From an uncultured Candidatus Binatia bacterium (GTDB lineage Bacteria > Desulfobacterota > Binatia > Bin18), in contig OY282457.1 in the NCBI GenBank assembly GCA_958296235.1, positions 2,661,338-2,725,337 of the forward strand: a DNA stretch of 64,000 bases, in the 5' to 3' direction. A program made the position numbers and the translations under genes. Under the pieces are notes generated by a model that saw only the letters and a program-made list of their open reading frames with translations, was not told where the DNA came from and searched no databases. Below, one piece after another: positions 1 through 64,000 of this stretch (the first letter of the stretch is position 1; each line of letters begins with the position of its first letter).

Positions 1-816
1 CTCAAGAAAGAACGCTTAGGGCTGACGCCGGTAGCGGTCGATACCTGGGAGGGGTTTATTTTTGTCAACGTCGATCCCAACCCGACCGAAACCCTCCAGG
101 AATACCTGGGCGAGTTTGCCGAACGGCTGAGCGGCTATCCCTTTGCCGAGACGTCCAGCCAGTGTTTTTCCTGGCAAACGGAGATCAAATGCAACTGGAA
201 ACTGATTAAGGACGCCTTTCAGGAAGCCTACCACGTGGCCTTTTTGCATACGCGCAGCCTGCCCGACTCCTTTACCAGCCGCGACAACCCCTACGGACAT
301 GCGCTTGACTTCCGGCTCTTCAAACGCCACTGCCAGCTCTCCGCTTTCGGCAACCCCGCACACAAGCCCAGTCCGGTTGAGGCCCTGGCGTATAAAGCTG
401 GAGCGCTCATCATTCCCAATGAGTTCACGCGCGAAGCCTTGCCGCCGGGGGTGAACCCCACCCGCGACCCGCGCTGGTCGCTCGACCTCAACATCTTTTT
501 CCCCAATTTCTTTGTTGATGTGGGCCACGGCACGTATTTTACGTATAATTTCTGGCCGTTGGCGGCTGACCGATCCCTGTGGGAAGTGCGAACGTATTTT
601 CCACAGGCGCAAACCGTCTCCCAGCGTTTCAGTCAGGAATACAGCAAGGTCATCTTTCGCGACATCCTCACCGAAGATGCCAGTACGATGGAGCAGACCC
701 AGCAAGTGCTCGCCTCAGGCGCAAAAAAGGAATTCATCCTCCAGGACCAGGAACTCCTGGTTCGCTTTGGCAACCGAGTGCTGGAAGACTATATCAACGG
801 CGCACCAGCGCCGTAG
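1..816 (+). CDS. Rieske-type ring-hydroxylating oxygenase alpha subunit, C-terminal part
   Basis: Open from the first base of the window, so the N-terminus with the Rieske [2Fe-2S] domain lies outside; 271 codons remain. The retained part is the catalytic domain. A conserved Asn-Trp pair leads into DAFQEAYHVAFLH, where the His codons at 232 and 247 match the H-x4-H ligands of the mononuclear iron in aromatic-ring dioxygenases and related demethylases. The family hydroxylates or demethylates aromatic and other hydrophobic substrates using a separate reductase, and acts in the cytoplasm. The substrate cannot be told. No reductase gene lies downstream; a strong terminator follows the stop. Confidence 0.85.
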   Translation, partial: LKKERLGLTPVAVDTWEGFIFVNVDPNPTETLQEYLGEFAERLSGYPFAETSSQCFSWQTEIKCNWKLIKDAFQEAYHVAFLHTRSLPDSFTSRDNPYGHALDFRLFKRHCQLSAFGNPAHKPSPVEALAYKAGALIIPNEFTREALPPGVNPTRDPRWSLDLNIFFPNFFVDVGHGTYFTYNFWPLAADRSLWEVRTYFPQAQTVSQRFSQEYSKVIFRDILTEDASTMEQTQQVLASGAKKEFILQDQELLVRFGNRVLEDYINGAPAP

Positions 817-848
817 CGCAGGAATCTTCCGGCGAAAGCTGAGCAAAG

Positions 849-874
849 GGGCGGCCTCCGGGTCGCCCTTTTTT
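849..874. terminator. Rho-independent terminator between convergent genes
   Basis: GGGCGGCC pairs with GGTCGCCC (eight pairs, one G-T) around a four-base loop and is followed by six T residues on the plus strand. It lies right after the oxygenase stop and abuts the convergent hydrolase gene. Confidence 0.8.
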
Positions 875-1728
875 CAGGCAAAGCGCTGCAAGAATGAGAC
901 GGCCGCTCGGTTGAAAGTCTCGGGCGCTTCAAGGTTGACGGCATGCCCGGCGTCGGCCTCAACAACTTCCAAATGGGGTAAGGTCTGCTCGGCAAAGCGA
1001 CGGCGTGGCACAAAGCGTTCTTCTTGCGTGCCGCATACCAGCAGAGTCGGCACCCGATTGGTTTTCAGCAATGCTGGATCAATGGGATCGGCGAGCGAGG
1101 TATAGCGCGCCGTGTAGGCGGCCCCGAGGGGGTCGTGGCGCGTCGCATCCGTGCACAATGCCTGTTTGAATTTCGGCGCAAGACGGCGTGCATTCTTTGG
1201 ATGGACGGCGATTCTTTCGAGCGCCGCAGCTCCATCGCGCTTCGCCAGCGCAATCAGTTTGTCGGTCCCCGGCCGTATCTCTCGCACCCAGTCCATACTG
1301 CTGAATGCGGTCGAGGAATTGGTCACCAGGTGAGCCAGGATTCGGTCTGGATGGGCTAAGACGTAGCGAAGGGTCAGGCCAGCTCCAAGGGACTGACCAA
1401 TGACAAACCAGTCTGCCACTCCGAGTGCTTCCCGGATGCGTTCAAACGCTTCTACGTAGCGCTCCGGAGCGTACTCGTGGGGGTCATGGGGAGCAGGCGA
1501 ACGACCGTGGCCGAACAGCTCAACCACCACCGGACGGCACACCGTGGCAAGCGCCTCAAGATTGGGCAGCCACTGCGCCCGGCTTGAGAGAAAGCCGTGC
1601 AGCATCAGCGCATACGGCCCTCGTCCGGCCCGGACTTCGTAATATGGCAGCAGCATGGAGGGTTGTCTTAGCATGACCGCTCGGCTGATCCACCCCCGCT
1701 CCTCCAGCATCGACCCCCGAACGGTCAC
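874..1728 (-). CDS. alpha/beta hydrolase
   Basis: 284-residue alpha/beta-hydrolase fold enzyme. HGFLSS near residue 44 forms the oxyanion-hole loop, GQSLGA carries the nucleophile Ser113, and the C-terminal GHAVNLEAPETF supplies the catalytic His. Such enzymes hydrolyse esters, thioesters or C-C bonds, often downstream of ring oxygenases, which fits the convergent Rieske gene, though co-function is inference. The start is uncertain: internal Met at residues 7, 19 and 25 are also possible, and the homologous core begins near residue 25. No signal peptide, so cytoplasmic. Confidence 0.85.
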   Translation of the reverse strand: MTVRGSMLEERGWISRAVMLRQPSMLLPYYEVRAGRGPYALMLHGFLSSRAQWLPNLEALATVCRPVVVELFGHGRSPAPHDPHEYAPERYVEAFERIREALGVADWFVIGQSLGAGLTLRYVLAHPDRILAHLVTNSSTAFSSMDWVREIRPGTDKLIALAKRDGAAALERIAVHPKNARRLAPKFKQALCTDATRHDPLGAAYTARYTSLADPIDPALLKTNRVPTLLVCGTQEERFVPRRRFAEQTLPHLEVVEADAGHAVNLEAPETFNRAAVSFLQRFA

Positions 1729-1789
1729 ATCGCCGTATGGATTCTGCTACAAGGCAGAGCAATGCTACCGGCGAGGAGCGACAGCACCC

Positions 1790-2044
1790 ATGAATACGGA
1801 ACAGATCAAGAGTTCTCTCAATACCGAAGGCGCGGCTATCCTGTACTGGATTTGTCTGATGATTGGCGTCCTCATGTGGACGATCGGCGAACTCACCACC
1901 ACGTCGCACCTCCGCGAGATCTCCCGCAATGTTGAGGAGCTGAAAGCCTTGGTGGAGCAAGTCCAGGAGCAGACCGAGTGTGTGGAAATGGCGCATGGGA
2001 CCGACCGCCAGCGCAACATCTCCAGCCAGCCGCCGACAATATGA
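1790..2044 (+). CDS. small membrane-anchored coiled-coil protein
   Basis: 84 residues. The start at 1790 is preceded by GAGGAG at good spacing; longer in-frame starts lack a ribosome site. One hydrophobic segment (about residues 14-35, ILYWICLMIGVLMW) is followed by a charged heptad-like stretch (about 43-66) suggesting a coiled coil. No family recognised. The same plan, one membrane span then a short coiled coil, recurs in the protein at 12186-12512. Confidence 0.5.
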   Translation: MNTEQIKSSLNTEGAAILYWICLMIGVLMWTIGELTTTSHLREISRNVEELKALVEQVQEQTECVEMAHGTDRQRNISSQPPTI

Positions 2045-2329
2045 GCAAGTCTGCTGATAGCCACCTGGCGTGTTCAGGAAGATGTACTGACAGCATCTTC
2101 GTAGCGTTCCGTATCCGGCTCGACGAACAGGATGGCAGGACCGCTGACGTGTCGATAATCACTTGGGCAAGCTCCGCTCATCGTAAAGGATATCGCCGTG
2201 TTCTACGGCTGCTGGCCCCGGCCTCAGAAGAGAAGCACAACATTTCACGACCTACATTCTTAAGGTCTGCCTCAGCCGTGTTATAAAGTTCCTTAATCTT
2301 GGCGATTTTATCCCGGTACTGGTCCGGGA

Positions 2330-2548
2330 TCATTTTGAAGCCCCCTGGGGGTCTTCATCCTCGGCAAATACATCACCAGATAATTCAAATTTGCCATCAG
2401 CTAACAAGACGCTGCCTTCGGCATGCTGACGGACGACCTCCTTGGCGAGTTCGTCGCTCCGCTCCTCAATCTCCTGCTCGCTGGGGATGTGGGTTAGTGG
2501 TGCAGGAAAAATCATACGAAACCATTTAGAAGCAGTCAGATAGCGCAC
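2330..2548 (-). CDS. small hypothetical protein with strong RBS
   Basis: 72 residues, GTG start. It is called real mainly because a perfect AAGGAGGT lies five bases before the GTG. The protein has a basic N-terminus, then a charged region rich in Glu and Asp; no membrane segment or known motif is seen. No neighbour shares its strand nearby, so it is probably monocistronic. Confidence 0.5.
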   Translation of the reverse strand: MRYLTASKWFRMIFPAPLTHIPSEQEIEERSDELAKEVVRQHAEGSVLLADGKFELSGDVFAEDEDPQGASK

Positions 2549-3215
2549 TTTTACCTCCTTTGCATATTCGTACGCGTCTGGCTCACTTCTTTCCCAGTCA
2601 GAGGTTCCTCATATGACATACTGCGCCCTCCTCACCTGATATTTCTTGTTTGTGCGGCACGATATAATGTGTAGCAAACAGAATGGCTGGGGTTCCCTTA
2701 TGGGCCATAAAAGAGAATTTACTTCATATAAGGGACAGCTGGCCCCTGTATGTATGAAAAGTGACAAAAGTCAACTATCCCGACAAGAAAGTTTTGCTAG
2801 CTCACGCAAACCGGCGGCCTAGCCGCATTCCAGTTTTCGGCGGTATGTAAAGACTTGGGCATCTTCATCCCATTCCGCCGTCGCATTCTGCCCATACTCG
2901 GGAAAGTCTGGCACGAAGATCGTGGCGGATGCCCCGACAATCGGGCTGTCTAGCAGGCAACCCGACTCAACGGGTCACTGCTGGTAGTAGGTAGACCGGA
3001 CGATAGCAGAGTAAGGAATGGACAGAAAGACCGTTATGGATAAAAATAGGGAATGGAATGTCGGATTATCCCTTTGGCTAATCCGGCGGTCCGGCTGCGG
3101 GTACTGCCCGTACTCCCAGGCGGGCGCGGGACGCGCCCCCTCACGCATAGACGCGAACAAGCCTCTTCCCGTATGTTGGGCTCCGGTCCAATATACTTGG
3201 AAGGAGTACCCCGTT
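2549..3215. other. intergenic region, no supported gene
   Basis: 667 bases without a convincing gene. A minus-strand open stretch ending with TAG at 2819-2821 encodes about 48 residues that look protein-like (IFVPDFPEYGQN, then AEWDEDAQVFTYRR), but it has no start or ribosome site and is closed upstream by a stop, so it may be a gene remnant. A TATAAT hexamer sits at 2663-2668 without a good -35 box. Confidence 0.4.
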
Positions 3216-3821
3216 ATGCACCTCTACGATTTTCCACAGTCGCCCAACTGTCGGCGGGTGCGGATGTATCTGGCTGAAAAAGGGCTCACGCTCAGCCTTA
3301 CGCCGCTTGACCTGTTGAGCGGAGAGCAAAAAACGTCGGCCTATCTCCGCAAAAATCCCTTTGGCGCAGTCCCGCTGCTCGAACTCGACGATGGCTCAGT
3401 CATTGCGGAATCGCTGGCCATTATCGAGTATCTGGAAGAACTGCATCCCGACCCGCCGCTGTTTGGCACGACGCCATTTGAGCGCGCCCAGGCACGGGCG
3501 TGGGAGCGCCGGGCGGAGTTTGGCGTCTTGCTCCAGGGGACCCGCCGCTTTTTACATACCAGCCCGTATTTTGCCGCACGGGTCGAACAAAGCCCGCAAG
3601 TTGCCGCGGAAGCCGGTCAGGCGCTCAGCGAACGGCTCTCCCTCTTCGATACGCATCTGCAAGACAACGAATGGCTGGCCGGCGCATACTCGGTGGCGGA
3701 CATCACGCTGTTTGTGGCCATTGAATTTGCCGCTATGTCGAACTTTCAACTCGATCCGGCCTGGGAGCACCTGCAGCGCTGGTACGCGGCCATACGAAAA
3801 CGTCCAAGCGCCCAGGCCTGA
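3216..3821 (+). CDS. glutathione S-transferase family protein
   Basis: 201 residues, normal GST length. The N-terminal thioredoxin-like domain carries SPNCRRVRMYL (glutathione-site region) and the cis-Pro motif GAVPLLELDDG followed by ESLAIIEYLEE; the all-helical C-terminal domain has NEWLAGAYSVADITLF, the usual N-capping signature with the conserved Asp. It probably conjugates or reduces electrophiles with glutathione in the cytoplasm. The start at 3216 is chosen for the upstream AAGGAG and because the homologous region begins there. Confidence 0.9.
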   Translation: MHLYDFPQSPNCRRVRMYLAEKGLTLSLTPLDLLSGEQKTSAYLRKNPFGAVPLLELDDGSVIAESLAIIEYLEELHPDPPLFGTTPFERAQARAWERRAEFGVLLQGTRRFLHTSPYFAARVEQSPQVAAEAGQALSERLSLFDTHLQDNEWLAGAYSVADITLFVAIEFAAMSNFQLDPAWEHLQRWYAAIRKRPSAQA

Positions 3822-3877
3822 CCCGTTTTCTCACGTATGCTGTAAACGAGATCGCCTGGCGGCTGACCGGCGGTTTT

Positions 3878-3947
3878 GCCCTCACCTCCAGCCCCTCTCC
3901 CCGAGGGAGAGGGGAGCCCTGCGCTTGTCGAAAGGCCGGGTGAGAGA
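3878..3947. repeat. intergenic palindromic repeat
   Basis: CTCACC...GGTGAG ends enclose a strong hairpin, CCCCTCTCC then GGAGAGGGG around CGAG. It has the look of the dispersed repeats common in proteobacterial intergenic DNA. It lies between the GST and quinone oxidoreductase genes. A shorter hairpin of similar composition occurs inside the histidine kinase gene near 21786-21810. Confidence 0.6.
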
Positions 3948-3985
3948 TACAACGACTGCCGATACTGCGTGAGAAGGAGAACAAT

Positions 3986-4954
3986 ATGAAAGCCGTTCTT
4001 TTCGACCAGCTCGGTGGTCCAGAGGTCTTACAACTCGGGGATGCGCCCGACCCGGAGGTGCGGCGGGGCAAGGTGCTGATCAAGAACCATGCGGTGGGCA
4101 TCAACTTCGCGGACACCCTCTTCCGTCAGGGCCAGTATGCCATGCAGCCCAAGCTGCCGGATATTCCAGGTCTCGAAGCAGCCGGAGTGGTTGAGGCGGT
4201 TGGTGACGGTGTGGAGGGGATCAAGCCGGGCGACCGGGTGACGGCGATCGGCATGAAGACCTATGCCGAGTACTCGCTCGCTTCAGCCGGCCAGGTCATG
4301 GCCCTACCCGACTCGGTCAGTTTTGAGCAAGGGGCTGCCTTTCCGATTCAGGTGCTGACCGCGTACCATCTGCTCTTTACCTCTCATAGTCTGACTGCTG
4401 ACCAGTCGGTCATCGTCCATTCGGCGGCCGGCGGTGTTGGTCTGGCCGCGGTCCAGATTGCCAAAACGGTCGGGGCGCGGGTGATTGGCACGGTCTCGAC
4501 CGATGAGAAAGCGGCCCTGGCCAAGGAGTACGGCGCAGATGAAGTGATCAATTATGCCACCCAGGACTTCGCCGAGGAGACGCTCAAACTGACCGACGGC
4601 AAAGGCGTGGACCTGATTCTCGACGCTGTGGGAAAACCAACCCTGGAGAAGGGCCTGCGCTGTCTGGCGCCGTTCGGTCATCTGATCCTCTACGGTCGGG
4701 CCGGCGGCGCGCCGGACCCGCTTAACCTGTTCGGGCTGTTCCAGAAATCCATCAAGGTCAGCGGCTTTATTTTATACACGGTCTCGGCCATGCCGGAGGT
4801 CCATCACACCGGCATTCAGCAATCTCTTCAACTCATGGACGAAGGCAAGCTCAAACTGCTGATCGGCAAGTCCTTTCCCCTGGCTGAAGCGGCTGAGGCC
4901 CATCGCCACATGGAGTCGCGTCAGTCGGTTGGGAAACTCGTCTTGATTCCGTAG
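3986..4954 (+). CDS. zinc-independent quinone oxidoreductase (MDR family)
   Basis: 322 residues, full length for NADPH:quinone oxidoreductases. The N-terminal GroES-like domain has GINFADTLFRQGQY and GLEAAGVVEAVGDGV; the Rossmann domain has HSAAGGVGLAAVQIAK near residue 145 and later LILDAVGKPTLEKGL. Structural-zinc cysteines are absent, as expected for this subgroup. It reduces quinones or enones using NADPH in the cytoplasm. The ribosome site GAAGGAG lies just before the ATG. The CoA-transferase gene follows 37 bases on and may be co-transcribed. Confidence 0.9.
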   Translation: MKAVLFDQLGGPEVLQLGDAPDPEVRRGKVLIKNHAVGINFADTLFRQGQYAMQPKLPDIPGLEAAGVVEAVGDGVEGIKPGDRVTAIGMKTYAEYSLASAGQVMALPDSVSFEQGAAFPIQVLTAYHLLFTSHSLTADQSVIVHSAAGGVGLAAVQIAKTVGARVIGTVSTDEKAALAKEYGADEVINYATQDFAEETLKLTDGKGVDLILDAVGKPTLEKGLRCLAPFGHLILYGRAGGAPDPLNLFGLFQKSIKVSGFILYTVSAMPEVHHTGIQQSLQLMDEGKLKLLIGKSFPLAEAAEAHRHMESRQSVGKLVLIP

Positions 4955-4991
4955 GCCGTGCGAGAGCGAGACAAAGCAAGGAGGCTCCGCC

Positions 4992-6311
4992 ATGACCTGG
5001 CAAGCGCAGTGGAGCGACAAACTGGTGAGCGCAGACGCCGCGCTCGACTGTATCACGCCGACCGACCATGTTTTTACTGCGGGCCTGACCGGGACGCCGT
5101 TCACGCTGTGTCGGGCGCTGGTCGAAAACCGGGAACGCTTGCGGGGCCTGCGCCTCAATACGCTGGTTTCCCTGTTTGACTGGAACGTGCCCGGCCTGGA
5201 TGAATACTTTCATTTCGAGTCGTGGTATCTGAGCCGCCGCGAACGGCCCCTGCTCCACCAGGGCAAGCTCGACTACGTGCCGGTCTCCTACTTTCGGGCC
5301 GAGGCCCTCCCCTACGGTATTGACGACCTGGACGTGTATCTGGTGGCGGTGTCGCCGCCCGACCGACATGGCAACTGTAGTTTTGGCACGAGTGTCGGCA
5401 TGTCGCCGCTGATGACCCGGCAGGCCGCGCGGGTCATTGCCGAGGTTGACCCGAGTTTCATCCGAACCGGCGGGACGAACACAATCCATGTCTCAGAACT
5501 TGAGTGCCTGGTCGAACGCCAGAGTCCGCCGGCCACGCTGGTGACGCCTGAGACCTTTACTCAGGAAAAGCAGGATATGATCGACACCATCTGTATGCAG
5601 ATCGCCAACGATTTGCTGGAAGACGGAGACACGATTCAGATTGGAGCGGGGGATATGACCAGCCCGCTGCTCGGCTATGTCTATGGCCGACGTGAGCTCG
5701 GGATGCAGACCGAGATTATTCCGCCGGGGGTGGTGGCCCTGGTGCGGGAAGGTATCATGACCGGAACACACAAGGTCGTTCACCCGGGCAAAGTCGTGGG
5801 CACCGCCTTCCACCCCCAGTTGAGCGCTGAAGAGCTGGATTTTATTGATCAGAACCCGGTTTTTGAGCTGTACGATTTTAATTATACCGACGACATTCGC
5901 CTGCTGAGCAAAGACCCACGCTTTACGGCCATCAATAACGCCCTGAGCGTCGACCTCACCGGACAGGTCGCGTCCGAATCCATCGGCTGGCAGATGTTTA
6001 CCGGTACGGGCGGCCAGACGGCGTTCTCCATTGCGGCCTGTCTGGCCGGCGGAAAATCCATTATTGCGGTGCCGTCGAGTTCGTTCCTCGACGGCTCACG
6101 GATTTCCCGCATCGTGCCCACCCTGGCCCGCGGGACCGTGGTCACGACCCCGCGGGCTTTTGTTGACTATCTGGTCACAGAATACGGGATTGCCACGCTG
6201 CGCGGCAAAAGTCTCCGCCAACGCGCCCAGGCCCTGACCAGCGTGGCCCATCCAGACTTTCGGGCCGCGTTGCAGGAAGAGGCGGAACGGATGTTTTACG
6301 GAAAAGAGTAA
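4992..6311 (+). CDS. acetyl-CoA hydrolase/transferase family (family I CoA-transferase)
   Basis: 439 residues. Family signs are DTIQIGAGDMTSPLLGYV in the middle, a Gly-rich GTGGQTAFSIAACLAGGKS, and the C-terminal hallmark VTEYGIATLRGKSLRQRA followed by VAHPDFR. Members move CoA between acyl-CoA and a carboxylate such as acetate, 4-hydroxybutyrate or succinate through a glutamyl-CoA intermediate; the substrate here is unknown. A second member, 413 residues, lies at 30111-31352. The stop codon is inside the left arm of a dispersed palindrome. RBS AAGGAGG lies about 8 bases before the ATG. Confidence 0.88.
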   Translation: MTWQAQWSDKLVSADAALDCITPTDHVFTAGLTGTPFTLCRALVENRERLRGLRLNTLVSLFDWNVPGLDEYFHFESWYLSRRERPLLHQGKLDYVPVSYFRAEALPYGIDDLDVYLVAVSPPDRHGNCSFGTSVGMSPLMTRQAARVIAEVDPSFIRTGGTNTIHVSELECLVERQSPPATLVTPETFTQEKQDMIDTICMQIANDLLEDGDTIQIGAGDMTSPLLGYVYGRRELGMQTEIIPPGVVALVREGIMTGTHKVVHPGKVVGTAFHPQLSAEELDFIDQNPVFELYDFNYTDDIRLLSKDPRFTAINNALSVDLTGQVASESIGWQMFTGTGGQTAFSIAACLAGGKSIIAVPSSSFLDGSRISRIVPTLARGTVVTTPRAFVDYLVTEYGIATLRGKSLRQRAQALTSVAHPDFRAALQEEAERMFYGKE

Positions 6312-6357
6312 ATGCGTCCTCCAACACATCTCCAAAGCTGGGCACGTTTACTCTTTC
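6301..6357. repeat. dispersed palindromic element, copy 1
   Basis: Left arm GAAAAGAGTAAATGCGTCC, right arm GGGCACGTTTACTCTTTC, imperfectly complementary. The left arm contains the TAA stop of the CoA-transferase gene. Same family as the copies at 13557, 14122, 20587, 40664, 45803, 48867, 49962, 55031, 56662 and 58373. Confidence 0.75.
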
Positions 6358-6448
6358 AGACCTGAGCCTGTGCTTTCCGTCCCTCATTGACCCAGCGCGC
6401 GCAAGCTGTCATGAAAAGGGCTTATATCTTTACCCTAAGGAGGACGCA

Positions 6449-7291
6449 GTGAAAATTGGTATTACGATGTTTGCAACGGATTATGCCGTTCGGCCCGACA
6501 CGCTGGCCAAAGAGTGTGAGGACCGTGGCTTCGAGTCCATCTGGTTTCCCGAACACACCCACATCCCGGCCAGCCGTAAGAGCCCGTTTCCGGGCGGCGG
6601 AGAGCTGCCCAGGGAATACTGGCACACCCATGATTTGTTTGTGACCCTGGGCGTGGCCGCGGCGGTGACCAGTACGATCAAAATCGGCAGTGGCATCTGC
6701 CTGGTTATTGAGCGCGACCCGATTACCATGGCCAACGAAGTGGCCACCGTGGACCAACTCTCCAACGGGCGCTTGCTGTTCGGCATCGGCGGCGGCTGGA
6801 ACTCCGAGGAAATGGAAAACCACGGCACGCCGTTTAATCGCCGGTGGAAGGTCTGCCGCGAGCGGATCGAAGCCATGAAAGAAATCTGGGCCAATGAAGA
6901 GGCCGAGTATCACGGTGAGTTTGTGGACTTCGATCCGATCTGGTCCCACCCCAAGCCGGTTCAGAAGCCCCACCCGCCGATTCTGATGGGAACCTTCAAC
7001 GGCGGCCTGAAACGGGTCGTCAACTACTGTGACGGCTGGATTCCGGTCGGCTTCGACACCACGACGTTGCCTGAGTCGATAAAAGAGCTGCACGCCCTGG
7101 CCGAGCAGGCTGGCCGCCCGGTCGACGAGGTGCCGGTCTCCGTTTTTGGCTCTTCCGATAAGGAAGAAGCCCTGGCCAGCCACCAAGAGTTGGGCGTTGA
7201 GCGAGCGGTGCTGTTTCTCCCCTCAGCCGGTGCCGATACCGTGCTGCCCCTCCTGGATAAATATCAACCCTATATCGCAAAATTTGCGTAA
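6449..7291 (+). CDS. LLM-class (luciferase-like) F420-dependent oxidoreductase
   Basis: 280 residues, GTG start after AAGGAGG. It has the TIM-barrel pattern of luciferase-like oxidoreductases: ECEDRGFESIWFPEHTHIP near residue 24, VATVDQLSNGRLLFGIGGGW near 100, and YCDGWIPVGF near 195. The closest subgroup in pattern is the F420-dependent TIGR03619-like set; FMN use cannot be excluded. It probably oxidises or reduces a small organic substrate in the cytoplasm. It stands alone on the plus strand. Confidence 0.85.
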   Translation: MKIGITMFATDYAVRPDTLAKECEDRGFESIWFPEHTHIPASRKSPFPGGGELPREYWHTHDLFVTLGVAAAVTSTIKIGSGICLVIERDPITMANEVATVDQLSNGRLLFGIGGGWNSEEMENHGTPFNRRWKVCRERIEAMKEIWANEEAEYHGEFVDFDPIWSHPKPVQKPHPPILMGTFNGGLKRVVNYCDGWIPVGFDTTTLPESIKELHALAEQAGRPVDEVPVSVFGSSDKEEALASHQELGVERAVLFLPSAGADTVLPLLDKYQPYIAKFA

Positions 7292-7569
7292 GGCATTCAG
7301 GGGCGCGCGGCTGTGCGCCCCTCGTCGCTCCCGATTGCGGACACATGCGCCGGCGTGTCTCTTGACATCGCTCTGGCACGAGAGGAAAGTGAATACGCCA
7401 ACCCTGGGCGATGCACGCTTATCCTCTTCCTCATCTCACTAAGCATCTATCCTCCATCGTTGACCGGTTTCTGACCCCTCACCGTGCGGAGGTGTCGTGT
7501 ACCTGGACGCCTGCTGTTCGAGCCGTAAGAGGAACCGTTAGTGTGAGGCGTTCGGAGGAGGATACAAAG

Positions 7570-7677
7570 ATGTTCGGCGTACCGCTGGAGGCGATTGGCA
7601 TAGTCGGCTTTATTTTGGTGGCAGCCTTTGCGATGTATCGTGCGGATCAAAAGCGAAAAAACGAGTCAAGCGACTGA
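7570..7677 (+). CDS. small single-span membrane peptide
   Basis: 35 residues. GGAGGAGG lies seven bases before the ATG, the main support. The sequence is a short amphipathic lead, one hydrophobic span (IGIVGFILVAAFAMY) and a charged tail DQKRKNESSD. No family recognised. It fits a small inner-membrane protein with the tail in the cytoplasm. Confidence 0.5.
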   Translation: MFGVPLEAIGIVGFILVAAFAMYRADQKRKNESSD

Positions 7678-7781
7678 GTTGATCCGTCTTCACAGGCAGG
7701 TCTTTGCGGGGTTGCTGGCAGTATCCTGAGCAGCCCCGCGAGTCAGGCCCAAAGCCCAGGCGGGCGAGCGGCCCTGTTCTT

Positions 7782-8147
7782 CTACAGTGGGGCGTCCCAG
7801 GCTGGCGCTTTCCAGTTCCTGGGACCGCGCCAGCGATATTTTCCCAGATCAACCCTACCATTACGGTCGAACGCGACCCCCTCCTCCTCCAGCAGCCAGC
7901 GCTGTTCCTCGGCGCGCAGAACATCGCCCCGCAGACTGATGCCGCCCGAAGCGTTAATCACCCGTTGCCACGGGACCTTTTTTGTCAAAGGACGCGGCAG
8001 ATGGCGGAGCGCCGTGCCGACTGCCCGCGCGGCCCGGGGCGCGCCAAGCAGGGCGGCCACCTGCCCATAGGTCACGACTTTTCCGCGTGGCACCTGCGCG
8101 ACCAAGCGATAGACATGGGTAAAAAAGCGCGGCGAACGGTCTGCCAT
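7782..8147 (-). CDS. alkyltransferase-like protein (ATL), Trp in place of active Cys
   Basis: 121 residues, the DNA-binding half of O6-alkylguanine methyltransferases: VPRGKVVTYGQVAALLG then ARAVGTALR. The PCHR active site is replaced by PWQRVINASGG, with Trp60 where the methyl-accepting Cys would be. ATL proteins bind O6-alkylguanine without repairing it and hand the lesion to nucleotide excision repair. It is the last gene of a minus-strand run that also holds a true methyltransferase domain (9538-10548), consistent with a local alkylation response. Confidence 0.88.
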   Translation of the reverse strand: MADRSPRFFTHVYRLVAQVPRGKVVTYGQVAALLGAPRAARAVGTALRHLPRPLTKKVPWQRVINASGGISLRGDVLRAEEQRWLLEEEGVAFDRNGRVDLGKYRWRGPRNWKAPAWDAPL

Positions 8148-8153
8148 TCTCTC

Positions 8154-8573
8154 TTACGAAGCCAGCACCCCAAGCTGCTTGAATAGCCCGAACACGTCCC
8201 ACGAGAGCCAGACTTCTTCAATCTTTTCGTCCGCTATGCGATACAGGGCCACACCCGCGACCACGACTTCCTTGCGCGTTGGCGCAACGCCCATGAAATT
8301 GCCGTCGTGCGTGCCGTGAAAGGTCCAGCGGGCCACCACTTTTTCTCCGCGCGAGACAAAATCCTCTATCGTGAAATGGACGTTCGGAAATCCCCGGCGT
8401 ACCGACGCGACGATCTGTTTGACATCGTCCGGCCCGCCGCCAAGATCATAGCCGGCCGGATAGTGGCTGACATAGGTCGGAGAAATGAGTTCATCGACGC
8501 TCTCCATTTTGCCCTGATTGAGACAGTCTTCAAAATAGCGCCGGACGATGGATTCGTTTTTTGCAATAGACAT
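8154..8573 (-). CDS. SnoaL-like polyketide cyclase family protein
   Basis: 139 residues with the NTF2-like cone fold pattern of SnoaL/ester-cyclase proteins: an N-terminal helix IVRRYFEDCLNQGKMESVDELIS, then PNVHFTIEDFVSRGEKVVARWTFHGTHDG, and a late IADEKIEEVWLSWDVFGLFKQLG. Members bind or isomerise small hydrophobic molecules; many have unknown roles. It lies 6 bases upstream of the ATL gene on the same strand, so co-transcription is likely. Confidence 0.8.
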   Translation of the reverse strand: MSIAKNESIVRRYFEDCLNQGKMESVDELISPTYVSHYPAGYDLGGGPDDVKQIVASVRRGFPNVHFTIEDFVSRGEKVVARWTFHGTHDGNFMGVAPTRKEVVVAGVALYRIADEKIEEVWLSWDVFGLFKQLGVLAS

Positions 8574-8620
8574 GAGTATACTTCCGCTTACGTGTGAAAT
8601 TTCCCCTGTATGTATAGCCC

Positions 8621-9466
8621 TTATACATCCTGCGCTTCGGGTGGAAGGGACGGTGGCTGTTTACGGCGCTCGGTCCGCTGGACGCCGGGCACCAGCCTGG
8701 ACACGGTTGTTGCGCCCTGCCAGTCACCCCGAACATCTGCGGCAATAACGGTGACCCGGACCATTTCACTCAAACCTTGGGGATTCGGGAGGAGATGCGC
8801 CTCCAATCGTCCGTCCTCGGGCAGCCGGGCCTCGACATCCGGCGGGGGGAGCGCGCCGGGGTCTTCGGGATAGTTGCCAATGGCCACGTGATACTCGGTC
8901 TGGGGCTGCTGTTGCACGACGACGGACACCGGATAGTCCAGGCCGGTCGGCAACCGGTCCGGCACCGCAAGCGTCACATTCGGCGCCTCCTCACCAAACC
9001 GCCCCTCTCGGTAGGTGGCCAGGCGCTTGTCGGTGTAGATCTGCCACTGCTGTGCGTCCTTCCGCAAGAGATGAGACAGAACGTCGGTAATGACCACCTC
9101 GCCCGCGCCGATATTGCGGAAACGGTCAGTATAGCGCAGGCGCATAGAGGTCGTGATGGCGGCGCGTGTGTCGTCCACCTCTGTCACCTCGACCTTATCC
9201 ACGCGCAGCGCCACCTTGCTTTCCCGTAGCCGTGTCAGCACCTCCCCTACGCCACGCTTTGACCGGCCGGTGCCGCTGATGAAATCATCCGCATAGACGG
9301 CAAGCACCTGCTCCGGGTCAAACGCTTCCAACCCGCGGGCGAGTCGCCCAAGAGTCTGTCGCAGCTCAGGTGGAACCGCCGGGTCAGTGGAACCGTGCCG
9401 GCGTTCGCAGGCACTACCCACGCACAGGGCCAGCAGCACTGCGGGGGCGAGACGCAACGCGTTCAT
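8621..9466 (-). CDS. predicted lipoprotein with NTF2-like region
   Basis: 281 residues from the Met at 9466, chosen because it opens a classic lipoprotein signal: APAVLLALCVGSAC with Cys20 as the lipidated residue. The mature part begins with a helix and the NTF2/SnoaL-like stretch EQVLAVYADDFISGTGRSKRGVGEVL (broken here at the Gly turn only for description), followed by a beta-rich C-terminal domain with no clear match. It is probably membrane-anchored and extracytoplasmic. It lies just downstream of the anti-sigma/methyltransferase gene, on the same strand. Confidence 0.65.
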   Translation of the reverse strand: MNALRLAPAVLLALCVGSACERRHGSTDPAVPPELRQTLGRLARGLEAFDPEQVLAVYADDFISGTGRSKRGVGEVLTRLRESKVALRVDKVEVTEVDDTRAAITTSMRLRYTDRFRNIGAGEVVITDVLSHLLRKDAQQWQIYTDKRLATYREGRFGEEAPNVTLAVPDRLPTGLDYPVSVVVQQQPQTEYHVAIGNYPEDPGALPPPDVEARLPEDGRLEAHLLPNPQGLSEMVRVTVIAADVRGDWQGATTVSRLVPGVQRTERRKQPPSLPPEAQDV

Positions 9467-9537
9467 ATGTGAGGCTGTACAGAAAAGTATGTCGCTCGAC
9501 AAGCCTGGAACGACGCCGGCCCATAAAGCGGCACCCA

Positions 9538-10548
9538 TCAAAACAGGCCGGGCTCCGTCTCCATGTAGAAGGGGCCGCGGTCTGGGCGGCAGACGCCACA
9601 GGGGGCATAACCAATCTCTTCCGCTCGGGTCCGTGAGGCAATGAACAGCCGATTCCCCGCCCGGATTCCCTGTGAAGCCTCACAGCCTGGTCGGCAAAAT
9701 GTCCGCTCCGCTTGCCGACCGACATAGAGTCGATCCTGGGCAATGGCAAAGCCGGAGCGGGATGGAACCGTTGGGATGCCCTCAACCGCCAGAATATCCC
9801 GCTTGAGCGCGATTTTATTGCCGGCATAACCGGTCAGGCTGCCCGTAGTGCCAACAATGCGGTGACAGGGAATCCGAATCGGCAGCGGATTGTAACGCAG
9901 GGCTTGCGCCACCGCCCGGACGGCTGTGGGCCGCCCGATTCTTTCGGCCAGACCCAAATAGGTCGTCAGGCTGCCATAGGGAACCTCACGCGCCGCCTGT
10001 AAGACCTGCCGCTGAAAATCGCTGCGCATGAGGCCGTCATCGATCACCCAATCCAGGGCGTGGCGCGAGCCGTTTAAGTACGCTTCGAGTTTCCGGGTCA
10101 GAGCAGTATGGCCCTCATTTCCTTCAGCCTGCTCAAAGGAAAACTGAGCAAATTTTTCTCCGAGTCTCTCTGCTCCGCTTTCGGGATCGTCGGGAGAAAC
10201 GAATGCAACCAAAGCCACGCCCTTATCCGTTGTGCCGATCCGCAGTGGACCCAGCGGAGAATGCCAGAGACTCAGGACGAGGCGCGGACGAGTATCCCGA
10301 GTCAACTGGGCCAACTGTGTATTGAGCGCGCGTCGAGCCGCGGCGAGTCCGGCCTCTGAGGCGGGCAGAGAGCCAAGCTGAAAGCGGACCTGTGTATACT
10401 GTTCCAGGCGCTGAGCGCAGGCAGGACAGACGGTCAGGTGGCTGCGGACGGCCTGCTGTATCCCCTGTGGATTTTCTCCGAGCGCTTCGGCAATAAGGTC
10501 GTCTTCGGCAAATCCACACGAGCGCGTGTTACGCTTCCGGGTTGGCAT
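9538..10548 (-). CDS. anti-sigma-like zinc finger fused to MGMT and Ada-type zinc domain
   Basis: 336 residues with three parts. (1) Residues 1-60: zinc-binding anti-sigma pattern, His37-x3-Cys41-x2-Cys44 in SHLTVCPACAQRL. (2) Residues 88-260: O6-methylguanine-DNA methyltransferase, with MRSDFQRQVLQAAREVPYG and the active site IPCHRIVG at Cys228. (3) Residues 265-325: Ada N-terminal methyl-phosphotriester domain, with zinc cysteines 285, 289 (FCRPGC) and 317, 320 (GYAPCGVCRPD). In E. coli Ada the zinc domain comes first, so the order is permuted and the AraC helix-turn-helix is missing. Its start overlaps the end of the ECF sigma gene by 20 bases, implying translational coupling. Inference: it restrains that sigma factor and releases it when alkylated. 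Confidence 0.85.
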   Translation of the reverse strand: MPTRKRNTRSCGFAEDDLIAEALGENPQGIQQAVRSHLTVCPACAQRLEQYTQVRFQLGSLPASEAGLAAARRALNTQLAQLTRDTRPRLVLSLWHSPLGPLRIGTTDKGVALVAFVSPDDPESGAERLGEKFAQFSFEQAEGNEGHTALTRKLEAYLNGSRHALDWVIDDGLMRSDFQRQVLQAAREVPYGSLTTYLGLAERIGRPTAVRAVAQALRYNPLPIRIPCHRIVGTTGSLTGYAGNKIALKRDILAVEGIPTVPSRSGFAIAQDRLYVGRQAERTFCRPGCEASQGIRAGNRLFIASRTRAEEIGYAPCGVCRPDRGPFYMETEPGLF

Positions 10549-11110
10549 GACATCTCCTTTCTTCTCCTGTCGTAACCCGTTGCCAGTCCGCCCGCAGCTT
10601 CTTCAGAGCTTGATACACATGGGCCCGGGCGCTGTCTTCGGAGCAGTCCAGGTTTTCGGCAATCTCCCGATAGGCGCGTCCTTCAAGCTGCCGCTGTATT
10701 AATGCCGTGCGCTGTCGGAAAGGTAAGGCCCCAAGCGCATTCAGGAGGATATGGGCGGTCTCCTGCGAGTGAAACGTCTGTTCTGGCGTTGTGGGCTGCA
10801 CTCCTGGAGCAGGGAGGGGCGTATCCGCGACAAAGACTTTTCTATAACGCTGCTGGCCGCGGATGTAGTTTTTTACGAGATTTGTTGCAATCCGAAAGAG
10901 CCAGGCCCGGTGGTTGGCGTCGGCCGGCAGGTCGGCATAGGCGCGATAGGCTCGGAGGAAGGTCTCCTGAAACAACTCCTGCGCGTCGTCGTCCTTGCCC
11001 GTACAGCGGACGAGATAGCGATAGATGGAGCGCTGGTGGAGATCGACGATCGCCCCAAACGCGCGCGCCGTGTTGCCGGGTTGTTCTGGAGGTGCCGCCA
11101 TTCCAATCAC
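10529..11110 (-). CDS. ECF-type RNA polymerase sigma factor
   Basis: 193 residues. Region 2 is DDAQELFQETFLRAYRAY with the -10-recognition helix following (ANHRAWLFRIATNLVKNY); region 4 is ALPFRQRTALIQRQ, then AYREIAENLDCSEDSARAHVYQALKKLR. Regions 1 and 3 are absent, as in ECF (group IV) sigma factors. Met4 is an alternative start. It overlaps the downstream anti-sigma/methyltransferase fusion, the usual arrangement of sigma and anti-sigma partners. It probably directs its own operon, which may include the lipoprotein, SnoaL and ATL genes. Confidence 0.92.
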   Translation of the reverse strand: MIGMAAPPEQPGNTARAFGAIVDLHQRSIYRYLVRCTGKDDDAQELFQETFLRAYRAYADLPADANHRAWLFRIATNLVKNYIRGQQRYRKVFVADTPLPAPGVQPTTPEQTFHSQETAHILLNALGALPFRQRTALIQRQLEGRAYREIAENLDCSEDSARAHVYQALKKLRADWQRVTTGEERRCHANPEA

Positions 11111-11361
11111 GTAGAGCAGGCTTGCTCTAACACTCGCGCGCCTGAAGAAGTCATCCCCAGACCCCTACTGGCAGGGGAGCGAGAATCCCGAGAAAGCAGG
11201 TCAATGAAAACCACACAATGAGTAATGAGCGATAGACAGACATAAAACACACCCTCCGTTTCGTGTATTGTTCTTCCGTTCTTTATATAAGACACCGGAG
11301 GGCGCTCTGTGTGAAAAGAATTATTGCCTGACCGCGGTCCGGTCCGTATAGTCCGGGTGTT

Positions 11362-12090
11362 ATGCAGCGCATTGTGACACCGCTCGTTGCCCTCCTGGTT
11401 CTGGGCGCGCTGGCGCGCGTCCTGACGGCGCCGTCTCCCCCTGGGCGGGCAAATTTTTTCCCGCTGGCTCTGCATAATACCTGGACGCATGAAGTAAAAT
11501 TCTCCGGGGGAGACTATCACTACCATATGACGGAAACCGTGATTCGCGATGATTTTCCGCTGCTTGACGGCGTGTCCTATATTGTTGCCGAGGAGTATGA
11601 ACCGTTAACCGACAGAGCGCCTGAGGCGAAAAGCACAGTCGCCTACCTGCGTAAAGACGGTTTTCTCCTGCGTTACCCCTGGCTTGATTCCGAGCAGGAT
11701 AAAGTCTGGGATACAAATCTTGGCGAAGGAATCGAGCGAATCCTGCCCAGCCCCTATACCGGAGAGCGGAGTTGGGACGCCGGGCTCCAGACCAAGGCCT
11801 GGCCGCTTGAGGGCGGTCAGGAGGTGACGGCCTCGGCCCACGCGCGGATCGACCCGGTCGCGGTTCGGGTTCCGGCCGGAACGTTCCGCAACTGTCTGCG
11901 CGTCGAAACCAGGACAACCAGCAGGGTCGCCGACCCCAGACGCAAGACTACCGAATTCCACCTCTACTACACCGAGTGGTACGCCCGGGGGGTGGGCCTG
12001 GTCAAAGCCATCAGCAGCGAGGGCGCGGGCACGCCGGTCAAGAGCGTGACCGAGCTGGTATCATACCGGATTCACCCGCCGTTGGATTAA
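11362..12090 (+). CDS. exported protein of unknown function
   Basis: 242 residues. The N-terminus is a signal-like hydrophobic stretch (TPLVALLVLGALARVL). The rest is beta-rich, with FFPLALHNTWTHEV, VPAGTFRNCLRVET and a late YYTEWYARGVGLVK. This last motif is typical of periplasmic proteins of the DUF3108-like type, in which a Trp-Tyr-x-Pro-Gly-x-Gly strand occurs; the link is weak. It is divergent from the ECF sigma gene, with 251 bases between, so it could belong to the same regulon. Confidence 0.6.
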   Translation: MQRIVTPLVALLVLGALARVLTAPSPPGRANFFPLALHNTWTHEVKFSGGDYHYHMTETVIRDDFPLLDGVSYIVAEEYEPLTDRAPEAKSTVAYLRKDGFLLRYPWLDSEQDKVWDTNLGEGIERILPSPYTGERSWDAGLQTKAWPLEGGQEVTASAHARIDPVAVRVPAGTFRNCLRVETRTTSRVADPRRKTTEFHLYYTEWYARGVGLVKAISSEGAGTPVKSVTELVSYRIHPPLD

Positions 12091-12112
12091 CGTCGGTCGC
12101 AGACCGGAAAAC

Positions 12113-12140
12113 TTGACAAGCTTCGCTCTCACGCTAAGCT
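12113..12140 (+). promoter_or_regulatory. putative sigma-70-type promoter
   Basis: A consensus TTGACA at 12113-12118, a 16-base spacer and a weak TAAGCT at 12135-12140. It lies 45 bases before the small membrane protein gene at 12186. Confidence 0.4.
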
Positions 12141-12185
12141 TGCCTTCTGAATGCCTATGGAAGAGGTGTGAGAAAGGGAGACCAG

Positions 12186-12512
12186 ATGCGTGCCGCAGGA
12201 GAGATAATTCTCCTCCAGGAGGGGAAAAGGAGAGGGCCGGAAAGGAATTATACGGCCTGGTTCAAAGTCGGACTTCTGCTTCTCACGTCTTTGGGGGTTG
12301 TCTGGTCTGTCTGGTACGGCCTCGAGGCTACCTACACCCACCGGTTCGACCAACTGGATGCGCGCATTGACCGGCTCGACGCCCGACTCACACGCATGGA
12401 GACGATACTGACCGAAAACATTATTGGTTTTCCTCGGGAAGGGACTCCTCCGGGAGACTCCCCTAAGCGTCCCGTGTCCGTCCCTCCTGCTGACCACATC
12501 CCGCCGCCATAA
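12186..12512 (+). CDS. small membrane protein with coiled coil
   Basis: 108 residues from ATG 12186 (AAAGGGAG upstream); a GTG at 12168 is an alternative. One hydrophobic span (FKVGLLLLTSLGVVWSVWYG) is followed by a heptad repeat FDQLDARIDRLDARLTRMET that looks like a parallel coiled coil, then a Pro-rich tail. No family recognised. The plan resembles the 84-residue protein at 1790-2044. Confidence 0.6.
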   Translation: MRAAGEIILLQEGKRRGPERNYTAWFKVGLLLLTSLGVVWSVWYGLEATYTHRFDQLDARIDRLDARLTRMETILTENIIGFPREGTPPGDSPKRPVSVPPADHIPPP

Positions 12513-12687
12513 ATAACGCGCCCACTCTCCGGTCCGACTCCCCCCTCATGGGCTGGGGCTGAACCGAAAAAACCCGGCTCTTGTTGGAACAAAGGCCGAG
12601 ACGGGGGCGTCTCCCAATCCCAGGGAATGCCCCCTTTCGCTTGACTTCCCACTCCGGTTTGCTAGGCAGCAGGGAGAGGGGGACAGG

Positions 12688-13563
12688 ATGTATCCCAAAG
12701 CCATTGAGAACTATTTTGCGCCGACTGATGTGGCCGAGGTGCTGACGCTCCTCCAGCAACATGGAGAGCAGGCAAAACTCCTGGCCGGTGGCCAGAGTCT
12801 GATGCCGCTGATGAAACTGCGGCTGGCCGAGCCGCAGACCATTATCGATCTGAACCAGGTTGCGGCGCTCGACGACATCCGTGAGGAGAACGGGCGCCTC
12901 CACATTGGCGCGCTCGCCCGTCATGCCGATGTGGCTGCCCACCCGCTCATTCTGCACTCCTATCCGCTCCTGGCGGCCGCCGCTCGGAATATCGGCGATC
13001 CGCAAATCCGCAACCGGGGGACAATTGCCGGCAGTCTCGTCCATGCCGACCCTTCGGCCGATTATCCGCCGGCAGTCATGGCTTTGGACGGCCAGCTGGT
13101 CGTGGCCAGGGCGGATGGCGGTACGCGGACAGTCTGGCTTGATGATTTTCTGGCCGGCCCGTTGATGAGTGATATTGGCGAGGATGAATTGGTCACGCGG
13201 ATTGAAATTCCAGTTCCGCCCGCGCACTCCGGCGGCGCCTACGCCAAGCGCAGCCAGGTCGCCGGCGACTTTGCCATTATCAGCGTGGCCGCCCATATCG
13301 CCTTAGACCCGAGCGGAGTGTGCCAGCAGGCACGTATCGTTGTTGGCGGCGTGATGCCCAAGCCGGGCCGGGCCGAGCAGGCCGCCAGTCTGCTGCAAGG
13401 AAAAACCCTTGACGCGACGCTCCTGGCCCAGGCCGGAGAAGCCGCGGCCGAGGAAGTGGAAACCGAGGATGATGTCAGAGCCTCGGCAGCCTATCGCCGC
13501 CAGCTTATTCGAGTCACGGTGCCAGAGGTGGTGCGTCAGGCCGGGGTCCGAGCGGGGGAGTAA
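12688..13563 (+). CDS. xanthine dehydrogenase family, FAD-binding medium subunit
   Basis: 291 residues. LLAGGQSLMPLMKLRLAEP is the FAD-binding loop and NIGDPQIRNRGTIAGSLVHADPSADYP the second flavin signature of CoxM/NicDH-type subunits. It passes electrons between the iron-sulfur subunit and FAD. It is the first gene of a three-gene set (medium, small, large). The stop TAA lies in the left arm of a dispersed palindrome. The RBS is AGGGAGAGGGG region before ATG. Confidence 0.92.
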   Translation: MYPKAIENYFAPTDVAEVLTLLQQHGEQAKLLAGGQSLMPLMKLRLAEPQTIIDLNQVAALDDIREENGRLHIGALARHADVAAHPLILHSYPLLAAAARNIGDPQIRNRGTIAGSLVHADPSADYPPAVMALDGQLVVARADGGTRTVWLDDFLAGPLMSDIGEDELVTRIEIPVPPAHSGGAYAKRSQVAGDFAIISVAAHIALDPSGVCQQARIVVGGVMPKPGRAEQAASLLQGKTLDATLLAQAGEAAAEEVETEDDVRASAAYRRQLIRVTVPEVVRQAGVRAGE

Positions 13564-13607
13564 ACGCCCCCTCAAAATAGGTAAAGCTGTTGGCGTGTTT
13601 ACTCTGT
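13557..13607. repeat. dispersed palindromic element, copy 2
   Basis: Left arm GGAGTAAACGCCCCC, right arm GTTGGCGTGTTTACTCTG. The TAA in the left arm is the stop codon of the FAD-subunit gene. It occupies most of the gap before the iron-sulfur subunit gene. Confidence 0.7.
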
Positions 13608-13621
13608 GAGGAGAGGTCGGC

Positions 13622-14128
13622 ATGAAACGGAGCATAGGCATAACGATTAACGGCGAAGTCTACGAGGAGACGGTTGACCAGCGCCTCTTGCTGGTTGACT
13701 TCATTCGCGAGGTAGCGGGACTGACGGGAACGCATGTCGGCTGCTCGGTCGAAGGGCGTTGCGGGGCGTGTACGGTGATTCTGAAGGGCAAGGCCGTCAA
13801 GGCGTGTCTGCTGTTGGCGGTTCAGGCGGACGGAGCCAGCGTGCTGACCATTGAGGGCCTGGCGAGAGATGACGCGCTCCATCCCATTCAAGCCGGCTTC
13901 TGGGAAAAGCACGGTTTGCAGTGCGGGTTTTGTACGCCCGGCTTGCTGATGACCTTGTACGAGTTTCTTCAGAACCCCAAGCATTCGGACGAAGAAATCC
14001 GTACCGCCATGTCGGGGGTCATCTGCCGCTGTACCGGCTATGTCCATATCGTCGAGGCGGTCAAGCACGCCATCGCCACAGTCGAGGCGCTGTCGCCACA
14101 AGAGCGCAAAGAATGGTTTCCGGCGTAA
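13622..14128 (+). CDS. xanthine dehydrogenase family, 2Fe-2S small subunit
   Basis: 168 residues. The N-terminal plant-ferredoxin-like cluster is GCSVEGRCGACTVILKGKAVKAC (four Cys, split by the loop) and the C-terminal cluster is QCGFCTPGLLM with ICRCTGY. Both [2Fe-2S] sites of the CoxS type are intact. It relays electrons from the molybdenum site of the large subunit to FAD. It lies between the FAD and molybdenum subunit genes; its stop also falls in a palindromic element. Confidence 0.93.
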   Translation: MKRSIGITINGEVYEETVDQRLLLVDFIREVAGLTGTHVGCSVEGRCGACTVILKGKAVKACLLLAVQADGASVLTIEGLARDDALHPIQAGFWEKHGLQCGFCTPGLLMTLYEFLQNPKHSDEEIRTAMSGVICRCTGYVHIVEAVKHAIATVEALSPQERKEWFPA

Positions 14129-14167
14129 ACCTGCCCTCCAGCACAGAGATGATGGGCGGGTTTATTC
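14122..14167. repeat. dispersed palindromic element, copy 3
   Basis: Left arm GGCGTAAACCTGCCC, right arm GGGCGGGTTTATTC. The left-arm TAA ends the iron-sulfur subunit gene. Confidence 0.65.
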
Positions 14168-14218
14168 ATTCCGGTGTCGCGTACATTTCCGGTAGACAGA
14201 CAACAGAGGGAGCGCATC

Positions 14219-16585
14219 ATGGCTAGCGCCAATGCCTGGGTCGGACAGTCCATTAAACGCAAAGAAGATCGCCGGCTCTTAGTTGGGGACGGGCAATACC
14301 TGCCCGATATCGTTCTGCCACGGATGGTCGTTATGGGCCTTGTGCGCAGCATCTACGCCCACGCAAAAATTACGGCCATCGACACTACCCAGGCGACTGC
14401 CCTGCCCGGTGTGCGAACCGCGCTCACCGGCGCGGACGTCAAACACCTGGGGCCGGTGCTGTCGGACATGAGTACGCCGAATCTGCCCGGCGAGACCAAA
14501 CGGCCGCTCTTCTGGCCGTTGTCGATTGACGAGGTGAAATACGTCGGCGACCCGCTGGCGGTGGTGGTCGCCCGCGATAAATATACCCTCGAAGACGCGC
14601 TTGAGCTGGTCGACGTCGAGTATGATCCGCTCGATATCGTGCTTGACCCCGAGCGCGCCCTCCAGCCTGACGCGCCGCGTCTCTATCCCGACTGGGGCGA
14701 CAATGTGCTCTACCATCAGCATATTCCCGCCGGCGACCCCGATGCGGCCTTTGCCCAGGCGGACCTGGTCGTCAAGGAACGCTTTCGGTGCCACCGCACC
14801 GGCGGCCAGCCCATGGAGACGCGGGGCTGCCTGGCCATGTATAACCCCGGCGAGGGGCTGACGCTGTGGCTGACCACCCAGCGCCCCCACATCAAACGCC
14901 ACCTGCTGGCCGAATACCTTAACCTGCCCCACAGCCAGATGCGGGTGATTATGCCTAAAGACATGGGCGGCGCGTTTGGGACCAAGGCGCCGCTCTATCG
15001 GGAAGAACTCCTGGCCTGTCATTTGGCCATGAAACTGCGTCGTCCGGTGAAATGGGTCGAGAACCGTCAGGAAAGTTTGATGAATGTGGGGCAGGGCCGG
15101 GATCAGATTCATGAGCTGGAACTGGCCGTGAAGAAGGACGGCACCATTCTGGGCTTGCGGGATCGGATTCTGGCCGACTGCGGCGACGCCCGGACTGCTA
15201 TTTACGTCGGTTTTGCCATGCCCTTTCTGGGTGCGATGTATCTCATCAACGGCTACGACATTCCCAACGTGGATATCGACCTCACCTGTGTAGTGACCAA
15301 TAAAGCCTGTCTTACGCCAAGCCGGGCGTTCGGTTCGTTTGCGGGACGCTTCGCGCTCGACCGGGCGGTTGAACTGGCGGCCCGCGCCCTGGAGATGGAC
15401 CCGGTTGAGATTCGTCTCAAAAACGCCATCAAGACCTTCCCACACGTCTCAGCGGTGGGCGTCCACGTGGACTCGGGCGACTTTCCCGGCTCGTTTGCCA
15501 AGACGTGCGCTGCGCTGGATTACGACAATTTTCGCAAAGAACAGTCCGAGGCGTGGCAAAACGGACGCTATCTTGGCGTCGGCTTCAGCATGGGGGTGGA
15601 AATTTCCGGGGTGCCCTCGGAGGTGCTGGTTCCCATGGAACGCCAGCCCGGCTTTGGCGTGGCAACGGTTCAGTTCGACGCGCACGGCAAAGTCCAGGTG
15701 GCCGAGGGCGACTCGCCGCACGGCCAGGGGCATGAGACGACGATCGCTCAGGTCGTCGCCGGCGAACTCGGCCTGTCACCCGAGGATATTTACGTCACCT
15801 ATGGCGATACCCATTCCGGCCCCTTTGCCGCGGGCACCATAGGCTCCCGCGGTGCCTCCTATACGCTCAGCGCTGCGGTGCTGGCCGCGCGCGCCCTGCG
15901 GCCCAAGATGGCCAATATCGCCGCCCACCTGCTGCATATCGAGGCTGGCGAGGACGATTTCGTCTTCCGTGACGGACACGCCATTTTGACCAGAGACGAA
16001 AGCCAGCGCGTGCCGATTGCCAGGATTGCCGAGGTGGCGCTGCTCTCTCCAACCGAACTGCCGCCCGGCATGGAGGCCGGCCTCGAACACACCTCCCATT
16101 TTGAAGCCGAGACCGCCGGTATGCATAGCTGTAACGTCCACGCGGCCCAGGTCGAAGTATTTCCCGACACGGGTGAGTATAAAATCGTACGCTATGTTGC
16201 GGTGGATGACGCTGGGCAGCCGATTAATCCTATGGTGGTTCGGGGCCAAATCCACGGTGGGGTGGCTATGGGGATAGGCAATGCGTGTATGGAAGAGTTC
16301 ATCTACGACGAAAACGGCCAGCAACTCACCACCACGCTGTTGGATTACCACATCCCCTCCTCCCTTGATCTTCCGCATATCGAAACCATCGAACACAACG
16401 TTCCCTCGCCGCACACCCCGCTAGGTTCAAAGGGAAAGGGCGAGGGCACGCCCGGTATGGTGCCGGCCGCGGTGGCGAATGCGCTTGAGGACGCCTTGCA
16501 ACCCTTGGGCGTCAAAATCACGGAACTGCCGCTTACGCCAGAGCGAATTTGGAAGCTGATTCAGGCGGCGAAAGAAAAAGAATAG
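14219..16585 (+). CDS. xanthine dehydrogenase family, molybdenum-binding large subunit
   Basis: 788 residues from ATG 14219, preceded by GAGGGAG; the open frame extends 15 codons further with no ribosome site. It begins with the family start VGQSIKRKEDRRLLVGDGQYLPD and carries MPKDMGGAFGTKAPLY (cofactor binding) and late ELPLTPERIWKLI. Where CO dehydrogenases have AYxCSFR and related enzymes AYRGAGR, this protein has SRAFGSFAGR, so CO is not the likely substrate. Glu near GKGEGTPG at the C-terminus is probably catalytic. It works with the two upstream subunits to hydroxylate an unknown heterocycle or aldehyde. Confidence 0.92.
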   Translation: MASANAWVGQSIKRKEDRRLLVGDGQYLPDIVLPRMVVMGLVRSIYAHAKITAIDTTQATALPGVRTALTGADVKHLGPVLSDMSTPNLPGETKRPLFWPLSIDEVKYVGDPLAVVVARDKYTLEDALELVDVEYDPLDIVLDPERALQPDAPRLYPDWGDNVLYHQHIPAGDPDAAFAQADLVVKERFRCHRTGGQPMETRGCLAMYNPGEGLTLWLTTQRPHIKRHLLAEYLNLPHSQMRVIMPKDMGGAFGTKAPLYREELLACHLAMKLRRPVKWVENRQESLMNVGQGRDQIHELELAVKKDGTILGLRDRILADCGDARTAIYVGFAMPFLGAMYLINGYDIPNVDIDLTCVVTNKACLTPSRAFGSFAGRFALDRAVELAARALEMDPVEIRLKNAIKTFPHVSAVGVHVDSGDFPGSFAKTCAALDYDNFRKEQSEAWQNGRYLGVGFSMGVEISGVPSEVLVPMERQPGFGVATVQFDAHGKVQVAEGDSPHGQGHETTIAQVVAGELGLSPEDIYVTYGDTHSGPFAAGTIGSRGASYTLSAAVLAARALRPKMANIAAHLLHIEAGEDDFVFRDGHAILTRDESQRVPIARIAEVALLSPTELPPGMEAGLEHTSHFEAETAGMHSCNVHAAQVEVFPDTGEYKIVRYVAVDDAGQPINPMVVRGQIHGGVAMGIGNACMEEFIYDENGQQLTTTLLDYHIPSSLDLPHIETIEHNVPSPHTPLGSKGKGEGTPGMVPAAVANALEDALQPLGVKITELPLTPERIWKLIQAAKEKE

Positions 16586-16617
16586 GGGGCGATAGGTTCG
16601 TTTTGGGAGGAAAGGAC

Positions 16618-16947
16618 TTACGCGGCGTCTTTTCGCTGCGCCTTGTCAAAGTCAACAATCACTCTTGCCGGGGGCAGGTCTGGAATATGCCGATGCTTGC
16701 CGTGAAAGGGAAAAAGAATCCGGTCAATCCCTCGGGCGATCTCTTGTGAAAAGAACGCTCGACCGCATACCTGACAGACCTCAGCCGGAATATCTTCAAG
16801 AATAACCTCGACAGGGCTGCCAGTACGTCGAAAAACTCGGGTTATTGCCTCAGGACGAAGCTGACCCGAACATCCTTTCAGGCAGCGCTTGAGCGTCGCG
16901 TTCTTCGCCTTCGTCTCTTCCAATTGGATTCCCATTCCTTCTCTCAC
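16618..16947 (-). CDS. YgiT-type zinc finger protein (MqsA N-terminal-like)
   Basis: 109 residues. CLKGC near residue 22 and VCQVCG near residue 57 form the two Cys pairs, with DIPAEVCQVCGRAFFSQEIARGIDRIL matching the YgiT pattern (here in two overlapping pieces: DIPAEVCQVCGRAFF and EIARGIDRIL). Such proteins are usually the antitoxin half of toxin-antitoxin pairs, but no toxin gene and no HTH domain are present, so it may be an orphan. Met4 is an alternative start. Confidence 0.6.
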   Translation of the reverse strand: MREGMGIQLEETKAKNATLKRCLKGCSGQLRPEAITRVFRRTGSPVEVILEDIPAEVCQVCGRAFFSQEIARGIDRILFPFHGKHRHIPDLPPARVIVDFDKAQRKDAA

Positions 16948-17060
16948 ATCGACCGAGTAACAAAGTTCTTTCTATCAAGGGCCGGCCCAGGCTCATAGGC
17001 TTCCCTCTTGTCTGGTCTAGCTGAGGTGGTATGGCAAGGGCACGGAAAGGAGGAATGGGT

Positions 17061-17825
17061 ATGACATCACTGACTGGGAGAGTAGTCATCGTGACTGGGG
17101 CGGCGCGGGGGATCGGCCAGGAATACTGCTGTGCCTTTGCGCGGGAGGGAGCCCGGGTGGTTGCGGCCGACGTCCTGTCGTGCGAGGAGACCGTCACCAA
17201 AGTCCGGGACTCGGGGGGCGAGGTGGTGGAGGTGACCACTGATGTCACGAGCGCCCAGAGCACCGCCGCCCTGGCCGCCGAGGCGCTCGAGCGTTTTGGC
17301 CAGATCGACATTCTGGTCAATAATGCGGCCCTGTATGGGGGGATGTGGGTCGGCCCGTTCGATCAGATCTCGGAAGCCGACTGGGATCGGATGATGGAGG
17401 TGAATGTCAAAGGCATCTGGCTGTGCTGTAAGGCGGTCGTGCCGACGATGAAGGAACAGGGCAAAGGCAAAATCATTAATGTGTCGTCGAGTACGATCTG
17501 GGCCGGTGATCCGTTTGCGCTGCATTACGTCGCCTCAAAGGGAGCGGTGTTTTCCCTCACCCGCGCGCTGGCGAGAGAGCTGGCTGGGACGGGGATTAAT
17601 GTAAATGCCATCACCCCCGGTCACACCATGACCGAAGCGAGCAAGACGATACTTGACCCCGAAACCTTTGAGCGGTTCCGGCGGCAATCGGTCAAGCGGC
17701 AGATTATCAAGCGGAACGAAGAGCCGGCCGACGTGGCGGGTACCGTCCTCTTTTTGGCGTCGGATGCGAGTGACTTTATGAGTGGGCAAACGCTCAATAT
17801 CGACGGCGGGCGGTGCCATTACTAA
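17061..17825 (+). CDS. short-chain dehydrogenase/reductase
   Basis: 255 residues. Cofactor loop TGAARGIGQEY near residue 14, VNNAALYGG near 90, catalytic Ser in NVSSST and Tyr-x3-Lys in HYVASKGAVF, and the C-terminal SGQTLNIDGG. The Asp at the end of the second strand (AADVL) favours NAD(H). Classical SDR length. The start at 17061 is chosen for AAAGGAGG eight bases upstream; earlier in-frame ATG codons at 17031 and 17055 lack it. Substrate unknown. Confidence 0.9.
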   Translation: MTSLTGRVVIVTGAARGIGQEYCCAFAREGARVVAADVLSCEETVTKVRDSGGEVVEVTTDVTSAQSTAALAAEALERFGQIDILVNNAALYGGMWVGPFDQISEADWDRMMEVNVKGIWLCCKAVVPTMKEQGKGKIINVSSSTIWAGDPFALHYVASKGAVFSLTRALARELAGTGINVNAITPGHTMTEASKTILDPETFERFRRQSVKRQIIKRNEEPADVAGTVLFLASDASDFMSGQTLNIDGGRCHY

Positions 17826-17881
17826 TGGACGGGGCAGCGTGCGCCATCCAACGTGGCGGACCCCCCTTTTTTTCTTCCACG

Positions 17882-18442
17882 TTACATCTTTACCTGCACC
17901 GTCACTCCGGTCCGAGCGACCACATTCTTTTTATCAAGGTCCGGCCCGTGCGCTTCCCCCTCCACGACATTATCGGGCATGAGGTTCTGCGTGGTCTCCC
18001 GGCGCAGAATGACAATCACATTTGACTGATCGACCAGGGCAAACGGAAATTCGTGCCAGGTGCCGACCTTCATCGTAAAGCCAGACGAGCCGTCGAACAG
18101 GAGCGCCCGGACCTGTTCGAGGTCTGGCATATCGTCCTCAGTTGGTGGGGCGAGGACAACGACGAAGGGTTTTCCCTCAAGTGGAATGAAGGTCTGGGTA
18201 TGCTTGAAATGGCGCTCCATCCACTGGACCTGCATCTCGCGGCGGTCAACCCTGGCCAGGGTGAGCATGGTCTCTTCATCCGACTCAAAAGTCACCGGAG
18301 CGTAGACGCTGACTTTGCCGTCGTAGAAGGCGACTGGAAGTGGCTTGGCCTGCTCATGGATACCGAGCAGTTGTCCGAACGGCGCCACCGTTTCCGGGGT
18401 GGCCTGTTCTACGGAAACTGCGTGGATAGTTGAGGTTGTCAT
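17882..18442 (-). CDS. ureidoglycolate lyase family protein
   Basis: 186 residues. The sequence follows the AllA-type ureidoglycolate lyase pattern: an early APFGQLL, then a central MQVQWMERHFKHTQTFIPLEG (given as MERHFKHTQTFIPLEG core) and a late GTWHEFPFALVDQSNVIVI. The family releases urea and glyoxylate from ureidoglycolate in purine breakdown, but many members act on other substrates. The start is chosen where GGAGGG precedes the ATG; 18 further residues are open upstream. Convergent with the SDR gene. Confidence 0.78.
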   Translation of the reverse strand: MTTSTIHAVSVEQATPETVAPFGQLLGIHEQAKPLPVAFYDGKVSVYAPVTFESDEETMLTLARVDRREMQVQWMERHFKHTQTFIPLEGKPFVVVLAPPTEDDMPDLEQVRALLFDGSSGFTMKVGTWHEFPFALVDQSNVIVILRRETTQNLMPDNVVEGEAHGPDLDKKNVVARTGVTVQVKM

Positions 18443-18572
18443 ACGAGACCCTCCTTTGTGGGGATTGTGCCAAGCCCGAAGCCATCCGACAACCATCGTA
18501 TCCTAGTGCTCTTTCCAGAGAATAGATATGTTCTGTCCAGCCCAACAAGAACAACAGGAAGAAGAGGACATT

Positions 18573-19223
18573 ATGGCCGAGACCGATCTGTTTGACATTA
18601 TGTATTCGTGCCGGAGTATGCGCCGACTCAAGCCCGACCCTGTGCCGTTCGAGCTGATTCACAAAGTGATTGAGGCCGGCACTCAGGGGCCGAGTGGGGG
18701 TGGTGTGCAGGCCTGGCGCTTTGTGGTGGTCACTGAACAGCGGGTGAAGGAACAGATTGCCGAGATCTATCTGCGCGGCTGGCGCGGTGCGGAAGCCAAT
18801 TATGCCAAAGCCGGCCTGACGCCAGAGAATAGCAGGAACGTGCGCGCCGCCGCCTATCTGGCCGAGCACTTGGCCGAGGCTCCTGTTCTGCTTATCCCCT
18901 GTCTCCGCGCGCGCAAGAGTCACGCAGCCCGTCTCAACGGACCGCACAGAGAAACCTTTCTGCGGATTCTGGGCGGGAGTATCTATCCCGCGATTCAGAA
19001 TATGCTGCTGGCGTGCCGGGCCCTTGGTCTGGGTGCCTCGTTGACAACGATTACGACGCTGTATGAGGACGAAATGCGGAACATTCTCGACCTGCCCGAA
19101 TTTATTACGACCTATGCGCTCATCCCGATCGGCTACCCCAAAGGCAAATTCGGGCCAGTGACCCGCCGTCCGGTCGAAGAGGTGACCTGGCTGAATCGAT
19201 ATGGGGAGCCGTTTCCACAGTAG
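18573..19223 (+). CDS. nitroreductase family flavoprotein
   Basis: 216 residues from ATG 18573 (the frame extends 15 codons upstream). CRSMRRLKPDPVP is the N-terminal FMN-binding signature, GTQGPSGGGVQAWRFVVV the next, and ACRALGLGASLTT the C-terminal one. The family reduces nitro groups, quinones or related acceptors using NAD(P)H with FMN, as a dimer in the cytoplasm. Physiological substrate unknown. Confidence 0.88.
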   Translation: MAETDLFDIMYSCRSMRRLKPDPVPFELIHKVIEAGTQGPSGGGVQAWRFVVVTEQRVKEQIAEIYLRGWRGAEANYAKAGLTPENSRNVRAAAYLAEHLAEAPVLLIPCLRARKSHAARLNGPHRETFLRILGGSIYPAIQNMLLACRALGLGASLTTITTLYEDEMRNILDLPEFITTYALIPIGYPKGKFGPVTRRPVEEVTWLNRYGEPFPQ

Positions 19224-19230
19224 GGGCAGC

Positions 19231-19405
19231 CCCCTGTGGCTGCCCGCCCCCCCTGTCTGTTCCTTAGTGAAGAGTGGAGAGTGGAGAGTGGGAATATCTG
19301 TCCGTCCCCCCTGTGGCTACCCGCCCCCCCTGTCTGTTCCTTAGTGAAGAGTGGAGAGTGGAGAGTGGGAATATCTGTCCGTCCCCCCTGTGGCTACCCG
19401 CCCCA
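19231..19405. repeat. 77-bp tandem repeat, about 2.3 copies
   Basis: The unit contains CTGTGGCTACCCGCC, a C tract, CTGTTCCTTAGTGAAGAG, three GTGGAGA units and ATCTGTCCGTCC; it starts again 77 bases later and a third partial copy ends at 19405. Copies differ by single bases. Immediately after, the phrase CCCCTACGCATYTGTTTTCA occurs twice (near 19431 and 19491), the second copy spanning the stop of the MaoC gene. Confidence 0.75.
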
Positions 19406-19493
19406 CCCCTGGGCGCCCACAGGGGGGCGCCCCTACGCATTTGTTTTCAGCGGGCAGTTTGGTTTGGGGCAGACGTGAGGTCCCGAGGTGCCC

Positions 19494-20000
19494 CTACGCA
19501 TCTGTTTTCAACTCGGGGAAGAGGTCGCGCTTGGGTACATGCGCTTTTTTCCAGACCATCACGTTACGCGTGTACTGACAGACTAAGGCGCCGTCCTGCT
19601 TAACCCCCCGTGTCTCAACTTTGATAATGCCCCACTGCGGCTTGGACTTGGATTCACGTTTCTCCAGGACTTCCGACTCGGAATACAGTGTATCGCCGGC
19701 AAACACCGGATTCGGGAGGGTAATATTGTCCCAGCCCAGGTTAAAACCGTTCTCGCTCACGTCGGCGACACCGAGCCCGGCGACAATAGCCAGGGTGAGC
19801 CCGCTGTTAATCAGGCATTGGCCGAATTCGGTCTGCTTACCGTATTCGTTATTAAAGTGAATTTGGTTGGTGTTGCAGGTCAGCAGAGTGAACCAGGTAT
19901 TATCCGTCTCAGTCACCGTCCGCCCCAAGCGACAGCGATAGACATCCCCGATTACAAAGTCTTCGTAGCAACGTCCTTCCCAGCCAGGTTTGACCGCCAT
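19494..20000 (-). CDS. MaoC-like (hotdog) acyl-CoA hydratase
   Basis: 168 residues from the ATG at 20000, which has GGAGGTTTCT just upstream; 27 further open codons are ignored. Hotdog fold with the hydratase-2 signature split as WFTLLTCNTNQIHFNNEY and FGQCLINSGLTL; Asn/His of NQIHFN lie at the usual catalytic position. Closest in pattern to MaoC dehydratases of the mesaconyl-CoA/beta-methylmalyl-CoA type. It probably hydrates an enoyl-CoA in the cytoplasm. Confidence 0.85.
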   Translation of the reverse strand: MAVKPGWEGRCYEDFVIGDVYRCRLGRTVTETDNTWFTLLTCNTNQIHFNNEYGKQTEFGQCLINSGLTLAIVAGLGVADVSENGFNLGWDNITLPNPVFAGDTLYSESEVLEKRESKSKPQWGIIKVETRGVKQDGALVCQYTRNVMVWKKAHVPKRDLFPELKTDA

Positions 20001-20125
20001 AGAAACCTCCTTCCATAGTCTGATGTGTCCCGCAGTGTACCACAGGACCTCTGCCCGGAGGAGTGTGGGCTGAGAGGACACCTATCCCGGCCCAGGACTC
20101 TCCTTACTGAGGAAGGGAGCGCTGC

Positions 20126-20659
20126 TCACCAGTAGTGCGCCTTTGGTCTTGGAGCCTGCTCGGCGGGAGGTGACGCCTCTTCCCCTTCTTCCTCTTCAAG
20201 GACGGCTGAGACAAGCGCGAGTCGGCCACTCCTTCGGTAGAAAAATCCGGCCAACAGGACGGGTTTCCGTATATGCTCTTCGGTCAGGAGCGGCGCTAAT
20301 ATCTCTCCGTTCATGATACGCAGATTCGGTTTGTGGCGGCGCATATCCCGGAGCACGGACAGCTCGCTTTGGGCCTTACTCGTGGTCCGGCATTCATCGA
20401 CCTGAAGATAGACTTCACCCTCGGCAATGCCGAAGGCCAGGAGGTCGGCATGTCTGCCAGGGTCGCCGGTCGGAACGAAATAGAGCTTCCCACTCAGGCG
20501 GACTCGCAGGGGAGGGCCTTCCGCGCCAGACTCTGACGGGAGGGCGAGCAAAGGGATGAACACCAGGACCAGGAGGCTGACGTGCCGAAAGAGGAAACAT
20601 ATCCTCCAACAGACTGGAGAGGCTGGACACGTTTCCTCTTTGAGGGATTGCCTGAACAT
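20126..20659 (-). CDS. exported protein of unknown function with palindrome-encoded N-terminus
   Basis: 177 residues from ATG 20659 (GAGGAGAGG upstream); 17 more codons are open. A hydrophobic stretch near residues 22-42 (FRHVSLLVLVFIPLLALP) is a signal or anchor. The mature part has LRVRLSGKLYFVP and an acidic, Pro-rich tail. No family recognised. Residues about 7-25 are encoded by a dispersed palindromic element (20587-20641), so the present N-terminus may have been altered by its insertion. Confidence 0.5.
   Translation of the reverse strand: MFRQSLKEETCPASPVCWRICFLFRHVSLLVLVFIPLLALPSESGAEGPPLRVRLSGKLYFVPTGDPGRHADLLAFGIAEGEVYLQVDECRTTSKAQSELSVLRDMRRHKPNLRIMNGEILAPLLTEEHIRKPVLLAGFFYRRSGRLALVSAVLEEEEGEEASPPAEQAPRPKAHYW
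20587..20641. repeat. dispersed palindromic element, copy 4 (in coding sequence)
   Basis: Left arm GAAAGAGGAAACATATCC, right arm GGACACGTTTCCTCTTT. It lies within the 5' end of the 20126-20659 reading frame, upstream of its hydrophobic segment. Confidence 0.75.
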
Positions 20660-20706
20660 CGGACGCCTCTCCTCTGGTTGCCTGATACGCCTCCCTGCCC
20701 GCTTCC

Positions 20707-22203
20707 TCATCCACTCTGGCTGTCCCCCTGCCTGGACTCCTCCTGACAGGGAGATACGGCCGGCTGTTGCACCGGAGCCAGCGGGAGCCGGACAGTGAAA
20801 CAGCTTCCTTGCCCAACGCGGCTCTCGACACTGATCTGCCCGCCATGAGCGAGTACGATTGAACGCGCCAGGGCCAGGCCGAGGCCAGTGCCTCCGCGGC
20901 TCCGGGCCGGGTCGGCGCGATAAAAGCGATCAAAGATGTGAGGCTGCTCCTCGGCGGCAATACCGGCTCCGGTGTCTCTCACCGTCAGACAGGCCGCTGC
21001 CCCGCGTGGTTCCAGGGCCAGCGTTACAGTTCCGGCGTGCGGGGTGTATTTAATCGCGTTCTCACCCAGGTTAAACAGGAGTCGGAACAGCATGGCCTGG
21101 CTGCCCCGCGTCCAGAGTTCCACTGGCGCGTCATGCTTGAAGGTAATCTGAGCCGTTTCGGCCAGAGCGTCCAGCGCAGCGCCGACGTCCCGCAGGACCG
21201 CGGCCAGATTGACCGGCGTGCGCGCGATACGCATATTGCCGCTATCAGAGCGGGCCAGAAAGAGCAGGTCCGTGACGAGTGCGCTGAGGCGATCAACTTC
21301 CTCAAGGCAGCTGACCAGGACGGCGCGATACTCCTCCGGTGTCGGCGCAGAGCGGAGCGCAACCTCAAGTTCTCCTTTTAAGATGGTCAGCGGGGTCCGC
21401 AGCTCATGGGCAGCATCCGCGCTAAAGTGCCTGACGGCAGTAAACGCGCGCTCCAGCCGGGCGAGCATGGCGTTTAATACTGCGGCCAGGCGGCCGAGCT
21501 CGTCCGCGCTATCCGCAGCCTCAATCCGGCGCGAGAGGTCTTCCGCCTCTATTGCCCGGGCCGTATTGACCATCTCATCCACAGGGGCCAGGGCGCGCCG
21601 CGCCAGAAACCAGCCTCCTGCTCCCGCCCCCCCGAGCGCCAGCGGAATGAGTCCCAAGAGAATCAAGAGAAAACGGGAACGGGCCGTGTCCGCGCTCTCA
21701 AGGGGCATGGCGACCTGAACGAGATGAATCATACGGCCGCGCTCAATAACCGGCAGCGTCAGCAGCCGGACCGCTATCCCCTCCCGCTCTCCCCCCCTGG
21801 AAGGGGGAGGCAAGGTGATGGTCTGATAGGTCTCGCGACCGTGTCGGGCGTTCAACTGCGCTTCCGGGCTGAGTGGGAATTGCATGCGCGTGCGCGGCAC
21901 AACGCGGGGGTCTGGACGACCGAAAGGATCGAGCAGACGAAAGAACCGAGAGGCCGGTCCAGGACCGAACGGACCGAGCAGCGCGTCCAGAGCTGCACTG
22001 AAATCCCGTCCCGTCGGCGGGGGACGCCGGACTGAATCGGCAATGGACACGGCGACCGATTTTAACGAGGCATCGATATTGTCACGCAACCCCCGGTCGA
22101 GGAGGATGAGGGCCGCTGCCCCCAGGAGGACCAACATGCCGGTCAGGAGAGCCGTATACCACAGCGTCAGGCGGGCCCGCAGGCTGGAAAAGAGGAACCG
22201 CAT
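20707..22203 (-). CDS. sensor histidine kinase
   Basis: 498 residues. Two membrane spans (about 10-30 and 175-200) flank an extracytoplasmic sensor region; a HAMP linker follows (ARRALAPVDEMVNTARAIEA). The H box is SADAAHELRTPL, the N box LFNLGENAIKYT, and the G boxes DTGAGIA and GGTGLGLALARS. All phosphotransfer residues look intact. The ATG overlaps the stop of the response regulator gene by one base, so the two are coupled. The sensor region contains a Pro/Gly-rich hairpin-encoded stretch (LPPPSRGGERE). Signal unknown. Confidence 0.93.
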   Translation of the reverse strand: MRFLFSSLRARLTLWYTALLTGMLVLLGAAALILLDRGLRDNIDASLKSVAVSIADSVRRPPPTGRDFSAALDALLGPFGPGPASRFFRLLDPFGRPDPRVVPRTRMQFPLSPEAQLNARHGRETYQTITLPPPSRGGEREGIAVRLLTLPVIERGRMIHLVQVAMPLESADTARSRFLLILLGLIPLALGGAGAGGWFLARRALAPVDEMVNTARAIEAEDLSRRIEAADSADELGRLAAVLNAMLARLERAFTAVRHFSADAAHELRTPLTILKGELEVALRSAPTPEEYRAVLVSCLEEVDRLSALVTDLLFLARSDSGNMRIARTPVNLAAVLRDVGAALDALAETAQITFKHDAPVELWTRGSQAMLFRLLFNLGENAIKYTPHAGTVTLALEPRGAAACLTVRDTGAGIAAEEQPHIFDRFYRADPARSRGGTGLGLALARSIVLAHGGQISVESRVGQGSCFTVRLPLAPVQQPAVSPCQEESRQGDSQSG

Positions 22204-22880
22204 TATTCCTCGGGCTCCTTGATGACATAGCCCACCCCACGCACGGTATGGAGCAGTTTGGTGGGAAAGCCGGCATCGATCTTCTTCCTGAGATAATTGA
22301 CATACACGTCAATCACATTGGTAAAGGTGTCGAAATCTACGCCCCACACATGCTGGGCGATAACGGCGCGGCTGAGCACGCGCCCCGGCTGACGCAAAAA
22401 GAATTCGAGCAGGGCGAATTCTTTTGCGGTGAGTTCAATGCGAGTTCCCGCGCGGCTGACCGCGCGCGAGAGCAGGTCGAGTTCCAGGTCCGCCACCCTC
22501 AGGCTGGAGGGGGACAGGGGGCTGCCTCGGCGCAGTAAGGCGCGCAGCCGAGCGAGCAGTTCTTCAAAGGCAAACGGTTTTGTCAGATAGTCATCCGCGC
22601 CTCGGTCCAGCCCGGCGACTTTATCCGCAACCGTATCACGCGCGGTGAGCATCAGGACCGGCACGCGCAGCTTATGCCGCCGCATCTCCTGGAGGACGCT
22701 CAATCCATCCCGCTTGGGCAGCATACCGTCCAAAATGACCAGATCGTACTCGTGCTCGAATGCTTGAGTCAGTCCGACCTCGCCGTCCGGGGCGATATCA
22801 ACACGATAGCCCTCGGCTTCAAGACCACGGCGGATAAAACTGGCGACCTTTGCTTCGTCTTCAATCACAAGGATACGCAC
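22203..22880 (-). CDS. OmpR-family response regulator
   Basis: 225 residues, starting at GTG 22880; a longer open frame reaches 22955 but the receiver domain begins at MRILVIEDEAK. Phospho-acceptor Asp51 (LVILDGMLP), conserved Thr/Lys in LMLTARD and LTKPFAFEELLAR. The C-terminal winged helix has LTAKEFALLEFFLRQPG and VDVYVNYLRKKID with TVRGVGYVI. Partner of the histidine kinase immediately downstream. Target genes cannot be inferred. Confidence 0.94.
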   Translation of the reverse strand: MRILVIEDEAKVASFIRRGLEAEGYRVDIAPDGEVGLTQAFEHEYDLVILDGMLPKRDGLSVLQEMRRHKLRVPVLMLTARDTVADKVAGLDRGADDYLTKPFAFEELLARLRALLRRGSPLSPSSLRVADLELDLLSRAVSRAGTRIELTAKEFALLEFFLRQPGRVLSRAVIAQHVWGVDFDTFTNVIDVYVNYLRKKIDAGFPTKLLHTVRGVGYVIKEPEE

Positions 22881-23017
22881 GGGTGTGTCTCTCGACTGCC
22901 TCAGGTTCACGAACGGATTGAATAGGCGTATTGTAGCAGACACCGCGGGAATCACAGACCCATGTCGGACTTCTTTCTCCGTTCTCTCTTTGCTGACTGC
23001 GTGTGAGCGCCGCCGTT

Positions 23018-23329
23018 ATGCCTATCGGACGCCCGAGCCTGTCCCCTCTTCATATTTTGAAACTCGTCCGACATCTGCCGCAGTTCGCGAAGCTGTTCTG
23101 GCGGCTGTTTCGAGACCGCCGGGCGCCGCTACGGGCCAAGGCGGTGCTGGTCGGGGCACTGGTCTATCTGCTGCTGCCGATGGACTTGCTGCCCGATATT
23201 ATCCCTTTTGTTGGTGTTGCCGACGATATTACCATCCTGTTACTTGCCGGTCGCTGGTTTCTTTCCCTGTGTCCCCCTGACGTGGTACAGGAGCAGGTGA
23301 AGGCATTGAGTGAGGAAGCCGCGGGTTAA
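23018..23329 (+). CDS. DUF1232 (YkvA-like) membrane protein
   Basis: 103 residues. The domain signature YLLLPMDLLPDIIPFVGVADDI marks DUF1232 (quoted as PMDLLPDIIPFVG core), flanked by a hydrophobic span. Function of the family is unknown. Start chosen at ATG 23018; a GTG at 23003 would add five residues. It is divergent from the response regulator and 30 bases ahead of the gamma-glutamyltransferase gene. Confidence 0.75.
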   Translation: MPIGRPSLSPLHILKLVRHLPQFAKLFWRLFRDRRAPLRAKAVLVGALVYLLLPMDLLPDIIPFVGVADDITILLLAGRWFLSLCPPDVVQEQVKALSEEAAG

Positions 23330-23359
23330 CGCCCGTTTGTCCTATAAAAGGAGTGAGCT

Positions 23360-25111
23360 ATGGCATATCGCCCGACTCTGATGAGCACGCGAGGGATGAT
23401 TTCGACCGAACACTATCTGTCGGCTGAAGCCGGCATGCAGGCGCTACGGGCCGGGGGCAACGCATTTGATGCAGCCGTTGCCGCGGCGTTGGCCGAAGGC
23501 GTGCTCAACCCCCATATGCATACATTCGGGGGCGAACTGTCCGCGCTCGCCTACAGCGCGGCGGACAAGAAAGTCTTCTCGATTAATGGCAATACCGTTG
23601 CGCCCAAAGCGGCAACGCGCGAGTGGTTTCAGCAGCAGGGTCTGCGCCTCATTCCAGGCCGCGGGGCCCTGGCCGCCGGACCGTGTGCGGCTCCGGATGC
23701 CTTCATATCCGCGCTGCAACGCTTTGGGACTTGCAGCTTTGCCCAAGTGGTTGCGCCGGCGCTGGAACTGGCCGAGAACGGTTTTCCCATGCACGGCGCT
23801 TTACGCGGTCCGGCGCCGGCCTATCTGAATATGGATTTTTCGATTGCCGGGAATGCCGCGCATTTCAGGCAGCACTGGCCGTCTTCAGCCAAAGTCTATC
23901 TGCCGGGCGGACATCTGCCAGATATCGGTCAGGTCATGACGAACCCGGACTTGGCCCGGACATTTCGGCGTTTGATGGCGGCAGAAGAGCGGGCCGGTGG
24001 AGACCGACTCGACGGCCTCGCCGCCGCCCGGGCCGAGTTTTATGAAGGCCCTATCGCTCGGACTCTAGCGGCCCATGCGCAAGCGCAGGGGGGGCTGCTG
24101 AGCACAGAAGACCTCGCCGACTTTCATATTCAGATCGAAGAGCCGACGACCCTCAACTACCGTGGCTATGATGTATACAAATGCGGTCCCTGGAGCCAAG
24201 GCCCGGTGTTTCTGCAGCAACTGGCCCTGCTGGAAGGGTTTGACCTCAAGGGGATGGGCCTGAATAGTGTGGATTATATTCATACGGTGACGGAAGCGGC
24301 CAAGCTGGCCTTTGCCGACCGGGAGCAATACTACGGAGATCCGAATTTTACCGAGGTGCCACTGGCAGGACTCCTCTCCAAAGACTACGCCTCCAGTCGG
24401 CGTGAGCTGATCGACAACGGCCAGGCGTCGTTGGAGCAGCGACCGGGGAATCCGCGGACCGGCGCTGCGTTGCTCACAGGCGAAGACATCTTTGCGGCAC
24501 GGAATTGGGGCCCAGGCACTGTCTATGTGGCAGTGATCGATAAAGAGCGGAATATGGCCTCGTTTACCCCGAGCGGCGCCTGGATTCCGTCCTCCCCGGT
24601 CATAGACGGACTCGGCTTCCCTCTGGGCACCCGGGTGCAGACCTTCTTCCTGGATGCAAAGCATCCGAACGCCCTGCTGCCGGGCAAACGCCCGCGTACG
24701 ACTCTGACGCCGACCCTGGTCATGCGAGACGGAAACCCCTGTATGGTTTTTGGAACGCCGGGCGGAGACCAGCAGGATCAGTGGACGCTCCAGTTCTTTC
24801 TGGCTGTGGCTGATTTTGAAATGGAAGTGCAGGACGCCATAGAAGCTCCCCGATTCTCGACTGCCCACTTCCCGAGCAGTTTCTATCCGCATAATTGCGC
24901 TCCCGGTCTGCTCCGGGTTGAGGAGCGGGTTCCTGAAGAGATACGGAATGAGCTCGAAGCCCGTGGGCATACGCTCCAAGTCAACCCGGCGTGGAGCGAG
25001 GGGGATGTGCTGGGTATCCGCATTGATGCCAAGTCTGGCACGCTGTACGGCGGAGCGGACGTGCGCGGGGAACAGAGCAAACGCATGCCGTCACATATCG
25101 TGGGCTGGTAA
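23360..25111 (+). CDS. gamma-glutamyltransferase family protein
   Basis: 583 residues. Typical start STRGMISTEHYLSAEAGMQALRAGGNAFDAAVAAAL (in parts: AEAGMQALRAGGNAFDAAVA). The large-subunit half has GPWSQGPVFLQQLALLEGFD; the probable autoprocessing nucleophile Thr lies in GPGTVYVAVIDKERNMASFT, followed by the Gly-rich GTPGGDQQDQWTLQ. No clear signal peptide, so it may act in the cytoplasm, unlike E. coli Ggt. The family cleaves gamma-glutamyl bonds or acylase substrates. RBS AAAAGGAGTGAG. Confidence 0.9.
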   Translation: MAYRPTLMSTRGMISTEHYLSAEAGMQALRAGGNAFDAAVAAALAEGVLNPHMHTFGGELSALAYSAADKKVFSINGNTVAPKAATREWFQQQGLRLIPGRGALAAGPCAAPDAFISALQRFGTCSFAQVVAPALELAENGFPMHGALRGPAPAYLNMDFSIAGNAAHFRQHWPSSAKVYLPGGHLPDIGQVMTNPDLARTFRRLMAAEERAGGDRLDGLAAARAEFYEGPIARTLAAHAQAQGGLLSTEDLADFHIQIEEPTTLNYRGYDVYKCGPWSQGPVFLQQLALLEGFDLKGMGLNSVDYIHTVTEAAKLAFADREQYYGDPNFTEVPLAGLLSKDYASSRRELIDNGQASLEQRPGNPRTGAALLTGEDIFAARNWGPGTVYVAVIDKERNMASFTPSGAWIPSSPVIDGLGFPLGTRVQTFFLDAKHPNALLPGKRPRTTLTPTLVMRDGNPCMVFGTPGGDQQDQWTLQFFLAVADFEMEVQDAIEAPRFSTAHFPSSFYPHNCAPGLLRVEERVPEEIRNELEARGHTLQVNPAWSEGDVLGIRIDAKSGTLYGGADVRGEQSKRMPSHIVGW

Positions 25112-25618
25112 GGTGGCCGTGGGTTGGGGGAGGCTTTTTATGTCTCCCCATCGCTGGTACCCCTTTCTATTATTTTCTATTAGAAAAACTAAAATTCAAA
25201 TTTAGCCCTTGACTCTCAACGCAAGGGTGCTAGGTAGGGAAGGGTAGTGGGTGCGGAAGGCTCGTGGCGAGGGTCAATCGTCCACGGACTGCGGACAGGA
25301 GGACAGCTGCTCTATATGCCAACTCGGGAGCAACATCTCAGCTCCGTTCCTCTCAGCCGAACAGTTCGGTTTTTTCCACCCACACAATCATCTCGTTCAG
25401 ATACGATTCCCGCGCTTCTCTTCCGTCCCCGAACAATGCCGCCCCTTCGGGCTGTTCACGTCTTTGCTGCTCGGCAAAGCGTTGAACTCAGGAGCCGTGT
25501 CCGCTGTTCGCACAACGCTGTTGACGCGTCTCCTCTGTTAGAGCCCCGTCCGCCTCCACCCGGCAATATTCTAAGGCCGGCCTTTTTCGTGCACCCAAAG
25601 AGTTGGAGGAGTAGAATT
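25112..25618. other. intergenic region upstream of the hibernation factor gene
   Basis: 507 bases with no supported gene. It contains an AT-rich block near 25160-25205 with a near-palindrome TTTCTATTAGAAA, unusual in this GC-rich DNA and a possible promoter or regulator site for the stress cluster downstream. Open frames across the rest have no ribosome sites. Confidence 0.4.
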
Positions 25619-25969
25619 ATGCAACTTCCAGTGCAAATTGTCTCTCGCGATCTGTATCTTTCCAAGCACCTTGAGACCACCATTCATGAGAAAGCCAGCA
25701 AGCTTGATACTTTTTACAGCCGTATTACACGCTGCCAAGTCGTTATTGAATCCCCGACGCACCATCACTGGAAAAGTAAATCCTATAAAGTTCGGATCGA
25801 CTTGAGCGTTCCTGGTACCGAGCTTGTCGTCAATCACCACGAAAACCAGGACTTAAAAATCGCCGTCCGAGACGCCTTTGATGCGGCCAAACGTCAGTTG
25901 CAAGACTATGCCCGCCAACAGCGCGGCGACGTGAAGGCGCATTCCGCAATGGCAGAGGCGTGGCATTAG
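25619..25969 (+). CDS. hpf: ribosome hibernation promoting factor (short HPF/RaiA)
   Basis: 116 residues. It starts MQLPVQIVSRDLYLSKHLET and has the S30AE pattern: HEKASKLDTFYSRITRCQVVIE, then the late AVRDAFDAAKRQLQDYAR. It lacks the C-terminal dimerisation domain of long HPF. It binds the 30S decoding centre to store inactive ribosomes. ATG 25619 is preceded by GGAGGAG; the much longer frame upstream is not homologous. First of three stress genes in a row. Confidence 0.9.
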   Translation: MQLPVQIVSRDLYLSKHLETTIHEKASKLDTFYSRITRCQVVIESPTHHHWKSKSYKVRIDLSVPGTELVVNHHENQDLKIAVRDAFDAAKRQLQDYARQQRGDVKAHSAMAEAWH

Positions 25970-26014
25970 AACGAAGAACCGACCGCTCCGGTTTCCTGAA
26001 GGAGAGGACAAGCT

Positions 26015-26926
26015 ATGGCCGAGGTATTTCGCAAAATTGTGTGTCCCGTTTATTTGGATGAAATATCGCCTCAGACGTTGGCTCACGCTCGACACTTCGC
26101 CCAACTCGGAGATGGCACCATCTATCTCCTCCATGTTGTGCCCACCGATGAACTCCATCTGCTGCGCAAGGTCTATAGGCCGGACGAAAGTGGCGGGGCG
26201 GATATCAGTACGGCAGAACGGGTGGCCCGTGAACAACTGGAGGCTGTTGCTCAGGAACATCTCAACGACACCCACTACGACATTGTCACCCAATTCAACA
26301 GCAATCCGGCCGCTGGAATTCTGGAAGCCCAAAAAGAAATAGGCGCTGATCTCGTAGTGATGTCCTCGCACGGTCGAACCGGACTTGCCCATCTCATTCT
26401 GGGCAGCGTTGCCGAAAGGGTCGTCCGAGAGTCTGTCTGTCCGGTGTTGACCGTTCGTCAAGGAGAGGCAGAGGCCACTCCCTCTGCATTCCAGCATATC
26501 CTTGTTCCGGTGGACATCGCCGACCGGTCGGCGACCGCCCTCATCTGTGCCAGGCAAATTGCGGCACAGCATGGGGGAACCGTTTATCCGCTCCACGTTG
26601 TTCCAACCGAAGACATTTACCTCCAACGGGACGTATACCGGCTTCAGGAAGGGGAAGGAACGAATCTTGTCCGAGCGGAAAAGGTCGCCAAAGAGCGATT
26701 GGCGGAAATTTCGCAGACTTATCTTGAGGGCGTCCGCTCTGAACCGGTTGTGCATGTGAGCAGTGATCCGGCTCGTACTTTTCTTGAAATGGAAAAGGAA
26801 GTTGGAGCGGATTTACTGGTTATGGCGACCCACGGGTTTACCGGTCTGTTTCACCTCTTGCTCGGCAGTCTGACCGAAAAAATGATGCGCGAAGCCGGCT
26901 GCCCGGTCCTGGCCCTGCATCAGTAG
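26015..26926 (+). CDS. tandem universal stress protein
   Basis: 303 residues made of two UspA domains. Each ends with the nucleotide-binding motif: GADLVVMSSHGRTGLAHLILGS (quoted in part) with ERVVRESVCPVL, and GADLLVMATHGFTGLFHLLL with MREAGCPVLAL. The two halves are clear repeats of each other. ATP binding is likely. Lies 45 bases after hpf and 51 before the ferritin-like gene, so the three are probably co-expressed under stress. RBS AAGGAGAGG. Confidence 0.92.
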   Translation: MAEVFRKIVCPVYLDEISPQTLAHARHFAQLGDGTIYLLHVVPTDELHLLRKVYRPDESGGADISTAERVAREQLEAVAQEHLNDTHYDIVTQFNSNPAAGILEAQKEIGADLVVMSSHGRTGLAHLILGSVAERVVRESVCPVLTVRQGEAEATPSAFQHILVPVDIADRSATALICARQIAAQHGGTVYPLHVVPTEDIYLQRDVYRLQEGEGTNLVRAEKVAKERLAEISQTYLEGVRSEPVVHVSSDPARTFLEMEKEVGADLLVMATHGFTGLFHLLLGSLTEKMMREAGCPVLALHQ

Positions 26927-26977
26927 CTAGGAGAAGGAGCGCGGAAGTCTGCTACGCAACACAAGAGAAGGGACACG

Positions 26978-27490
26978 ATGATGAAGGATACGGCCTACAG
27001 GATCGTGAGTGAATCGCTGAAAGACGAGCTCCGGACGATTGATTTTTACTTGCTTGCCGCAGATGTCGCGCCCACTCCAGCCGCCCGCCTTGCAGCCCGG
27101 CAGTTCGCCAGAGAAGAAGAGCAACATTTTGACGACCTCATAGAGTGGATTGAATGGGAAGACGATCCAGAACTCCACACGGTCTTACAAAATATCCATC
27201 TCCTCCAGTACGACCCGTCGCCCCAAACCGATGCCGTGCGGCACTGGGTAGAGCTCTGCCACCAGCAGGAGGTCTCCGACCCCGTGCGGATGCTGTTTGA
27301 GATAGCGCTGGCGAAAGAGCAGGAGTCGCTCGGGCACTATCATGACCTGGAGCGCAAAGTCACAGAGCCGCTCGCTCGTCGGGTGCTGCACGCAATCTGC
27401 CAGGCCGAAGAACAGCACCAGCGATTCCTGGAAGAGCAGTATCACCGGCTGGTGGCTGAGCGTGAGGAGTCTACGCAGTCCTGGCATTAA
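26978..27490 (+). CDS. ferritin-like (rubrerythrin-type) domain protein
   Basis: 170 residues, all-helical, with repeated Glu-x-x-His pairs: KDELRTIDFYLLAADVA, FAREEEQHFDDLIEWIEWE, ALAKEQESLGHYHDLE and QAEEQHQRFLEEQYHRLV. These four helices give the carboxylate-bridged diiron site of ferritin-like proteins. The rubredoxin tail of true rubrerythrin is missing. Probable oxidative-stress or iron role. Starts with ATG ATG; either may be used. Confidence 0.78.
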   Translation: MMKDTAYRIVSESLKDELRTIDFYLLAADVAPTPAARLAARQFAREEEQHFDDLIEWIEWEDDPELHTVLQNIHLLQYDPSPQTDAVRHWVELCHQQEVSDPVRMLFEIALAKEQESLGHYHDLERKVTEPLARRVLHAICQAEEQHQRFLEEQYHRLVAEREESTQSWH

Positions 27491-27528
27491 GGGCGTTTCA
27501 AGCGAAGCTCCAGCCGTGCCGGGGGCTC

Positions 27529-27608
27529 CCGTCATGCCGGACGTGAGCAGACATCCAGCCGGCGGCGGGGGCTGGGGGCCTGGATTCCTGCTTCCGCAGG
27601 AATGACGG
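27529..27608. repeat. interspersed repeat with CGTCATGCC...GGAATGACGG ends
   Basis: The ends CCGTCATGCC and GGAATGACGG are inverted, with internal CTGGATTCCTGC and TTCCGCAGGAAT hairpin. This type of repeat is widespread in GC-rich proteobacterial genomes. It follows the ferritin-like gene. Confidence 0.6.
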
Positions 27609-27654
27609 ATGGGTACACAGCATCGTAATTTGCTCTAAGGGAAGAAGAGCAGCC

Positions 27655-28150
27655 TCAAAAGGATACTTCATACGGAGGACCCTCAGCTTCCTTAGCTTCC
27701 TTCACACGTACTGTCCGTTTTCCTGAAAGGCGAGAGAGATTGTCCGGGAGATAGCGTTCAACCTGCTCTATCCCTCCAAGGTCTTGCACTGCCTGAGAGA
27801 TGTGCTGTAGCTTCTCTTCGGTCCTTCCCTCTTTTTCCCATGTCTGGCGGATATGCCAGATAGTTTTTCCCATGTCTGGCGGATATGCCAGATAGCGAGT
27901 TATGGACGGCGATAATCGGCCGATAGTTTTGTTGGATCTGCTTCTCCCTCAGCGCGAGGCCAGAAACGAAGGCGACATCAAATTGGCGCTCTATTCCTCG
28001 GCCGAGTGAGCGCGCTTTCTGTGAGGGCCCTTCGGAGAATAAGTTCGCCTGTCCTTGAATTGCCACGGCTCGTTTCGTTTCCAATATAGGGTATCGTCCA
28101 ATAAAGACTATCACGATCAATACAGAATGGCGCTCTCTCCCCCCACCGTC
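27655..28150 (-). pseudogene. relic of a DNA methylase-like gene, frameshifted by a 32-bp duplication
   Basis: On the minus strand the frame encoding ALREKQIQQNYRPIIAVH is joined to IWHIRQTWEKEGRTEEKLQH (next frame) only after removing one copy of a 32-bp tandem duplication at 27832-27895. The phrase QIQQNYRPIIAVH recalls the N-terminal region of DUF1156-type adenine methylases, followed there by a Trp-Phe-Ala-Arg motif that is missing here. The relic is therefore both internally deleted and frameshifted. The family call is tentative; the broken state is clear. Confidence 0.4.
27832..27895. repeat. 32-bp perfect tandem duplication
   Basis: Two identical copies, each starting TTTTTCCCATGTC and ending GGCGGATATGCCAGATAG, at 27832-27863 and 27864-27895. 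32 is not a multiple of three, so it shifts the minus-strand frame. Confidence 0.9.
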
Positions 28151-28157
28151 CTCCAGG

Positions 28158-28345
28158 TCAAAACTCCATCTCCCTGGCATCTTCCGCAATATGGAGGGGC
28201 GCAGTCGCTGCTCGTACTGCGTCGGGGGTGAGGCTTGGCGCAAGTTCTTTGAGGACAAAGCCCTGAGAGGTCACTTGAATCAAGGCCAGATTCGTCAGCG
28301 CCCACGAGACATACTCGCGAGCGGTGAGTGGACAGGTACACTTGG
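28158..28345 (-). pseudogene. C-terminal relic of a CoA-transferase beta subunit
   Basis: The last 62 codons of a minus-strand frame read CTCPLTAREYVSWALTNLAL, then FVLKELAPSLTPDAVRAAT. This is the C-terminal pattern of 3-oxoacid/glutaconate-type CoA-transferase beta subunits (CxxPLTgr..Vd.ivTdlav, then LvElAPGvt.eeVraaT). Upstream sequence is not homologous and runs into the oppositely oriented gene at 28487, so only a fragment is left. An upstream ATG keeps the frame open to 28565. Confidence 0.45.
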
Positions 28346-28486
28346 GGAGAAGCGTTGGCTCCCCCGCTTTATACTCAGTGAGAAAATCTGGGCTGACCGC
28401 TCGGTCAGGTTGATCTTCGGCTGCCCGCCCCGTAATATAGCTCATCAGGCCGAATGAGCGAATAGAGCGTACAGAAAGGACAACCG

Positions 28487-29047
28487 GTGGCTGACCATCC
28501 AGTTTGGCTCTCACAAGGCGTCCCTGAGAGGGAAACACCGCCGCTGGCGCTATTTCACTATCCACTCGCTTTTACTCTTGTCGGTCAAGAAGCTGGAGCC
28601 CCGCCGACGGTGACAGTAGAAACCCCGCCGGATGATATCAGTGCCGCAGACCTGGCGTATATGGAGAAGGTCCTGAATTTTGTGAGCGCGCAGCAACAGA
28701 GCGGCAACGTCCGGCCGCTCGACTCCCAACCCTCCCCGGCGGGAACCATGCCAACGGGTCGGATGTGCGACCTGTGCGAGATGGCCCATTACACGCAATG
28801 GTATGCCGAATTTTACGCGCCCGTGCGCTTCACCATTCTCGACTGCGACTCCTGTGAGGTGCCCATCGCGGTCCTTGGTGAGCACCGCGTTGAGGTACGC
28901 CCGGAAGAGGTGGCGTTTATGGAAAATGCTCTTAATCTCGTGGCCGAACAAAAGTATACCGGAAAATTCCCGAAGTGGATGTTTGACCACAATATGCGGC
29001 AGATTCCGGATCATTATCATTTTCATGTCCGCCCCCTACTCTGGTAA
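28487..29047 (+). CDS. HIT-like protein of unknown function
   Basis: 186 residues, GTG start with AAAGGA upstream. The C-terminus carries a histidine triad, DHYHFHVRPLLW, as in HIT/GalT-type nucleotide-binding proteins. A Cys pair MCDLCEM and another ILDCDSCEVP lie mid-protein and could bind zinc, as in GalT. Two similar segments (ADLAYMEKVLNFVSAQQQSG and EVAFMENALNLVAEQKYTG) suggest an internal duplication. It may hydrolyse or transfer nucleotidyl groups; inference. Followed 13 bases on by the alcohol dehydrogenase gene. Confidence 0.55.
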   Translation: MADHPVWLSQGVPERETPPLALFHYPLAFTLVGQEAGAPPTVTVETPPDDISAADLAYMEKVLNFVSAQQQSGNVRPLDSQPSPAGTMPTGRMCDLCEMAHYTQWYAEFYAPVRFTILDCDSCEVPIAVLGEHRVEVRPEEVAFMENALNLVAEQKYTGKFPKWMFDHNMRQIPDHYHFHVRPLLW

Positions 29048-29060
29048 GCGGTGAGGAGAA

Positions 29061-30095
29061 GTGACGACTATGCAGGCGGTGTTATTGCTCGGCCCTGGAA
29101 AGATTGCCTGTCAGGAATTGTCGGTGCCGGAACCGGGCCCCGAAGATGTGGTGCTGAAGGTTGGGTCTGCGCTGACCTGCGGAACGGACCTCAAGGCTTT
29201 TTTGCGGGGCCATCCCAAGATGCCGCCACCGATTCGTTTTGGCCATGAATACTCTGGAACGATTGCCGCGCGTGGGTCGCAGGTTACGAACTTTCGCGAG
29301 GGCGATGAGGTTATGCTCGCGCCAACCGGTCCATGCGGTCTCTGTTTTTACTGCCAGCGTGACCAGGAAAATCTGTGTACGTCGCTTATGGCGACCATGG
29401 CCTTTGGCGGCTATGCCGAATATGTCAGCCTGCCCGACCGGGTTGTCCGCTCCAATATGTTCCCCAAGCCAAAAAGCCTGCCCTTTGTTGAGGCGGCGCT
29501 GTTGGAGCCGGTGTCGTGTGTGGTCTTTGGATTACAGCAGGCGACCTTCACGCCTGAAGATACAGCAGTGATTATTGGCGCGGGGGGCTTTGGACTGCTG
29601 CATCTTATCCTCTTGAAAATGTTGGGTATGGAGCGTGTCCACATAGTGGCCAGGAACCCGGACCGGGCCAGAGTTGCGGGCGAACTTGGCGCAGACCGCG
29701 TGATTGCCTGTCCGGCCGAGGAAGCTCGGGCAGCAGTCCTGGAAGCCACTGGCGGTCGCGGGGCCGACCTGGTTATCGAGTGCACAGCCCAGCCGAGCGT
29801 CTGGGAGGAATCCCTGTTCTTCGCCCGTCCCGGCGGCCAGGTCATTCTTTTTGGCGGCTGTTCGCCGGGAACCAAGGTTACGCTGGACGCGACCCGGCTG
29901 CACTATGATCAGATTCGTCTGTCGAGCCCCTTTCACTTTAACCCGGCCGCCGTGCGTAAAGCCTCTGAACTGCTCATATCCAGACAGATTCCGACCGAGT
30001 ATCTGATCAGCGGTCGCTACCCCCTGGTTGACCTCTGCCAGGCGTTTGATCGGATGCAGCGCGGCGAGGGGATCAAATACGAAGTCGTACCCTGA
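29061..30095 (+). CDS. zinc-dependent alcohol dehydrogenase family (MDR)
   Basis: 344 residues. Catalytic zinc ligands Cys in LTCGTDLK and His in RFGHEYSG; structural zinc cysteines GPCGLCFYCQRDQENLC. The Rossmann motif is IIGAGGFGLLHLILL. Similar to threonine/sorbitol dehydrogenase-like MDR enzymes. It oxidises an alcohol with NAD(P). It sits 15 bases before the CoA-transferase gene, so the two may form an operon with the HIT-like gene. Confidence 0.9.
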   Translation: MTTMQAVLLLGPGKIACQELSVPEPGPEDVVLKVGSALTCGTDLKAFLRGHPKMPPPIRFGHEYSGTIAARGSQVTNFREGDEVMLAPTGPCGLCFYCQRDQENLCTSLMATMAFGGYAEYVSLPDRVVRSNMFPKPKSLPFVEAALLEPVSCVVFGLQQATFTPEDTAVIIGAGGFGLLHLILLKMLGMERVHIVARNPDRARVAGELGADRVIACPAEEARAAVLEATGGRGADLVIECTAQPSVWEESLFFARPGGQVILFGGCSPGTKVTLDATRLHYDQIRLSSPFHFNPAAVRKASELLISRQIPTEYLISGRYPLVDLCQAFDRMQRGEGIKYEVVP

Positions 30096-30110
30096 GGGCG
30101 AAAGGCCGCT

Positions 30111-31352
30111 ATGAAAATTGTGACTCCAAACGAAGCCGTCCGGGCCATCCCCGACGGCAGTATCGCCATCTTCCCCCACAGCTGTGTCGAACCGACGGCC
30201 TTCTATACGGCCTTCCAGCGCGAGGTTGAGCGATTCAGCAATCTGACCGTGTATTCCGGGCTGGCGTTTGGAAAATATCCCTTTCTGGAGAAGGGCCTGG
30301 GAACGAATTTTCGCTATGTGACCTGGCAGGCTGCGCCCCAGCTTCGTCGCTTGTTCAAAGAAAACGACCCGCGCAAGGTCGGTTTTGCCCCCATGCGGTT
30401 TAGCGAGATCACCAGCATTGTGAACAAGAACGGCATCATCAAGCCAGATGTTGTCGTGACCCAAGTCTCGCCACCCGACCAGGACGGAACGGTCAGTTTG
30501 GGTATTTCCGTCAGTATCTATCAAGACTTTATCGATAGCGCGAAAATGGTGATCGCTGAGATGAATACGAATATGCCGGTAACGCATGGCCAGAGCCGGG
30601 TGCCGGTTGAGAAAATCGATTTTGCCATAGAGTCTTCCGAACCACTCGGGACCTATCGCACCCCACACCAGAGCGAGCGCGACGCCAGGATCGTTGACTC
30701 TGTTCTTGACTTGGTTCCTGACTTGGCCTGGGTGCAACTCGGGGTGGGTTCCGTCCCCGATGCGGTGCTGGGCCGACTGGCAGACAAACGCGGGGTGAAT
30801 CTCTACTCAGGCATGTTGTCCCAGGGGTTGGTCCAGTTTCTTGAGCAGGTGAAACACACGCCAAAGATTCTCACCGGCGAGCTTGCCGGCGACCAGGAGT
30901 TCTTTGATTTTTGTGGTCGCAACCCGCTCATAGAAATGGCGACCGTCGATGTCACCCACAATATTCTGGAGTTGGCCAAGCTGCCGCGTTTTGTCTCCAT
31001 CAATTCCGCCGTAGAGATCGACCTGCACGGGCAGAGCAATGGCGAGACCATTGGGCCGGTACAAATCAGCGGCGTCGGCGGCAGCCTCGACTATGTGGAA
31101 GCCGCGGCGCTGGCCGAGGACGGCGTGTCCATCATTGCGCTGCCGTCAACGACCGAAGACGGCAAACGCTCAAAGATCGTCGCCAGCCTGACCACCGGCG
31201 CCGTTGTCACCACGCCACGTTTCTGTACCGACTACATTGTGACCGAATACGGCATTGCCCGCATGAAGGGCAAAGACCTCCGCGGGCGGGCCGAAGCCCT
31301 CATCAACATTGCCCACCCGGATTTCCGGCCTGAGCTAGAGAAGAGCCTCTAA
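30111..31352 (+). CDS. acetyl-CoA hydrolase/transferase family (second copy)
   Basis: 413 residues. LAWVQLGVGSVPDAVLGRL, GVGGSLDYVEAAALAEDG and the C-terminal VTEYGIARMKGKDLRGRA with IAHPDFRPELEKSL. Paralogue of the 4992-6311 gene, about 26 residues shorter, partly at the C-terminus. Its last codons AGC CTC TAA overlap the first CRISPR repeat, so the stop codon is inside the repeat: array growth or insertion reached the gene end exactly. Probably functional since only the last residues differ from the paralogue. Confidence 0.88.
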   Translation: MKIVTPNEAVRAIPDGSIAIFPHSCVEPTAFYTAFQREVERFSNLTVYSGLAFGKYPFLEKGLGTNFRYVTWQAAPQLRRLFKENDPRKVGFAPMRFSEITSIVNKNGIIKPDVVVTQVSPPDQDGTVSLGISVSIYQDFIDSAKMVIAEMNTNMPVTHGQSRVPVEKIDFAIESSEPLGTYRTPHQSERDARIVDSVLDLVPDLAWVQLGVGSVPDAVLGRLADKRGVNLYSGMLSQGLVQFLEQVKHTPKILTGELAGDQEFFDFCGRNPLIEMATVDVTHNILELAKLPRFVSINSAVEIDLHGQSNGETIGPVQISGVGGSLDYVEAAALAEDGVSIIALPSTTEDGKRSKIVASLTTGAVVTTPRFCTDYIVTEYGIARMKGKDLRGRAEALINIAHPDFRPELEKSL

Positions 31353-31543
31353 TTCCCCTACAGAACTGGCAAAGGAAATCAGGCGGGTGCCTCTAATTCC
31401 CCTACAGAACTGGCCACGCGATCTGCGTGTTGCCTCTAATTCCCCTACAGAACTGGCCAAGGACAAGCTGAAATACCTCTAATTCCCCTACAGAACTGGC
31501 AAAGGAGACCCCCCACCCCCTCTAATTCCCCTACAGAACTGGC
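31346..31543. CRISPR. CRISPR array: five 25-bp repeats, four 18-19-bp spacers
   Basis: Identical repeats at 31346-31370, 31390-31414, 31433-31457, 31476-31500 and 31519-31543. The repeat begins CCTCTAATTCCCC and ends TACAGAACTGGC. Spacers are 19, 18, 18 and 18 bases; the centre-to-centre period is 43-44. All five repeats are perfect. The repeat has no long internal stem. Such short spacers are known from type V-C and V-D systems, which fits the Cas12c gene 456 bases away. The direction is unresolved; an AT-rich stretch on the right suggests the leader lies there and the array reads leftward. Confidence 0.95.
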
Positions 31544-31602
31544 CGTGTATCACTCAACCACTTATATTTCAATGAAATTCCGATTTATTAAAGATAGTAT
31601 TC
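31544..31602. promoter_or_regulatory. AT-rich stretch next to the CRISPR array (candidate leader)
   Basis: 59 bases between the last repeat and the cas1 relic, strongly AT-rich against a GC-rich background. Leaders of CRISPR arrays are typically AT-rich and carry the promoter. If this is the leader, the array is transcribed on the minus strand, away from the cas1 relic. No clear -10/-35 pair seen. Confidence 0.4.
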
Positions 31603-31892
31603 ATGTCTGAAATTAATGAATTTCAGCATCCAGATTCAATCTGGACATGGAAATTGAACAAACGAGGCGGGAAGACGACCCTGTGGCTGCCCTACGTCTC
31701 GCAGGTGGAGAGGGTTAAAAAAAGTGCCTGGCGGTTTACCTACAACGGGGGCGAGGTCGATGCCGATGTGGCACGCCTTGATTGTGTCATGTTCTACGGC
31801 GCAACCGGACAGATTCCCGTCGCACTCATCGATGAACTGGCCGCGTTCCGCTGCTCGTCCACCGGCTGCCGGGCGATATTCCGGGAAGGTAG
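31603..31892 (+). pseudogene. cas1: cas1 relic, frameshifted and truncated
   Basis: The first frame reads TLWLPYVSQVERVKKSAWRF, then DVARLDCVMFYGATGQIPVALIDELA, the N-terminal beta-domain pattern of Cas1 (quoted here in two pieces of at most 20: RLDCVMFYGATGQ, IPVALIDELA). Near 31840 the match jumps to the -1 frame, RVPLLVHRLPGDIPGR, the next conserved Cas1 strand, and stops at TAG 31890-31892. One base has been lost, and the rest of Cas1 (about 230 residues with the metal ligands) is absent. The array can therefore not gain spacers through a local Cas1. Confidence 0.65.
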
Positions 31893-31907
31893 AAATGCCT
31901 CCCCTTG

Positions 31908-31936
31908 TGTAGGGCGTCCGGGGAGGCGGGGACGCC
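31908..31936 (+). ncRNA. candidate scoutRNA-like element (weak)
   Basis: TGTAGGG at 31908-31914 is complementary to CCCTACA of the repeat, and is directly followed by a seven-pair hairpin, GGCGTCC at 31913-31919 with GGACGCC at 31930-31936. Types V-C and V-D use a short-complementarity RNA (scoutRNA) coded near cas1 and the array. Position and form fit, but seven bases can match by chance and no promoter is seen. Confidence 0.25.
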
Positions 31937-31999
31937 TTCCAGATTGAGGTATGGATGATCAGTCCTAGGACCTGGAAGGGAATATGGAGATACAGTCGT

Positions 32000-34900
32000 T
32001 CATTCCTGCCTCTCGGTCAAGTCCCGAAGCGTCGCTCTCGACTTCTCCACGTCAATCCGCTCCAGAAAACGTCGTCCAATGTTGATCGCAGCGTTTTCGT
32101 CCGCGTGCCCCCCGAAACCACAGTCCACGTAAACACATGTGAAACGCGCCTGCGTGGTGTCGGGCGACATTTCGGATCTTGGGGCTTGACGCAGGTTTCG
32201 CTTGACGATGCGCTCAATGTCGTGGCGTGGCCGGATTCCCTTCGAGACCGGCGTGTTCAGCGGCGGCCTTTCCTTGCGGCGGCGGAATTCCTTCAGCGCA
32301 CGGGGCGGATAATCGGCGCGTTCGAGAAGCCGTATTGTCCCGTCTCCAAGGGGTATGCGGCCGTCTTCTCTCACTTCGATCTTGTCCGGCAGGCTGCGTA
32401 GAGCGTGAAGTACGTTTCGTTTGCAACGATGGCAAATCTGGCTGGTGCCGGCCGGGTTAATCGCGACACCGGGAGAAGTGCGCAGCGGCTTGGACGGACC
32501 AGAATACTGTTTCTCCTTCTTGCCCCAGGTGCGGGTGTGGACGTAGGGATGCTCCCAGCTATCCGCGGTGAACCAGTGGTGGTGGCGAATCGTCTTATGC
32601 GCATCGACTTCGGAGAAAGTGTAGCGGCGCAGGACCGAGCCGTAGATCATTTCGAGTTGTCTGCTGCCCGCCTCGAAATTTCCGACCGAACTTTCGAGAA
32701 TGGGAAAGCCCTGGAACCGTTCGCAGAGGGTCTCGATACGATTGCAGACGTCTCCCACGACATTTTCCCGAAACCGCATCAGAGCTTTCGAGTAGGTCTG
32801 GCCGACCTTCTGATTGGGCTGACGCGAACCGCGATGCCGGCGTACCGCGGCCATCAACTGCCTGAAGGCAGGAATTGCGACCGTGCCGACTTTAATAGGG
32901 TCCTGGCTGTTGTTTTCCACAAAATTTCTCAGTGAGAAGATCGCGTATCCGATACGTCGCTCCCCCTGGTCGATGGCAACGATGTTGTCGAACAACAAGT
33001 TGTCGTTGGTTTCGGGATACGGCCGCTTGTCAATCACGGGAACGGCAAGCTCGGCTTTAATTTTCACCGGCTCGGACAAAAGGCGTACCTCCTCGCCTGT
33101 GACGCGAAAAGACTGCTTGAAATATCGGTCAAGGAGCAACGTGTAGTCGCCGAGCTTGATATCCTTGCCCCGCACGGTATCCGTTAAGGCCCGGTCTAGC
33201 CACGTCTTGAAGGAGGGCGGTCCGATCAGCCGAAAAGCCGGCCTTTTCATGACTCTCCAGCGTTTGAGCTCGGCGGCGTTCTTCTTGATGGGTAGGCCCG
33301 CCAACTTTGGGGCCGTGCCGTGGCGAAGGTCGAGTTCGACGAACCAGTCATGGGGCGCTTGACGCAGCAGGGCGCGTGAACCCGGCTCGGGAAACTTCGC
33401 CTTGCTCAAGCCCTCCACCGTCTTACGGGGCAGAACGGCGTCGGTCTGGTCACGTGCGACCGCTGGGAGCGCCAAGCCTTTGGCAATCTCGCCCTTGGCT
33501 GAGGAATAGTCCGCGGGCGGCTGCCAGGGGCGATCCTTCGGGACATAGAACAATTCTTCGTGGCCGAGGCGCAGAAACTTGGTGCGAACGATGAAGCTGT
33601 CGCGGAACGCGCGAAACGACAGGCCGTTGATAGCGCTGTTGAACAGGTTGAACGCACGCACGGCCACGTCACGGGGAACCTCGTCAGCGTTGAGTTGCGC
33701 GGCGAGCAAAGGAGGGATGACGATGAAATCGCCGTCGAGTTCGGGTTTTGCCAAGCGCCCCGGTACATGATCGGGTAGCCCGCCGAGCCGTGTCGTAAAG
33801 ACGAACGCTTCAATCGCCAAAAGATCGCGCAGACGCGCTTGATCCGCGGTTGGAACCGAGCGCAGTTCCTCGCGGATTTCCGCGGTCAGCTCCTCCAACC
33901 ATGAGAGCCAGTCGGTTGCGTAGGCGCGGTCCATGTCGAGAGCGTACGCCCGATGGCGTGAAGTGCTGAATGGGTGTCGGTAGATGACGCCCCTGCGGTT
34001 GTGGAAGTAAAGATTTGCTTCCCGCTTCTCACGAAAGAGCGGCGTCATGGCATCCCGGACCCGTCCTCCCGCACCTGGCGACAGTCGGCGCGACATGGCT
34101 CCGATTCGGTTAAGCAGACGCCGGAGCGCGTATTCATTCGCCAGAGCGGGGTCCATGCCACGGTCGGAGAGTGCCTTCCGCTCGCGTTCTTCCAGAACGG
34201 GGAACGGGTCAAGGGAGGCAGCACCGCTCGCCCATTCGGTGAGCCGCCGGAAGTGCTCGCGGCGTCGCTGCATGGCTTCGTTCAGGCTGGTTTCCAGGCG
34301 TTGAATCTCGCCACTGGCGTCGTCGGTTCCGCCGGATATCCTGTTCAGCTTTGGCAGTTCCTTGAGACCCTTGGGAATGCCTGGCTTGAGCGATTTCAGG
34401 ACCTCCGCCCGATTAGTGTCTTCGGCGTCTTCGATTTCCTGCTCAATGCGGTTGTCAAGCATGGCGAGTTGACCCGTGAGTTCGGTCAGTTCGCTTGCCA
34501 CGGCTTCAACGGTGGCGATATGCTCCGGTCCGGGAATACCTTGACCTCTCAAGATGGCGAGCGCGTTGCCGGCTTCTTTGACCCGCTCAGGGAGGCGGTC
34601 CGAGAGGACCATGAGGCCGGCAGCATCGGTGTGCTGGCCTGAAAACAGCGTGGCGCTTTCGGCGTCCGTCAGTCGTTCGGGTATGGAGATGACCGGCGGC
34701 TGGGAGTGTAGCGCGGTGAGTTCACCAATCCGGTTCCAATAGTTCGAGACCCACGAGGAAATTTTCCCGCCGACGGAACTGCGAAACTCTGCATAGCCAT
34801 CGGTGTCGAAGAACGGGTTGACCGGAATCGCGTCCGCGAATGCCTTGAGTTGCTCAACCCGCCGCCGCTCTTCGCGCGGGACACCGAGGTCTTCGATAAT

Positions 34901-35809
34901 CTGCTCAATGCTTGATTTCCTAAAGGAACGCAGACCGTTCCCGAACAACCAGGATAGCTCGTTCTTCTGTCTGGTGACGACATACCCCTTCAGACGGCCG
35001 GCAAATTCGGGCGATGTCAGATCAAGTGTAGGCATATCCCGTTTCAGCCTGCTGGCACAAATTGCAACCACCTGATGCAGCCAGATTTCTTTGTTTTCGG
35101 CCATGTCCACGAACGGCGATTCGCGGTCGTAGGCGAGTGTGCCGGACGGACCGGTTCCGTCGGTTGCGGGCGGAAGCGCGCCAAGCTTTGGAAACGAACC
35201 CCCAAGAGTTGCGAGATGCTCGTCTACGCAGGCCAATGCACCCGCGGCATTGTCGGCGAGTTCCTTCCATCCGGAGAATTTTTTGGTGACTTTGTGAGCG
35301 ATTTCCTGGGCCAATATGAATTCCGGTTGATCCTTCTCGATTTCCCGGGGTGAACGGTTGTTCCAGTCTTGAAACAGTCGTCGCGCAAGTTCGTCCGCCG
35401 ACCACGGACGCTCAACCCCTCCACTTTTTCGCGGGAGCGTGGTGAAGACCTTTTCTATCGACCGGACCGTAACTGCGGCGTTCTTGACTTCGGTGTGCGC
35501 GCCGAGAGCCTTGGCGAAAGCGGCTTCAGGGTATCGGTTTCGGTTCAAGAACTGGCGCGTCTCCGCAGTTTTGGAAAATAGACGAAAGCCGGACAGATGC
35601 ACCGCGCAGACCAGGCCGATCAAGCTCCCCCGCGAAATCCCTTCGGTGATGTCATACGTCCGAGCAGCCGTGTCGAAGTCCACGTCGCCATCCTGGATGT
35701 CCAGCTTGAATTTGTATGTAAAGACGCTTTCTTTCTGTCTACGCGCCAATGCGGACACTTTGCGCCGCCAGTCGCGGGCCTTCTGGCCACTGTGATGTTG
35801 TCGTCTCAT
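32000..35809 (-). CDS. cas12c: Cas12c, type V-C CRISPR effector
   Basis: 1,269 residues from ATG 35809 (AGAAGG upstream); 40 more codons are open but the homologous part starts near residue 31 (TYKFKLDIQDG). RuvC-I is NIVAIDQGERRIGYAIFSL with Asp947; RuvC-II is FPILESSVGNFEAGSRQL with Glu1039; RuvC-III is HADENAAINIGRRFL with Asp1237. Zinc-ribbon cysteines are 1126/1129 (ICHRC) and 1225/1230. Strings such as FRLIGPPSFKTWLD, ENVVGDVC and RRKERPPLNTPVSKG match the type V-C reference proteins as I remember them; size fits (1.2-1.3 kb residues). TnpB and Cas12f are far smaller. Studied Cas12c proteins process pre-crRNA with RuvC and bind DNA, with weak or no DNA cutting reported. No frameshift or stop is seen. 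Cas2 and Cas4 are absent; cas1 is a relic. Confidence 0.92.
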   Translation of the reverse strand: MRRQHHSGQKARDWRRKVSALARRQKESVFTYKFKLDIQDGDVDFDTAARTYDITEGISRGSLIGLVCAVHLSGFRLFSKTAETRQFLNRNRYPEAAFAKALGAHTEVKNAAVTVRSIEKVFTTLPRKSGGVERPWSADELARRLFQDWNNRSPREIEKDQPEFILAQEIAHKVTKKFSGWKELADNAAGALACVDEHLATLGGSFPKLGALPPATDGTGPSGTLAYDRESPFVDMAENKEIWLHQVVAICASRLKRDMPTLDLTSPEFAGRLKGYVVTRQKNELSWLFGNGLRSFRKSSIEQIIEDLGVPREERRRVEQLKAFADAIPVNPFFDTDGYAEFRSSVGGKISSWVSNYWNRIGELTALHSQPPVISIPERLTDAESATLFSGQHTDAAGLMVLSDRLPERVKEAGNALAILRGQGIPGPEHIATVEAVASELTELTGQLAMLDNRIEQEIEDAEDTNRAEVLKSLKPGIPKGLKELPKLNRISGGTDDASGEIQRLETSLNEAMQRRREHFRRLTEWASGAASLDPFPVLEERERKALSDRGMDPALANEYALRRLLNRIGAMSRRLSPGAGGRVRDAMTPLFREKREANLYFHNRRGVIYRHPFSTSRHRAYALDMDRAYATDWLSWLEELTAEIREELRSVPTADQARLRDLLAIEAFVFTTRLGGLPDHVPGRLAKPELDGDFIVIPPLLAAQLNADEVPRDVAVRAFNLFNSAINGLSFRAFRDSFIVRTKFLRLGHEELFYVPKDRPWQPPADYSSAKGEIAKGLALPAVARDQTDAVLPRKTVEGLSKAKFPEPGSRALLRQAPHDWFVELDLRHGTAPKLAGLPIKKNAAELKRWRVMKRPAFRLIGPPSFKTWLDRALTDTVRGKDIKLGDYTLLLDRYFKQSFRVTGEEVRLLSEPVKIKAELAVPVIDKRPYPETNDNLLFDNIVAIDQGERRIGYAIFSLRNFVENNSQDPIKVGTVAIPAFRQLMAAVRRHRGSRQPNQKVGQTYSKALMRFRENVVGDVCNRIETLCERFQGFPILESSVGNFEAGSRQLEMIYGSVLRRYTFSEVDAHKTIRHHHWFTADSWEHPYVHTRTWGKKEKQYSGPSKPLRTSPGVAINPAGTSQICHRCKRNVLHALRSLPDKIEVREDGRIPLGDGTIRLLERADYPPRALKEFRRRKERPPLNTPVSKGIRPRHDIERIVKRNLRQAPRSEMSPDTTQARFTCVYVDCGFGGHADENAAINIGRRFLERIDVEKSRATLRDLTERQE

Positions 35810-35927
35810 GTTCGCCCTTCTCGTCCGATAGAAAGTCTTCCCACAGTACATCAAAAGGTAAAGGTCGGGTATGTTGGCCCTCTTAAATGGCTTGATTGGT
35901 TTGAGCCTCAAGACTAAGCTAGTCGGC

Positions 35928-36209
35928 ATGACGACTGCATCAATTTCTGACTTGAAGGCGAATCTCTCCCGCTACCTGCGTGAGGTTCGGTGCGGTGGTG
36001 AGGTTCAGGTCCTGGACCGAGGCGCGCCGATTGCCAGGTTGGTGCCTCCCGCAGCGAAGGATGACCACGGCGTCCGAGGCCGTTTGATTGGCGCCGGCCT
36101 GTTGCGGCCGGGCAAGGGGGGGGCCGCGGCCATACTGGATCAGCCACCGCTGGTGTTGCCGGTGAGTCTGTCAGAGGCGCTGGCCGAGGAGCGGACGGAG
36201 CGGCTGTGA
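35928..36209 (+). CDS. Phd/YefM-type antitoxin (VapB-like)
   Basis: 93 residues from ATG 35928. MTTASISDLKANLSRYLREV and EVQVLDRGAPIARLVPPA form the Phd/YefM DNA-binding fold; the C-terminal tail would wrap the toxin. It diverges from cas12c with 118 bases between, so the promoters may interact. The toxin gene overlapping its end is truncated. A second antitoxin of the same type lies at 44322-44564. Confidence 0.85.
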   Translation: MTTASISDLKANLSRYLREVRCGGEVQVLDRGAPIARLVPPAAKDDHGVRGRLIGAGLLRPGKGGAAAILDQPPLVLPVSLSEALAEERTERL

Positions 36210-36277
36210 GATATTGGGACGCATCCGCGCTCGTCCCGTTGGTCGTCGCCGAAGCAGGCACTCAGGTCATCCCGTAG
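36206..36277 (+). pseudogene. truncated VapC (PIN) toxin
   Basis: GTG at 36206 overlaps the antitoxin stop, the usual vapBC coupling. It encodes RYWDASALVPLVVAEAGTQ, the first PIN-domain strand with its catalytic Asp, then stops at TAG 36275 after 23 codons. A complete PIN toxin is about 130 residues, so no toxin is made. Confidence 0.75.
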
Positions 36278-36396
36278 CTCAGGATATTTGCTCTTCCAGA
36301 GAAGCGCAGGCGCGCCTTTTTTCTCTCCGACCTGTTTGATACGCTCAACTTCTTCTGACGCTGTTCGTCAGAACCAATCTGCGTAAGGGGACGAGT

Positions 36397-37680
36397 ATGA
36401 TTGAACGGGCCGCTATTCTGAGCACCGGGGATGAAATCACGACTGGCAAAGTCGTTGATACAAACTCCAACTATATTGCGGATAAACTCATTGAAGCCGG
36501 CTTGGACGTGGCCTCGATTGTCACGGTTGGTGACGTTTCGGAACGGATTGTGTGGGCCTGGGAGCAGGCCATGAGGCACGCCGACGTGATTATTTCCACT
36601 GGCGGCATTGGACCCACCGCGGATGACCTCACGACTGAACTGGTCGCCAGGGTCGCCGGAGTCGAGCTGACCTTCTCTGAGGAAGTCGCTGAGAATATCC
36701 GGCGGATTTTTGCCTCGCTGAACCGCACCATGCCGGAGAACAATCTCAAGCAGGCGCAGTTCCCCGCCGGAGCGACCATTATTCCGAACCACTTAGGGAC
36801 GGCACCAGGCTATCGCCTGGAGTTGGAGACACCGCACGGTCGGAAGCATCTGCTCGTTCTGCCGGGTGTCCCGCGCGAGATGAAACCTATGATGGAAGAG
36901 AGTGTCCTGCCCTGGATTGGTGAGATGCGGGGTGGGGGCGATGTCTTTCTGACCCGGACGTTTCAGACGTTTGGCATTAGTGAGTCCGGCCTGGATGAAC
37001 TGGTGTCCGGCGTGATTGCCGAAGACGAGGGGAAGCTGGCTTTTCGGGCCAACTTCCCCCAGATTTCCATGCGCGTGACGGTCCGGGGGAAGGAAGGGGA
37101 GGTTGAGCGTCGGGTCGAAGCCCTGGCCCGGCGGCTGCGTGAGAAAATCGGCGCGTATGTCTACGGCGAGGGGGATGTCAGCATGGAAGGCGTGGTGGGG
37201 CAGCTCCTCAAGGAGCAGGGAAAAACGGTTGGCTTTGCCGAGGCGTGCTCGGGGGGATTGAGCAGCCATCGCCTGACGAATGTGCCGGGCAGCTCGGACT
37301 ATTTCCTGGGCAGCATCATCGCCTATTCGGACAATGCAAAAACCCGGCTGCTGGATGTCAACCCAGACACGCTGAGTCAGCATGGAGCGGTCAGCGAGGA
37401 GACCGTCAGGGAAATGGCCAGCGGCGTCCGTGCTCGTCTGGGTGCCGATATTGGTGTGGCGGTCACCGGCATTGCCGGACCGGACGGCGGTACGCCGGAC
37501 AAGCCGGTTGGGACCGCCTGTCTGGCGCTTGCTATGGAGGGCACGCTGGTGTCGCGGCAGTATAAGCTATGGGGCAACCGGGAGTGGATCAAAACCCTGA
37601 CCTCTCAGTTGTGCCTCGACTGGGTGCGGCGCGCGCTTCTTGAAATTCCGATTGCAGAATCAGGGTTTATCCGTCGCTAA
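36397..37680 (+). CDS. cinA: CinA family: MoCF domain plus nicotinamide-nucleotide amidase domain
   Basis: 427 residues, full length. The N-terminal MoaB/Mog-like domain has STGDEITTGKVVDTNSNYIA and STGGIGPTADDLTTELVA; the C-terminal CinA domain has GFAEACSGGLSSHRLTNVPG, SSDYFLGSIIAYS and GVAVTGIAGPDGGTPDKPVG. The C-terminal domain is the NMN amidase of pyridine nucleotide salvage; the first domain cleaves ADP-ribose-type compounds. It heads cinA-thpR-recA-recX-alaS, an order found in many bacteria, which marks the right border of the CRISPR island. Confidence 0.95.
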   Translation: MIERAAILSTGDEITTGKVVDTNSNYIADKLIEAGLDVASIVTVGDVSERIVWAWEQAMRHADVIISTGGIGPTADDLTTELVARVAGVELTFSEEVAENIRRIFASLNRTMPENNLKQAQFPAGATIIPNHLGTAPGYRLELETPHGRKHLLVLPGVPREMKPMMEESVLPWIGEMRGGGDVFLTRTFQTFGISESGLDELVSGVIAEDEGKLAFRANFPQISMRVTVRGKEGEVERRVEALARRLREKIGAYVYGEGDVSMEGVVGQLLKEQGKTVGFAEACSGGLSSHRLTNVPGSSDYFLGSIIAYSDNAKTRLLDVNPDTLSQHGAVSEETVREMASGVRARLGADIGVAVTGIAGPDGGTPDKPVGTACLALAMEGTLVSRQYKLWGNREWIKTLTSQLCLDWVRRALLEIPIAESGFIRR

Positions 37681-37696
37681 GGAAAGAGCGGGGCCC

Positions 37697-38275
37697 GTGT
37701 TGATTCGCGCCTTCATCGCAGCTAGTCTGGCTTCTTCAGTAGGCGAAGAAATGACAAAAGTCCAGTCCGCCCTCCAACAGGCGAACGGCGATATCCGCTG
37801 GGTCAAACCGCAGGGATTTCATCTCACATTCCGATTTCTTGGCCATATTGAGCCGAATCGAGTTGCGCCCATCCTGACCGCATTGCGAGTAGCCGTGAGT
37901 TACCAAGCGCAGTGCCGAGTCCGCCTGCAGGGGCTCGGCGCGTTTCCTTCACTCACCCGCCCGCGGGTGCTGTGGGCACGTCTGACCGGGGGCGGACTCC
38001 AAGAGCTGCATACGAAAATTGAGTCGGCTCTTGGCCCCTGCGGCTTTCCGCCCGCGGGCCGCGCGTTTCGCCCCCATATTACCCTGGGTCGGGTTCGCTC
38101 CCAGCGTGGCTGGAACCACGTACTGGAACGAGTCAAGGAATATCTGCAATACGATTTTGGTGAGAGCCTTATCGATACCGTGACGTTGTACCGGAGTGAT
38201 CTTGAACCAGGTGGGGCGGTCTATACGGCCCTCGGCCTTGCCGGCCTGAAAAGTCGGCCTGAAAAGTCGGCCTGA
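37697..38275 (+). CDS. thpR: RNA 2',3'-cyclic phosphodiesterase (2H family)
   Basis: 192 residues. The two HxTx motifs of the 2H phosphoesterase family are present, FHLTFRFLG near residue 45 and FRPHITLGRV near 128. It opens RNA 2',3'-cyclic phosphates and was earlier called 2'-5' RNA ligase. GTG 37697 is used because homology starts at LIRAFIAASL; the frame upstream overlaps the end of cinA. An AAGTCGGCCTGAA unit is tandemly repeated near the stop. Confidence 0.9.
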   Translation: MLIRAFIAASLASSVGEEMTKVQSALQQANGDIRWVKPQGFHLTFRFLGHIEPNRVAPILTALRVAVSYQAQCRVRLQGLGAFPSLTRPRVLWARLTGGGLQELHTKIESALGPCGFPPAGRAFRPHITLGRVRSQRGWNHVLERVKEYLQYDFGESLIDTVTLYRSDLEPGGAVYTALGLAGLKSRPEKSA

Positions 38276-38317
38276 AAAAATAGCAATCCACCGTCCACAA
38301 CAGTAAGGAGTGTACAT

Positions 38318-39370
38318 ATGGCAGAGGACAGAGATCGTGAGCGAGCGTTGGGCTTAGCGATCAGTCAGATCGAAAAGCAGTTTGGCAAAGGCTCGATCAT
38401 GAAGCTCGGCGAGGACGCTATCGGGCACAACATCCCCTCGATTTCGACCGGCTCGCTGGGCCTGGACCTGGCCCTTGGCATTGGCGGCCTCCCGCGCGGA
38501 CGGGTGGTCGAAATCTACGGACCCGAATCATCCGGGAAAACCACGCTGGCCCTGCACGTCGTTGCTCAGGCGCAAAAAGGAGGTGGCTCATGCGCCTATA
38601 TTGACGCGGAACACGCCCTGGACATGGGTTATGCCAAGAAACTTGGAGCAAATGTTGAAGAGCTATTGCTCTCCCAGCCCGATCATGGCGAGCAGGCGCT
38701 CGAAATCACGGATACGCTAGTCAGAAGTGGCGCGCTGGATGTTATTGTAGTGGACTCTGTTGCCGCTCTGGTTCCCCGCGCCGAACTTGAGGGCGATATG
38801 GGTGAGCCGCAGATGGGCCTGCAGGCCAGACTCATGTCGCAAGCGTTGCGGAAACTCGTCAGTACGATTTCACGCTCGCACACCCTGGTCATCTTCATCA
38901 ATCAAATTCGGATGAAGATCGGCGTCATGTTCGGCAGCCCCGAGACAACAACCGGTGGCAATGCCCTCAAATTTTACGCTTCCGTCCGCATGGACATTCG
39001 CCGCACGGGCGCAGTCAAACACGGCGATCAAGTGGTTGGGAATCATACCCGAGTCAAAGTGGTCAAAAACAAAGTTGCGCCGCCCTTCAAGCAGGCGGAA
39101 TTCGATATTTTATACGGGACCGGGATCTCCAAAGAGGGCGAGCTGATCGACATCGGCGTGGACCAGAATATCGTTGAAAAGGCCGGCGCCTGGTACTCTT
39201 TTTCTGAAGATCGCATTGGCCAGGGCCGAGAGAACGCCAGAGCCTATCTGCGGGAAAATCCCGAGATCGCGGCCACGATAGAGCGCCAGGTCCGCGAGAA
39301 GTTCGGTCTCGGTACGCCCCAATCCACAGCAGAAGCGGGACCAGTGGAGGAGGTTGCTGAGAAAGCCTAG
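38318..39370 (+). CDS. recA: recombinase RecA
   Basis: 350 residues, full length. Walker [11 protein letters not shown] near residue 68, [11 protein letters not shown], the DNA-binding loop L1 [21 protein letters not shown]2 [20 protein letters not shown], and an acidic C-terminal tail. It forms ATP-dependent filaments for homologous recombination and SOS induction. No LexA-type box was recognised upstream. RBS AAGGAG. recX follows after nine bases. Confidence 0.98.
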
Positions 39371-39379
39371 CGTCCGCCT

Positions 39380-39847
39380 ATGAGTCACGCTTGTTCCGCT
39401 CAGACACCCCTGAACTATGCCTATAGTCTGCTCGCACGGGGAGACTATAGCGCGGCGCGCTTAGGCGAGAAATTACGGGCCAAGGGGTTCACGTCGCAGG
39501 CCGTGAGCGCTACGGTTGAAGCGCTGCAAGCGCGCGGCCATCTGGACGATACGCGGCTGGCCCGCGGTCTTGCCGAACGGTTTCAAAACCAAGGCTTTGG
39601 ACCGCGTGGCGTGCGGGCCAAACTCAAGCAAAGAGGACTCGCGGAAGACGTGATTGCAACGGCGCTGAGCGAGCGGGTAGAGCAGACGGATATCGAGGTC
39701 GCTCGGCGACTTGTGCAGCGCCGGTTCTCTCCTGCCGCGCTCGAAGAGCCCAAGACGCGCGCCCGCGCGTATCGCTTCCTGTTGCGACGAGGATACTCTG
39801 CCAGCGTTGCCGCAAGCGTGCTAGGAAGAGAAGCGTCCGACGACTAG
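39380..39847 (+). CDS. recX: RecX, regulator of RecA
   Basis: 155 residues, three-helix repeats: YSLLARGDYSAARLGEKLRAKG, then ALQARGHLDDTRLARGLAERF and FGPRGVRAKLKQRGL. It inhibits RecA filament growth. It is coupled to recA by position and is followed four bases before the alaS open frame. Length is typical. Confidence 0.93.
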   Translation: MSHACSAQTPLNYAYSLLARGDYSAARLGEKLRAKGFTSQAVSATVEALQARGHLDDTRLARGLAERFQNQGFGPRGVRAKLKQRGLAEDVIATALSERVEQTDIEVARRLVQRRFSPAALEEPKTRARAYRFLLRRGYSASVAASVLGREASDD

Positions 39848-39868
39848 CCAATGGAAAGAGTAGCCGCC

Positions 39869-42583
39869 ATGACAGGGAACGAGATACGCGACAGCTTCCT
39901 GCAATTTTTTGCCGACCGGGGTCACCGGATTGTCCCGAGCGCGTCGTTGATTCCAGCCAACGATCCGACACTGATGTTTACCAATGCCGGCATGGTGCCG
40001 TTCAAGAATATCTTTCTCGGGACCGAGCGGCCGGCCTACCGGCGGGTGGTCGATTCCCAAAAATGTCTGCGCGTCTCCGGTAAGCATAACGATCTGGAAG
40101 AAGTGGGCCGCGATACCTACCACCACACTTTCTTCGAGATGCTGGGGAACTGGTCGTTTGGCGATTACTACAAACAGGAAGCCATCCGCTGGGCCTGGGA
40201 GTTGCTGACCGAGGTCTGGAAACTTCCCAAGCAGAAACTCTGGGCGACGGTGTATACGACGGACGACGAAGCGGACGAGTGGTGGCGGACGCAAACGGAC
40301 ATCAATCCGCAACAGATCCTGCGTTTTGCCGAAAAGGACAATTTCTGGGAAATGGGCGAGACGGGCCCCTGCGGACCGTGCTCGGAAATCCACATTGACC
40401 GTGGCCCGCAGGCCTGCGCGTTGGCCAATACACCGGGCCATAACTGCGCGGTCAACGCCGGCTGCGCGCGCTATATTGAGTTATGGAATCTGGTGTTTAT
40501 CCAATACAACCGGGATGCGGATCAATCCCTGGACGATCTGCCCGAGACGCATGTTGATACGGGCATGGGCCTGGAGCGCATTGTCTCCGTTCTCCAGGAT
40601 GTGCCGGGCAATTATGACTCTGACCTGCTGCGCGACATCATTACCTTTACCGAGGGGTTGGGCGAAAAGCAGAAACGTGTCCTCCAGCAATCCACAAAAG
40701 CTGGCCACGTTTCTGCTTTCACGCGCTACGGCGCTTCGAGCGAACAGGACGTGTCGTTTCGAGTGATTGCCGACCACGCGCGCACGGCAGCCTTTGCCAT
40801 TGCCGATGGCGTGGTGCCAACAAATGAGGGGCGGGGCTATGTGCTACGGCGGATTATGCGCCGCGCCTTACGCCACGGGCGACTCCTTGGCTTTGAGGGA
40901 CCGTTTTTCTCTCAGGTCGCCGGAAGCGTAGTCCAACTCTTGGGCGCGGCCTACCCTGAGCTGGTTGAACGCCAGGACTATCTGACTGAGGTCATACACA
41001 ACGAAGAGACTCGTTTTTCGGACACCCTGGACAAGGGCCTGACCCTGCTCGAACAGGAAATCCACGATCTACGCCAACATCACACGACAACCTTGTCCGG
41101 CGAAACCGCCTTTCGTTTGTACGATACCTACGGCTTCCCGCTGGATATGACTGAGGATTTTCTGTCGTCCGAAGGCTTCAGCGTCAACCGCGATGAATAT
41201 GAGAAGGCCCTGGAAGCGCAGCGAGCCCGGGCGCGTGGGGGTCAAAAGTTTGCTTCCACCTCCGCTTCTGGCGCGAGTGGTACGCCCGCTGCAAGGGCCG
41301 AAACTGTAAGGGCCGATTTTGTTGGCGATCGCCAGACTGAACACGAATCCGAGGTGCGCCTGCTGCTCGTAGACGGGCAGCCCCGAACAGACGCAGTGCG
41401 TGAAGGGGAAGCGGTTGAGCTGATCACTGCGGAGACGCCTTTTTATGGTGAGTCTGGCGGACAGGTCGGGGATACGGGGACGATCCGCACGGGCCGTGGC
41501 GATCTCATTGAGGTGCTGGATACGCTCAAACCCCAGCCTTCACTCATCGTGCATAAAGGCCGAGTGGTACAGGGCGCAGTGCAGACCGGGGATAGCGTCC
41601 AACTCCGCATTGACGCCCCGCGGCGCGAGGCCATTCGCTTGAACCACTCCGCAACGCATATCATGCATGCCGCCCTGCGCGAGATTTTGGGCTCCCATGT
41701 GCGGCAGGCCGGCTCCCTGGTCACCCCGGACCGGCTGCGGTTTGACTTTACGCATACCAGCCCGGTCAAGGACGATGTCCTCAGTGAAATCGAAGACCTG
41801 GTGAACCAGCATATTCGGGAGAATGCCGCGGTGACGAGCGAGGAAATGTCCTTTACCGACGCGATCCAAAAAGGGGCGTTGGCCTTCTTCGGCGAGAAAT
41901 ATGGCGAGATCGTGCGGGTGTTGCGGATGGGTGATTTCTCAACCGAGCTGTGCGGTGGAACCCATGTGAGCCGGACCGGAGACGTGGGGTTGTTCAAATT
42001 TAAGGCTGAGACAGGCGTGGCGTCCGGTATCCGGCGGGTCGAGGCGGTCACGGGCGAGGGCGCCCTCAACTGGGTGCGTCAACGTGAGCGTGCGCTCAGG
42101 GACATGGGCCGTATCCTGAAGGGGTCTGAGGAGGATGCGCTTGAGCGCTTGGAAAAATTGCTGGGTCGGCAATACGAGCTTGAAAAACAACTCGACCAGC
42201 TTCAGAGTCAACTCGCCGGCTCACAAAGCGACGATCTTGCTTCCCAAGTCCGCCAGACCAATGGGGTCAATGTGATCGCCTGTCGGGTCGAGGGCGTGGA
42301 TCAGAAAGCCCTCCGGGAGATGGCGGATACGTTGCGCGACAAACACCAGCCGGCGGTTGTCGTCCTTGGAGCGACGAACGGGGCGAAAGTGTCGCTTCTC
42401 GCCGCGGTCAGTAAGGAGCTGATGCCGCAGTATCACGCCGGAAACATTATCAAAGAGATCGCCCTGTTGGTTGGCGGCGGCGGGGGCGGGCGGCCCGATT
42501 TCGCTCAGGCTGGAGGAAAAGATCCGACGCGCCTGGATGAAGCCCTCCAAAAGGTGTATGAGCTGATTGAAAAGGGAGTGTAA
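39869..42583 (+). CDS. alaS: alanine-tRNA ligase with a palindrome-encoded insert
   Basis: 904 residues from ATG 39869; an ATG at 39851 has a poorer ribosome site. Domains in order: class II catalytic core (SLIPANDPTLMFTNAGMVPF), tRNA-recognition region, editing domain (NHSATHIMHAALREILG, CGGTHVSRTGDVG with zinc/editing ligands), and C-Ala (the Gly-rich GGGGGGRPDFAQAGGKD). Residues 266-284, EKQKRVLQQSTKAGHVSAF, are exactly encoded by a 57-bp dispersed palindrome, and the usual alignment runs from the preceding Glu-rich helix straight to DVSFRVIADHARTAAF; the protein seems to tolerate it. Charges tRNA-Ala. Confidence 0.97.
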   Translation: MTGNEIRDSFLQFFADRGHRIVPSASLIPANDPTLMFTNAGMVPFKNIFLGTERPAYRRVVDSQKCLRVSGKHNDLEEVGRDTYHHTFFEMLGNWSFGDYYKQEAIRWAWELLTEVWKLPKQKLWATVYTTDDEADEWWRTQTDINPQQILRFAEKDNFWEMGETGPCGPCSEIHIDRGPQACALANTPGHNCAVNAGCARYIELWNLVFIQYNRDADQSLDDLPETHVDTGMGLERIVSVLQDVPGNYDSDLLRDIITFTEGLGEKQKRVLQQSTKAGHVSAFTRYGASSEQDVSFRVIADHARTAAFAIADGVVPTNEGRGYVLRRIMRRALRHGRLLGFEGPFFSQVAGSVVQLLGAAYPELVERQDYLTEVIHNEETRFSDTLDKGLTLLEQEIHDLRQHHTTTLSGETAFRLYDTYGFPLDMTEDFLSSEGFSVNRDEYEKALEAQRARARGGQKFASTSASGASGTPAARAETVRADFVGDRQTEHESEVRLLLVDGQPRTDAVREGEAVELITAETPFYGESGGQVGDTGTIRTGRGDLIEVLDTLKPQPSLIVHKGRVVQGAVQTGDSVQLRIDAPRREAIRLNHSATHIMHAALREILGSHVRQAGSLVTPDRLRFDFTHTSPVKDDVLSEIEDLVNQHIRENAAVTSEEMSFTDAIQKGALAFFGEKYGEIVRVLRMGDFSTELCGGTHVSRTGDVGLFKFKAETGVASGIRRVEAVTGEGALNWVRQRERALRDMGRILKGSEEDALERLEKLLGRQYELEKQLDQLQSQLAGSQSDDLASQVRQTNGVNVIACRVEGVDQKALREMADTLRDKHQPAVVVLGATNGAKVSLLAAVSKELMPQYHAGNIIKEIALLVGGGGGGRPDFAQAGGKDPTRLDEALQKVYELIEKGV
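40664..40720. repeat. dispersed palindromic element, copy 5 (in frame inside alaS)
   Basis: 57 bases: left arm GAAAAGCAGAAACGTGTCC, right arm GGCCACGTTTCTGCTTTC. Exactly 19 codons, in phase with alaS. Confidence 0.85.
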
Positions 42584-42589
42584 GGGGAA

Positions 42590-42659
42590 GTGGCGAGTAA
42601 GGGGAAGTGATTAGTGGCTAGTGATTAGTGGCTGGTAGGGGCAGGGCATGAATTGCCCC
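42590..42659. repeat. short direct repeats and a GGGGCA/TGCCCC hairpin
   Basis: AGTGATTAGTGGCT occurs twice in tandem, followed by GGGGCA (42638-42643) and TGCCCC (42654-42659) that can pair. It lies between alaS and phoH and may act as a weak terminator or be a remnant repeat. Confidence 0.45.
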
Positions 42660-42681
42660 GATTGCTTATGACGGAGGCCGC

Positions 42682-43854
42682 TTGGCTGAAGTAGAACAGG
42701 TGACAGCAGAAACATCTCATATCGAGTTTGGCAATCAGCGCTTTTTACGCGATCTGCTCGGCCAACACGACGCGCATCTGCGTGGCCTGGAGAACGCGCT
42801 CGGCGTAAAAATATCAGCCTCGGGAAACGCCCTGCTCATTGCCGGAGACGAGCCCCAGCGCGACCTGGCGGGGCGGGTGGCGACCCAACTGTACGACCTT
42901 ATCCAACGCGGCTATCCCGTCTATCCGAGTGATGTGGATTACGCGGTCCGCATCCTCAGCCGTGACCATACGGCGAATCTACAGGATATTTTTCTCGACA
43001 CGGTCTATGTGTCATCCAACCGTCGAACCATTACCCCCAAGAGTCTGGCTCAGAAAGCCTATATCGATGCCATTCGCAACTACGATATTGTGTTTGGTAT
43101 CGGGCCGGCTGGCACGGGCAAAACGTATTTGGCTATGGCCGTTGCGGTGGCCGAGCTGATGAAGCGGAAGGTGAGTCGGGTCGTCCTCACCCGGCCAGCG
43201 GTCGAGGCTGGGGAGAAGCTGGGTTTTCTGCCGGGCGACCTGGCCGAAAAGATCAATCCCTATCTACGGCCTTTGTACGACGCCCTGCACGATATGGTTG
43301 ACTTTGGCCGCGCGCAAAAAATGATTGAGCGCGGCGTGATTGAGGTGGCTCCGCTGGCCTTCATGCGCGGCCGGACGCTGAATGATTCCTTTGTCATCCT
43401 GGACGAAGCGCAGAATACGACCCGGGAGCAGATGAAAATGTTTCTGACCCGGCTGGGCTACGGGTCGAAAGCCGTGATTACCGGCGATATCACCCAGATC
43501 GACCTGCCCGCCGGGACCCGCTCCGGCTTAAAAGAAGCCCGACATATTCTGCGCGATATCGACGGGATCCAATTCACGCTGTTCACGGAAAAAGACGTGG
43601 TCCGCCATCGTCTTGTCCAGGATGTGATTACTGCCTATGAACGCGCCCAAGAAGCCCAAGAGCGCCGCAACCAGGAAAGCCGCGCCCTCCGCCGCAGTCG
43701 TCTCCAGGCCCGGTCTGAGCGTAGACATCAGCGGAACAGCGCCGGGGTTGAGTCGGCCCCGGATTCGGCGCTGGAGTCGAACGATCCTGCGTCACCTGAA
43801 GGTGAAACAGGCCGAGCTGAGTCTGGCTTTCGTGACGGATCAGACCATCCATGA
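42682..43854 (+). CDS. phoH: PhoH-like ATPase
   Basis: 390 residues, TTG start after GGAGG. Walker A GPAGTGKTYLAMAVAV near residue 140, Walker B DSFVILDEAQNTT, and TGDITQIDLPAGTRSGLKEA. The core matches PhoH/YbeZ, an ATPase that works with YbeY in ribosome and RNA quality control. The C-terminal 75 residues form a basic, Arg-rich then Ser/Glu-rich tail, unusual for the family, and are encoded in the stretch that also encodes the YbeY N-terminus in another frame. Confidence 0.92.
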   Translation: MAEVEQVTAETSHIEFGNQRFLRDLLGQHDAHLRGLENALGVKISASGNALLIAGDEPQRDLAGRVATQLYDLIQRGYPVYPSDVDYAVRILSRDHTANLQDIFLDTVYVSSNRRTITPKSLAQKAYIDAIRNYDIVFGIGPAGTGKTYLAMAVAVAELMKRKVSRVVLTRPAVEAGEKLGFLPGDLAEKINPYLRPLYDALHDMVDFGRAQKMIERGVIEVAPLAFMRGRTLNDSFVILDEAQNTTREQMKMFLTRLGYGSKAVITGDITQIDLPAGTRSGLKEARHILRDIDGIQFTLFTEKDVVRHRLVQDVITAYERAQEAQERRNQESRALRRSRLQARSERRHQRNSAGVESAPDSALESNDPASPEGETGRAESGFRDGSDHP

Positions 43855-44161
43855 ACTGAATCGGCAGTATCGGCACAAAGACCGGCCAACGGACGTGTTG
43901 TCGTTTCCGCTGGCCGATGAACGCTGTCCGACTCTTCTGGGCGATGTGGTCATCTCGATTGACACCGCCCGGCGGCAGGCCCGGCAGCGCAAACGCGCCT
44001 TCGCCGACGAACTGCGCGCCTTGCTCATCCACGGCATTCTGCACCTGCTGGGCTATGACCACGAAGTGTCGGAGGGCGAAGCCGTCCGTATGCGCCGAAA
44101 AGAGCGTGAGCTGAAGGCCGTGTTGCAGCAATCTGGCGATGGAGATCAAATCGCGTCCTGA
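43637..44161 (+). CDS. ybeY: endoribonuclease YbeY
   Basis: 174 residues from ATG 43637. The metal motif HGILHLLGYDH (three His) and RPTDVLSFPL are typical. Needed for 16S rRNA 3' maturation. The open frame starts 218 bases before phoH ends. YbeY-like sequence (LSVDISG) begins near 43712, so at least about 140 bases must be read in two frames, unless an internal start such as ATG 43852 were used, which would remove conserved strands. Overlaps of this length are unusual. Confidence 0.92.
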   Translation: MNAPKKPKSAATRKAAPSAAVVSRPGLSVDISGTAPGLSRPRIRRWSRTILRHLKVKQAELSLAFVTDQTIHELNRQYRHKDRPTDVLSFPLADERCPTLLGDVVISIDTARRQARQRKRAFADELRALLIHGILHLLGYDHEVSEGEAVRMRRKERELKAVLQQSGDGDQIAS

Positions 44162-44188
44162 TGGACAAAGAACAGGAGACGTTTTTGT

Positions 44189-44311
44189 ATGGGTATCCTG
44201 GTAGACATTTTTGACGAAGAGAGGCGGCACCTCTCTGAGAAAATTGGAGATATTCCTCCTGAAAAGGCTGCGCGTATAATCCGAAACTTTATAGTAAGCT
44301 GGTTTTTTTAA
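44189..44311 (+). CDS. possible 40-residue protein
   Basis: Starts at ATG 44189 with GGAG 11 bases upstream; reads MGILVDIFDEERRHLSEKIG and then a basic helix ending IRNFIVSWFF. No family. The evidence is only the open frame, the ribosome site and its fit in the gap between ybeY and the antitoxin gene. Confidence 0.3.
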   Translation: MGILVDIFDEERRHLSEKIGDIPPEKAARIIRNFIVSWFF

Positions 44312-44321
44312 GGAGAAAGAC

Positions 44322-44564
44322 ATGCGGAAGATCGGCGCATTCGAGGCAAAAACACACCTCTCGGCTCTCCTGGATGCAGTTGCGCAGGGTGAAACTATCA
44401 CCATTACTAAACGCGGACGGCCCGTGGCCCGGTTGGTGCCGCCCGAGGCGCCGGACCGTAGCCGGGCCGCTGAGGCTGCCAAGAACATCCGAAAGCTGCG
44501 CGAACAGTTCGGGTGGGCCACGATCAATGAGCTACTCCAGATGCGCGACGAGGGCAGACATTGA
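44322..44564 (+). CDS. Phd/YefM-type antitoxin, second copy
   Basis: 80 residues. IGAFEAKTHLSALLDAVAQG and ETITITKRGRPVARLVPPEA match the Phd/YefM N-terminal domain; the acidic C-terminal part INELLQMRDEGRH ends the toxin-binding tail. RBS AAGGAG just upstream of ATG 44322. Related in plan to the antitoxin at 35928-36209; its toxin gene is also truncated. Confidence 0.88.
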   Translation: MRKIGAFEAKTHLSALLDAVAQGETITITKRGRPVARLVPPEAPDRSRAAEAAKNIRKLREQFGWATINELLQMRDEGRH

Positions 44565-44716
44565 GCGCCCTGGTGTTGGATTGCTCGGTTGCTGTGGCGT
44601 GGTTGCTTGAGGATGAAGGCTCGCCGGAGGCTGGTGCGGCCTTTCCAGGCTGGGAGAGTCAGGCTAGGCTGCGGTCTGTATGCAGCGTGTGTGGTCCGTT
44701 CTGCTCGCCGGCGTGA
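44561..44716 (+). pseudogene. truncated VapC (PIN) toxin, second copy
   Basis: TTG at 44561 overlaps the antitoxin stop. The first part, LSALVLDCSVAVAWLLEDEG, is a PIN N-terminus with the catalytic Asp; sequence homology fades by about residue 30 and the frame ends at 44714-44716, inside the start of lnt. About 100 residues of the toxin are missing. lnt starts at 44680, so the deletion may have joined the toxin directly to lnt upstream DNA. Confidence 0.7.
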
Positions 44717-46311
44717 GTGGTGTTCTGCTTGCTCTGGCCTTCCCGAAAGTCGATTGGAATATTCTGGCCTGGGTGGCTTTTATCCCGCTGCTCTGGCTGA
44801 CACAGGGGCAGACGCTGCGCCGGGCTTTTAGCTTGGGCTGGCTTGCCGGTATGGGGTTTTATCTGTGTACGCTGTATTGGGTCGTCGATACGATTGGCCT
44901 GTACAGCAATATCCCTCATATTATTGCCGTCGGTCCGCTGCTCCTGATGTGTGCCATTCTGTCGGCATACACCGGCGTCTTTGCTGTTGGCCTGTGTATT
45001 TATCACCAGAGCGGTCCGCGCGGCGGCAACTGGGGGTTGCTGGTGTTTGGACCCATGCTCTGGGTTGCCCTGGAATGGGTCCGCTCGTTCTTTTTTATTG
45101 GGTTTCCCTGGGTCAGCCTGGGCTATTCGCAGTACAACTTCGTAAATTTGATTCAGTTTGTCGAATACACCGGCGTCTACGGGCTGTCGGCGCTGGTGAT
45201 CTTTGGCAATGTCGCGCTCTTTCTCGCTTTCTCCCGTCCGGGCCGCGGTCGCTTGCTGCTGGTCCTGCTCCTGATTATCACCGGACTGTGGGGCTGGGGA
45301 AACTGGCGTCGTAGCCAGCTGGCCGCCCTGCCCACGGCCCACACGCTGAAGGTTGGGATCGCCCAAGGGAATATCGCCCAAGATCAAAAATGGGACCCCG
45401 ATTATCAAGAGGTCACCCTGGCCCGCTATGAGCAGCTCACGCGCCAGATAACGGAACAAACCGTTGACCTCGTTATCTGGCCGGAGGCGGCAGTGCCATT
45501 CTTCTTTCAATCTGACGTGACCTATCGTGGCCGGCTGCTGGACTTGGCCCAAGACACCAACACGCCCATCCTGTTTGGCAGTCCGGCCTTTCGAGCCGAC
45601 GGGACCGATATCACGCTGTTCAACCGGGCCTATCTCCTGTCTCCGGACACGACGGTCCTCGGACACTATGACAAGATGATACTCACCCCCTTTGGCGAAT
45701 ATATCCCCTTTCAAGACAGCGTACTCTTCTTCCTGGATAAATTCGTGGAAGGGGTAGGCGACTTTGCGCCAGGAACGACGCCGACCGTTTTTTCTCTCCC
45801 CTTAAAGCGTCAGCCTGCCCTCCACGCAGACGCCGAAGCTGGGGCCGTTGACTCTTTTGAGACTTTTGGCGCGCTCATCTGCTATGAGGGCGTGTTTCCT
45901 GACCTGGCGCGTCGCTTCGTTCAGAATGGCGCGCGGCTGCTGATCAATGTGACCAATGATGCCTGGTTTGGAGAGACCTCGGCTCCCTATCAACATCTGG
46001 CAATGGAGGCCATGCGGGCTGTCGAGAATCGAGTGCCCCTGGTGCGGTCCGCGAATACCGGGATTTCGGCCATTGTGGATATTGATGGCCAGATTCAGGC
46101 CCAAACTGCGCTTCTGGAAACCACCTTTATTGCCGACCAGCTGGCCTGGCCCCATGTGATTTCTTTCTATACCCAGTACGGCGATTGGTTTGTGACGTTG
46201 TGCGTCGCCGGGACGCTCGTTATGTTAGGCTACGCAGGGATAATGGTATTATTCGTCAAGCGAAACGGAGGCGGCAGAAATGCTGGCAGAAATCAGAGAA
46301 AAATTAAATGA
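44680..46311 (+). CDS. lnt: apolipoprotein N-acyltransferase
   Basis: 543 residues. Six or more N-terminal membrane spans are followed by a nitrilase-like domain with catalytic Glu in LVIWPEAAVPFFF, Lys in HYDKMILTPFGEYIPF and Cys in GALICYEGVFPDLARR. It adds the third acyl chain to lipoproteins in the inner membrane, so this is a Gram-negative-type bacterium. A palindromic element (45803-45858) encodes KRQPALHADAEAGAVDSF, an insert just before the catalytic-Cys strand. The end overlaps the prfB start by 32 bases. Confidence 0.95.
   Translation: MQRVWSVLLAGVSGVLLALAFPKVDWNILAWVAFIPLLWLTQGQTLRRAFSLGWLAGMGFYLCTLYWVVDTIGLYSNIPHIIAVGPLLLMCAILSAYTGVFAVGLCIYHQSGPRGGNWGLLVFGPMLWVALEWVRSFFFIGFPWVSLGYSQYNFVNLIQFVEYTGVYGLSALVIFGNVALFLAFSRPGRGRLLLVLLLIITGLWGWGNWRRSQLAALPTAHTLKVGIAQGNIAQDQKWDPDYQEVTLARYEQLTRQITEQTVDLVIWPEAAVPFFFQSDVTYRGRLLDLAQDTNTPILFGSPAFRADGTDITLFNRAYLLSPDTTVLGHYDKMILTPFGEYIPFQDSVLFFLDKFVEGVGDFAPGTTPTVFSLPLKRQPALHADAEAGAVDSFETFGALICYEGVFPDLARRFVQNGARLLINVTNDAWFGETSAPYQHLAMEAMRAVENRVPLVRSANTGISAIVDIDGQIQAQTALLETTFIADQLAWPHVISFYTQYGDWFVTLCVAGTLVMLGYAGIMVLFVKRNGGGRNAGRNQRKIK
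45803..45858. repeat. dispersed palindromic element, copy 6 (inside lnt)
   Basis: Left arm TAAAGCGTCAGCCTGCCC, right arm GGGGCCGTTGACTCTTTT. It is more diverged than the alaS copy, but keeps the AAAGxGTxA core at both ends and the reading frame. Confidence 0.55.
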
Positions 46312-47384
46312 GTTAAGCGTACGCATTGAGAGCCTTGGGAGGCATCTTTGACATCCCGGATAAGGAAGCCCGGGCCGCCGCACTGGAAGAACACACGCTT
46401 GCCGACGGATTCTGGCAAGATCAGGAGAAGGCGCAAGCCATCCTCAAGGAGCGAGCAGGCTTACTCGACACGGTGACGGAATGGAAAAAGCAGACGCAGG
46501 CCGCCTCTGACGCGCTGATCTTTCTGGAACTGGCCGAAGCTGGCGACGCCGAGGCGGTTGAAGAGGTAGAGCGGGCGGTTCCCGAGCTTGAGGCCGCGGT
46601 GAGCCGGGCTGAATTGCAGCGTATGCTGGGCGGAGAACACGATGCACGGAGTGCGATCGTCAGTCTCCACCCTGGCGCCGGTGGTCTGGAGGCCCAAGAC
46701 TGGGCCGATATGCTCCTCCGCCTGTATCTGCGCTGGGCGGAACGTCGCAGTTATACCGTGGAGATGGCCGAACACCTGCCCGGTGAAGGCGGTGGCGTAA
46801 AAAGCGCAACCTTTACCGTTGAGGGGACCTACGCCTACGGCTATCTGCAGGCAGAGGCGGGCATTCATCGGCTGGTGCGGATTTCACCGTTTGACGCCAA
46901 TGCTCGGCGGCATACCTCCTTTGCGTCTGTCTTTGTCTACCCGGATATTGATGAGACGGTCGAAGTCGATATCCGTCCCGAAGATTTGCGCGTCGATACC
47001 TACCGGGCCAGTGGAGCCGGGGGACAGCACGTCAACAAAACCGACTCGGCGATTCGGCTGACCCACCTCCCGAGTGGGATCGTCGTCGCGTGCCAGAACG
47101 AACGGTCCCAACATCGGAATCGAACCATGGCGATGAAAATTCTCCGCGCCCGTTTATACGAGCTGGAGATGGAGAAACAAAAGGAGAAGATGGAGGGCCT
47201 GCATAAAAGTAAAAAGGATATTGCCTGGGGGAGTCAGATTCGCTCCTATGTCCTCCATCCCTACCGCATGGTCAAGGACCATCGCACCGGTGTCGAGGTC
47301 GGGAACACAGACGCGGTTCTGGACGGCGATATCGATCAGTTTATTGAAGCCTATCTGCTCCAGCAATCGACGGTCGCCGGGTAA
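46280..47384 (+). CDS. prfB: peptide chain release factor 2, programmed +1 frameshift
   Basis: The first 23 codons start at ATG 46280 and end at CTT TGA (46346-46351); slipping to GAC at 46350 enters the long frame that runs to 47384, giving about 367 residues in all. SD-like GGGAGG lies three bases before CTT, as in E. coli prfB. The GGQ motif is GAGGQHVNKTDSAIRLTHLP and the codon-reading region precedes it. RF2 reads UGA and UAA; the in-frame UGA lets RF2 sense its own level. Calling only the downstream frame would give a wrong N-terminus. Confidence 0.97.
46337..46352 (+). promoter_or_regulatory. prfB +1 frameshift site
   Basis: GGGAGG at 46337-46342, then CAT, then the slippery CTTTGAC at 46346-46352. 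The internal SD, three-base spacing, CUU codon, UGA and following C are the full set of the autoregulatory signal. Confidence 0.95.
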
Positions 47385-47519
47385 CGATTCCGACCGGTTC
47401 CGCCCTTGATGGAAACCGGGGCACGAGACCGGCGCAATCTCTTGGCAATCATCCGGGAAGCAGGTACACTCCTGCGACGCCGGAGTATAGAGAGGGGAGA
47501 TAGGGGAAATGGCCCGTGC

Positions 47520-47558
47520 TCTATCTCTCGTCTCTATCTCTTCTCTCTATCTCTCGTC
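47520..47558. repeat. 13-bp pyrimidine-rich tandem repeat, three copies
   Basis: TCTATCTCTCGTC, TCTATCTCTTCTC, TCTATCTCTCGTC at 47520-47558. It lies just upstream of the ribosome site of the PAC2 gene (start 47573) and could alter its expression if the copy number varies. Confidence 0.8.
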
Positions 47559-47572
47559 TCTAGGGGGAGACC

Positions 47573-48490
47573 ATGAACGCGTTGACAATTGAACGAATTC
47601 CAGAACTGAACGACCCCGTCCTGATTGTCGCCTTTGCCGGCTGGAACGATGCCGGCAGTGCGGCGACGCATGCCACGCAATTCCTCATCAAACGACTCCA
47701 GGCCCAGCGTTTCGCCAATATCGACCCGGAAGAATTCTATAATTTCAGCGAGGTCCGGCCCCAGGTGCGCCTGCGAGACGGGCTCTACCGGGAGATTCGT
47801 TGGCCGGCCAACGAGTTCTTTGCGAGCAACGCCGCGCCGCTCAAACGTGACATGGTCCTCGGTCTGGGCATTGAGCCGAATCTGCGCTGGAAGGCGTATT
47901 CGGCGGCCTACCTGGATGTTGCCAAGCAGTGTGGGGTCGGCCTGGTGATTACCCTGGGCGCGCTCTTGGCCGATGTTGCTTACTCCAGGCCGGTGCGCGT
48001 GGTCGGCTTCAGCAGCGATCCTGATATTGCGACGCAACTCCATCTCACCCCGTCCCGCTACGAGGGGCCAACCGGCATCGTCGGGGTGCTGAATGATGCC
48101 TGCCGTCAGGCCGGATTGACCTCCATCAGTTTCTGGGCCAACGTGCCGCACTATATTTCCGCGGCGCCAAACCCCAAGGCGGCCCTCGCCCTGGTCAGCC
48201 GTCTCGAATCCTTTCTCCACATCGCCCTGGATACCACCGAGTTGGTCACGGGCGCGGCAGAATTTGACGCCCAGGTCGCAAAGGCGATTGCCGAGAATCC
48301 CAACCTGGCCGCGTATGTCAAACGGCTGGAAGAGCAGGAGCAGGAAGAGGGGCTGGAAATGGAGAGCGCTGCCCAGGACACAGACGGTAACGGACACGGC
48401 AACGGCAACGGGCATGCCAACGGCAAGGATATGGCCGAGGAACTCCAGCGTTTTTTGCAGCAGCGTAAGGATCGAAAAGATGAGGAATAA
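47573..48490 (+). CDS. PAC2 family protein
   Basis: 305 residues. DPVLIVAFAGWNDAGSAATHAT is the PAC2 start (quoted core AFAGWNDAGSAATHA), and FWANVPHYISAAPNPKAALA a later conserved part. PAC2 proteins are related to proteasome assembly chaperones; in bacteria often next to proteasome or ATP-grasp genes, with no defined role. The C-terminal tail is rich in Gly-Asn-His repeats (GNGHGNGNGHANG), low-complexity. Overlaps the rimO start by 11 bases. Confidence 0.85.
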   Translation: MNALTIERIPELNDPVLIVAFAGWNDAGSAATHATQFLIKRLQAQRFANIDPEEFYNFSEVRPQVRLRDGLYREIRWPANEFFASNAAPLKRDMVLGLGIEPNLRWKAYSAAYLDVAKQCGVGLVITLGALLADVAYSRPVRVVGFSSDPDIATQLHLTPSRYEGPTGIVGVLNDACRQAGLTSISFWANVPHYISAAPNPKAALALVSRLESFLHIALDTTELVTGAAEFDAQVAKAIAENPNLAAYVKRLEEQEQEEGLEMESAAQDTDGNGHGNGNGHANGKDMAEELQRFLQQRKDRKDEE

Positions 48491-49931
48491 GCCCCGGTCC
48501 GACCCGGACAGGTCTGTCTATCTGGTGAATCTGGGCTGTCCCAAAAATCTCGTGGATGGCGAGGTCATGCTTGGCCTGCTGGCGGATGCCGGCTATACGC
48601 TGAGTCTCGACCCGGAACAGGCCGGGGTCCTGATGGTCAATACGTGCAGCTTTATTGACGAGGCCAAGGAGGAGTCGATTGAGACGATCCTGGACCTGGC
48701 GGCCTATAAGGCGACAGCGGCCCGGAAACAGCTCATCGTGACCGGCTGTTTAGCTCAGCGATACGGCCAGGAACTGCGCGAAGTATTGCCCGAGGTTGAC
48801 GTTTTTGTGGGAACGGGAGAGTTTCTGCGGATCACCCAGATACTGGAACAGAAGCGGCGCGCGCTTGAAAAGAGGGAATCATCCAAAAAGGCCGGACCCG
48901 CTTCCTCTTTTGGTCCCAGCCTGTATCTGGGGGCTTCCCACGTCCTGCCGGACCACACTGTTCCGCGTATCCCGACCACTCATTTTTACTCGGCCTATCT
49001 CAAGGTTGCCGAGGGCTGCAATCATAAATGCGCCTTTTGTATTATTCCGAAAATTCGCGGCTTACAGGAAAGTCGCCCGATTGCTTCTCTCGTGGCCGAA
49101 GCCACCCGACTGGTTGCGCACGGGGTCCGGGAAATCAACCTTATTGCGCAGGACCTGACCGCCTACGGACGAGAGCGCCGCGATGGGACGACCCTGCTGG
49201 CTCTGCTCAAGTCCCTTGTGCGCGTGGAGGGCCTGGACTGGATTCGGCTGCTCTATTGCTATCCGAATTATCTTGATGAACCCCTGCTGCGTTTCATTGC
49301 CGAAGAAGAACAGGTGTGCCCGTATATCGATATGCCACTCCAGCATATCAGCGACCGGATGTTGCGGCGGATGAAGCGCGAGAAAAGTGGGGACGGCATT
49401 CGACGCGTGTTGGACCGGCTCCGGGCCGCTATTCCCGGCGTGGTCTTACGCTCGTCCTTTATTGTTGGCTTTCCCGGTGAGCAAGAGGACGATTTCCAAC
49501 AACTGTGTGATTTCGTGACCGAAGCGGCGCTCGACCACGTGGGGGTGTTTCGCTATTCCCAGGAGGAAGGGACGGCTGCCGGCACGATGGCCGACCAGGT
49601 CAGCGCAGAGTTCAAAGAAAACCGCTGGCACAAGTTGATGGCCTGCCAGGCCGAGGTTGTGCGTAAAAAAAATATGGCGCTGGTGGGTGAGGAACGATCG
49701 GTCTTAGTCTGTGGCCAGGACGATCACGGACGCTGGTGGGGGCGGACGCAAGGCCAAGCCCCGGATATCGACGGCATCGTCTTCCTGGAACAGTGCCTGG
49801 CTGACAGCGGCGACCTGATCCGCGCCCGGCTTAGCGGGGCGTCCGGCTACGATCTGCACGCTCTGTGTCTTCCCGAACAGCCGCCTCAACAACCGCATAC
49901 GGCTCTTGACTTGGGCGGCGCTTCTCCCTAG
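48480..49931 (+). CDS. rimO: ribosomal protein uS12 methylthiotransferase RimO
   Basis: 483 residues from ATG 48480, inside the end of the PAC2 gene; the frame upstream is not homologous. UPF0004 domain cysteines: NLGCPKNLVDGE, VNTCSFIDEAKEES and VTGCLAQRY; radical-SAM cluster GCNHKCAFCIIPKIRG; C-terminal TRAM domain. It modifies Asp89 of S12. A shorter palindromic element (48867-48911) adds EKRESSKKAGPASSF to the linker before the radical-SAM domain, where length varies naturally. Confidence 0.95.
   Translation: MRNKPRSDPDRSVYLVNLGCPKNLVDGEVMLGLLADAGYTLSLDPEQAGVLMVNTCSFIDEAKEESIETILDLAAYKATAARKQLIVTGCLAQRYGQELREVLPEVDVFVGTGEFLRITQILEQKRRALEKRESSKKAGPASSFGPSLYLGASHVLPDHTVPRIPTTHFYSAYLKVAEGCNHKCAFCIIPKIRGLQESRPIASLVAEATRLVAHGVREINLIAQDLTAYGRERRDGTTLLALLKSLVRVEGLDWIRLLYCYPNYLDEPLLRFIAEEEQVCPYIDMPLQHISDRMLRRMKREKSGDGIRRVLDRLRAAIPGVVLRSSFIVGFPGEQEDDFQQLCDFVTEAALDHVGVFRYSQEEGTAAGTMADQVSAEFKENRWHKLMACQAEVVRKKNMALVGEERSVLVCGQDDHGRWWGRTQGQAPDIDGIVFLEQCLADSGDLIRARLSGASGYDLHALCLPEQPPQQPHTALDLGGASP
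48867..48911. repeat. dispersed palindromic element, copy 7 (inside rimO, short form)
   Basis: Left arm GAAAAGAGGGAATCATCC, right arm GGACCCGCTTCCTCTTTT. 45 bases, a multiple of three, in the linker between the first two RimO domains. Confidence 0.5.
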
Positions 49932-49961
49932 AGTACCTGTCCTTTTTATCTCGACCGTGGT

Positions 49962-50019
49962 GAAAAAGGATAAACATATCCTCCAACTCATCTAAAAAGC
50001 TGGAGATGCTTATTCTTTG
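49962..50019. repeat. dispersed palindromic element, copy 8
   Basis: Left arm GAAAAAGGATAAACATATCC, right arm GGAGATGCTTATTCTTTGG. It fills the gap between rimO and the DksA/TraR-type gene. Confidence 0.75.
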
Positions 50020-50030
50020 GAGAAAGTGTC

Positions 50031-50450
50031 ATGAGAAAAGCGTTCCTCAAAAAAATGCGGACGACGCTCGCCGGACAAAAACAGCAAATCCTGCTGCAGC
50101 TTGACGAAGAAATCCGAGAGGGTAAAGAGAGTGAGCTGGACGAGGGGATGGATACCTATGACCTCGCCAGTGAGGAGCGCGACCGGGAAATCCATCTGAT
50201 CCTGAGTGACCGCGACCGAGATAAGCTGCAAGCCATAGAAAACGCACTGGAGCGGATCGAAGACGGCGAATACGGCATTTGCAAAGACTGCGAGGAAGAG
50301 ATCGCCCAAGCCCGTCTCGAAGCCTTGCCGTTCACCCGACTGTGTGTTGCCTGCCAAGAGGAACGCGAAAAGGAAGCGCGCTTTCAACGCCGTATTGATG
50401 ACGGGGGGGGCTTTGGCCGGTCCAACCTGGTTGATCTGGACGACGGGTAA
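50031..50450 (+). CDS. DksA/TraR-type zinc finger protein
   Basis: 139 residues. A coiled-coil N-terminal part (LQLDEEIREGKESELDEGMD) then the C4 zinc finger CKDCEEEIAQARLEALPFTR with LCVACQ. Members bind RNA polymerase through its secondary channel; the DxxDxA tip of true DksA is not evident (DLASEERDREIH instead), so call only the family. The ATG follows GGAG seven bases on, next to the palindromic element. Confidence 0.88.
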   Translation: MRKAFLKKMRTTLAGQKQQILLQLDEEIREGKESELDEGMDTYDLASEERDREIHLILSDRDRDKLQAIENALERIEDGEYGICKDCEEEIAQARLEALPFTRLCVACQEEREKEARFQRRIDDGGGFGRSNLVDLDDG

Positions 50451-50526
50451 GACCGGCTCCGCCTTTTTCCTCGGTCCATTCAGGTTGCCGGCGCCATGCG
50501 CCCCAGCTGTCGGCGGCTGTGCTGAG

Positions 50527-51918
50527 ATGCGACCCGACGACCGACACACGCTGCTCACGGCGCTCTTTTGGACGGCCATTGAGGCGGTCCACCCGCGCCA
50601 TTTGATCCCACAGACTGTTACGGTTGAAAAGGAACATCTGCTCGTTCGGCCACGAGACGCGACCGCTGGCGCGTTGACGCTCGCTCTGACGGGTCGCCTC
50701 TTCCTGATTGGAGCAGGTAAGGGGGCCGGCAGCATGGCCCAGGCGCTGATGCCCGTGCTGGGCCAGAGGAGCATTGGCGGCTGTGTCATCATTCCGAGCG
50801 AGCAAGCGGTCTCTGACCTGTCTCTGCCTGGAGTGCGGGTAGTGCAAGGGGAGCATCCCTTGCCCGGACCGGGCAGTGCATACGCGACCCAAGCACTTGT
50901 GGAAAGCCTCTCTCAGGTCCAACCCTACGACCTCGTCCTTGTGTGTCTGACTGGTGGGGCCTCCAGTCTGCTGGTGCGGCCCGCGGTCGGGCTGACGCTT
51001 GCCGACAAGACCGCCACCAACGCGGTTTTATTGGAATGCGGAGCGGACATCCTGGCGCTGAACACCGTGCGCAAACACATATCCCAGATAAAAGGCGGCT
51101 GGCTCGCGCACCATGCACAGCCCGCGACTGTGGCCAGCCTGATCCTGTCGGACGTGATTGGTGACGATCTGAGTGTGATCGGCTCGGGCCCGACCGTCGC
51201 CGATCCAACGACGTTTATGGACGCCTGGCGGGTGGTGGAGCACTACGACATCGCAGCGCGGCTCCCCCAGTCCGTATGCATGCATCTGCGGCAAGGCGTC
51301 CGCAGGGCCTTGCCTGAGACGCCAAAACCCGGAGACCCGCTATTCTCTCGCGTCCACAATATGCTGATTGGCTCGAATCCTCTGGCGCTACAGGCTGTCC
51401 GCGAGGCTGCGGCGCGCCGAGGGCTGCGCTCTCACCTGATTGCTCAGCCGCTCGCTGGTGACTCACTCGTGGCCGGACGTAATTTTGCCCAGACCCTGCG
51501 CGCCGTTCGTCAGCGCTGCTCTGACCCGACGTGTCTGCTGGCTGGTGGCGAGACAACGGTGCAGGTCCGAGGGACTGGGAAAGGGGGACGCAATCAGGAA
51601 TTTGCGCTGGCTGTCGCCCAGGAACTCGCCGGGGAAGCCGGGTGGAGCCTGCTGAGCGCGGGAACGGACGGCATAGATGGTCCGACCGATGCCGCCGGAG
51701 CCTTTGTGGATGGCCGGACGCTGGGTCGAGCGCGGCGCAAAAATCTCGATCCCGCTCAATTCCTGCGTAATAATGACACCTATACCTTCTTTTCTGCTCT
51801 CGGCGACGTGTTTCGCCCAGGCTCAACGGGCACAAACGTGATGGATATGAAAATTGCGCTGGTGGTTCCTCCCGGCGCTGAAGAGTGCCACGGCAAAAAA
51901 GAACAGGACAGCGAGTAG
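50527..51918 (+). CDS. glycerate 2-kinase (GckA/TtuD, MOFRL family)
   Basis: 463 residues from ATG 50527; the open frame begins earlier, overlapping the previous gene. LFLIGAGKGAGSMAQALMP, VVQGEHPLPGPGS, VCLTGGASSLL and LALNTVRKHISQIKGGWLA are typical, with the MOFRL-domain GGETTVQVRGTGKGGRNQEFA (quoted core TGKGGRNQEFALA). It phosphorylates glycerate at C2 in the serine/glyoxylate routes. The DUF309 gene follows four bases later. Confidence 0.92.
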   Translation: MRPDDRHTLLTALFWTAIEAVHPRHLIPQTVTVEKEHLLVRPRDATAGALTLALTGRLFLIGAGKGAGSMAQALMPVLGQRSIGGCVIIPSEQAVSDLSLPGVRVVQGEHPLPGPGSAYATQALVESLSQVQPYDLVLVCLTGGASSLLVRPAVGLTLADKTATNAVLLECGADILALNTVRKHISQIKGGWLAHHAQPATVASLILSDVIGDDLSVIGSGPTVADPTTFMDAWRVVEHYDIAARLPQSVCMHLRQGVRRALPETPKPGDPLFSRVHNMLIGSNPLALQAVREAAARRGLRSHLIAQPLAGDSLVAGRNFAQTLRAVRQRCSDPTCLLAGGETTVQVRGTGKGGRNQEFALAVAQELAGEAGWSLLSAGTDGIDGPTDAAGAFVDGRTLGRARRKNLDPAQFLRNNDTYTFFSALGDVFRPGSTGTNVMDMKIALVVPPGAEECHGKKEQDSE

Positions 51919-51921
51919 AGT

Positions 51922-52296
51922 ATGCCTCGGCTCCTGTTGTTACGCGGAGTGGCGGCTTTTAACGCGGGCCGTTTCCTTACCGCTCATGAAATCTGGGAAG
52001 CCGTCTGGAATGAGACGGTTGGCGAAGAGAAACGTTTTGTTCAGGGGCTTGTGCAGTTGGCCGCCGGCTACCTCAAGCTTTCCAGCGCCCAGTATCAAGG
52101 TGCCCGCAAACTCCTCACGCGCGGTTGCCAGACGCTACGGACATATCCACCACTCTATGCCGGACTCCGGGTCAGCCTGCTGTCTGACGCCAGCCTCACA
52201 GTTATCCGCAAACTGGAAACGGGGAGGACGGGGACAGACATTCAGCCCCCGCAAATCCAAACGGCGCCATCAGAACCCCAGCCGGGCCGGTCCTGA
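51922..52296 (+). CDS. DUF309 family protein
   Basis: 124 residues. FNAGRFLTAHEIWEAVWNE and RFVQGLVQLAAGYLKLSSAQ with a following GARKLLTRG are the DUF309 pattern (helical, HExxE-like HEIWE). Function unknown. Tight spacing to the glycerate kinase gene indicates one operon. Confidence 0.85.
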   Translation: MPRLLLLRGVAAFNAGRFLTAHEIWEAVWNETVGEEKRFVQGLVQLAAGYLKLSSAQYQGARKLLTRGCQTLRTYPPLYAGLRVSLLSDASLTVIRKLETGRTGTDIQPPQIQTAPSEPQPGRS

Positions 52297-52318
52297 ATGG
52301 GCATTCAGTCAGTTTTTC

Positions 52319-52348
52319 TTGACAAAACCCAAGCGTCAATAGTATGAC
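52319..52348 (+). promoter_or_regulatory. putative sigma-70-type promoter
   Basis: TTGACA at 52319-52324, 18-base spacer, TATGAC at 52343-52348, ahead of the homoserine-kinase-like gene. Confidence 0.5.
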
Positions 52349-52412
52349 TGTACATCTGGACAGTACGAGGAGGGAGTGGAAACGGTTGAGGTCCATGTCC
52401 GAAGAAGTCTGC

Positions 52413-53450
52413 ATGGCTGTCTATACGCTCCTTGACCGCAAAGCCGTTAATCGTCTCGTCAAAGACTATGGATTAGGGCGTTTGTCAACCATTCAAGGCA
52501 CCTCTGCCGGGTCGGTGAACACCCATTATTGCCTTGAGGCCGCGAAGGGAAAATTCGTTCTGCGGATTGACGAGGTCAAAGACACGAGCGACGCGCAGCG
52601 CGAAATCGACTTTCTGCTCTTCTTGCGGAAACAAGGCTTTCCGTGCCCACGGCCGATGGCCGATAAAAACGGTTCCTATCTCCAGCACTACGAAAAGAAG
52701 GCGGTCTCACTCTATCGGCATCTGTCCGGCAAGGATTTCTCGGTAGCAACGCTCACCAATGCGCATATAGAAAAAATAGGCCAGACCCTGGCCCGGCTCC
52801 ATATCATTGGCCAGGAATATGAGACCCCGATCAGAAACCGGTTTGCTTTTGATCGCGTACGCGATATCCATCAAAACCTGCGCGGCCGTATTGCGGTCCA
52901 TCTGAAGCATCTCGGCCATGTCCTGGATGACGAAATCGCGCATCAGGAAGAATATCGAGCGGAAAAGCTCCCAAAAGGCATGATCCACGGAGACCTCTTT
53001 CCTGATAACGTCCTGTTTCGTGGGGGGAGAGTCGTTGGGGTGCTCGACTTTGAAGCGGCCTGTTCTGGAAAGTTCATTGCTGACCTGGCAACTGCCGTAA
53101 ACGCCATGTGCTATTACGAGGAGCGCTACCATATTGGCCGGTTCAACGCCCTCCTTGACGGCTATCAGTCGGAGCGCACGCTTTCACTGTCCGAGTGGGA
53201 CGCCTTTCCGAATGAACTCCGCTTTTCCGCCTTCCGGTTTACCCTGACCCGCCTGCGTGATTTTTTCTTCCGCCACATAGATGAAAAACGACGGGTGAAT
53301 AAGGATTATCGGGAATTCTTTAACCGTCTCAGAATCCTCCGCCGGGAGCGGAGCGGGGGGATGGACCAGATGCTCCTCACAATGGCAACCGGATATGATT
53401 ACCGCAAGTATCAAAAGATCCATGCCGAAGAAAAAGGCGTCAGCGTCTAA
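52413..53450 (+). CDS. homoserine kinase-like protein (APH fold, ThrB2 type)
   Basis: 345 residues from ATG 52413 (ATG 52395 also possible). It begins MAVYTLLDRKAVNRLVKDYG, as ThrB2-type homoserine kinases do. The APH catalytic loop is KGMIHGDLFPDNVLF and the metal motif GVLDFEAACSGKFIADLAT. It would phosphorylate homoserine for threonine synthesis, or a similar alcohol. The next gene, a biotin carboxylase, lies 59 bases on. Confidence 0.85.
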   Translation: MAVYTLLDRKAVNRLVKDYGLGRLSTIQGTSAGSVNTHYCLEAAKGKFVLRIDEVKDTSDAQREIDFLLFLRKQGFPCPRPMADKNGSYLQHYEKKAVSLYRHLSGKDFSVATLTNAHIEKIGQTLARLHIIGQEYETPIRNRFAFDRVRDIHQNLRGRIAVHLKHLGHVLDDEIAHQEEYRAEKLPKGMIHGDLFPDNVLFRGGRVVGVLDFEAACSGKFIADLATAVNAMCYYEERYHIGRFNALLDGYQSERTLSLSEWDAFPNELRFSAFRFTLTRLRDFFFRHIDEKRRVNKDYREFFNRLRILRRERSGGMDQMLLTMATGYDYRKYQKIHAEEKGVSV

Positions 53451-53509
53451 TGGTCTGTCCGGTGCAGGCCCCTGCGTCCTGACAGCATTGAGAAGGCATC
53501 TGGACTGCT

Positions 53510-55006
53510 GTGTTTTCAAAGATACTCATTGCGAACCGAGGTGAGATCGCCACTCGTATCGCCCGGACCTGTCGCGAAATGGGTATTGCGACAGTGGCTG
53601 TGTACTCAGAGGCCGACCGTTCTTCACCCCATCTGTATGTGGCGGACGAGGCCGTGTGTGTGGGGCTGGCTCAGGCGAGCGAGAGCTATCTTCACGGGGA
53701 GTCCATCCTGGCCGCGGCCCGCCGGACCGGAGCTGACGCGATCCATCCTGGCTACGGATTTTTATCGGAGAATGCGACGTTTGCTCGGGCCGTGGCTGAT
53801 GCCGGCCTGACCTTTATCGGTCCGGCCCCGGATGCCCTGTCCGCGGTCGGAAACAAAATTGTTGCGCGCCGGACAGTGGCCCAACTCGGCGTGCCGGTGA
53901 TCCCCGCGCTTGAAGACCTGGCTACCGACCCAGAGGCTGTGCGTGAGCAAGTTGCAACGCTCGGCTACCCCCTATTGATTAAAGCCGCGGCGGGTGGCGG
54001 CGGTAAGGGGATGCGCATTGTGCGTGAGGAAGCCGAGTTGGTTGAGGCCTTGTCCGCGGCGCAGCGCGAAGCCGCAGCCGCCTTTGCCGAAGGCACGGTG
54101 TATGTTGAGCGTTTTCTCGAACGTCCACATCATGTGGAAGTCCAGATTCTTGGCGACACTGCCGGCAATATCGTCCATCTTGGCGAACGGGAGTGCTCCA
54201 TTCAGCGGCGCTATCAGAAAATAGTTGAAGAGACCCCCTCGCCGGCTGTGTCCGCTGCTCTGCGGCAGAAGATGACGCTGGCCGCGCTGACTGTGGCCAG
54301 GGCGGTGGGCTACGACAATGCCGGAACCGTAGAGTTCATCCTCGACAACGACGGGAATTTCTATTTCCTTGAAGTCAACGCGCGCCTCCAGGTTGAGCAT
54401 CCGATTACCGAGTGGATTACCGGTCTGGATCTGGTGCACGAACAAATCCGGATTGCCGCCGGGGAAGCGCTGGGCTTCCAGCAAGACGATATCCGCCGCA
54501 ACGGCCACGCCCTTGAGTGCCGTTTGTATGCGGAAGATGCCGCGCGCGGGTTCCTGCCGTCGCCCGGACATGTACTGGCGTGGCATGCGCCCCAGGGGCC
54601 GGGGGTCCGGGTTGATTCCGGGGTCGAGTCGCAGACCGAGGTGCCGATATATTACGATCCCATGATTGCCAAGATTTCGACCTGGGGAGCGGACCGTGAG
54701 TCAGCCCGGAGACGCATGGCCGGGGCGCTTCGTCAAACGGCTATTCTGGGACTTACGACCAATCTTCCTTTTTTGATTGATCTCATGGACCACCCTGCCT
54801 TTGCCGCTGGCGATACCCACACCGGCTTTCTGTCCGAGCATTTTCCGAACTGGCAGCCTGGCGAGCAGCCGCATAGGCTGGCGGCTGCGTTGGCCGCCAG
54901 TCTGCGCCGTGGTCCACATCGAAACGGTGAGGGACAGACTCCTTTGCCGGCGCAGGACTCCCCCACACCGTGGCGACAGCTTGGCGGTTGGCGCTCCGGC
55001 TCCTGA
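53510..55006 (+). CDS. biotin carboxylase subunit of an acyl-CoA carboxylase
   Basis: 498 residues, GTG start. FSKILIANRGEIATRIARTC at the N-terminus, ATP-grasp Gly loop KAAAGGGGKGMRIV, biotin/ATP motifs GERECSIQRRYQKIVEETPS and FLEVNARLQVEHPITE. The C-terminal extra part (DSPTPWRQLGGW) matches carboxylases for methylcrotonyl-, geranyl- or propionyl-CoA more than plain AccC. It carboxylates the biotin carrier coded just downstream. A palindromic element separates the two genes. Confidence 0.93.
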   Translation: MFSKILIANRGEIATRIARTCREMGIATVAVYSEADRSSPHLYVADEAVCVGLAQASESYLHGESILAAARRTGADAIHPGYGFLSENATFARAVADAGLTFIGPAPDALSAVGNKIVARRTVAQLGVPVIPALEDLATDPEAVREQVATLGYPLLIKAAAGGGGKGMRIVREEAELVEALSAAQREAAAAFAEGTVYVERFLERPHHVEVQILGDTAGNIVHLGERECSIQRRYQKIVEETPSPAVSAALRQKMTLAALTVARAVGYDNAGTVEFILDNDGNFYFLEVNARLQVEHPITEWITGLDLVHEQIRIAAGEALGFQQDDIRRNGHALECRLYAEDAARGFLPSPGHVLAWHAPQGPGVRVDSGVESQTEVPIYYDPMIAKISTWGADRESARRRMAGALRQTAILGLTTNLPFLIDLMDHPAFAAGDTHTGFLSEHFPNWQPGEQPHRLAAALAASLRRGPHRNGEGQTPLPAQDSPTPWRQLGGWRSGS

Positions 55007-55030
55007 TACCCGAAATATTCTGGAACGACT

Positions 55031-55087
55031 CAAAGCGTAAGCATGTCCTCCACTAGACAGGAGAGGCTGGATACGTTTACCCTTTCT
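55031..55087. repeat. dispersed palindromic element, copy 9
   Basis: Left arm CAAAGCGTAAGCATGTCC, right arm GGATACGTTTACCCTTTCTG. Between the biotin carboxylase and carrier genes; the right arm sits just before the carrier gene start. Confidence 0.75.
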
Positions 55088-55094
55088 GAAGTGT

Positions 55095-55616
55095 ATGAAG
55101 ACTGTACTCTATGTTGCGGGCGAAGAGCTGGCGCTGGAATATCACCAACACGGCGATAGCGACGCTGTGTACGACCTGGTCTGGAACGGACAGGCTCAGC
55201 CACCGGCACACGTAATCGCTATCCGGGATGATACGATCACCCTCCTCGTTGATGGGCGTCCTCTTCATGCCTATGTGGTCCGGGATGGCGACCGCAGCCT
55301 GATATCCATCGAAGGGCGGACCTACGAATTCAATCACACTCCTCCCAGACACGCCCGCGCCCGTCAGCGGGGGACGAGCGGGAGCTTTGAGCCTGAGATC
55401 CGCTCTCCCATGCCGGGTAAAATTCTCGACGTTAAGGTCGTCGCAGGCGAGGTCGTCGCGGAGGGCCAAACCCTCGTGCTGCTCGAAGCGATGAAAATGG
55501 AGAATGCGCTGGCCGCCGAGGGGCAGGCCCGTGTGGCGAGCATCCATGTGGCCGACGGAGACCTCGTCGAACTTGGTCAGATTCTGGTCGAGCTTGAGCC
55601 CATCGAAGCAGAGTAG
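55095..55616 (+). CDS. biotin carboxyl carrier protein
   Basis: 173 residues. The C-terminal biotinyl domain has PMPGKILDVKVVAGEVVAEG and the biotinylated Lys in LLEAMKMENALAAE, followed by VADGDLVELGQILVELEP. The N-terminal 90 residues are a beta-rich arm of the kind that docks on the carboxylase subunits. It works with the gene at 53510. The carboxyltransferase subunit is not in the window. Confidence 0.93.
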   Translation: MKTVLYVAGEELALEYHQHGDSDAVYDLVWNGQAQPPAHVIAIRDDTITLLVDGRPLHAYVVRDGDRSLISIEGRTYEFNHTPPRHARARQRGTSGSFEPEIRSPMPGKILDVKVVAGEVVAEGQTLVLLEAMKMENALAAEGQARVASIHVADGDLVELGQILVELEPIEAE

Positions 55617-55705
55617 ATGGATTAAAGACGAGGACCGTGCGCGTGCACGTATTCTCGTGAATCCGCAGGGGCAACCCGCATTGCCCCTGCGCACTGACAT
55701 GGCTC

Positions 55706-56620
55706 TCAGCCGAGTTGGGACCCGACCTCAAGCCCAATATGCCCGGCGAGTTCATCCGCGGCGATTTTGCCCTGTTCACCGCGCAATTTTCTGGCCACGA
55801 CCGTGCCACCGTTCAGGGCAATACGGACAGTCCCGTCCCCAAGAGCGACCACTTGTCCCGGTGTGGCCGGCCCGCCAGTTGGCTGCAGGCGACAGTCATA
55901 CAGGCGAATTTTCTGCCCCTGCCATAGTGTCGATGCGCCGGGCTGCGGGTCGCAGCCGCGGATATGATCGAAGACGGCTTGCGCTGGCTGAGACCAGTCA
56001 ATGCCGGAATGTTCATCCCGACACAATGGATCGTAATTGGCTTGGGATTCGTCCTGGACAATGCGCGGCGGACTGCCGGCGTGAATCAGATCGATGGCTT
56101 CACCAGCGGCCTCAACACCGAGCGGGAAGAGTTTATTGAAGTAGAGGGTTCCGGTTGTCTCTTCCGGGCCGATCTCGACTTCTTTTTGAACCAGTATCGG
56201 ACCGGTATCAATGCCCTCGTCCACCCAGAACCAGGAGATGCCGGTCTTTTTCTCACCATTGATCAGGGTCCAATTAATCGCACTCCCGCCGCGGTATTTG
56301 GGTAAGAGCGAAGGGTGAAAACAAATACTGCCAAGTTTGGGCGCGTTGAACACTGGAGGCGGGACAATTTGGGTCACAAACGCCAACACCGCGAGATCAG
56401 CGTCAAGTGCTTGAAATTGCTCCAGAACCTCAGGGCCCTTCATGGAGCGGTGTTGATACACGGGAATATCGAGTTCCCCGGCCCGCTTTTTGACCGGATC
56501 AAACTTTCCCTCGACTCTATCCGGCGGGCAGAACACCGCCAGGATGTCCTCGCCCTTATCCCTGAGCTTATCGAGCGTTTTCTCCGCAAACGCGGCTTGA
56601 CCAATGAGAATGATACGCAT
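55706..56620 (-). CDS. formyltransferase family protein (10-formyl-THF hydrolase-like domain)
   Basis: 304 residues from ATG 56620 (GGAG upstream). It begins MRIILIGQAAFAEKTLDKLR and carries ICFHPSLLPKYRGGSAINWT, GISWFWVDEGIDTGPILVQK and the C-terminal HIRGCDPQPGASTLW. The pattern is closer to the N-terminal hydrolase domain of 10-formyltetrahydrofolate dehydrogenase than to Fmt, whose usual gene order (with def) is absent. Asn/His/Asp of the catalytic site are present (INW, HPS, DTGPI). Likely transfers or releases formyl groups; exact reaction open. Confidence 0.85.
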   Translation of the reverse strand: MRIILIGQAAFAEKTLDKLRDKGEDILAVFCPPDRVEGKFDPVKKRAGELDIPVYQHRSMKGPEVLEQFQALDADLAVLAFVTQIVPPPVFNAPKLGSICFHPSLLPKYRGGSAINWTLINGEKKTGISWFWVDEGIDTGPILVQKEVEIGPEETTGTLYFNKLFPLGVEAAGEAIDLIHAGSPPRIVQDESQANYDPLCRDEHSGIDWSQPAQAVFDHIRGCDPQPGASTLWQGQKIRLYDCRLQPTGGPATPGQVVALGDGTVRIALNGGTVVARKLRGEQGKIAADELAGHIGLEVGSQLG

Positions 56621-56661
56621 GGGGGTTCTCCTTTCCGTACGGGACGTTTGACAGTCTGTTG

Positions 56662-56718
56662 GCAAAGGGTAAACGTCTCCGGCTTTTTGTCTGACTGGCG
56701 AACACGTTGACTCTTTGG
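56662..56718. repeat. dispersed palindromic element, copy 10
   Basis: Left arm GCAAAGGGTAAACGTCTCC, right arm GCGAACACGTTGACTCTTTGG. Between the formyltransferase and the N-formylglutamate amidohydrolase genes. Confidence 0.7.
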
Positions 56719-56725
56719 GGTGTTT

Positions 56726-57460
56726 TCAGCGTGAAGGAAACACGGACGTGAGTACCTGGCTCAGCTTTTGGCCTATTGCGGCAATATTCGTCCTGTCCAG
56801 CAATAAGCCGTTATTGATTTCGATTTCGAGATAGACGAGATTATGACGCTCGCCATGACTCCGGGCGCTGAAGATAAGACCCTCATAACCGGAGTAGGGC
56901 TCGTTACCGCGCACCCGATAGCCGGCATGGCCCAGCCCCTGTCCAAACTCCCGAGCGAGGTCTTCGTAGCGGTCAAATAGGATGCCCAAATCAAACGATC
57001 TTTTTTTCTCACCGAGGACCGGAGTAAAGCTGTGAACACTGAGCAGAAGAACAGGCGCTGGCGTTTTTTGCGCCAGCACGTGGTCAATAGCCGCATGATA
57101 GGGTTGGTAGAATTGCGTAATGCGTCGCTGTTGCTCTGCCTCAGTCAGATGCCTATTGGCCGGCACGCGCGTGCCATCGCTCTCGGGAATAATGAGACCG
57201 GCGTCTGACAGGTCACGGTTACAGTCAATCAAGAGGCGGGAGTATTGAGATAAAATAGCCGTGGAATCAATATGTTGAATGACCTCTTGGACAACCGCTC
57301 GCGCACCGATATCCCAGCCGATATGTCGCCGCAACTCGTCAGCAGGAAGTCCGAGAGTCCCGTATTCGGGCGGGAGCGCGCAGGATGCGTGTTCACAGGT
57401 GAGCACCACCGGAAAGGTCCCGTTCGGGTTGAGAATCGTGAAGGAAGCCTGTGATCGCAT
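56726..57460 (-). CDS. N-formylglutamate amidohydrolase family protein
   Basis: 244 residues. VVLTCEHASCALPPEYG at the start, HIGWDIGARAV, SRLLIDCNRDL, LLLSVHSFTPV and EIEINNGLL are the FGase pattern with metal-binding Glu/His. It cleaves formate or acyl groups from N-acyl amino acids. It is on the same strand as, and just upstream of, the formyltransferase gene; both handle formyl groups, so a shared pathway is plausible. Divergent from the IclR gene. Confidence 0.88.
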   Translation of the reverse strand: MRSQASFTILNPNGTFPVVLTCEHASCALPPEYGTLGLPADELRRHIGWDIGARAVVQEVIQHIDSTAILSQYSRLLIDCNRDLSDAGLIIPESDGTRVPANRHLTEAEQQRRITQFYQPYHAAIDHVLAQKTPAPVLLLSVHSFTPVLGEKKRSFDLGILFDRYEDLAREFGQGLGHAGYRVRGNEPYSGYEGLIFSARSHGERHNLVYLEIEINNGLLLDRTNIAAIGQKLSQVLTSVFPSR

Positions 57461-57495
57461 GTCGAAATTCCCGACAAAACAATTTTATAACTCTG

Positions 57496-57543
57496 TTGAC
57501 AACCGAAGGGGGTTTAAATTAGAACAGTTTTTCCATTAGGAAA
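57496..57543 (+). promoter_or_regulatory. putative promoter and operator of the IclR gene
   Basis: TTGACA at 57496-57501 with TAGAAC at 57520-57525 (18-base spacer), then a perfect arm pair TTTCC-ATTA-GGAAA at 57529-57543 just downstream. This site lies between divergent genes and fits autoregulation by the IclR protein. Confidence 0.45.
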
Positions 57544-57572
57544 CCGTTCGCATTTCCGGCTAAGGAGATATC

Positions 57573-58352
57573 GTGGTGCGACGAGAAAAAAGCAATTATA
57601 TCATCCAGGCGGTCGCCCATGCCCTTGATGTTCTTGAGCAATTCCATACCGATGCGGAGCTCGGTGTGACCGAACTGAGCAAACGGCTCACCCTTCACAA
57701 AAACAATGTCTTCCGAATTCTAGCAACATTGGAATCACGCGGCTATATCGAACAAAATCGCTCGACTGAAAACTATCGTCTGGGCACAAAGTGCTTGCAA
57801 CTCGGGCAGACCTATATCCAACACATGGGGCTGTTGCAACAAGCCAAGCCCGTCCTGTGTGAGGTTGTCCAGTCCTGTCGTGAGACGGCCTATGTGACCG
57901 TTATGCGGCAGGGAAAAGTTGTGCCGGTTGACATGGTTGAACCCGACCAGGCCGTTCGCATTGTCTCGCATATCGGGGAGAGCCTGCCCCTGCACTGTAC
58001 GGCTGCGGGGAAAGTCCATTTAGCCTTTGAGACCAGAGAAGACGCACGACGCGTCCTGCTTGATTCGCTCCAGACGCATACCGAGCAAACCATTACCGAC
58101 CGTACATTGCTCGAAGCCCAGCTCAACGAGGTGGCCCAGAAAGGCTATGCGCTTGAAAACGGTGAGCACCTGGCCGATGTACGGACGCTGGCCGTGCCGA
58201 TCCGGGATTACACCCGGACGGTCGTCGGGAGCTTAGCGGTCAGCGGTCCTGCCTATCGGATTGGGCTGGAACGGCTTGAGCAAGAGTTGGTCCCTCTGGC
58301 CATCCAGGCGGGGAAAGAACTCTCCAGCCGTCTTGGTCATCCGATTTCTTGA
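57573..58352 (+). CDS. IclR-family transcriptional regulator
   Basis: 259 residues, GTG start after AAGGAGATATC. N-terminal winged helix: VAHALDVLEQFHTDAELGVT, LSKRLTLHKNNVFRILATLE. C-terminal effector domain: HCTAAGKVHLAF, and LAVPIRDYTRTVVGSLAVSGP. It probably controls the divergent N-formylglutamate amidohydrolase and formyltransferase genes. Effector unknown. Confidence 0.94.
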   Translation: MVRREKSNYIIQAVAHALDVLEQFHTDAELGVTELSKRLTLHKNNVFRILATLESRGYIEQNRSTENYRLGTKCLQLGQTYIQHMGLLQQAKPVLCEVVQSCRETAYVTVMRQGKVVPVDMVEPDQAVRIVSHIGESLPLHCTAAGKVHLAFETREDARRVLLDSLQTHTEQTITDRTLLEAQLNEVAQKGYALENGEHLADVRTLAVPIRDYTRTVVGSLAVSGPAYRIGLERLEQELVPLAIQAGKELSSRLGHPIS

Positions 58353-58372
58353 GTTATACGGATTTTTTGGCC

Positions 58373-58397
58373 GCTGGAGGACACATTTACTCTTTCC
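58373..58397. repeat. dispersed palindromic element, half copy
   Basis: Only the right arm remains: CGCTGGAGGACACATTTACTC then TTT (split). It follows the IclR gene. Confidence 0.5.
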
Positions 58398-58520
58398 GTC
58401 CCGCCGGTCCGGGCGTGCCTGCTTGACAGTCAGGGTGTGAAGCGTTGAACTAGGAGCGGCGCCTGAAGCGAGACAGACGAAGACCATAGATGCGCAATTT
58501 ATGACAGGAGGAAAGCACTG

Positions 58521-59276
58521 GTGAAAGTACTTGTGACGGTCAAACGGGTCCCTGACCCGGAGACAACGATCCGTGTGAAATCTGATGGCTCTGGCATTGA
58601 GACAGATAATATCAAATATGTCATCAACCCGTTTGATGAGATCGCGCTTGAGGAAGCCCTGCGCCTCAAGGAAAAGCTGGGCTCTGGCGAGGTGGTGTTA
58701 GTCAGTATTGGCGATAGGGTGGTGACTGAGCAGCTCAGGACCGGACTGGCGATGGGCGCTGATCGGGCCATCTTAGTTGGCTGTGACCAGGACTTGGATT
58801 CCTTGGCCGTTGCCCGAATCCTGGCCAAAATTGTTGAAGACGAAAGCCCTCAACTTGTGCTCATGGGCAAACAGGCGATTGACGACGACGCCAATCAAGC
58901 CGGCCAGATGCTGGCGGCGCTGTTGGGCTGGCCCCAAGCGACCTTTGCCTCTGAAGTTGTGCTGTCCGATGACCAGCAAGCCGTCAAGGTCACGCGCGAA
59001 GTGGATGGGGGGCTGGAAACAATCGGCTTTGCCCTGCCCGGCATTATTACCTCTGATTTACGACTCAACGAGCCCCGCTACGCCTCCCTGCCGGGGATTA
59101 TGAAGGCGCGCAAAAAAGAGATCAGAGAAATTGTGGCGACAGACCTCGGCGTTGATATTGCCCCCCGCTTGACGATCAAGAGCCTTGAGCCGCCAACTCA
59201 GAAAGAGGCCGGCAAAAAAGTGGAGACCGTAGAAGAGTTGATTGGTCTGCTGCACGACGAGGCGAAAGTGATCTAA
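58521..59276 (+). CDS. etfB: electron transfer flavoprotein beta subunit
   Basis: 251 residues, GTG start with GGAGG upstream. MKVLVTVKRVPDPETTIRVK, the signature NPFDEIALEEALRLKEK and VLMGKQAIDDDANQAGQMLA are diagnostic. With EtfA it carries electrons from acyl-CoA dehydrogenases to the membrane quinone pool through ETF-QO. It binds AMP; FAD sits on EtfA. Confidence 0.97.
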   Translation: MKVLVTVKRVPDPETTIRVKSDGSGIETDNIKYVINPFDEIALEEALRLKEKLGSGEVVLVSIGDRVVTEQLRTGLAMGADRAILVGCDQDLDSLAVARILAKIVEDESPQLVLMGKQAIDDDANQAGQMLAALLGWPQATFASEVVLSDDQQAVKVTREVDGGLETIGFALPGIITSDLRLNEPRYASLPGIMKARKKEIREIVATDLGVDIAPRLTIKSLEPPTQKEAGKKVETVEELIGLLHDEAKVI

Positions 59277-59342
59277 CGGTCCTGTGCGGTAGCGGTATAT
59301 ATTGGGCCCAGCGCCACACGAGGACATCTGGAGACGAAAAGA

Positions 59343-60311
59343 ATGGGAAATATACTTGTTTTTGCAGAAACTCAAAAAGGGCGTGTCCCCAAGAGTTCGT
59401 TGATTGCCATTCAAGCCGGTAAGGACGCGGCGAGGAAACTCGGCGGTGACGTACTCGTGGCCGTCTTGGGCGCGGACACCGCGGACGCCGCAAACGAAGC
59501 AGCCGGCTACGGGGCGGCCAAGGTATTGGCCGTCAATGATGCAGCCCTGGAGAACTATCTCGCCGACGCCTATGCAGCCACGCTCGAACAGCTCGCGCGG
59601 GCAAACGATGTCACGCTGTTGGCGGCGACGGCGACCGCGGTGGGCAAAGACCTTTTGCCGCGTGTGGCGGCCCGACTGGGCGTGGGCATGGCCAGCGATG
59701 TGGTGAGTTTTCATGAGGATGGAACCTTGCAGCGGCCCATGTATGCCGGCAATACGACGGCCACCGTGACGCTTGCGGACACGATCAAGGTCGTGTCTGT
59801 TCGCAGTACCGCCTTTGACGCCGCTCAGCCAGGAGATCAGTCCGCAGTGGAACAGGTCAGCGTCAGCCTCGACGCAGACGCAACCAAAATGCAGTTTGTT
59901 GAATTTAATGAAACCAAGTCCGACCGGCCCAACCTGACGGAAGCCAGCATTGTCGTGTCTGGTGGGCGTGGGCTGAAGTCGGGCGAGAATTTCACCACCT
60001 ATCTGGAGCCGTTGGTGAACGAGCTGAATGCGGCCATGGGCGCCAGTCGGGCCGCAGTTGACGCTGGCTTTGTCCCCAACGATCTGCAAGTCGGGCAGAC
60101 CGGGAAAGTCGTGGCACCGGAGTTGTATATTGCGGTGGGGATTTCCGGTGCGATTCAGCACTTAGCCGGCATGAAGGACTCGAAGGTCATTGTAGCGGTG
60201 AATAAAGACCCTGACGCGCCGATCTTCAACGTGGCTGACTACGGCTTGGTTGCCGACCTGTTCAAGGCCGTGCCCGAGTTGACCGAGGCGGTAAAAAAAG
60301 CCAAGGAGTAG
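59343..60311 (+). CDS. etfA: electron transfer flavoprotein alpha subunit
   Basis: 322 residues. [20 protein letters not shown] at the start; the FAD-binding C-terminal domain has [24 protein letters not shown] (quoted as [20 protein letters not shown]) and the signature [20 protein letters not shown]. Partner of etfB 66 bases upstream. RBS is weak (GACGAAAAGA). Confidence 0.97.
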
Positions 60312-60356
60312 GAAACCACGTCCGACGAATGCCGTGTAACACAGGCCCACCATGTA

Positions 60357-60378
60357 GGCCGCGGAATTCTCCGCGGCC
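60357..60378. terminator. hairpin after etfA
   Basis: GGCCGCGGA and TCCGCGGCC form nine pairs around ATTC. No strong T tract follows, so it may be a pause or mRNA-stabilising hairpin rather than a classical terminator. Confidence 0.5.
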
Positions 60379-60446
60379 CCGTCCATACATTACATTTTGG
60401 GTAGATCTGTTCAGTATTCCTCGTCGCACCAAAGAATTATAGTGCT

Positions 60447-60497
60447 ACCATATGATTGAATTGTGGCCTTGATCTAGGTCCTGATAGATCATATGGT
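60447..60497 (+). promoter_or_regulatory. 10-bp inverted repeat upstream of the toxin-antitoxin operon
   Basis: ACCATATGAT at 60447-60456 and ATCATATGGT at 60488-60497, perfect arms 31 bases apart, ending 33 bases before the first gene. It could be the operator of the HTH antitoxin; AT-rich compared with its surroundings. Confidence 0.45.
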
Positions 60498-60530
60498 CGA
60501 TCCTGATGGAATCTCGCCAAAACGTATGGA

Positions 60531-60896
60531 ATGGTCGCTCCTGTGAGCATCGACGACTCGATAAGGTGCCAACTTGTTGTCCTCGCAAGGCGAAGCAATG
60601 CTCGCGTGACCGAGTTCAGCCGAGACCGTCCGACAGACTGGCGGCCTGGAGAGGTTCGTGACCCGGCTGGAACACTCTGGCCCTATTTTACCCGTACCTC
60701 GGCATGGGAACTGATTGCGGACAAGTTGGAAGGTGGGCACGATGTGGAAACTATTGAACTCAAAAAGCCTCCGGGAGCCAAGGGCTATGTCATGAAAATC
60801 GATCTTGAGCCAAACAAACCACCCCTGTACGTCAAGCTCCAATTGGGCTCTGGAAAGATCATTGGGCGTAGCTTTCACTACTCAAAGCCGGAATAA
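60531..60896 (+). CDS. MqsR-like toxin (tentative)
   Basis: 121 residues, ATG 60531. Middle part ELIADKLEGGHDVETIELKK; the C-terminus PPLYVKLQLGSGKIIGRSFHY recalls the last strands of MqsR (VYLKI...VSF), a RelE-fold, translation-dependent mRNA interferase. It is followed 11 bases later by a zinc-finger/HTH protein of MqsA type, which is the main support. No other family suggested itself. Confidence 0.45.
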   Translation: MVAPVSIDDSIRCQLVVLARRSNARVTEFSRDRPTDWRPGEVRDPAGTLWPYFTRTSAWELIADKLEGGHDVETIELKKPPGAKGYVMKIDLEPNKPPLYVKLQLGSGKIIGRSFHYSKPE

Positions 60897-60907
60897 GGGA
60901 TTTGCAA

Positions 60908-61477
60908 ATGGAATCTCGCGCCTCGACAACCCTGATGTCTACAGAGAGCAGAGACTATGTTTGCCCACAGTGCGGAGAGACAAGCACGGTTACGACCTCG
61001 CCATACCTCCATACGTTTCGCTACGGCTCTGGAGAATCAGCCGTTGATTTGACAGTTGAGTTGCCGTTGCGCCGATGTGGTGCCTGTGAGTTTGAATTCC
61101 TGGATGATGAAGCCGAGCGCCTTGAGCACGAGGCGATTTGCAGACACCTTGGTGTTCTTTCTCCTACCGAGATAGAAAAGATCAGAAAGAGTCACGGCAT
61201 GTCTCGTGCCACTTTCGCGCAGGTCACCGGGCTTGGAGAGGCGACGCTGAACCGTTGGGCAAACGGTGTCAAGATTCAGACGCTCGCGAATGATCGATAT
61301 CTTCGACTTTTGGCGCTACCCTTGAACATGCAGAGGCTCAAGAGGTTTGGTTCATCCGCCCAGACGTCGTCATCTAGTGTGAATCATAACGGCGGTAAAT
61401 TCCAGGCGTTGAATGAGTCCGACATCGTTCGGCATCAACAAGGACAAAGGTCTTTTTCCTTGCGAAAGGCCGCCTGA
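60908..61477 (+). CDS. MqsA-type antitoxin: YgiT zinc finger plus HTH
   Basis: 189 residues from ATG 60908. N-terminal zinc pairs YVCPQCGET and RRCGACEFE; then the Xre-type HTH LSPTEIEKIRKSHGMSRATF and TGLGEATLNRWANGVKIQT. The final 45 residues are Ser/Gln-rich and unlike MqsA. It binds the toxin through the zinc domain and probably the operator at 60447-60497. Its stop lies four bases before the ATPase start, so all three genes form an operon. Confidence 0.8.
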   Translation: MESRASTTLMSTESRDYVCPQCGETSTVTTSPYLHTFRYGSGESAVDLTVELPLRRCGACEFEFLDDEAERLEHEAICRHLGVLSPTEIEKIRKSHGMSRATFAQVTGLGEATLNRWANGVKIQTLANDRYLRLLALPLNMQRLKRFGSSAQTSSSSVNHNGGKFQALNESDIVRHQQGQRSFSLRKAA

Positions 61478-61481
61478 CAAG

Positions 61482-62711
61482 ATGTACGTCACCACGTTTT
61501 ACTCCTTCAAGGGCGGTGTTGGGCGCACGATGGCACTCGTGAACGCAGCCGTAGAACTTGCGAACACTGGGCGCCGAGTACTCGTGGTAGACTTTGACCT
61601 TGAAGCGCCCGGCCTCGACACCTTCGACATATTACATTCAAAAAATCAGGTCCCGGGAATCATCGATTTCGTTGGTGAGTATATAGTCTCCGGCCAAGCT
61701 CCAGAGGTCGATAGATTCATAGGAGAATCACCCGGCATCGGTGATCACGGTGGCGGGCTGTGGATCATGCCGTCCGGCGCTCATAATAAGAGTTACGCTA
61801 CGAATTTCAGTCAGATTGACTGGGGTGCGCTCTACGAACAACACGACGGTTATCTTCTGTTCGAGGACCTCAAGGCGCAGTGGAAGCAGGTTCTCAAGCC
61901 CGACTACGTGCTGATTGATTCGCGCACAGGGCACACCGACACTGGTGGCCTCTGTACCCGGCAGCTTCCCGATGCGGTCGCGATATTATTTTTTCCGAAC
62001 GAGCAGAATTTGCGGGGTTTGACCAAAGTCGTTCGAGACATCCGCGCGGAAGCAGAGGGACCGCGCAAAAAAGAGATTGAACTCCACTTCGTGATGTCCA
62101 ACGTGCCAGACTTGGATGACGAAGACAGGATTCTGGAGAGCAAGATCAAGGCGTTCCAGAACCAGCTCGGCTTCAAGCGGAAACCGATGATCGTACATAG
62201 ATACAACAGCTTGGCGTTGCTAAACCAAAAGGTATTCACAAAGGATCGGCCAAGAAGCCGTCTTGCACAGGAATACCGTGACGTCGTTCAAGAGATCGTC
62301 ATGCTTAATCCCGCGGACCGAGAGGGAGCGTTGAATTACATGAACTCCATCCGAGAAGGAGAATTGGATAATATGGATGTCATCAGGCGAACACGCCGGC
62401 GAGGGATGGAGTCTGAACCACCGCATCAGACCGACAGAAAGCTTCAGCAAATTGAGGATGCGCATTCGGACGATGGCGAAATACTGGCCAAACTCGGCAG
62501 GCTGCGAAGGGATCACGGGAAACCGGAGCGGGCGGAATTGTTGTTCGACCGAGCGATTGAGGCTGGTTACGACGCACACGATTTGGAATGGGACCGCATG
62601 CTCAATCGTATGCGACGGGTATGGAACAGCGATGAATCAATAACCCGACTCAAAACGCTCATGGAGACTTCGACTATGCCGGAGAAGAAGGGGCATAGTA
62701 AATCCGATTAG
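61482..62711 (+). CDS. KGGVGR-type ParA/MinD-like ATPase
   Basis: 409 residues from ATG 61482. The variant Walker A is TFYSFKGGVGRTMALVNAAV and the Walker A' region VLVVDFDLEAPGLDTFD, with DYVLIDSRTGHTDTGGLCTR (Walker B). The KGGVGR variant is typical of ATPases found with conflict and signalling proteins rather than plasmid partition. The C-terminus (EILAKLGRLRRDHGKPERAELLFDRAI, in part TPR-like) may bind partners. It is co-directional with the toxin-antitoxin pair, a combination I do not recognise. Confidence 0.8.
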   Translation: MYVTTFYSFKGGVGRTMALVNAAVELANTGRRVLVVDFDLEAPGLDTFDILHSKNQVPGIIDFVGEYIVSGQAPEVDRFIGESPGIGDHGGGLWIMPSGAHNKSYATNFSQIDWGALYEQHDGYLLFEDLKAQWKQVLKPDYVLIDSRTGHTDTGGLCTRQLPDAVAILFFPNEQNLRGLTKVVRDIRAEAEGPRKKEIELHFVMSNVPDLDDEDRILESKIKAFQNQLGFKRKPMIVHRYNSLALLNQKVFTKDRPRSRLAQEYRDVVQEIVMLNPADREGALNYMNSIREGELDNMDVIRRTRRRGMESEPPHQTDRKLQQIEDAHSDDGEILAKLGRLRRDHGKPERAELLFDRAIEAGYDAHDLEWDRMLNRMRRVWNSDESITRLKTLMETSTMPEKKGHSKSD

Positions 62712-62747
62712 CGTAAACAGTTGCGCTCCAATAGCCTGGTGGTGGAA

Positions 62748-64000
62748 ATGAATCTGACGAGTCTTTTGATCGCCAATCGAGGCGAAATCGCTATCCGTAT
62801 CGCCCGCGCGGCTGCCGAACTCGGCCTACGGACCGTTGCCATTTTCTCTGAAGACGACGCGCAGTCGCTCCATACCCGAAAGATGGACGACGCGCTGCCG
62901 CTCCAGGGCCGAGGGGCCGCGGCCTACCTCGATATCGAGCAGATCCTTGCGCTGGCCGCCCAAGCCGGCTGCAACGCGATTCATCCCGGCTATGGGTTTC
63001 TGAGCGAAAACGCAGAGTTCGCCCGGCGCTGTGCCGAAGCTGGGGTGACTTTTGTCGGACCCCAAGCCGAAACGCTGGCGCTATTCGGTGACAAAGGGCA
63101 GGCCCGGTCGCTGGCTGAAAGATGCGACGTGCCGATCCTGCCTGGGACGTCCGGTCCGACGAGCGTGGACGAGGCCAAAGCCTTCCTGGCATCCCTGGGC
63201 GCTGGCGGGGCGGTGATGATTAAAGCCCTGGCCGGTGGGGGCGGCCGCGGTATGCGGGCGGTGTCAGCGGTCGATGAGCTTGAAGCGGCCTACGCCCGAT
63301 GTCAGTCCGAGGCAACCTCGGCGTTTGGCAATGGCGACGTGTATATCGAGCAACTCATTCCCCAGGCGCGGCATATTGAGGTCCAGGTCATTGGTGACGG
63401 GTCGGGCGCGGTCAGTCAGCTTGGCGAGCGGGAGTGCAGCATTCAGCGCCGCAACCAGAAGCTGGTGGAAATCGCCCCGTCGCCCGGGCTGTTGCCCGAA
63501 CTCCGAGAGCGCCTGAGCAGCGCCGCGGTCCGCCTCGCTCAGGAGACGCACTACGCCAGCCTGGGCACGTTCGAGTTTCTGGTTGATGCGGAACAGGGCG
63601 GCGATAACGCGACATTTGCCTTTATTGAAGCCAATGCGCGGCTGCAAGTCGAGCACACCGTCACCGAAGAAGTGACGGGCATAGACCTGGTCAAGGCGCA
63701 GTTACGCCTGGCCGGTGGCAGCTCGCTGGCTGACCTGGGACTCACGCAGGAACGGATTCCCGAGCCACGCGGCTTTGCCATGCAGGTCCGTATCAATATG
63801 GAGACTATAGACTCTGACGGCACGCCGCGCCCGTCGGGCGGGACCTTAACCGCGTTTGAAGTGCCGTCGGGCCCCGGTCTGCGAACCGATACCTTCGGCT
63901 ATGTCGGCTATACTACCAGTCCGAGTTTCGATTCCCTGCTGGCCAAATTGATAGGCGCTTCCCCCTCGTCGGATTTTTCCGATGTTGTAACCAGGACCTA
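62748..64000 (+). CDS. biotin carboxylase domain, multi-domain acyl-CoA carboxylase (partial)
   Basis: Starts at ATG 62748 and runs off the window after 417 codons. SLLIANRGEIAIRIARAAAE, AIHPGYGFLSENAEFARRC, KALAGGGGRGMRAV, the ATP-binding GERECSIQRRNQKLVEIAPS and FIEANARLQVEHTVTEE are the biotin carboxylase signatures. It is a second paralogue of the gene at 53510. Members of this branch often continue into carboxyltransferase and biotinyl domains in one chain; this cannot be seen here. Confidence 0.92.
   Translation, partial: MNLTSLLIANRGEIAIRIARAAAELGLRTVAIFSEDDAQSLHTRKMDDALPLQGRGAAAYLDIEQILALAAQAGCNAIHPGYGFLSENAEFARRCAEAGVTFVGPQAETLALFGDKGQARSLAERCDVPILPGTSGPTSVDEAKAFLASLGAGGAVMIKALAGGGGRGMRAVSAVDELEAAYARCQSEATSAFGNGDVYIEQLIPQARHIEVQVIGDGSGAVSQLGERECSIQRRNQKLVEIAPSPGLLPELRERLSSAAVRLAQETHYASLGTFEFLVDAEQGGDNATFAFIEANARLQVEHTVTEEVTGIDLVKAQLRLAGGSSLADLGLTQERIPEPRGFAMQVRINMETIDSDGTPRPSGGTLTAFEVPSGPGLRTDTFGYVGYTTSPSFDSLLAKLIGASPSSDFSDVVTRT

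Follow-up and report, generated by a model that had tools for sequence, protein, structure and literature searches.

A putative alkylation-sensing anti-sigma factor: a zinc anti-sigma domain joined to an O6-alkylguanine-DNA alkyltransferase and an Ada zinc domain beside an ECF sigma gene in Binatota

The window analysed here, a whole stretch of 64,000 nucleotides from an uncultured Candidatus Binatia bacterium, contains an ECF sigma gene followed by a gene whose product joins, in one protein, a zinc anti-sigma (ZAS) domain, an O6-alkylguanine-DNA alkyltransferase (MGMT) domain and an Ada zinc domain (Table 1). In our judgement, this fusion protein is probably a cytoplasmic anti-sigma factor with a DNA alkylation repair enzyme as its sensor, methylation of which would free the ECF for its own operon. 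What the sequence itself shows is the domain folds, the intact sites, the linkage to the ECF, the layout of the operon, and the conservation and uniqueness of the promoter.

Table 1. Features of the ECF-alkyltransferase locus (positions in the window) and the evidence for each of them.
Feature	Position	Strand	Evidence
ZAS-MGMT-Ada_Zn fusion protein, putative alkylation-sensing anti-sigma factor	9538..10548	-	ORF, 336 aa
Zinc anti-sigma domain, residues 9-59 (C11, H37, C41, C44)	10372..10524	-	AlphaFold2 model; top PDB folds ChrR/RslA/RsiW
Linker helix, residues 65-86	10291..10356	-	relatives without the zinc domain keep a comparable MGMT-proximal helix
O6-alkylguanine-DNA alkyltransferase domain, residues 89-258; acceptor C228 at 9865-9867	9775..10284	-	Pfam PF01035 (DNA_binding_1, MGMT), 3.3e-28 at residues 177-258; best Foldseek match E. 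coli Ada-C 1sfe
Ada zinc domain, residues 270-323 (C285, C289, C317, C320)	9580..9741	-	Pfam PF02805 (Ada_Zn_binding), 9.5e-9 at residues 270-323, above cut-off; 1u8b in fold search
ECF sigma factor; start ATG 11101, GTG 11110 possible	10529..11101	-	TIGR02937 8e-26; Sigma70_r2 2.5e-15; r4_2 2.7e-13; PDB SigE, RpoE
Small hydrophobic ORF, 30 aa (MSVYRSLLIVWFSLTCFLGILAPLPVGVWG), between promoter and ECF	11151..11243	-	7/7 genus sequences; third codon positions vary most
Putative ECF-type autoregulatory promoter TTTTCACA-N13-GGTGTCTT (TTTCAC-N15-GTGTCTT)	11289..11317	-	conservation upstream of ECF
Lipoprotein-like DUF4440-related protein	8621..9466	-	weak DUF4440; neighbours kept in L005, L008, L058
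SnoaL-like protein	8154..8573	-	PF07366 1.4e-35; L063 has one too
Alkyltransferase-like protein (ATL), PWQR replaces PCHR	7782..8147	-	nearest PDB 2kif, S. pombe Atl1 3gva; also in L063

Judged by its residues, the MGMT domain is catalytically complete: the acceptor C228 sits in an IPCHR motif, and the site residues Y197, R211, N220, C228, H229, Y241 and E256 are invariant in an alignment of 28 full-length relatives. Apart from C228, these residues correspond to Y114, R128, N137, H146, Y158 and E172 of human MGMT. A Methyltransf_1N match (Pfam, 5.5e-4) is also present in the fusion protein. In the Ada zinc domain, C285, C289, C317 and C320 align with C38, C42, C69 and C72 of N-Ada10 (34-77), with C285 at the position of the acceptor C38. 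The full-length AlphaFold2 model has a mean pLDDT of 85 and, when submitted to Foldseek, its middle part leads to E. coli Ada-C, its C-terminus to N-Ada and its N-terminus (weakly) to ChrR. Pfam and NCBIfam scans of the fusion protein found no HTH, AraC-type included.

Regarding the N-terminus, the window protein matches zf-HC2 below threshold (Pfam, 0.11); among the 17 orthologous N-termini, 14 match zf-HC2 (best 2.9e-6) and 14 match the RsrA anti-sigma model (best 1.3e-4). When the N-terminus is run as a profile against PDB sequences, ChrR comes first, at a weak 0.13. The AlphaFold2 model of residues 1-89 is made up of four helices (mean pLDDT 79), and 15 of its 16 Foldseek matches, and with them every credible one in the PDB, belong to ECF anti-sigmas (ChrR, RsiW, RslA and DdvA), with single E-values that are weak (0.2-5), so that the case stands on the agreement among the matches. 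With VIA-align, the model reaches Z 8.1 with ChrR and 7.0 with RslA (2.5 A over 55 residues). The earlier note had named H37-x3-C41-x2-C44, C228 and C285/C289/C317/C320 correctly and had called the finger anti-sigma-like, a description borne out by these ortholog and fold matches, which speak against a finger unrelated to anti-sigma domains; its set of zinc ligands was incomplete, having overlooked a fourth candidate, C11, which is invariant across the 17 orthologous N-termini together with H37, C41 and C44. Zinc motif with upstream fourth ligand, anti-sigma domain (ASD) fold and ECF adjacency are thus all found in the fusion protein which, on its sequence and modelled fold, qualifies as a class I zinc anti-sigma factor with a predicted inhibitory function.

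The ECF product consists of sigma regions 2 and 4 only and is matched by ECF models. The end of its gene and the start of the fusion gene overlap, as the earlier note had pointed out; the overlap measures 20 nt, and the partnership proves to be conserved: at E up to 1.6e-34, the ECF has 60 matches, of which 59 are checkable (one is cut by a contig end), and an alkyltransferase gene is adjacent in 59 of these 59 Binatia genomes. It is adjacent as well in G264, the sixty-first and weaker match. In most loci, the start codon of the alkyltransferase protein overlaps or abuts the ECF stop. The ECF query has one match per genome in 67 genomes, and the six next-nearest ECFs are a natural control for gene order: they have no alkyltransferase, and that slot is occupied by ordinary zinc anti-sigma proteins (H-x3-C-x2-C), most of them with apparent membrane segments. 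In the ECF tree, the 63 alkyltransferase-linked ECFs form one clade (support 98/96), separate from the six others. In the loci L172, L173, L175 and L177, related ECFs are followed by conserved zinc anti-sigma proteins with, apparently, several membrane segments.

In a scan of one genome per species with near-exact peptides, which sets no bound on other phyla, an ECF gene directly precedes the full-length orthologs of L005-L012. Their identity is 77-86% in Binatota and about 40% in Rokubacteria, and none of the nine named residues varies. The domain order described in the earlier note recurs, therefore, in other Binatota families and in Rokubacteria, and orthologs from two phyla rule out a chance fusion or a mis-called ORF. 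Among 148 surveyed genomes of the class Binatia, several layouts can be differentiated beside the ECF: (i) the window form, with ZAS, alkyltransferase and Ada zinc domain; (ii) a short form, whose N-terminus (about 40-70 aa) ends in a single helix and is followed by alkyltransferase and Ada zinc domain; and (iii) a form with a zinc-less N-terminus and an alkyltransferase, without Ada domain. The acceptor Cys is kept in every surveyed alkyltransferase protein long enough to read, and the Ada CxxxC..CxxC is invariant wherever the Ada domain occurs. About 36 relatives have no recognisable anti-sigma domain, yet they keep the ECF and the promoter. The short forms still have a conserved MGMT-proximal helix, which could be a minimal sigma-binding element, and the zinc-less N-termini (L099-L104) resemble the zinc ASD weakly in hhalign (12.7% probability, E 0.0023).

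In the ECF tree, the ZAS forms branch off twice in succession below the short forms, so that a loss of the ZAS domain in the latter is the most economical interpretation. The alkyltransferase tree places ZAS and short forms in one clade (95/94), and the forms without Ada domain group, with weak support, with ordinary alkyltransferases. Furthermore, a second, distant ECF lineage (L038, L105, L107 and L114) comes with alkyltransferase-Ada_Zn proteins of its own, which suggests an independent recruitment. In view of these separate tree positions and of the second ECF lineage, alkyltransferases seem to have become linked to ECFs at least twice.

Upstream of the ECF, the genus alignment reveals TTTCAC-N15-GTGTCTT, which recurs in other families and in Rokubacteria; in the short forms, the corresponding region has TTCAC-N15/16-GGGTTATA. 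The joint pattern TTCAC-N15/16-GKGTY is found in 53 of the 63 ECF upstream regions, against 0.1 expected from shuffles, usually about 37 nt ahead of the assigned ECF start. Ahead of its own operon, the ECF hence has a predicted and conserved promoter of bipartite type, one of the marks of an ECF. The strict site occurs once per genome in the seven genus genomes (7/7), always at the ECF-fusion operon. One-mismatch sites amount to 2-4 per genome in all (the operon one included), are not more frequent than in the reversed control and are not common to different genus genomes. In the short-form family (39 genomes), all but one of the 21 promoter sites are at the ECF-alkyltransferase locus. Other ECF-like sites in Rokubacteria are several and at chance level. 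As the sites are essentially confined to the locus, the predicted regulon is the operon itself, and a large ECF regulon is rejected. In one Rokubacterium, a second copy of the motif (L011:4996-5021) lies just downstream of the fusion gene, ahead of a small membrane-protein ORF.

The last gene of the operon in Table 1 encodes a protein with an alkyltransferase-like fold in which the acceptor Cys has been replaced, that is, a lesion-marking alkyltransferase-like protein; its PWQR rules out an active transferase. The operons of relatives add AlkA, Ogt (a second alkyltransferase) and Oxygenase-NA (PF09859, 3e-81), and those of the short forms L072, L074, L081 and L083 contain AlkA, a second alkyltransferase and Oxygenase-NA in varying combinations. 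The predicted target of the sigma is, hence, an alkylation-repair operon, in agreement with the regulatory route for alkylation damage proposed in the earlier note.

The fusion protein shares features with three groups of known proteins: (i) E. coli Ada, which likewise has a CxxxC/CxxC Ada zinc domain and an O6-alkylguanine transferase in one protein and an auto-induced operon with alkylation repair genes (autoinduction being a prediction for the fusion system); (ii) the class I anti-sigmas ChrR, RsrA, RslA and RsiW, with the same zinc ASD fold, the H-x3-C-x2-C motif plus upstream fourth ligand, and a gene directly after the ECF, with overlapping starts, in a predicted autoregulated operon; and (iii) Ogt/AGT and ATL proteins, which have the alkyltransferase domain with PCHR or, as in the ATL of the fusion operon, PWQR. 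Compared with Ada, the domain order is reversed (the zinc domain is at the C-terminus), an anti-sigma domain stands in the stead of the AraC-type HTH, and the gene adjoins an ECF sigma with its own promoter type. Given that it lacks an AraC-type DNA-binding part, the fusion protein is not an Ada-type activator. While the four class I anti-sigmas have a cupin, a membrane segment or nothing in addition to the ASD, the fusion protein carries an alkyltransferase and an Ada zinc domain, and the signal that it putatively reads is damage to DNA by methylation. Ogt/AGT and ATL, for their part, are stand-alone repair proteins with neither anti-sigma nor Ada zinc domains.

In the mechanism that we propose, the N-terminal domain (here the zinc four-helix ASD) would hold the co-translated ECF sigma in the undamaged cell. 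Upon damage, the protein would accept methyl groups at two places: (i) at C228, by suicidal transfer from O6-meG or O4-meT; and (ii) at the Ada zinc site (C285, by homology), from methylphosphotriesters. Methylation would then alter or destabilise the fusion protein and, in this way, free the sigma, which would transcribe its own operon (ECF, alkyltransferase anti-sigma, lipoprotein, SnoaL and ATL) from the single TTTCAC-N15-GTGTCTT promoter. Fresh unmethylated protein would repair the DNA and recapture the sigma once the lesions are gone, so that the system would count lesions and reset itself. Complex formation, promoter activity, methylation-triggered release and recapture are the steps that we infer. 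As to the sensor, the earlier note had placed the switch in the Ada zinc Cys. The ZAS and Ada domains are each missing in some relatives and the alkyltransferase Cys never is; for this reason, consumption of the alkyltransferase is proposed as the core signal. Methylation of the Ada domain, which can be absent while the alkyltransferase Cys and the ECF persist, would be retained as a second input rather than as the main switch.

Other explanations have to be weighed against this mechanism. Anti-sigma domains combine with varied sensory domains, and redox sensing is frequent among soluble zinc ASDs (PMC7406223). The zinc finger might then, as in RsrA or ChrR, sense oxidation or the direct alkylation of its thiols, with the alkyltransferase parts as fused repair cargo, and the invariance of the four zinc-ligand residues throughout the ZAS forms would agree with such a role. 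But the zinc site is absent from sister lineages that share the ECF clade and the architecture of the promoter, while the alkyltransferase Cys is never absent, and we find a redox or electrophile sensor rather unlikely. The short forms bear on the remaining alternatives and are the main weakness of the anti-sigma mechanism: with some 36 relatives devoid of a recognisable anti-sigma domain, either a short helix is enough to hold the sigma or some forms of the protein do not act as anti-sigmas. Since the ECF link is kept in relatives without the ZAS domain, the methylated protein might instead help the ECF or the RNA polymerase at the promoter, in the manner of methylated Ada with the sigma70 holoenzyme, an activator that acts through RNA polymerase contacts (PMC4437013). 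The N-terminal fold is, however, of the sigma-sequestering type and the AraC-type HTH is missing, which makes a positive partner improbable.

The loss of a recognisable ASD in many relatives would also be in line with a fusion protein that has no regulatory role at all, i.e., a repair enzyme in an ECF operon whose ASD-like helices are a relic; in fact, conserved ECF linkage by itself would fit a merely co-regulated repair enzyme. In any case, Binatota and Rokubacteria have the same zinc ligands in proteins about 40% identical, the two reading frames overlap or touch in most loci, and neighbouring ECF families have ordinary anti-sigmas in the same slot, all of which leaves this as the least credible of the explanations considered.

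Turning to novelty, a literature search found no paper joining an anti-sigma or an ECF to an alkyltransferase, although the main ECF reclassification was outside its scope and a prior ECF-group listing is possible. To our knowledge, no anti-sigma factor has been described that takes a DNA repair reaction as its signal. No other Ada_Zn domains were found in the seven genus genomes, which, consequently, have no canonical Ada. In Binatota and some Rokubacteria, the ECF/anti-sigma-alkyltransferase system is probably an alternative to the classical Ada response and, apparently, one that has not been described. The anti-sigma mechanism can be extended to a more general proposal, which we put forward tentatively, as a possibility somewhat short of probable: the suicide repair enzyme would be the anti-sigma itself; each repaired lesion would irreversibly use up one inhibitor, the ECF thereby counting lesions and newly made unmethylated protein resetting the system; the O6-alkylguanine acceptor Cys, and not the Ada zinc Cys, would be the core switch; in Binatota and part of the Rokubacteria, the system would replace the Ada response; and alkyltransferases would have been joined to ECFs on more than one occasion.

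If true, this would be a second bacterial way to sense DNA methylation damage, in which an ECF sigma replaces the Ada activator, and the first known anti-sigma factor signalled by a DNA repair reaction. The supply of fresh unmethylated inhibitor would make the design self-resetting, and its two genes and one short promoter would be a candidate genotoxin biosensor. For the organisms themselves, it would explain how the genomes of this genus, without a canonical Ada, could induce alkylation repair.
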